Origin: Promethearchaeota archaeon
Lineage (GTDB): Archaea > Asgardarchaeota > Lokiarchaeia > Sigynarchaeales > SOKP01
Direction of reading: 5' to 3'
Length of the DNA: 19,912 nt
NCBI GenBank assembly: GCA_014730295.1
Contig: WJIN01000334.1
Coordinates: forward strand, 1 to 19,912
Numbering within the stretch: position 1 is the first letter of the stretch; each line of letters starts with the position of its first letter. A program made the translations under genes and the position numbers. The notes under the pieces were generated by a model that searched no databases, was not told where the DNA came from, and saw only the letters and a program-made list of their open reading frames with translations. This document shows positions 1 to 19,912 of the stretch, in pieces.

Positions 1-1
1 A

Positions 2-163
2 ATTCAACAAAAGTTACTGAGTTCTGTTATAACTAAGAGAATTACAAATTTTTTAGATGTACCCGTTCTATTGCTCTTATTTATTAAGGAAAGTGTTGAG
101 GAAAATGAAATAGCTAAATCTATTGTCGATTTTCTCAACGAAAATTTGAAAAACTTAAAATAA
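2..163 (+). CDS. C-terminal end of an unidentified protein (cut by window edge)
   Basis: The plus strand is open from the left edge to a TAA at 161-163, giving 53 residues of a C-terminus. It is rich in Leu, Ile, Lys and Asn and ends in a probable amphipathic helix (EIAKSIVDFLNENLKNLK). No catalytic motif or family signature is visible, so I assign no function. Codon use resembles the other genes here, and the reading frame has no stop over the whole visible length, which is why I treat it as a real gene end rather than chance. It is followed by a convergent tRNA-Leu. Confidence 0.5.
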   Translation: MQQKLLSSVITKRITNFLDVPVLLLLFIKESVEENEIAKSIVDFLNENLKNLK

Positions 164-193
164 TCTGAAAAACGTTTGGATTATTAAAACAAA

Positions 194-308
194 TGCAGAG
201 AGTGGGATTTGAACCCACGCAGACCTGTGTCAATGGATCTTGAGTCCATCACCGGTAATCTATACATTTAATTGTAAATGTACATTGACCGGGCTTGGTT
301 ATCTCTGC
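194..308 (-). tRNA. tRNA-Leu(CAA) with D-loop intron
   Basis: Read on the minus strand, the acceptor arms GCAGAGA and TCTCTGC pair, followed by discriminator A. The anticodon stem ATGGA/TCCAT encloses loop CTCAAGA, so the anticodon is CAA (Leu, codon UUG). A long variable arm and the T-arm GTGGG/CCCAC with loop TTCAAAT are present. The gene is 115 nt against about 85 nt for the class II tRNA-Leu(UAG) in this window; the excess lies after the conserved GGTCAA of the D-loop and is a hairpin, read as an intron. No CCA is encoded. Confidence 0.93.
255..284 (-). other. Probable D-loop intron of tRNA-Leu(CAA), about 30 nt
   Basis: The extra bases between the D-loop GGTCAA and the D-stem GGT contain a 7-bp hairpin stem (TACATTT at 276-282 with AAATGTA at 263-269, minus-strand reading). 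CCGGT and ACCGG pair outside it. I could not place an exact bulge-helix-bulge, so the boundaries are good only to within about 4 nt; they are set here by the length expected for the mature tRNA. Confidence 0.7.
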
Positions 309-327
309 ATTTTATTAAAAAAATATA

Positions 328-555
328 CTACATAAAGACAAACATAAGGACAAACATAACAACCATCATTCCAACGAGAAAGACGATTTGATATCTGCTT
401 TGTTTTTTCTTTTTCTTTTGATTCTGTAAATACGAGTCTCTACAGTTTTGGCTACAAAACTTTCTTTCTGAGGCCATAGCTTTACCGCATACGGGACAAT
501 GTTGATGCGGACCCCATTTTTTTTGGATCTGGTTTTTCCATGAAGAGTGTGACAT
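328..555 (-). CDS. Small zinc-ribbon membrane protein (DUF2116-like)
   Basis: This 75-residue protein has a four-Cys zinc ribbon, C20-x2-C23 and C34-x3-C38, in the context HQHCPVCGKAM and RKFCSQNCRD. A highly basic linker follows (a run of five Lys near 47-51), and then one membrane helix, about residues 56-74, at the extreme C-terminus. This arrangement matches the archaeal DUF2116 zinc-ribbon family, whose biochemical role is not known to me. The topology suggests a tail-anchored protein with the zinc ribbon and basic patch in the cytoplasm. It lies 76 nt downstream of the UMP kinase start-to-stop unit on the same strand, ahead of tRNA-Leu, and probably has its own promoter. Confidence 0.85.
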   Translation of the reverse strand: MSHSSWKNQIQKKWGPHQHCPVCGKAMASERKFCSQNCRDSYLQNQKKKKKQSRYQIVFLVGMMVVMFVLMFVFM

Positions 556-631
556 TTTAGTTTTTCTTGAATTGTTCTATTATATTATATTGGATAATCT
601 TCATTATTAAAAAAAATTTATTAAAAATAAG

Positions 632-1342
632 TCAATCTGATATGAGAGTCCCTATATTTTTTATCTTACCTTCCCAGAAATCTTTAAACTTACTTAGATC
701 TTTTCCTGAACCAACATGTACCTCTATATTACTCCTCTTTAAAATTTGTAATGAAACGGCATCGAAAATTCTATATTCTCCTGCGGATGCTTGTGTTTCA
801 TCCGTATTCTTGAATAAAATATGTGACAAATCCAATTTATTTAGTTTTTTTAGAAGTTTTGCGTCTTTGAACTGATTAGGATCCTTATTATAGATGCCCT
901 CAACGTCTGTTAAGATAACTACTTGTTCTGCTTGAATATATTCAGCTATTTCTAATGCTACTGATGTGGTACTTTGGCCTGGTTGAATTCCCCCCATTAT
1001 AATTATCCGATGAGATAGATGAGCTATAGAAAAATCTTCAATCGTTTTCGGGATTAGCGGATATGCAAGTTCCTTTAAATATGAAACAAACAATTGTGCA
1101 TTTATTCGAGAAACTTGTATCCCTAAAAGATCTGCTAAAGATTCATTTTTAGTGTGGATTCTGATAAAATGTATATATTCTCTGGCGATTAGCCCTCCTC
1201 CAACAACAATTACAATTGAATCATAATATTTTTTATTTTTTATGATATTGCAGAGTTCTTCTATTTTTTGGGAATTGATTTCCTTATTCCTACGGAAGAG
1301 CAGAGAACCCCCAATTTTAATTACGATATTCTTTTTATCCAT
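632..1342 (-). CDS. pyrH: Archaeal UMP kinase
   Basis: UMP kinase phosphorylates UMP to UDP with ATP, in the cytoplasm, on the way to UTP and CTP. The 236 residues cover the whole amino-acid-kinase fold. Visible motifs are the N-terminal IKIGGSLL, the VVVGGGLIAREY glycine loop, DLLGIQVSRINAQL, the MGGIQPGQSTTSVA substrate loop, the VVILTDVEGIYNKDP nucleotide segment and the C-terminal GEYRIFDAVSLQILKRS. These fit the archaeal UMP kinase subfamily better than aspartokinase, acetylglutamate kinase or MfnE, which lack the GIQxxRxNA and GGxxPGxxT segments. The ATG sits about 18 nt downstream of a TATA-like TTTAAAATT (1354-1362, minus), so the transcript may be leaderless. It is divergent from pantoate kinase across 71 nt. 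Confidence 0.9.
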   Translation of the reverse strand: MDKKNIVIKIGGSLLFRRNKEINSQKIEELCNIIKNKKYYDSIVIVVGGGLIAREYIHFIRIHTKNESLADLLGIQVSRINAQLFVSYLKELAYPLIPKTIEDFSIAHLSHRIIIMGGIQPGQSTTSVALEIAEYIQAEQVVILTDVEGIYNKDPNQFKDAKLLKKLNKLDLSHILFKNTDETQASAGEYRIFDAVSLQILKRSNIEVHVGSGKDLSKFKDFWEGKIKNIGTLISD

Positions 1343-1413
1343 TGGGATGCTTAATTTTAAATTGATTTTTCTTTTTATTATAATATTTTATTTAATCAAA
1401 CTTATTAAAATAT

Positions 1414-2370
1414 ATGAGTGAAAGGAAGAAAATCATCATTAAGGTCCCACACAGAGTTACGGGGTTTTTTGAAATTGTTGACACTAAAAATGGTATAAAA
1501 CTAGAAAATCCAGAGCTGATTGGTTCGAGAGGTGCGGGATTTACATTGAGTGCGATGGGGACTACACAAATTTTTTCCGAATCGATAGGGAAAAATAAGA
1601 GAAATTCTTCTAGCTGTGAAATATACATCAATGGTTCTCAAGTTGATAAGGAGGCAGAAACCACGTATTATATCTATGATTATATTAAGAATTCTCTTCC
1701 AAATGCGCATAATATAAAAATATTTCATGAATTCGATCTTCCCGTGGGGTGCGGTTATGGTGCCAGCGGTTCAGGGGCTTTAGGAACTATATTTGGACTT
1801 AATCGATTATTCAATCTAAATCTTTCCGATTTTGAATGTGGTCGAATCGCCCACATAGCTGAGGTGATCAATAAGACGGGATTAGGTACCGTATGTGGTC
1901 AACTCTCTGCAGGGCTTGGTATCGTTGCGGCCCCGGGTTATCCTTGCAAATATGAATATATCAAATTTCCAGCAAATATTCGAGTAATTTGTACTTCATT
2001 TGGGGCAATTTCAACCAAAGAATTCCTCTCTAACCAATCACTTCATTCGATAGTTAACAAACCGGGGAAGGAGGCTCTAAGAAAGTTAAAAATAGATCCA
2101 AATATTAAAAAATTTGCGACGCTCTCATGGAGATTTGTAAAGGATACAAAAATATTGGATATTCTAAACTTATTTAAGATCAGAAACCTTCTTGAAGAAT
2201 TAAACAAAAAACAGATAATTGGTGCGAGTTTAAACCAATTGGGAAAATCTATCTTTGCTATTTGTAAGAAAAAAAGGGTTGATGAGATTACAGAAATTAT
2301 TGAATCCTATCAAACAGTTAACAAAATATATTGTTTAAAAATAGAAGAACAAGGCATTAAAATATTTTAG
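1414..2370 (+). CDS. Pantoate kinase (GHMP kinase family)
   Basis: The product probably phosphorylates pantoate to 4-phosphopantoate, the archaeal route to coenzyme A together with phosphopantothenate synthetase. At 318 residues it is a full-length GHMP kinase. The N-terminal segment VPHRVTGFFE is typical of this subfamily. The ATP-binding glycine loop is at 108-124 (DLPVGCGYGASGSGALG). AHIAEV at 146-151 leads into TGLGTVCGQLSAGLG. In the pantoate kinases I know, that last segment usually reads TGLGDV, so a Thr occupies an Asp position here. The C-terminal GHMP domain includes the GASLNQLGKSIFA segment. Its partner, phosphopantothenate synthetase, is not in the window. It is convergent with proC, with only 6 nt between the stops. 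Confidence 0.85.
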   Translation: MSERKKIIIKVPHRVTGFFEIVDTKNGIKLENPELIGSRGAGFTLSAMGTTQIFSESIGKNKRNSSSCEIYINGSQVDKEAETTYYIYDYIKNSLPNAHNIKIFHEFDLPVGCGYGASGSGALGTIFGLNRLFNLNLSDFECGRIAHIAEVINKTGLGTVCGQLSAGLGIVAAPGYPCKYEYIKFPANIRVICTSFGAISTKEFLSNQSLHSIVNKPGKEALRKLKIDPNIKKFATLSWRFVKDTKILDILNLFKIRNLLEELNKKQIIGASLNQLGKSIFAICKKKRVDEITEIIESYQTVNKIYCLKIEEQGIKIF

Positions 2371-2376
2371 CATGAT

Positions 2377-3180
2377 TTATTCTTTCATTGACTTTGATTT
2401 AAGTGTGGCAGCCTCCACAGCAGAGATTAATGAGGACCGGAGACGTGAAAGCTCCAGTTGATGGAGAGCGGTAATCGTGGTTCCACCAGGACTTGCTACT
2501 TTATCTTTTAGAAGTGCGGGGTGCATATCTGTTTCCAATACCATCTTAGCTGCCCCTAATACGGTTTTTGCCGCAAGTTTTATCGAAATATCGCGGGACA
2601 AACCCATTTTCACACCACCGTCAGCTAGGGCCTCGATAATCATAAAAACATAAGCAGGGCCACTTCCAGAAAGTCCTGTAACCGCATCCATGTGTTTCTC
2701 ATCTAATTCGACAACCAGGCTTACTTCTCTAAGCACATTTTTAATGAAATCAAGATCACTTTGATTGACATATTTATTATGACTAATAGCTGTGGCACCT
2801 TCTTCTATCAAGGCGGGAGTGTTAGGCATTACTCGAATTATTCCAATTTCTTTATTTATTTTTTTCATAATATGATCCATTGAGACTCCTGCTGCGATGG
2901 AAATAATAATTTGATTATTTTTAATGTTTAAAAATTGATCTAATACATTATCAATAACTTGAGGTAGAACCGCGCATAATATATATTTAGAAGTGGTTAT
3001 TAAATTGGCATTATCCCTCGCTACTTTTAAATCATATTGATCGGAAATTTGCTGTCGTTTTTTCTCATCAATATCATATATGATAATTTGTTGATTATCA
3101 ATTGTCTTTAAAGCCGCTTTTAATAAGGTACTGCCCATTTTTCCAATGCCTATGATTCCTAACAAGTTTTCAAATTCCAT
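2377..3180 (-). CDS. proC: Pyrroline-5-carboxylate reductase
   Basis: ProC reduces 1-pyrroline-5-carboxylate to L-proline with NAD(P)H, the last step of proline synthesis. The 267 residues match the family length. The N-terminal Rossmann glycine motif is LGIIGIGKMGSTLLKA. The IRVMPNTPALIEEGATAI segment, the VTGLSGSGPAYVFMIIEALADGGV catalytic block and the C-terminal KVASPGGTTITALHQLE signature are all intact. It is the third gene of a minus-strand unit with a GNAT acetyltransferase (25 nt gap) and mfnB upstream. No Shine-Dalgarno is evident before the ATG. No direct metabolic link to MfnB is obvious. Confidence 0.96.
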   Translation of the reverse strand: MEFENLLGIIGIGKMGSTLLKAALKTIDNQQIIIYDIDEKKRQQISDQYDLKVARDNANLITTSKYILCAVLPQVIDNVLDQFLNIKNNQIIISIAAGVSMDHIMKKINKEIGIIRVMPNTPALIEEGATAISHNKYVNQSDLDFIKNVLREVSLVVELDEKHMDAVTGLSGSGPAYVFMIIEALADGGVKMGLSRDISIKLAAKTVLGAAKMVLETDMHPALLKDKVASPGGTTITALHQLELSRLRSSLISAVEAATLKSKSMKE

Positions 3181-3205
3181 GATAAATACTCTTTTTTTAT
3201 TGTTT

Positions 3206-3739
3206 TTAATAAAATGCGAATGAATCTAATCTTATTATTTGACAGTCTCGAATTCCAAAATCTTCCCATAGATGAATTTCTAAGATAATGTTATTATCCT
3301 TGTTTCCTTTTTGTCTAAATTTGAGACCAAGAAATTCGTTGTTTAGAAAGAAGGAAATTCCTTTCTTATATTTATTCGGTAATTTTACATAAATCGTAGC
3401 ATATCCGCGATTTTTCATAATCATAATGAATGTATTGACTAGTCTCTTCCCAATACCCATATTGCGATAATTTGGATTTACATATAATAAATGAAGGCAT
3501 ATATTAGGGAGAATCTTTTCCAAGGAGTCTATTCTATTACTTTTATCTTCTGCGACCAAGATAGCCGCTAAAATATTTTCATAATAGGCAACTAAGACGA
3601 AATATTTGTGATTTAGAAATTTCGATTTGAAATTATCTATTAGGTCAATAAATTCTTTTGCGCACAAATTCAAATCGAAGAAGTTTTCTTTTTCAGCAAT
3701 TTTTATGGTAATTTTTCTGAAATTCGTTTGATTTTCCAT
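3206..3739 (-). CDS. GNAT-family N-acetyltransferase
   Basis: The 177-residue protein shows the acetyl-CoA binding motif A of GNAT enzymes: a beta strand LHLLYVNPNYR followed by R92-N-M-G95-I-G97-K (R/Q-x-x-G-x-G/A), then an amphipathic helix and the GYATIYVKL strand. The acceptor substrate cannot be read from the sequence. It starts 2 nt after the mfnB stop and ends 25 nt before the proC start, so it is almost certainly co-transcribed and translationally coupled with mfnB. Candidate roles include acetylation of a small molecule, of a ribosomal protein or of a protein N-terminus; the context does not decide. There is no signal peptide. Confidence 0.8.
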   Translation of the reverse strand: MENQTNFRKITIKIAEKENFFDLNLCAKEFIDLIDNFKSKFLNHKYFVLVAYYENILAAILVAEDKSNRIDSLEKILPNICLHLLYVNPNYRNMGIGKRLVNTFIMIMKNRGYATIYVKLPNKYKKGISFFLNNEFLGLKFRQKGNKDNNIILEIHLWEDFGIRDCQIIRLDSFAFY

Positions 3740-3741
3740 TT

Positions 3742-4476
3742 TTATGTTGCAATAAGTTTCTTTTTTAGTTTTGTAATAAGGTCATATTTCATCATACCTT
3801 TATTCCGATCAAAACCTTCACAGACGGCACTTCTTACTCCGATTATGTCAGGATGTATTTTTTTAATTTTATTCATATCATCAATTTGTAATTTTCCAGC
3901 TAAAGCTATTTCCAGATTATATTTTTGGGATAGATTTCTGAATTTATTTAAATCGTCTATATTAAGAAAGTCAAAAATATTTTTTCCGTCCTTGATATAT
4001 GTATCCAACATAGCAATATCGGCACCTGATTTTGCTGCGATTAGAGGGATTTTAAGAAAGTGTAGTCCATTCTTCATTCTCGAATAATCAGCATATCCTG
4101 CAGCTACGACTTTGATATTTTGATTATAGGTTTTGGTTGCTTTAACCACTTTTTCCATCAAAAAAGTACCCTCTTCTTCGGTTTTTGGTCCCTTTAATCC
4201 TACTTTTATAACATCTGCCCCAGAACATACAGCTCCAAGGGCAGCTAATGAGGCACTACCGGGTAGATTAGGAAAGTCCCCTATAGTTGCACTTAATTTT
4301 TGTCCATTATTGCTTGGAATGATTTTTTTCATCTCCTTAATTATCCAAGGAAAGTTTGCTCCAAGTGAACCTTCGTCTGGATTTTTGCAATCCACGTAAT
4401 CTGCTCCAGCATCCACACAGATTTTAGCTTCGGTGATATTCTTTGGACTGACAAGTAATTTGATATTATTATGCAT
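3742..4476 (-). CDS. mfnB: (5-formylfuran-3-yl)methyl phosphate synthase (MfnB)
   Basis: MfnB condenses two molecules of glyceraldehyde-3-phosphate into the furan precursor of methanofuran, the C1 carrier of the archaeal methyl branch and of formylmethanofuran dehydrogenase. The 244-residue TIM barrel carries the family blocks: LLVSPKN, ADYVDCKNPDEGSLGANFPW (K31), SATIGDFPN, GADVIKVGLKG (K91), VAAGYADYSRM, ADIAMLDTYIKDGK (D158) and GVRSAVCEGFDRNKG. K31, K91 and D158 probably correspond to the catalytic lysines and aspartate of the Methanocaldococcus enzyme. It is the first gene of the mfnB, GNAT, proC unit. Its presence implies that this lineage makes methanofuran or a related furan cofactor, in line with an H4MPT-type C1 pathway. 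Confidence 0.93.
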   Translation of the reverse strand: MHNNIKLLVSPKNITEAKICVDAGADYVDCKNPDEGSLGANFPWIIKEMKKIIPSNNGQKLSATIGDFPNLPGSASLAALGAVCSGADVIKVGLKGPKTEEEGTFLMEKVVKATKTYNQNIKVVAAGYADYSRMKNGLHFLKIPLIAAKSGADIAMLDTYIKDGKNIFDFLNIDDLNKFRNLSQKYNLEIALAGKLQIDDMNKIKKIHPDIIGVRSAVCEGFDRNKGMMKYDLITKLKKKLIAT

Positions 4477-4679
4477 GACCTATCATTGATGTAAATAAAT
4501 GGAATGTTAATAAATTTTTTGCGAAACTACCTAATATCGAGGAAATAAGTATTTTTTGAGTCTCATTCATAGGTAAGACTTAGTACAGAATAAGTATTGA
4601 GATCTACGATATTTAAGAAAATACTAAAATATTGCAATCTTTTTAGAAATTTTAAAAAATTTAAATTGGATCATTTTTA

Positions 4680-4690
4680 TTATATATAAA
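4680..4690 (+). promoter_or_regulatory. TATA box of the RING/PHD-like gene
   Basis: The run TTATATATAAA lies about 23 nt upstream of the ATG at 4708, the spacing expected from an archaeal TATA box to its transcription start. The transcript would begin at or very near the start codon, and no Shine-Dalgarno is present, so leaderless translation is likely. Confidence 0.55.
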
Positions 4691-4707
4691 AATTAAATAG
4701 TAAAAAA

Positions 4708-5235
4708 ATGTCTCCTAAAGAAGAAACGAAAATTGATATCACTCAAGAAGTTTTCAAAGAACCGATTGAAGTAATTAAACAGTTGACTGCGAATGTAAAT
4801 ATTGAGTATACCAAAGTTATACAAACTTATGTATTGGAAAATAGAATTTTGGAATTGATTTTATTAAAAAATGGTTCATCCTACTTTAAGGGAAAGGTGG
4901 TCTGGATTGGAAACCGTAAAGATGACTCACAAGGTACAGTATTTTGTGTTGATACTAAGACAGAACTTAAAAAGATAAACCCAACTGCAGAAAACACTGA
5001 AGAGATAATATTAGATACTAAGAAAGAAACAATTCTAATCTCTACAGAATCAAAAGCAAAATGCTCAGTATGCGGAAAAGATATCGAAATTTTTGATGAA
5101 GTGATGGGATGCCCTCTTTGTGAAGCAAAAGCTCATAAAGAACATATATTAGATTGGATAAAAATGAAACATAATTGCCCAGTTTGCAAAAAATCTTTAG
5201 ATATCTCCAGCACTGGACAAATAGTAGTTGATTAA
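4708..5235 (+). CDS. RING/PHD-like zinc-finger protein, possible ubiquitin-ligase-type factor
   Basis: This 175-residue protein has a C-terminal cross-brace-type zinc module: C119-x2-C122-x12-C135-x2-C138-x4-H143-x2-H146-x10-C157-x2-C160. The spacing follows the C4-H-C3 (PHD or RING-variant) pattern with His in place of the sixth Cys. The HKEHILDW and NCPVCKK segments closely resemble the H-x-x-C-I-x-x-W and CPxC elements of RING E3 ligases. The first about 115 residues form a separate, probably beta-rich region (LELILLKNGSSYFKGKVVWIG) that I do not recognise. No E1, E2 or ubiquitin gene is in the window, so the ligase role is inference. It is convergent with the HisA-like gene, with 3 nt between the stops. 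Confidence 0.8.
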   Translation: MSPKEETKIDITQEVFKEPIEVIKQLTANVNIEYTKVIQTYVLENRILELILLKNGSSYFKGKVVWIGNRKDDSQGTVFCVDTKTELKKINPTAENTEEIILDTKKETILISTESKAKCSVCGKDIEIFDEVMGCPLCEAKAHKEHILDWIKMKHNCPVCKKSLDISSTGQIVVD

Positions 5236-5238
5236 ATC

Positions 5239-5967
5239 CTATAAAATCAAATCGTCATAATCTATAGTGCCATCATATAAGGCAGTTCCAATAAGAACAC
5301 CAGCATAGTCAGCTTTTTGATATATTTCAACATCATTTAAATTCTTTATACCCCCTCCTACTAAGACTTTTCCCGTAAATGATTTTTTTATTTTTTCATA
5401 TAATTTTGGAATACCTCCCATTTTCTGCCCTACTCTGAACAAATCTAACAGAATAATCTCACATACTCCGATATTATTTAGTTCTTCAATTACTTTTATA
5501 GGATCTACATTATTGAGAGATTTGCAATTTGATATGATTTTCTTTCGATACATATCGACACTTATGATAATCTTATTTTTTGGCAAGAGGGAAAAACAAT
5601 TAGAGATTACATCCAAATTATAAATAGTTTCAAGACCAATGATTAATTTAGATATTCTTATATCTAAATATGTATTAATCTCTTTTTCATTCCTTATACC
5701 GGGATCTAAAATAATATTCACATCATTATTGGTGGTTATATCTTCCAAAAGTTCTAGATTTGGATTTTTTTTAATTATTGCATCTAAATCGGCAATATAG
5801 ATGCATTTAAAACCCAGAGAGCTTAGTTTCCTGACTATTAGTATAGGATTTGTAGTATCAAAAAGGGGAGACTCTAGGGGTCGATATTTATTTCTTTCTC
5901 CCTTTTTAGCATGAACTGCTTTTGAATTTAGGATATCAATAACGGGAATTATTTTAAAATCAGACAT
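5239..5967 (-). CDS. HisA-related TIM-barrel protein (COG1411-like)
   Basis: The 242-residue protein has the HisA/HisF (beta-alpha)8 barrel organisation: the N-terminal IIPVIDILNSKAVHAKKGE strand with Asp11, IYIADLDAI after strand 2, NIILDPGIRNEKEI, KIIISVDM in the middle, and the phosphate-binding half ending VLVGGGIKNLNDVE and GVLIGTALYDG. The HAKKGERxKYRP segment after strand 1 distinguishes it from true HisA (usually VRLxxG) and matches the archaeal HisA-like family COG1411. The substrate of that family is not established to my knowledge. No other his genes are nearby, which argues against a histidine role. MfnB, another small TIM barrel, lies 760 nt away on the same strand, but the two are separated by the oppositely oriented RING-like gene. 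Confidence 0.75.
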   Translation of the reverse strand: MSDFKIIPVIDILNSKAVHAKKGERNKYRPLESPLFDTTNPILIVRKLSSLGFKCIYIADLDAIIKKNPNLELLEDITTNNDVNIILDPGIRNEKEINTYLDIRISKLIIGLETIYNLDVISNCFSLLPKNKIIISVDMYRKKIISNCKSLNNVDPIKVIEELNNIGVCEIILLDLFRVGQKMGGIPKLYEKIKKSFTGKVLVGGGIKNLNDVEIYQKADYAGVLIGTALYDGTIDYDDLIL

Positions 5968-6132
5968 GATTAAATTAAGAAAGAAAAAGTCCTAATAAAA
6001 TTAATAGTTGATAAATCATTTAATCAGAAGAGCTTAATTGTTTATAAGTTTATTAGGATAATTAATAACCTAATAAATGTATTTTTAAAGGATATTAAAT
6101 ACTATTTTTTTTATAAAAAACAGTGAAAAAGA

Positions 6133-7848
6133 ATGAAAACAGATATTTATATCAAGAAAATTATTGAAGAAACGGGTTTAACAAAAAAGAAAATAGAGGA
6201 TTTAGTCAATGAAAAGAAACAAGAATTGAAGGGCTTAATCTCTGATGAGGGCGCACTCTTCATAATCGCAAAAGAATTAGGGGTAGATGTTAAGAATCAG
6301 AATAATGAATTGATACAAGAGATTGAAATTAATGTTTCTGATATCACTTCAGATATGAGGAATATTACTTTAGTGGGGAGGATAAAAGAGATATATAGAA
6401 TATTTAAATTTAATAGAAAAGATGGGAGTGAGGGAAAAGTTGGATCATTTCTTCTCCATGATAAGACAGGTGATATACGAGTCGTGTTATGGGATGAACA
6501 AACAGACATATTAAAGAGCCCTGGTTTTGATATAAATGAATTAGTTAAAGTCATTAATAGCTATGCTAAAGACGGAAAGTATGGAGTTGAAATACATATT
6601 GGCAGATTAGGGAAGATTATTCTATCACCCGAGGATGTCAATTACAAAAACTATCCAAAAATTACTAAAGAGATAATTCCCATTGAAGAGATAAACTTAT
6701 CTCAAAGATCCATCTCAACAAAAGGAAAGGTTCTACGAGTAACACCCGTCAATAAGTTTGAAAGGAAAGACGGAAGTGAAGGAAAGGTTAGGTCGCTTCA
6801 TTTGGTGGATTCTACGGGCTCGATAAGGATTACCTTTTGGAATGAAGATACTGAAAAATTTAAGGAAGTGAAAAAAGGAGATAATATAAAAATAACAAAT
6901 CTCAATCCAAGACAGAGTAATTTTAATAAGAGAGAAATTGAACTATTTGCAAATTCCAACTCTAAAATCGTCCATATAAATGAAGAAATCGATTTAAAGG
7001 GAAATTTTGTTGATGATATTAAGTCATTACAAAACATAGAAAATATTGTTTCCTTCAAGGGCATTGTATCTTCTGTTGATAATTTGAAAAAAGTCACCTT
7101 AAAAAGCGGAGAGGAAGTCTCTTTATTTAGCTTTGTAGTCAGTGACGAAACTGATGGAATTCGAGTAACGTTATGGAGAGATCTTGCTGAGAAATATTCA
7201 GAAAAAATAGAAAATAGCCAAGGGGTGTATTTAAAAAATGTCATGTTACGATTCAGCAGCTTTTATAAAAGAAAGGAAATAAGTTTTATTGAAAATTCTG
7301 AAATAGAATTCATTGATCTGAAAATAGACCAAATAAAGGAATTAAGTGCTAAAAACACAACAGAAAGATCCTCAAATTTTACCAGAAATTACTCCAATAT
7401 AAAAGAGATTAATAGTTCGGGCTTTTTTGAACTAAAAGGAGTTATCGTTAAGGAAATTAATTCGATAACGGTTTATGATGCTTGTTCTAAATGTTTTAAG
7501 AAAGTTGATAATTGTCAGTGTGAGGAGATGGGTGAAATTGAAATAAGAATGATCCTAAATCTGGTAATTGACGATGGCACCGATACAATACGATGTACAT
7601 TTATTGGAGAGAATGCTGAAAAATTAATCGGAGAAAAAACGGAGATTGTGTCAAAGATTGTAGACTCGCCCGATATAGACACCTTTTTAGATAAAATAAA
7701 TCAAAAAATTCTAGGTAAAGATATACTAGTTAGGGGTAAAGCGAAATATAGCGATTTTTCGAATTTATATGAGGTAATCGTTTACGATTTTAAATATTTA
7801 AATATTGATAATGAATTAGAACACATTATTAACAAAATCGAAATTTGA
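6133..7848 (+). CDS. Replication protein A-like ssDNA-binding protein with four OB folds
   Basis: RPA coats single-stranded DNA during replication, repair and recombination. The 571 residues contain an N-terminal helical segment (1-55) typical of archaeal RPAs, then OB folds at about 72-165, 193-283 and 305-395, and a fourth zinc-bearing OB fold at about 430-555. Each of the first three has the core pattern G-[KR]-[IV] ... DxTGxIRxxxW. The fourth carries a zinc knuckle C451-x2-C454-x6-C461-x-C463. OB folds 1 and 2 share an almost identical loop (RKDGSEGKV) at 95-103 and 211-219, indicating internal duplication. The 165-nt upstream gap is AT-rich. No partner RPA subunit gene is adjacent. Confidence 0.9.
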   Translation: MKTDIYIKKIIEETGLTKKKIEDLVNEKKQELKGLISDEGALFIIAKELGVDVKNQNNELIQEIEINVSDITSDMRNITLVGRIKEIYRIFKFNRKDGSEGKVGSFLLHDKTGDIRVVLWDEQTDILKSPGFDINELVKVINSYAKDGKYGVEIHIGRLGKIILSPEDVNYKNYPKITKEIIPIEEINLSQRSISTKGKVLRVTPVNKFERKDGSEGKVRSLHLVDSTGSIRITFWNEDTEKFKEVKKGDNIKITNLNPRQSNFNKREIELFANSNSKIVHINEEIDLKGNFVDDIKSLQNIENIVSFKGIVSSVDNLKKVTLKSGEEVSLFSFVVSDETDGIRVTLWRDLAEKYSEKIENSQGVYLKNVMLRFSSFYKRKEISFIENSEIEFIDLKIDQIKELSAKNTTERSSNFTRNYSNIKEINSSGFFELKGVIVKEINSITVYDACSKCFKKVDNCQCEEMGEIEIRMILNLVIDDGTDTIRCTFIGENAEKLIGEKTEIVSKIVDSPDIDTFLDKINQKILGKDILVRGKAKYSDFSNLYEVIVYDFKYLNIDNELEHIINKIEI

Positions 7849-7871
7849 ATTATCTTTATTTCGGAGTTTTG

Positions 7872-7879
7872 TATAAATA
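7872..7879 (+). promoter_or_regulatory. TATA-like element of the PfkB kinase gene
   Basis: TATAAATA lies 33 nt upstream of the ATG at 7912, which would put transcription start about 8-12 nt before the start codon. A second T/A-rich candidate, TTTTTAAAT, sits at 7890-7898 and could instead give a leaderless transcript. Confidence 0.4.
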
Positions 7880-7911
7880 TTGACCAAAATTTTTAAATCT
7901 ACTAAAAATAA

Positions 7912-8853
7912 ATGAATAATATCAAAATTGTTGGATTAGGAGAAGTAGTTGTTGATTGGGTAGCAGAGGTACCACGCTTTCCAAAACCAGATGAAAAATT
8001 AGACGCGATATCTGAAAACTACTTTTCAGGCGGAGTTACAGCCAATTACTTGGTTGCAGTCTCTCGATTAGGTGTAGATTGTGGATTTATTGGCGCAGTT
8101 GGGGATGATACTTATGGAGATTTTCTAATTGAGGATTTTAAAGAAGAAGGAATTGATACAAATCACACCCTAAAACTTAAGAACAAAAAAACTCCCGTTA
8201 ATTTCATATTTGTAGCTAAAGGTGAAAAAACAATAATTCAATCCCCACATATGAAAACTACTAAAATTAATATTGAAGATATTAAGTCTTCGTATATTTC
8301 AAGGGCAAAATTGTTGCATACCACAATAATTCACCCACAAATAACCGAAAAAGCTATTGAAATAGCAAAAAAGCACGATGTAAAATTAAGTATTGATTTA
8401 GAGGCCCAAATCGCAGAAAGAGGTTGGGAGAGTTTAGAAAAAGTTTTATTAAAGGCAGACGTAGTTATCCTAAATAGAGAAGGTGCTAAAAAAATCACTA
8501 AGACTCACACACCAGAAGAGGCAGCTAAAAAATTAGCGAATTATGGAATACCAAGAGTCATTATCACTATTGGAAAGGAGGGTACCATAATCAAAACTTC
8601 AGACTTTCAAAAAAGAATTCCGGCTTTCGAGGTTGATAAAGTTATTGATACTACTGGGGCAGGTGATACGTTTAATGGTGCCTTTTCTGTTGCCTATTGG
8701 ATTAAGGGCTGGGATATAGAAAAATCATGCATTTTCGCGAATGCCGCTGCTGCCTTAAAAATACAAAAGTTAGGTGCACGAACAGGGATGCCCAAAGAGA
8801 ATGAAGTTATTGCTTTCCTCTCAGGTAGGAATATCGACTTTTTCGCAAATTAG
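7912..8853 (+). CDS. PfkB-family carbohydrate or nucleoside kinase
   Basis: The 313-residue protein is a complete ribokinase-fold sugar kinase. The N-terminal signature includes GLGEVVVDW and the SGG pair (39-41) in NYFSGGVTANYLVAVSRLG. GDDTYGDFLIEDF is the second family block, N188-R-E190 is the metal-binding N-x-x-E motif, and DTTGAGDTF (246-254) forms the anion hole with D252 as the expected catalytic base. The substrate cannot be named: ribose, 2-keto-3-deoxygluconate, fructose and nucleosides are all used by close relatives. It follows the RPA gene by 63 nt and has its own TATA-like elements. It is convergent with the unknown gene downstream, with adjacent stop codons. Confidence 0.88.
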   Translation: MNNIKIVGLGEVVVDWVAEVPRFPKPDEKLDAISENYFSGGVTANYLVAVSRLGVDCGFIGAVGDDTYGDFLIEDFKEEGIDTNHTLKLKNKKTPVNFIFVAKGEKTIIQSPHMKTTKINIEDIKSSYISRAKLLHTTIIHPQITEKAIEIAKKHDVKLSIDLEAQIAERGWESLEKVLLKADVVILNREGAKKITKTHTPEEAAKKLANYGIPRVIITIGKEGTIIKTSDFQKRIPAFEVDKVIDTTGAGDTFNGAFSVAYWIKGWDIEKSCIFANAAAALKIQKLGARTGMPKENEVIAFLSGRNIDFFAN

Positions 8854-9276
8854 TTATGATATCAAACAGATTTTTGCATATTTTTGGTAATTATCAATTA
8901 AAGTTCTACAATTATTAACCAGTTTTTCAATTTCAATATCTGTCTTTTTTTCTTTGAAAGGCCACCTTCCTATAAGAAAATTTCCCGTTTTTTTTTTAAA
9001 AGCGAAAAGAAATCCTTGTTTTTGATCATTTGATATAGTGAGTATTACAAAAAAATTAGAATAGTTCCTAATAGAATCTTTAGATCCAAATTCTTGAACA
9101 GAGTCAATATTTTGAATATTTATAATATTTTTATTACTTGAACTTAGAGTTTTAAGCCTATCAGTGAATTCAGGAGGTATTTTAATAGATTTTTCATTTG
9201 GAATCTCCTTAAAGGTTAATTTTAGCTCTTCAAATTCAACCTCATTTATACCTTTAAAATAGACTTTATATACCAT
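8854..9276 (-). CDS. Uncharacterised 140-residue protein
   Basis: I do not recognise this protein. It is 140 residues with no membrane segment and no Cys motif (one Cys in the middle and one near the end). The first half is a mixed alpha/beta stretch (VYKVYFKGINEVEFEELKL). The centre has a beta hairpin-like NFFVILTISNDQKQGFLFAFKKKTGNFLIG followed by RWPFKEKK, and the C-terminus is a probable helix. The TAA stop begins at the base directly after the kinase stop on the other strand. The long uninterrupted frame and codon use like the neighbours support it as a real gene. A TATA-like TATTTAATT lies upstream. Confidence 0.6.
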   Translation of the reverse strand: MVYKVYFKGINEVEFEELKLTFKEIPNEKSIKIPPEFTDRLKTLSSSNKNIINIQNIDSVQEFGSKDSIRNYSNFFVILTISNDQKQGFLFAFKKKTGNFLIGRWPFKEKKTDIEIEKLVNNCRTLIDNYQKYAKICLIS

Positions 9277-9543
9277 AATTTCAATTGATCTGTTTTATTG
9301 ATAAATTAAATACAATCAGAATTAAAAAATCTTATCTTATTTTGAATTTAGTCCATTAATTTATCTAAATTTCGATTATTAATTTCATATTTGGATCTTA
9401 AGAAGGAATTTTATTTAATTCGGAATTATCTAATTCATTTTAGAGAGCATATTATAGAAAAATCTAAATATAATCTTTAATATTATTAATTAAAAAATTA
9501 ATATTGCCTCCATAGCTCAGTTAGGTAGAGCACCCGGCTGTTA

Positions 9544-9572
9544 ATAAATTAGCATTTAGCTTTTCCATTGAC
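9544..9572 (+). other. Canonical-position (37/38) intron of tRNA-Asn, 29 nt
   Basis: The anticodon loop CTGTTA-A is interrupted after position 37. Removing these 29 nt closes the anticodon loop at 7 nt and restores the CCCGG/CCGGG stem. The exon stem is clear, but I could not resolve a strict central helix, so the boundaries rest on the mature tRNA geometry. Confidence 0.8.
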
Positions 9573-9594
9573 ACCGGGCGGTCGCATGTTCGAT

Positions 9595-9641
9595 ATTCTG
9601 GGGCCTTATAGCCACTAACTGGTTTACAGCCAGAACAAAAC
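9595..9641 (+). other. T-loop intron of tRNA-Asn (after position 59), 47 nt
   Basis: The T-stem GCATG (9584-9588) and CATGC (9643-9647) form the exon helix. TTCG (9589-9592) pairs with CAAA (9636-9639), with one C-A mismatch, as the 4-bp central helix. Bulges ATA (9593-9595) and ACC (9640-9642) lie on opposite strands, and TTCTGG/CCAGAA is the intron helix. Cutting after the second base of each bulge leaves the 7-nt T-loop TTCGATC, a textbook sequence. Confidence 0.88.
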
Positions 9642-9724
9642 CCATGCTGGAGGCGTTTTTTACTTTTTATCTATCCTAATATGTTTATGTACGATAATCT
9701 TTTTAAATTAGCACCAGTGTGCCT

Positions 9725-9995
9725 TAAATGTTGTATAAGAAAACCAATTAGATTATCACCATTAATTGCATACGATAAGGATTTGAAATCTGAGAGGATT
9801 TTCTCTAATTATCTAATCTTCTGATGTGTCACTGTGACGCATTAGATGTGCCACCTATTGAATTTGAGAAAGGGATTGTTTCATCAAATTATTAGAGGAT
9901 CACTGAGTCTTTGGTTGATCTCCTCTTTCAAAAGATGACTAAGTATAAGGTTTGAGCTAGGGTTGAATATATTTGTCGAGAGCTAAAGATTTTTT
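9725..9995 (+). ncRNA. Candidate structured non-coding RNA in a 395-nt gene-free stretch
   Basis: The gap between tRNA-Asn and tRNA-Glu (9656-10050) has no convincing reading frame. A TATA-like CTTTTTAAATTA lies at 9699-9710. It is followed by three consecutive hairpins: 9811-9847 (7-bp ATCTAAT/ATTAGAT enclosing a 6-bp stem), 9861-9890 (11 bp with one bulged A, loop 9872-9878) and 9894-9926 (9 bp with one bulged T). A T-run at about 9990-9995 could end the transcript. It lacks the conserved sequences of SRP RNA, RNase P RNA and 5S rRNA that I would expect. The strand and ends are guesses from the TATA box and T-run. Confidence 0.4.
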
Positions 9996-10050
9996 AATAG
10001 TGAATATCAAAAAATAGATGGTGTGATACCTTAGATGTAGCAAATAGTGG

Positions 10051-10152
10051 TGCTTCTGCCGGGATTCGAACCCGGGTCGCGGGGGTGAAAGCCCCGTATG
10101 CTTGGACCTTGTTTAATTCTAAACAAGTTTGGCCGAACTACACTACAGAAGC
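10051..10152 (-). tRNA. tRNA-Glu(UUC) with D-loop intron
   Basis: Minus-strand reading gives acceptor GCTTCTG paired with CAGAAGC, discriminator A, anticodon stem CGGGG/CCCCG around CTTTCAC (anticodon TTC, Glu) and T-arm CCGGG-TTCGAAT-CCCGG. The gene is 102 nt; removing a 27-nt intron from the D-loop leaves 75 nt with the usual archaeal GTGTAGTTCGGCCAAGCAT D-arm. Confidence 0.94.
10102..10128 (-). other. D-loop intron of tRNA-Glu, 27 nt
   Basis: In the tRNA strand the 8-bp intron hairpin CTTGTTTA/TAAACAAG (loop GAAT) is preceded by GGCC and bulge AAA, and followed by GTCC and bulge AAG. GGCC and GTCC form the central helix with one C-U mismatch. Cutting after the second base of each bulge gives mature GGCCAA-GCAT. 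The outer exon helix is absent, so this is a relaxed bulge-helix-bulge. Confidence 0.82.
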
Positions 10153-10292
10153 TTTTATGTTTTTTTATTTAGCTTTTGTTTTTTAAATTAATCGTGGATT
10201 AAATATTTTTTTATCGATCATATCCTATGCTTTCATATGTATTAAACGAAGAAAAGGATAATAATATAAATTTCTATGAAATTTTAAAAGAA

Positions 10293-10377
10293 TGCGGGAA
10301 GGGAGATTTGAACTCCCGAACCCCTACGGGACTGGATTCTAAGTCCAGCGCCTTTGGCCAAACTTGGCAATTCCCGC
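10293..10377 (-). tRNA. tRNA-Leu(UAG), intronless
   Basis: Minus-strand reading gives acceptor GCGGGAA paired with TTCCCGC, discriminator A, D-arm GCC...GGC, anticodon stem CTGGA/TCCAG around CTTAGAA (anticodon TAG), a long variable arm and T-arm GGGAG-TTCAAAT-CTCCC. At 85 nt it is a standard class II tRNA and serves as the internal reference showing that the tRNA-Leu(CAA) gene carries extra sequence. Confidence 0.96.
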
Positions 10378-10592
10378 GATTTTCCAATATTTCCTTTCAT
10401 TATTAAAAAAGGTTAAAAATAATTAAAGTTTTTAGTTGGATAATTGTATCATTACCCAAAACATATGTTTTTTTAAAAATTAAAAAGAGCCTATGTATAA
10501 CCAATTGAGTTTTAAAAAAAAGACTAAAAACAATAAACATAAAAAAAAATAATAATATTGATTACTTGTAGTTTTATATCATTCAAAAAATA

Positions 10593-10596
10593 GGAG
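10593..10596 (+). promoter_or_regulatory. Shine-Dalgarno GGAG that supports a TTG start
   Basis: GGAG lies 12 nt upstream of TTG at 10609, and an in-frame stop TAG at 10591-10593 rules out any longer version. The 16S 3' end in this window contains CCTCCT, to which it can pair. Confidence 0.5.
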
Positions 10597-10608
10597 TTTA
10601 TTATAAAA

Positions 10609-11610
10609 TTGAGTGTTCGTGAATCTTTAATAAAGTATCTGACTTCAATTCTAAGATCTTCAGATGGTACTTTGTTGGTTGTTTTATGTGACTTAGATGG
10701 TTTATCAATAGCCAAAATTGGGAGAAAGAGTGAATTTGAAATAAATCCAAACCAAATTACCAGCCTTGCATCAGCCGCTTTTTCAGTAAGTGAAGAGAAT
10801 TGGGAGGATTTAGAAATTAAAGACCAAGTGATTTCTTTTACGTATTTTGAAAAAGTATGTCTTATTACCATTAAAATTAATCAAACTCTTTTAACAATTG
10901 TTCATGATTATAATGAATACTGGCCTTTGGATGCAGATGGATTAGCTAGTTCGATGTATTATTTGAAACAGAAATTAGGGGAATTTTTTGGAGGGAAAAA
11001 ATCCTCGGAACAAGAGTTAGAAGCCTTTTCTAATAAAGTAAGAAGTGCGATTTATCTTATTGGGATGGGGAGTGATATCCCATTCGTATCTTATACTCCA
11101 GAGAATTATGATCCCTCAAATCCTCTTCCAGCTATAAGTCAGATATTAGATTCAATAAAGAATCCCATTTTTATCCGATATGCATTAGCAGACCCTTCTG
11201 GTCTAATGCTCGATGCCCGGGAATTGGATGGTAAACAATTACCGATTTCCATAGAAGCTTTCTCTGCTAATGCGACAGTCGCATATCAAAAAATGAAAGA
11301 AGAATCGAGTCAAAGTTCTATGGGTGATTTGTTATTCTATCTCGCAATAAGTGGTCAAAATTCAGAAAACTTTTTCGGCATTATCACATGTCCTTCTGGA
11401 ATCCTTGAATTCTCAAAAAAGCGTGATGTCTCGAATATTCAGGAGATCTCATTCATAGGACTATTTTCCTTAGATTACGGGGGTATACCGATAATAGCAG
11501 AAGCGAGAAATATTATATATTCAATTTTGGAAATTCTTGGAACTGAAAAAACTACAGAAAATTTTATTAAAGCAGCAAACACTCTTTTAAGTGCTAGATA
11601 TGAACAATAG
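10609..11610 (+). CDS. Roadblock/LC7-domain protein, probably with two such domains
   Basis: The 333-residue protein opens with a roadblock/LC7-type pattern: helix RESLIKYLTSILRSSD, then GTLLVVLCDLDGLSIAKIG, a helix with SLASAAFSVSEENWEDL, and strands VISFTYFEKVCLITIKINQTLLTIVHD. A second similar unit may follow at about 175-270, with FIRYALADPSGLMLDARELDG, a helix and FFGIITCPSGILEFS. Roadblock proteins bind or regulate small Ras-like GTPases (MglB, Ego/Ragulator, dynein light chains) and are greatly expanded in Asgard archaea, where their partners are mostly unknown. The start codon is TTG. Its 3' end overlaps the tsr3 start, so the two are co-transcribed. Confidence 0.72.
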   Translation: MSVRESLIKYLTSILRSSDGTLLVVLCDLDGLSIAKIGRKSEFEINPNQITSLASAAFSVSEENWEDLEIKDQVISFTYFEKVCLITIKINQTLLTIVHDYNEYWPLDADGLASSMYYLKQKLGEFFGGKKSSEQELEAFSNKVRSAIYLIGMGSDIPFVSYTPENYDPSNPLPAISQILDSIKNPIFIRYALADPSGLMLDARELDGKQLPISIEAFSANATVAYQKMKEESSQSSMGDLLFYLAISGQNSENFFGIITCPSGILEFSKKRDVSNIQEISFIGLFSLDYGGIPIIAEARNIIYSILEILGTEKTTENFIKAANTLLSARYEQ

Positions 11611-12073
11611 ATCACAAAAGGTCGATCTTTATTGTTTACATTTTAATGAGTGTGATCCAAATAAATGTACGGCATTGAAATTAAGGAAATTTGGGTTAAT
11701 AAAAATAAAAAAAACCATTTCTGGAATATTGGCAAAAGCAGTTTTACTAAATCCATTCGCCCAGAAAGAAATATCTCATTCTGATAAAGATCTAGTTAAA
11801 AAGTATGGGATAATAGCTATTGATTGTTCTTGGAACAAATTATTAAAATTTAGAGATATTCAACATCAAAATTCCCGTAGATTACCATCCTTAATTGCTG
11901 CCAATCCTGTAAATTATGGAAAATGGGAGAAATTAAGTACGGTTGAAGCTTTAGCTGCAGCACTTTATTTAACGGGTTATAAAATCCAAGCAAAATTTAT
12001 TATTTCTAAATTTCACTGGGGAGAAGAATTTTGGAAAATCAATAGGGATTTCCTAAAGACTATAGGTAAATAA
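11600..12073 (+). CDS. tsr3: Tsr3-type rRNA aminocarboxypropyltransferase (DUF367)
   Basis: Tsr3 transfers the aminocarboxypropyl group of S-adenosylmethionine to a pseudouridine in small-subunit rRNA helix 31, a late step in ribosome maturation. The 157 residues show the family blocks: FNECDPNKCTALKLRKFGL at the N-terminus, IAIDCSW, RRLPSLIAANPVNYGKWEKLSTVEALAAALYLTGY and FHWGEEFWKIN. The segment between KFGL and the first conserved Leu-rich strand has the usual KK-rich loop. I chose the ATG at 11600 (11 nt overlap with the roadblock gene) over an upstream in-frame GTG at 11591; neither has a clear Shine-Dalgarno, so reinitiation after the upstream stop is likely. Confidence 0.92.
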   Translation: MNNRSQKVDLYCLHFNECDPNKCTALKLRKFGLIKIKKTISGILAKAVLLNPFAQKEISHSDKDLVKKYGIIAIDCSWNKLLKFRDIQHQNSRRLPSLIAANPVNYGKWEKLSTVEALAAALYLTGYKIQAKFIISKFHWGEEFWKINRDFLKTIGK

Positions 12074-12107
12074 ATTAAGATTGAAAAAAATAATAAAAGA
12101 AGTAGAT

Positions 12108-13712
12108 TTATTCTTCCCCGCCGCGAGAGAATCCTGAAGCGGCGATTACATCATCAATTTTTAAGATCATATTGGCAACTTCTGTAGCAGATTGTATTGC
12201 TTGGGTCAAGACAGCAAGAGGTTCAATTACCCCTAAAGAAATCATCTCATCAGGTTTTCCAGTTTCAATATTAAGTCCATAGTTAAGCCCAGCTTCACTT
12301 TCATGTTTGGATCTTAATTCTACAATAAGATCAACTGGATTGAATCCTGAATTTTCTACCAAAGTTTTTGGAATGATTTCCATCGCATTTGCATATACTT
12401 CAATCGCAAGTTGTTGTCTTCCACCAATAGTTCTAGCAAAGGTTCTTAACCTTTTTGCTAGTTCGATTTCAGATGCACCACCACCGGGTAAAATGTATGG
12501 CACTTCAATCGCTGCTTTCACAACGGAGAGGGCGTCATGTATCATTCTTTCTGCCTCATCAACTACATGCTCTATTCCAGCTCTTATTAAAATGCTTACT
12601 GTTTTGGGAGATGCACACTCTGAAACAAAAATCATATTATCCTCGCCAACTTTTTTCTCTTCAACTTTTCCTGCTTCTCCGATATCAGTTGTATTAATTT
12701 CAAAGATATTATTAACAATTTTTCCATTAGTAGCTCTGGATAATTTTTCCATGTCTGACTTTTTAACTCTTCTAATTGCCATGATATTTTCTCTAGCAAG
12801 AAAGTTTTGAGCTTTTTCATCTATACCTTTCTGACAAAAGACAACATTCGCTCCGACTTCCTTTAATTGAGAAACTCGTTTTTTCAGCATATTAGATTCT
12901 TCTTCGAGGAATTGATTTATTTGATCAGCGGATTGAACCTTTATTTCTGCGTCAAATTCAGTTTTTTCTACTTCGAGAGAGGAATTGATTAATGCAATTT
13001 TGGCATTTTTGATCACTTTAGGCATCATTGGGTGTACAATTTCTTTATCAACTATCATTCCATTTACGATACTTGTATCGAGTAAGCTTTTTCCCTCTTT
13101 TTTAATCACTTGTATTTGATCTAAATCGATAAGGATATTTTCTCCTCTTTTTTCTTTAATTTGCGAGACTGCATTAACTGCTATATCAGCAAAATGACTT
13201 TTTGCTCCTGCTATTAATTTGCTATTCATAGATGTTTCTGCAACTTTCTTTAATGAGTCAGTATCATTGGGTTCTATTTTTTTAGCGATATTTTGTAATA
13301 TCTCCTTGCTTTTAACTAATGCTTTTCTATATCCTCGGAAAATAATTGTTGGATGCACCTGTTGTTCCATTAATTCTTGTGCTAAATTTAATAATTCACC
13401 TGCAATCACTACACTGGTGGTTGTTCCATCTCCAACTTTATCATCTTGAGTTTTAGCAATTTCTACAATCATTTTTGCTGCGGGATGTTCCACATCTATA
13501 GTATCTAAAATTGTAGCGCCATCATTTGTTATGGTTACATCTCCTAAAGAATCAACGATCATTTTATCCATTCCTTTAGGACCTAATGTAGTTCTCACTG
13601 CTTCTGCTACCGCTCTCGACGCAGAAATATTATTTCTCTGAGCATCTTTTCCGCGTTTTCTCTCTGTCCCTTCTTTTAGAATGAGAATTGGGACGCCAGT
13701 TAATTGAGACAT
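12108..13712 (-). CDS. thsA: Thermosome subunit (group II chaperonin)
   Basis: The thermosome is the ATP-driven, double-ring cytosolic chaperonin related to eukaryotic CCT. The 534 residues cover the equatorial, intermediate and apical domains. Nucleotide motifs are [13 protein letters not shown] (41-53), TNDGATIL (62-69), GDGTTT (94-99) and the C-terminal-half [10 protein letters not shown]. The C-terminus is SGFSRGGEE rather than the longer Gly/Met tail of many thermosomes. The ATG is preceded by GTGATC, a match to the extended Shine-Dalgarno, and by a clear TATA box, so this gene has the best-defined expression signals in the window. It stands alone, with a 134-nt gap to argH upstream. Only one subunit is present here; paralogues may exist elsewhere. 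Confidence 0.97.
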
Positions 13713-13717
13713 CTTGA

Positions 13718-13723
13718 GATCAC
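13718..13723 (-). promoter_or_regulatory. Extended Shine-Dalgarno (GTGATC) of the thermosome gene
   Basis: GTGATC on the minus strand is complementary to GATCAC in the 16S 3' tail seen at the right end of this window, with 5 nt spacing to the ATG. Most other genes here lack such a site. Confidence 0.6.
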
Positions 13724-13748
13724 TTTTTTATGGTTTTTTATTTGTGTT

Positions 13749-13758
13749 TATTTATATA
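13749..13758 (-). promoter_or_regulatory. TATA box of the thermosome gene
   Basis: TATATAAATA (minus strand) is a near-consensus archaeal TATA box centred about 41 nt before the ATG, placing the transcription start some 13 nt upstream of the start codon and leaving room for the Shine-Dalgarno. Confidence 0.65.
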
Positions 13759-13769
13759 GATCTCTATAT
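13754..13769. promoter_or_regulatory. 16-nt inverted repeat overlapping the thermosome TATA box
   Basis: ATATAGA-TC-TCTATAT has perfect 7-bp arms with a 2-nt spacer and overlaps the upstream edge of the TATA box, where TFB (BRE) would bind. This position suits an operator for a dimeric repressor, for instance a heat-shock regulator. AT-rich sequence makes chance arms fairly likely, so this is tentative. Confidence 0.4.
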
Positions 13770-13846
13770 CATTTGATAAAAAATTTGTGCATTTAGGTAA
13801 TTCATACGTTAAATTTAATTGAATCGAAAGAATTGCATTTCTATAA

Positions 13847-15331
13847 TTAGGAAGTTAACTCTTTTATTATGTCTTTTCTTAAATCTTCCGAAACTTTAAC
13901 ATTGGCGATTCGCTTCAGATATTTTGAATATGCATCTTTTTTTCTTGATTTTAAGATTTCAATAAATTCCCGTATTTGTTTTTCAGAAGGAGACCCTTTG
14001 CTGATTCTTTTTTTTAAACAAAATTCAACATCTCCAAGTTCCTTTATAAGATTTTCGGAAACGTTGATTTTTTGTCCGTGATTTTCCAAAATTGCCTCTT
14101 GTATTATCTCCTTTCTGAAAAGAACCTTGGGGTTTTCTGATTTATTTACTAAATCTGCAACTATTTGATGGGATATACGAAATGGAATATTATATTCCTG
14201 AACTAATAATTCAGCTAAATCTAATGCTAAAATATAGCTATTTTTGATCTTTTCTCTCATTTTAGAGCGCTTTACGCTTATAGTAGAAAAGATACCAATT
14301 AAAATTTCTGTAATAGAATGGGTGATATCAAAAGATTCTTTTAATATCGGTTTTAATTCTTGAAAGTCTCTGAAATATCCAGAAGGAATAGCTTTAATTA
14401 TAAGACATGCTTTAAATTGGTTGCTAATTAAAATAGAGGACTTTGATCTAATCAGTTCCAAAGTGTCCGGATTCTTTTTCTGTGGCATAACACTAGAGAC
14501 AGAGCAATAAGACTCATCTAGATCAATAAATCCAAATTCCTCAGTGGACCAGATCAGAAGATCTTCAGCAATTCTAGAATAATGAAGTCCCAGTAAACTT
14601 AAGATAGATAATGTCTCATAGATATAGTCCCTTGAACTAATTGCATCGATGGAGTTAACTACTAGTCCATTAAATCCTAATAACTCAGTTGTTCTCTTTC
14701 TGTTAATATTTATGCTCGTCCCTCCAATAGCGCATGCCCCTAAAGGATTTTTATTCACCCTCTTATAAATCTCACTTATTCTATCGATAACCCTCAAAAT
14801 TTGAGCAAGATAGGTATTCATGTAATGTGCGAAGCATCCTAATTGGCCTTTTTGTAGATGTGTATATAATGGCATGTAAGAATCTATATTTTTTTCGCTT
14901 AAAGATAATACGATGCTGTATAAATCAAATAATTGCTTTGTTAATTCATTTAATTCTCTACGAATTTTAAGTCTCATATCGACCGCAACTTGATCATTCC
15001 TTGATCGTCCCGTATGTATCTTACCCCCAACTTCAATACCTATATCATCTATAACGAGGTTCTCAATTAAAGGGTGTATATCTTCAAATTCATGGTTAAG
15101 TTTAAAAGTGTTATCTTCCAGACTCTTTTTAATTTTTTCAAGCGAAAGCAAGATTTTTTTTATCTCTTCTCTATCAAGAATTTTTTGTTCATATAGCATA
15201 ATATTATGTACTTCTGTACCAACAATATCTTCCGCAACAATCCACAAATCATCAATTAGGGACGAAAGAAAATTCAAAACACCATCTCCGAGAGATTTTG
15301 TTATTCTTTTTCTATAAATATCCTTTTTCAT
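13847..15331 (-). CDS. argH: Argininosuccinate lyase
   Basis: ArgH splits argininosuccinate into arginine and fumarate, the last step of arginine synthesis. The 494 residues show the fumarase/aspartase superfamily layout: KIHTGRSRNDQVAVD (104-118), YTHLQKGQLGCFAHYM (156-171), NPLGACAIGGTSININR (195-211) and the signature SSVMPQKKNPDTLELIRSKS (279-298) with the catalytic Ser. Two deviations stand out: the Gly usually preceding the signature serines (GSSxMP) is Val here, and the usual GYTHLQxAQP is LYTHLQKGQLG. The HTGRSRNDQ block is specific to argininosuccinate lyase, so I keep that call over adenylosuccinate lyase. No argG is nearby. Confidence 0.9.
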   Translation of the reverse strand: MKKDIYRKRITKSLGDGVLNFLSSLIDDLWIVAEDIVGTEVHNIMLYEQKILDREEIKKILLSLEKIKKSLEDNTFKLNHEFEDIHPLIENLVIDDIGIEVGGKIHTGRSRNDQVAVDMRLKIRRELNELTKQLFDLYSIVLSLSEKNIDSYMPLYTHLQKGQLGCFAHYMNTYLAQILRVIDRISEIYKRVNKNPLGACAIGGTSININRKRTTELLGFNGLVVNSIDAISSRDYIYETLSILSLLGLHYSRIAEDLLIWSTEEFGFIDLDESYCSVSSVMPQKKNPDTLELIRSKSSILISNQFKACLIIKAIPSGYFRDFQELKPILKESFDITHSITEILIGIFSTISVKRSKMREKIKNSYILALDLAELLVQEYNIPFRISHQIVADLVNKSENPKVLFRKEIIQEAILENHGQKINVSENLIKELGDVEFCLKKRISKGSPSEKQIREFIEILKSRKKDAYSKYLKRIANVKVSEDLRKDIIKELTS

Positions 15332-15593
15332 TTTAAAAACCTAAATGTTTGTGTCTAAAATAGTTTAAAATATTATAGTTTAAGATGGAATTTATTTAAT
15401 TTCAATTTCATTACTAATATTATTTTAAGGTTCATATATCAATTCTATTGAAATTACTAATTAGTTAGTTTATGATTAAAAATAGTGTATGAGAAAAAAA
15501 TCATAACAAGTTTCAACATCTAAGTTTTGGAAAATAAAAATATTTTCCATATAAATTTTTGTCTTCATCCTAAGCTGAATATTATTATAAATC

Positions 15594-16247
15594 TTACAAG
15601 AAGAAAGGTAAGCAGGTTGTAAATCCAAAGAATAATCCTTCAATAATTCCACTAAATAACAATAGGAATAACTTCGTCGGATTTCCAATATAGGCATCAG
15701 TATTGATAATAGTCCAGATACATACGAAAATCTGTACTAAAGCTACGAATGAGGCAAAGGAAAACACAAAATAGATGGTTTTCTCATGTGGGTACACAGC
15801 AGCATTTATATCTACAATCCGATTCAAGTAATTCGGATCAATTCTCTCCGAAAAATTGATAAATTGAAACACAAACCTATCGGGAAGTGGATCGAGAATC
15901 CAAATAAGAAAATGAGTAAAATAACCCGTTAAAATTCCAACTGACATGCATAGATATATCATCCCCAGAATCACGTGAGATTGTTTTACTTTATCTTTAA
16001 AATCCGGTTCAATATAATTTTTATACTGAGTACGTAACTTTTCAAGTAGATATATCCCCCTATATCTAAATATGGTCATAAATGCAATGATCAGAAGAAT
16101 AATTGCAAAAATGTATCTAATATAGGTAAAAAATAGGATAAATAATTCATTAAAGATCACACACCAATTTTCTAACCCCCCAAGAAAATCTCCGAAAATA
16201 TCATTTAAATGCAATGGCTTATGAATAAGTTGGAAAATCAAGAGCAT
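15594..16247 (-). CDS. Uncharacterised multi-pass membrane protein
   Basis: This 217-residue protein is not one I recognise. Hydrophobic stretches at about 30-60 (one long or two short helices), 91-117, 157-181 and 190-215 predict four or five membrane segments. A basic cytoplasmic-type loop (61-90, RYRGIYLLEKLRTQYKNY) and a polar loop (118-156) with DPLPDRF and SERIDPNYLNR lie between them. It is transcribed divergently from the membrane-anchored ATPase gene with 91 nt between the starts, so the two may share a control region and act together, although that is inference from position only. The 3' flank (15332-15593) holds no gene that I can support. Confidence 0.65.
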   Translation of the reverse strand: MLLIFQLIHKPLHLNDIFGDFLGGLENWCVIFNELFILFFTYIRYIFAIILLIIAFMTIFRYRGIYLLEKLRTQYKNYIEPDFKDKVKQSHVILGMIYLCMSVGILTGYFTHFLIWILDPLPDRFVFQFINFSERIDPNYLNRIVDINAAVYPHEKTIYFVFSFASFVALVQIFVCIWTIINTDAYIGNPTKLFLLLFSGIIEGLFFGFTTCLPFFL

Positions 16248-16338
16248 CTTCTTTATATCTAATTGGAAATATTTAAACTCCTTGAACCTATGTGAAAATT
16301 TAGTGGTATTTATTATGATTATACTAAATTAATAGTAG

Positions 16339-18078
16339 ATGCTCTCAATCGAGTTATATTTTGGTCTAAATGTCACATTCTTAATAATCAATATCATATT
16401 CTACTACTCCAGGATTAAGGAGATCAATCTTTCATTTTTAAAATATGTTATTCCAATATTTATTGGTTTTTTAGTGTTGAATTTTGTGTTAAACATTGAG
16501 ACCTATATCCCTTCGAGAATTTCAAAAACCATGGATATGACTATTTTGGTCGTTTTCGGACAATTTCTATTGTTTATAGGTTCTGCTATTTATATTATAA
16601 CATTAAATTATAAGCATGAAGATATAATTGATCTCAAACCACCATCCTTGTTCAAATCACGAAAGGGAGGAATAGAAATAGGAAAGGTTATGACTCAAAA
16701 TTTTAAAAAATATAAGTTTCACCTCTCTCTTGAGGATCTTGAGAAGCATATGTTTGTATGCGGATCTACAGGTACAGGTAAAAGCAACTTTGTTCAGAAT
16801 TTCCTAATCAATTTTACTAAAAAATACGAAATACCATTCTTTTTAGTAGAGTTTAAAGGAGAATATACTTTTTTAGGAAATTATATCAGAGATCTAAAGA
16901 TATTTAGACCTGGAGAAAATTTTTCAATCAATATTTTTGATCCTGAAGGTTCTAATCCTGAAATTCATGCTGAACGTATCTTTGACATACTTAAAAGCGG
17001 TCAATTTCTCGAAGAGACGGCCGAATACTCCCCACAAATGCAAAAAGTTCTTGTGGAAATATTGGCAGCCGTCTGTAAGAGCGAGAAATATCAGAGTTGG
17101 GAAGGCTTTTTTAGAGCTTGTGATCTCTACTTGGAAAAAAACCAAAGACAGATACCCATGCTTTCCCAAACTTTAATTAGTATTAAAAATCGAATTCGAA
17201 GATTTTCCATCGGTCCACTTAAAATAATTTTTTCGAACAAATATCAATTTAACGTTAAAAAGATCTTCAAACAAAATATAATCATCGATTTAAGCTCGAT
17301 AATTCGCTTAGGAGGAGAAAAGGAAGATGCACTCTTTTTTCTAAATATGATTCTTAAATATCTTTGGGATGAGAATTTAACCAAAGGAGCATTTAATTAT
17401 AGTGGAATTAAACATCTGACGATTGTTGAGGATGCTCAATATTTTGCTCCAAAAGACTTAACAAAGCAAAGCAAAATCTCTACCTATTTGGAAGATATCG
17501 CACTTCTACAACGAGGGACAGGAGAATGTTTAATTTCAATCGCTACGCGCCCCCAAGTAAGTGAGGAAATACTTGCAAATTGTGGCGTACTAGCTATTTT
17601 TAAAAATCATATGGAGAAAGAAATCCAATGCGAATTATTAAACCTGAATGAGAAAAGTGAACATTATTTATCGATAATTGAAAAAGGGCAATGCCTCTTA
17701 CGTACAAACTCCGTAAAAAGACCTTTCTTGCTATGGGTTCCTCATAGAAAAAGAATAATTTATGGAGAGAAAGAGTGTGGAGAAAATTTATCCCGAAAAA
17801 AAGAGATTTTTGAATTTACGCATATCACAGAAAAAAATAATCATCAAAAAAATTTTGATAATCATGAATTTAATCCCAAAGAAATAGAATCTAAAGATAA
17901 TAAGTTTGAAAAAAATCCTGAAAATGATTTAGACATTAAAACCAAAATAACCAAGAGATTATTTAGTGAATCAGATAAAGATTCTCAAATAGGAAAAATT
18001 CATTATCTTAAGAAAGATGATGAAAAAAGCTGGGAAGAATTTGAGAAATTAATTGAAAAATTAGCTTCTAAAAATTAG
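16339..18078 (+). CDS. Membrane-anchored HerA/VirB4-like ATPase
   Basis: The 579-residue protein starts with three predicted membrane helices (about 7-24, 33-53, 67-90) followed by a P-loop ATPase of the HerA/FtsK/VirB4 superfamily. Visible motifs are Walker A GSTGTGKS (142-149), the FFLVEFKGEY segment with the acidic residue typical of DUF87/VirB4-type ATPases (168-176), Walker B TIVEDAQ (361-367) and a sensor-like IATRPQVSEE (401-410). The last about 90 residues are highly charged, Lys/Glu/Asn-rich and probably disordered. Relatives pump DNA or protein through membranes (conjugation coupling proteins, pilus or secretion ATPases) or act in DNA end processing; the membrane anchor favours translocation at the membrane. 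No pilin, relaxase or NurA gene is in the window. Confidence 0.85.
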   Translation: MLSIELYFGLNVTFLIINIIFYYSRIKEINLSFLKYVIPIFIGFLVLNFVLNIETYIPSRISKTMDMTILVVFGQFLLFIGSAIYIITLNYKHEDIIDLKPPSLFKSRKGGIEIGKVMTQNFKKYKFHLSLEDLEKHMFVCGSTGTGKSNFVQNFLINFTKKYEIPFFLVEFKGEYTFLGNYIRDLKIFRPGENFSINIFDPEGSNPEIHAERIFDILKSGQFLEETAEYSPQMQKVLVEILAAVCKSEKYQSWEGFFRACDLYLEKNQRQIPMLSQTLISIKNRIRRFSIGPLKIIFSNKYQFNVKKIFKQNIIIDLSSIIRLGGEKEDALFFLNMILKYLWDENLTKGAFNYSGIKHLTIVEDAQYFAPKDLTKQSKISTYLEDIALLQRGTGECLISIATRPQVSEEILANCGVLAIFKNHMEKEIQCELLNLNEKSEHYLSIIEKGQCLLRTNSVKRPFLLWVPHRKRIIYGEKECGENLSRKKEIFEFTHITEKNNHQKNFDNHEFNPKEIESKDNKFEKNPENDLDIKTKITKRLFSESDKDSQIGKIHYLKKDDEKSWEEFEKLIEKLASKN

Positions 18079-18203
18079 CAGTTTATTAAAAATATCTTTA
18101 ATATATCTATATTATTTAAAAGTTTTGTAAGATTAATTTTAAAATTATTTAATTTAACTTATTTATCAAAATTTTTAAATTCATTTGAGATATATTAGTA
18201 TAC

Positions 18204-19449
18204 ATGAGCAATGTTATTATTGGGATTGTCGGAAAGCCGAATTCAGGTAAATATCATTACTAGAAGGCTAAGTTCCGGCAAATCTACCTTTCTAAATGCT
18301 GCCTGTCTGACTAATGCTGAGGTAAGTGAGATTCCATTTACTACTATTGAACCGAACAAGGGGGTTGCATATGTAAAGACTCCATGTGTATGTCAAGAAT
18401 TTAATATTGATGATAATCCAAAAAATTCTTTATGTATCAATGGTATTCGGTTCATACCTATAAATTTATTGGATGTGGCGGGGTTAGTTCCGGATGCCCA
18501 TAAAGGCAAAGGATTAGGAAATCAATTTTTAAATGATCTGAGTCGAGCTGATATCTTAATTCATATTGTTGATATGACTGGATCCTTAGATAAATCTGGG
18601 AATCTTATTGGATCGGGAGAAAATGATCCTTATGAAGATATTGTTTTTTTAGAAAGAGAAATAGATCTCTGGTTTAAAGATATTCTTAAAAGAGAAGATT
18701 GGGAAAGATTTGCTCGGATATTTTCAAAAGAAAAGAAAGGGTTCATAAACGCTTTAGCAGAAAGACTTTCAGGATTAAAAATTAATAAAAATCAAATAAA
18801 AGCAGCTCTTAAAAAATCAGAATTGGAACATAAAGATCTAATTGATTGGACAGAGAGGGATATCGAATTATATGCAAGTAATTTAAGAAAAATATCTAAA
18901 CCAATTTTAGTAGTCGGTAATAAAATAGATAAACAGATTAGTGTGAAAAATTACCAAATATTAAAAGGAAAATATGAAAACAAAATTATCCCAGCAAGTG
19001 CTCTAGCTGAATATATATTACGGAAATATGACGAAGAAAGCACTATTGAATATATTCCAGGTTCGGATGATTTCAAAATAATTAACCCCAATCAACTTAA
19101 TAATAAAGAAATAAACACTTTAGGGAAAATTAAGATAGAATTATTAGAAAAATTTGGGGGAACGGGAATCCAAAAAGTATTTGAATATGCTTTATTCGAT
19201 ATGATGAACCAAATTTGCGTTTATCCTGTTTCTGATGTAAATAAACTAACTGACAATAAGGGAAATGTTTTACCGGATGTTTTCCTGGTGCAAAAGGGCA
19301 CATTATTAAAAGATTTTATCAGAAAAAAAGTACATAGTGAATTAGCAGATAATTTTCTCTATGGTGTGGATGCCCGTTCCAAAAAGCGTTTAAGTGAAAA
19401 TTATGAATTACAGAATAATGATATTATAAAGATAGTATCAACAAAATAG
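18204..19449 (+). CDS. YchF/Obg-like GTPase (OLA1 family), interrupted by a 31-nt protein-coding intron
   Basis: The product is a TRAFAC-class nucleotide hydrolase of the archaeal YchF/OLA1 group. Joining 18204-18240 to 18272-19449 gives 404 residues. It opens MSNVIIGIVGKPSSGKSTFL, with G1 GKPSSGKS at 10-17, then PFTTIEPNKGVAYV (G2), LLDVAGLVPDAHKGKGLGNQFLNDL (G3), VVGNKID (G4), a helical insertion and a C-terminal TGS domain ending in a GVDARSKKR and DIIKIVSTK stretch. Read without splicing, the frame from ATG 18204 stops after 19 codons inside the P-loop. A start at 18211 reads through in another frame but replaces the conserved N-terminus with unrelated residues, so that start is an artefact. 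Members of the family bind ribosomes and act in translation or stress control. Confidence 0.88.
18241..18271 (+). other. Bulge-helix-bulge mRNA intron, 31 nt, within the GTPase P-loop
   Basis: Exon helix: 18226-18234 (TTGTCGGAA) pairs with 18273-18281 (TTCCGGCAA), 9 bp with one G-U. Central helix: AGCC 18235-18238 with GGCT 18266-18269, 4 bp. Bulges: GAA 18239-18241 and AAG 18270-18272, 3 nt each on opposite strands. Intron helix: TTC/GAA then, after an A-A mismatch, GGTAA/TTACT, closing on loop ATATCA (18251-18256). Cutting after the second base of each bulge removes 18241-18271 and restores the frame. Shifting both cuts by 1 nt would change only one residue (Ser to Asn). Confidence 0.88.
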
Positions 19450-19457
19450 ACAAATAG

Positions 19458-19556
19458 TTATTCCTCATTGGTAGAGATTAAGATATAAACCAATATAATA
19501 ATCAATAATGTAATTCCTAAAAAGATAACAATGAATTCAAAAACTTCTTTATCCAT
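19458..19556 (-). CDS. 32-residue single-pass membrane microprotein
   Basis: On the minus strand an ATG at 19556 opens a 32-residue frame: a short acidic N-terminus (MDKEVFEF), one hydrophobic helix (about 9-27, IVIFLGITLLIIILVYILI) and a polar end (STNEE). A TATA-like TTTAAATA lies at about 19582-19589, some 25 nt upstream, consistent with a leaderless transcript. It stands between tRNA-Ala and the convergent GTPase gene. The amphipathic layout and promoter spacing support it as a gene, but its length alone could arise by chance in AT-rich DNA. No function can be assigned. Confidence 0.45.
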   Translation of the reverse strand: MDKEVFEFIVIFLGITLLIIILVYILISTNEE

Positions 19557-19669
19557 AATTTTAGCTTCATTAGTTTTGTTATTTAAATTAAAAATAATAA
19601 AAAAAGCTTCTTATTTATACAAATTACCATTTTAATATCCTCTAAAATTTTTGATTAATTATAAAAAGA

Positions 19670-19741
19670 TGGACCTGACGGGATTTGAACCCGTGGCCTC
19701 TTGAATGCAAGTCAAGCGATCTTCCGCTAATCTACAGGCCC
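19670..19741 (-). tRNA. tRNA-Ala(UGC) downstream of 16S rRNA
   Basis: Minus-strand reading gives acceptor GGGCCTG paired with CAGGTCC (one G-U), discriminator A, anticodon stem CTTGA/TCAAG around CTTGCAT (anticodon TGC, Ala) and T-arm ACGGG-TTCAAAT-CCCGT. No intron is present. It lies 55 nt downstream of the 16S 3' end on the same strand, the position of the spacer tRNA-Ala in many archaeal rRNA operons. Confidence 0.95.
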
Positions 19742-19795
19742 ATATAGGATATTTTCTAAGTTATAATTCAGTAATAGAATAAAAAGAGTAAAAAA

Positions 19796-19912
<117 letters not shown>

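What the first reader, a model, noticed from the sequence alone, without database searches (positions are those of the whole stretch)
18204..18300. Protein-coding gene with a 31-nt bulge-helix-bulge intron inside the P-loop of a YchF/Obg-like GTPase
Seen in sequence: the conserved reading frame starts at ATG 18204, runs into the G1 motif, and is broken by 31 extra nt with an in-frame TAG. Those bases and their flanks fold into a canonical archaeal splicing motif: a 9-bp exon helix, a 4-bp central helix, two 3-nt bulges on opposite strands and an intron hairpin with a 6-nt loop. Excision at the standard cut sites restores GKPSSGKST and an open frame of 405 codons including the stop. Established knowledge: archaeal tRNA endonuclease splices such motifs, and a few mRNA introns are known, notably in cbf5 of Thermoproteota. 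Inference: this is an intron in an essential-type GTPase gene, and expression of the protein depends on splicing. I know of no description of this intron in this gene.
Basis: partly seen in the sequence, partly recalled or inferred. Interest (0 to 1): 0.95.

Follow-up and report, generated by a model that had tools for sequence, protein, structure and literature searches.

The report
Messenger-RNA intron in Asgard GTPase P-loop
A conserved GTPase gene of a Lokiarchaeota-like archaeon is interrupted, inside the codons for its GTP-binding loop, by a 31-base insert that folds into the shape cut by the archaeal tRNA-splicing enzyme and is predicted to be spliced out of the messenger RNA; related genes carry or lack it in a scattered pattern, which would make it a natural test case for how introns in protein genes come and go.

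Summary
It is neither an error nor a one-off: three other Lokiarchaeota-type genomes have the insert at the same site with diverged sequence and the same geometry, and 9 of 120 listed homologues read through it. Four genomes of a sister lineage carry a separate 45-47-nt insert 5 nt upstream. A screen for BHB plus repaired frame over the window and about 0.78 Mb of a relative returned only this intron, once in each. Codons that pair in the exon helix are GTC+GGC in 4 of 4 site-1 genes and 0 of 63 intronless ones. Presence changes at least 8 times on the gene tree. Three of four site-1 introns resemble a diverged tandem copy of the P-loop codons. Splicing itself is inferred; I had no RNA data. 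In the open papers I saw, cbf5 was the only earlier archaeal coding-sequence BHB intron.

The parts
18204..18240 (+). Exon 1: ATG through the first base of the second P-loop Ser codon (MSNVIIGIVGKP + A)
18241..18271 (+). 31-nt predicted BHB intron (site 1)
18272..19449 (+). Exon 2: rest of the YchF-type GTPase to the stop codon (SGKST... , G4 and TGS domains)
18226..18234 (+). 5' strand of the 9-bp exon helix (UUGUCGGAA), pairs with 18273-18281
18235..18238 (+). 5' strand of the 4-bp central helix (AGCC), pairs with 18266-18269
18239..18241 (+). 5' bulge GAA; predicted cut between 18240 and 18241
18242..18250 (+). 5' strand of the intron helix, pairs with 18257-18265 (8 of 9)
18251..18256 (+). 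6-nt intron loop
18257..18265 (+). 3' strand of the intron helix
18266..18269 (+). 3' strand of the central helix (GGCU), inside the intron
18270..18272 (+). 3' bulge AAG; predicted cut between 18271 and 18272
18273..18281 (+). 3' strand of the exon helix (UUCCGGCAA), P-loop codons SGK
18211..19449 (+). Read-through frame from an out-of-frame ATG, 412 codons, lacks the GKP half of the P-loop (what gene callers annotate)

Best explanation
Bases 18241-18271 are a 31-nt insert in the P-loop codons of a YchF-type GTPase gene of a Lokiarchaeota-like archaeon; with their flanks they fold into a predicted bulge-helix-bulge and are a likely mRNA intron that the tRNA-splicing endonuclease would cut between bulge nucleotides 2 and 3 and RtcB would rejoin. 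The joined mRNA would encode the normal P-loop GKPSSGKST and a 404-residue enzyme. Shown by calls: the insert, its fold as computed, its presence at the same site in three other genomes, the repaired frame, purifying selection on the coding part, endonuclease and ligase genes in most of the relatives. Inferred: cleavage, ligation, and that the cell depends on them. Origin and fate, also inferred: the site-1 intron has one likely origin, possibly a 31-nt tandem duplication of the P-loop codons, followed by repeated loss or by transfer; a second intron arose separately 5 nt upstream in a sister lineage.
For: Exact hBHBh' geometry; the BHB cut ties for the best of all excisions of 1-69 nt at 74 starts when scored against 47 intact N-termini, in 8 of 8 intron-bearing genes; a BHB-plus-repaired-frame screen of the window and about 0.78 Mb of relative G001 kept 2 of 176 BHB hits, both this intron; same site in G001, G002 and G108 with diverged sequence, lengths 31, 32, 31; pairs standard in 95.5% of 88 cells against 30.7-55.7% in slid controls; exon-helix codons GTC+GGC in 4 of 4 against 0 of 63; P0002, 98% identical in a separate public record, repeats the read-through N-terminus; dN/dS 0.07-0.10; endonuclease in 7 of 7 and RtcB in 6 of 7 intron genomes; second insert nearby whose length varies 45/47 nt.
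Against: No RNA evidence. Covariation rests on four sequences: 33 of 500 shuffles reach the covariation score, 199 of 500 the number of pairs changed on both sides. L002 has a G.G mismatch in the exon helix. Three read-through proteins (P0011, P0049, P0116) have Lys-Leu where the others have Arg-Leu or Gly-Leu before SSGK or GSGK, which implies a C.A mismatch in their central helix (by codon reasoning; no DNA held). G002 shows no RtcB match and G001 only the subunit type without the His, perhaps because the assemblies are incomplete. Site 2 has a weak exon helix. An alternative ATG exists in the window.
Confidence: 0.92

Rival explanations
1. Programmed ribosome bypassing: the insert stays in the mRNA and the ribosome hops over it between matching codons, helped by the hairpin.
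For: In the window a hop from AAA 18249 to AAA 18280 would give GKPNSGKST, also a sound P-loop; L001 (AGT or AAA) and L040-L043 (AAA) have identical take-off and landing codons too. Bypassing elements with hairpins are known in phage T4 gene 60 and yeast mitochondria (recalled).
Against: L002 has only synonymous, not identical, codon pairs, and so has L010 for any hop that gives a P-loop; the Lys hop in L002 would put Asp at the conserved Gly of the P-loop. Bypassing does not ask for 3-nt bulges on both sides of a 4-bp helix. All seven intron genomes have a splicing endonuclease gene.
Confidence: 0.04
2. No splicing: translation starts at ATG 18211 and makes a 412-residue protein with an altered N-terminus.
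For: The frame 18211-19449 is open, and public gene calls use such frames.
Against: It lacks the GKP half of the P-loop; Pfam MMR_HSR1 then matches only from profile position 8 and the N-terminal profile score falls from 87.6 to -14.4 for the frame of ATG 18204. Of the 8 intron-bearing genes, 5 have no ATG, GTG or TTG in the read-through frame before the P-loop and 2 have only TTG.
Confidence: 0.03
3. Sequencing or assembly error, or a pseudogene.
For: Frame-breaking inserts are a common error class in metagenomic sequence (general knowledge); the window's genome is not held.
Against: Four records carry the insert at the same site with different sequences and P0002 repeats it; about 390 downstream codons are intact with dN/dS 0.07-0.10; the seven intron genomes have no second full-length copy.
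Confidence: 0.01

Closest known systems
cbf5 pre-mRNA intron of Desulfurococcales and Sulfolobales (PMC2738675: abstract and part 1 of 2 of the results read)
   Same: BHB intron inside a coding sequence, cuts predicted between bulge residues 2 and 3, ties to the hetero-oligomeric endonuclease, lineage-specific loss on the gene tree
   Different: Other gene (RNA pseudouridine synthase); most cbf5 structures there are called unconventional BHB, here site 1 is canonical; splicing shown by cDNA there, not here; here at least 8 presence changes and a second site 5 nt away
Archaeal tRNA introns with BHB (PMC6379350, PMC4090602: passages read)
   Same: hBHBh' architecture and the enzymes presumed
   Different: Host RNA is an mRNA; the exon helix is made of P-loop codons instead of the tRNA anticodon arm
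Haloferax HVO_1309 mRNA, cleaved by the endonuclease at BHB sites (PMC7714728: passages read)
   Same: mRNA substrate of the splicing endonuclease
   Different: BHB sites lie in the 5' UTR, no coding sequence is joined
Archaeal YchF / Obg-like GTPases
   Same: Domain order and P-loop GKPSSGKST after excision; 111 of 120 listed homologues have it without an insert
   Different: P-loop codons interrupted

Membership tests
Archaeal BHB (endonuclease-spliced) intron | Two 3-nt bulges on opposite strands around a 4-bp helix, flanked by exon and intron helices | tested here: met
   de novo by scanner; kept in L001, L010 and, with one exon-helix mismatch, L002
Archaeal BHB (endonuclease-spliced) intron | Cuts between bulge nt 2 and 3 give a sound mature RNA | tested here: met
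   Best P-loop score at the BHB cut in 8 of 8 genes, with ties at neighbouring positions
Archaeal BHB (endonuclease-spliced) intron | Host encodes splicing endonuclease and RtcB | tested here: inconclusive
   Window genome not held; relatives: PF01974 in 7 of 7, RtcB in 6 of 7
Archaeal BHB (endonuclease-spliced) intron | Cleavage and ligation in the cell | not testable with these tools
   No RNA data
Archaeal BHB (endonuclease-spliced) intron | Compensatory changes in the helices | tested here: inconclusive
   2 of 22 pairs changed on both sides in 4 sequences; shuffles 33 of 500 for the score
cbf5 pre-mRNA intron family | Lies in the cbf5 pseudouridine synthase gene | tested here: not met
   Host gene is a YchF-type GTPase; it works like the cbf5 intron, it is not one of them
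YchF / Obg-like GTPase | G domain with GKPxxGK[ST] P-loop, G4 domain, TGS domain | tested here: met
   Domains; P-loop only after excision
Mobile intron (homing, group I or II) | Encoded protein, ribozyme core, or copies at other loci | tested here: not met
   31 nt; Rfam gathering search of the window lists tRNA and SSU rRNA only; intron model strong only at the YchF gene of G001, G002 and G108 among 227 genomes

The most novel reading that the evidence does not exclude
The YchF P-loop of Lokiarchaea is a birthplace and graveyard of protein-gene introns: a 31-nt tandem duplication of the GKPSSGK codons made a copy that drifted into a self-complementary BHB which the tRNA endonuclease could excise, so a new mRNA intron was born from coding sequence without any mobile element; it then turned over at least eight times, and a second intron was born independently 5 nt away. 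That is a traceable route of enzyme-spliced intron gain in the archaeal phylum regarded as closest to eukaryotes.
Probability: 0.35. Interest if true: 0.9.

Novelty: new member of a known kind. Interest (0 to 1): 0.8.

Why it matters
Introns in archaeal protein genes are hardly documented: a 2020 paper says that the cbf5 mRNA held the only additional BHB intron reported in archaea (PMC7714728, passage seen). A second gene, in another phylum, in the catalytic heart of a conserved GTPase, means that gene callers start such genes wrongly (none of the 9 read-through proteins listed has GKP) and that others may be hidden. Because intron-bearing and intronless genes stand side by side on one tree, gain and loss of an mRNA intron can be followed at fine scale, in the phylum regarded as nearest to eukaryotes (recalled). 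If the tandem-duplication origin holds, it gives a concrete mechanism for the birth of an enzyme-spliced intron.

Tried and rejected
Start at ATG 18211 without splicing: rejected as the general explanation, since 5 of 8 intron-bearing genes have no start codon in the read-through frame. Ribosome bypassing: kept as a weak rival. A loose BHB hit at 1385-1416 (AT-rich, overlapping the start of another ORF) is within the number of loose hits that shuffles give. Copies of this intron elsewhere: none strong by RNA model in 227 genomes (stricter filters used there), and no other intron of this form by the BHB-plus-frame screen in about 0.78 of 4.6 Mb of G001; the rest of that genome was not screened. 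Internal stops reported for G172, G008 and G052 looked like intron candidates; their P-loops are contiguous (L049-L051). Twenty further genomes, most of them without the strict P-loop pattern, have contiguous, partly variant P-loops (L056-L075). Tandem-duplication signal: shuffles scoring as high were 0, 19, 134 and 0 of 1000 for window, L001, L002 and L010, and 277-905 of 1000 for the four site-2 introns; BHB-constrained random introns 1, 6, 132 and 1 of 1000; the site-1 introns are homologous, so these are not independent tests. One search was a first alignment with a wrong stretch of L010, replaced.

Full report
What is there. The gene at 18204-19449 (+) encodes a YchF-type GTPase: MMR_HSR1 G domain, YGR210-like G4 domain and TGS domain; named homologues in the protein search are YchF or YchF-related GTPases, those with an organism given being of Promethearchaeota/Lokiarchaeota and other Asgard labels. 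It lies next to a tRNA-Ala gene and the end of an archaeal 16S rRNA gene. The two genome matches of the first scan are Lokiarchaeota/Lokiarchaeia (64% and 62% identity). The window's own genome is not held.

The insert. From ATG 18204 the frame reads MSNVIIGIVGKPNSGKYHY*. Bases 18241-18271 and flanks form a canonical hBHBh' motif: 9-bp exon helix, 4-bp central helix, two opposite 3-nt bulges, and an intron hairpin with a 6-nt loop. Excision between bulge nt 2 and 3 gives MSNVIIGIVGKPSSGKSTFLNAACLT and 404 codons plus stop.

Chance. A scanner blind to coding found 18241-18271 among 4 loose BHB hits in the window. Forty dinucleotide shuffles gave 9.1 loose hits each, and in all forty one hit with helices as long as here. 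When excision must also repair a broken frame, 176 BHB hits on both strands of the window plus about 0.78 Mb of relative G001 shrink to two, and both are this intron, in the window and in G001. For eight intron-bearing genes I scored excisions of 1-69 nt at 74 starts against a profile of 47 intact N-termini; the BHB cut gives the best score, with ties at neighbouring positions, in 8 of 8.

Relatives. In a survey of 227 genomes of the phylum, 188 match the protein. I read the N-terminal DNA of 71 of these 188: 3 have an insert at the window's site (G001, G002, G108), 4 at another site (G095, G096, G097, G099), 64 are contiguous. The other 117 were not read. The three site-1 inserts (31, 32 and 31 nt) differ in sequence and keep the motif: with the window, 95.5% of 88 pair cells are standard, against 30.7-55.7% in slid controls; two pairs change on both sides; but with four sequences 33 of 500 shuffles reach the covariation score and 199 of 500 the count of such pairs. 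L002 has one mismatch in the exon helix. A covariance model of the intron gives strong matches (E 1e-20 or better) only in the three genomes that it was built from; eight other genomes match at E 0.01-0.05, two of them (G136, G138) at the P-loop of their own intronless YchF genes.

Silent sites. The Val codon before GK and the Gly codon of SGK are GTC and GGC in all 4 site-1 genes, and together in 0 of 63 parsed intronless genes (0 of 32 close ones); one more intronless gene (L049) has Leu there and was not parsed. Singly, GTC occurs in 3 and GGC in 4 of the 63. These codons pair with each other in the exon helix. The rows are related, so the Fisher values overstate the case.

Second site. L040-L043 carry 45, 47, 45 and 47 nt between GGGAA and ACCTTCTTCC, 5 nt upstream of the window's site, with a 4-bp AGGG/CCCU helix and AAA bulges by eye, an in-frame stop, and no start codon in the read-through frame before the P-loop. 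The exon helix is weak and RNAfold prefers a 5-bp central helix there, so this is a relaxed BHB and a less certain case.

Proteins. Of the 120 best protein matches listed (of 5750), 9 lack GKP and read through a site-1 insert, as does the window's own frame; 111 are intact. P0002 is 98% identical with the same N-terminus in a separate public record, which speaks against a sequencing error. P0085 is the L001 gene; for the other eight no DNA was held. In P0011, P0049 and P0116 a Lys before Leu implies a C.A mismatch in the central helix, which speaks against a perfect motif there.

Turnover. On a maximum-likelihood tree of 72 chosen rows, built without the N-terminus, site 1 (12 rows) needs 8 changes, 8 in the 5-95% range of bootstrap trees, and one clade is rejected (p-AU 6e-85, tested after the tree was seen); the four site-2 rows form one clade. 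The quick tree of 165 rows also gives 8, of which starred branches force 7. The tree cannot tell gain from loss or transfer. Shared site and similar insert sequences favour one origin with repeated loss or transfer. The closest further relatives of the window gene, P0003-P0006 at 76-77% identity, are intronless.

Origin. The intron's 5' end resembles the start of exon 2 and its 3' end the end of exon 1, as a tandem 31-nt duplication would leave: 19, 17, 14 and 18 of 31 bases agree at the offset of the intron length in window, L001, L002 and L010 (best other offsets 13, 15, 14, 16); 0, 19, 134 and 0 of 1000 shuffles score as high. Site 2 shows no such signal. Direct repeats near borders of many kinds of introns have been reported and read as insertion marks (PMC11782384, abstract and passages), so the duplication reading is an inference.

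Function and machinery. Coding parts are under purifying selection: dN/dS 0.07-0.10 for four site-1 pairs (synonymous sites nearly saturated in the far ones), 0.14-0.20 for three site-2 pairs. The seven intron genomes have one full-length copy. PF01974 endonuclease genes occur in 7 of 7, two of them in 4 of 7, RtcB in 6 of 7. One subunit type has Tyr, His and Lys at the places expected for catalysis, the other lacks the His (by eye; residue roles partly recalled). That fits an (alpha-beta)2 enzyme (PMC6379350, passages), the kind tied to cbf5 splicing (PMC2738675).

Known or new. Ten full-text searches listed no title or abstract start on a BHB intron in this gene or in an Asgard mRNA; several lists were capped (for instance 20 of 245, 15 of 108), and subscription papers and preprints are largely outside that library. 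PMC7714728 (passages) names cbf5 as the only case. So I file this as a new member of a known kind, with an unusual place, a second site and unusual turnover.

Noticed in passing
window 194-308 (-): A tRNA-Leu gene (anticodon CAA by eye) with an insert of some 30-40 nt in the D loop, found by Rfam (46.6 bits) and missed by ARAGORN; the insert folds into a long hairpin but I could not place a canonical BHB. Likely a non-canonical tRNA intron.
   Followed up: partly
L040-L043 (G095, G096, G097, G099): Separate 45-47-nt insert in the same P-loop, 5 nt upstream of the window's site, with relaxed BHB.
   Followed up: yes
P0011, P0049, P0116: Read-through N-termini with Lys-Leu before SSGK imply a mismatch in the central helix of their introns; DNA not held.
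   Followed up: no
survey: 39 of 227 genomes show no YchF match; in the window the gene lies beside the 16S rRNA gene, where metagenome contigs often break, so absence may be missing sequence.
   Followed up: no
window 1385-1416 (+): Loose BHB-like hit with a 13-bp, AT-rich outer helix overlapping the start of the GHMP-kinase-like ORF 1414-2370; such loose hits are expected by chance.
   Followed up: partly
window 4708-5235 (+) and 10609-11610 (+): A RING-finger-like protein (Pfam score below the curated cut-off) and a MAPKK1-interacting (roadblock-type) domain protein.
   Followed up: no
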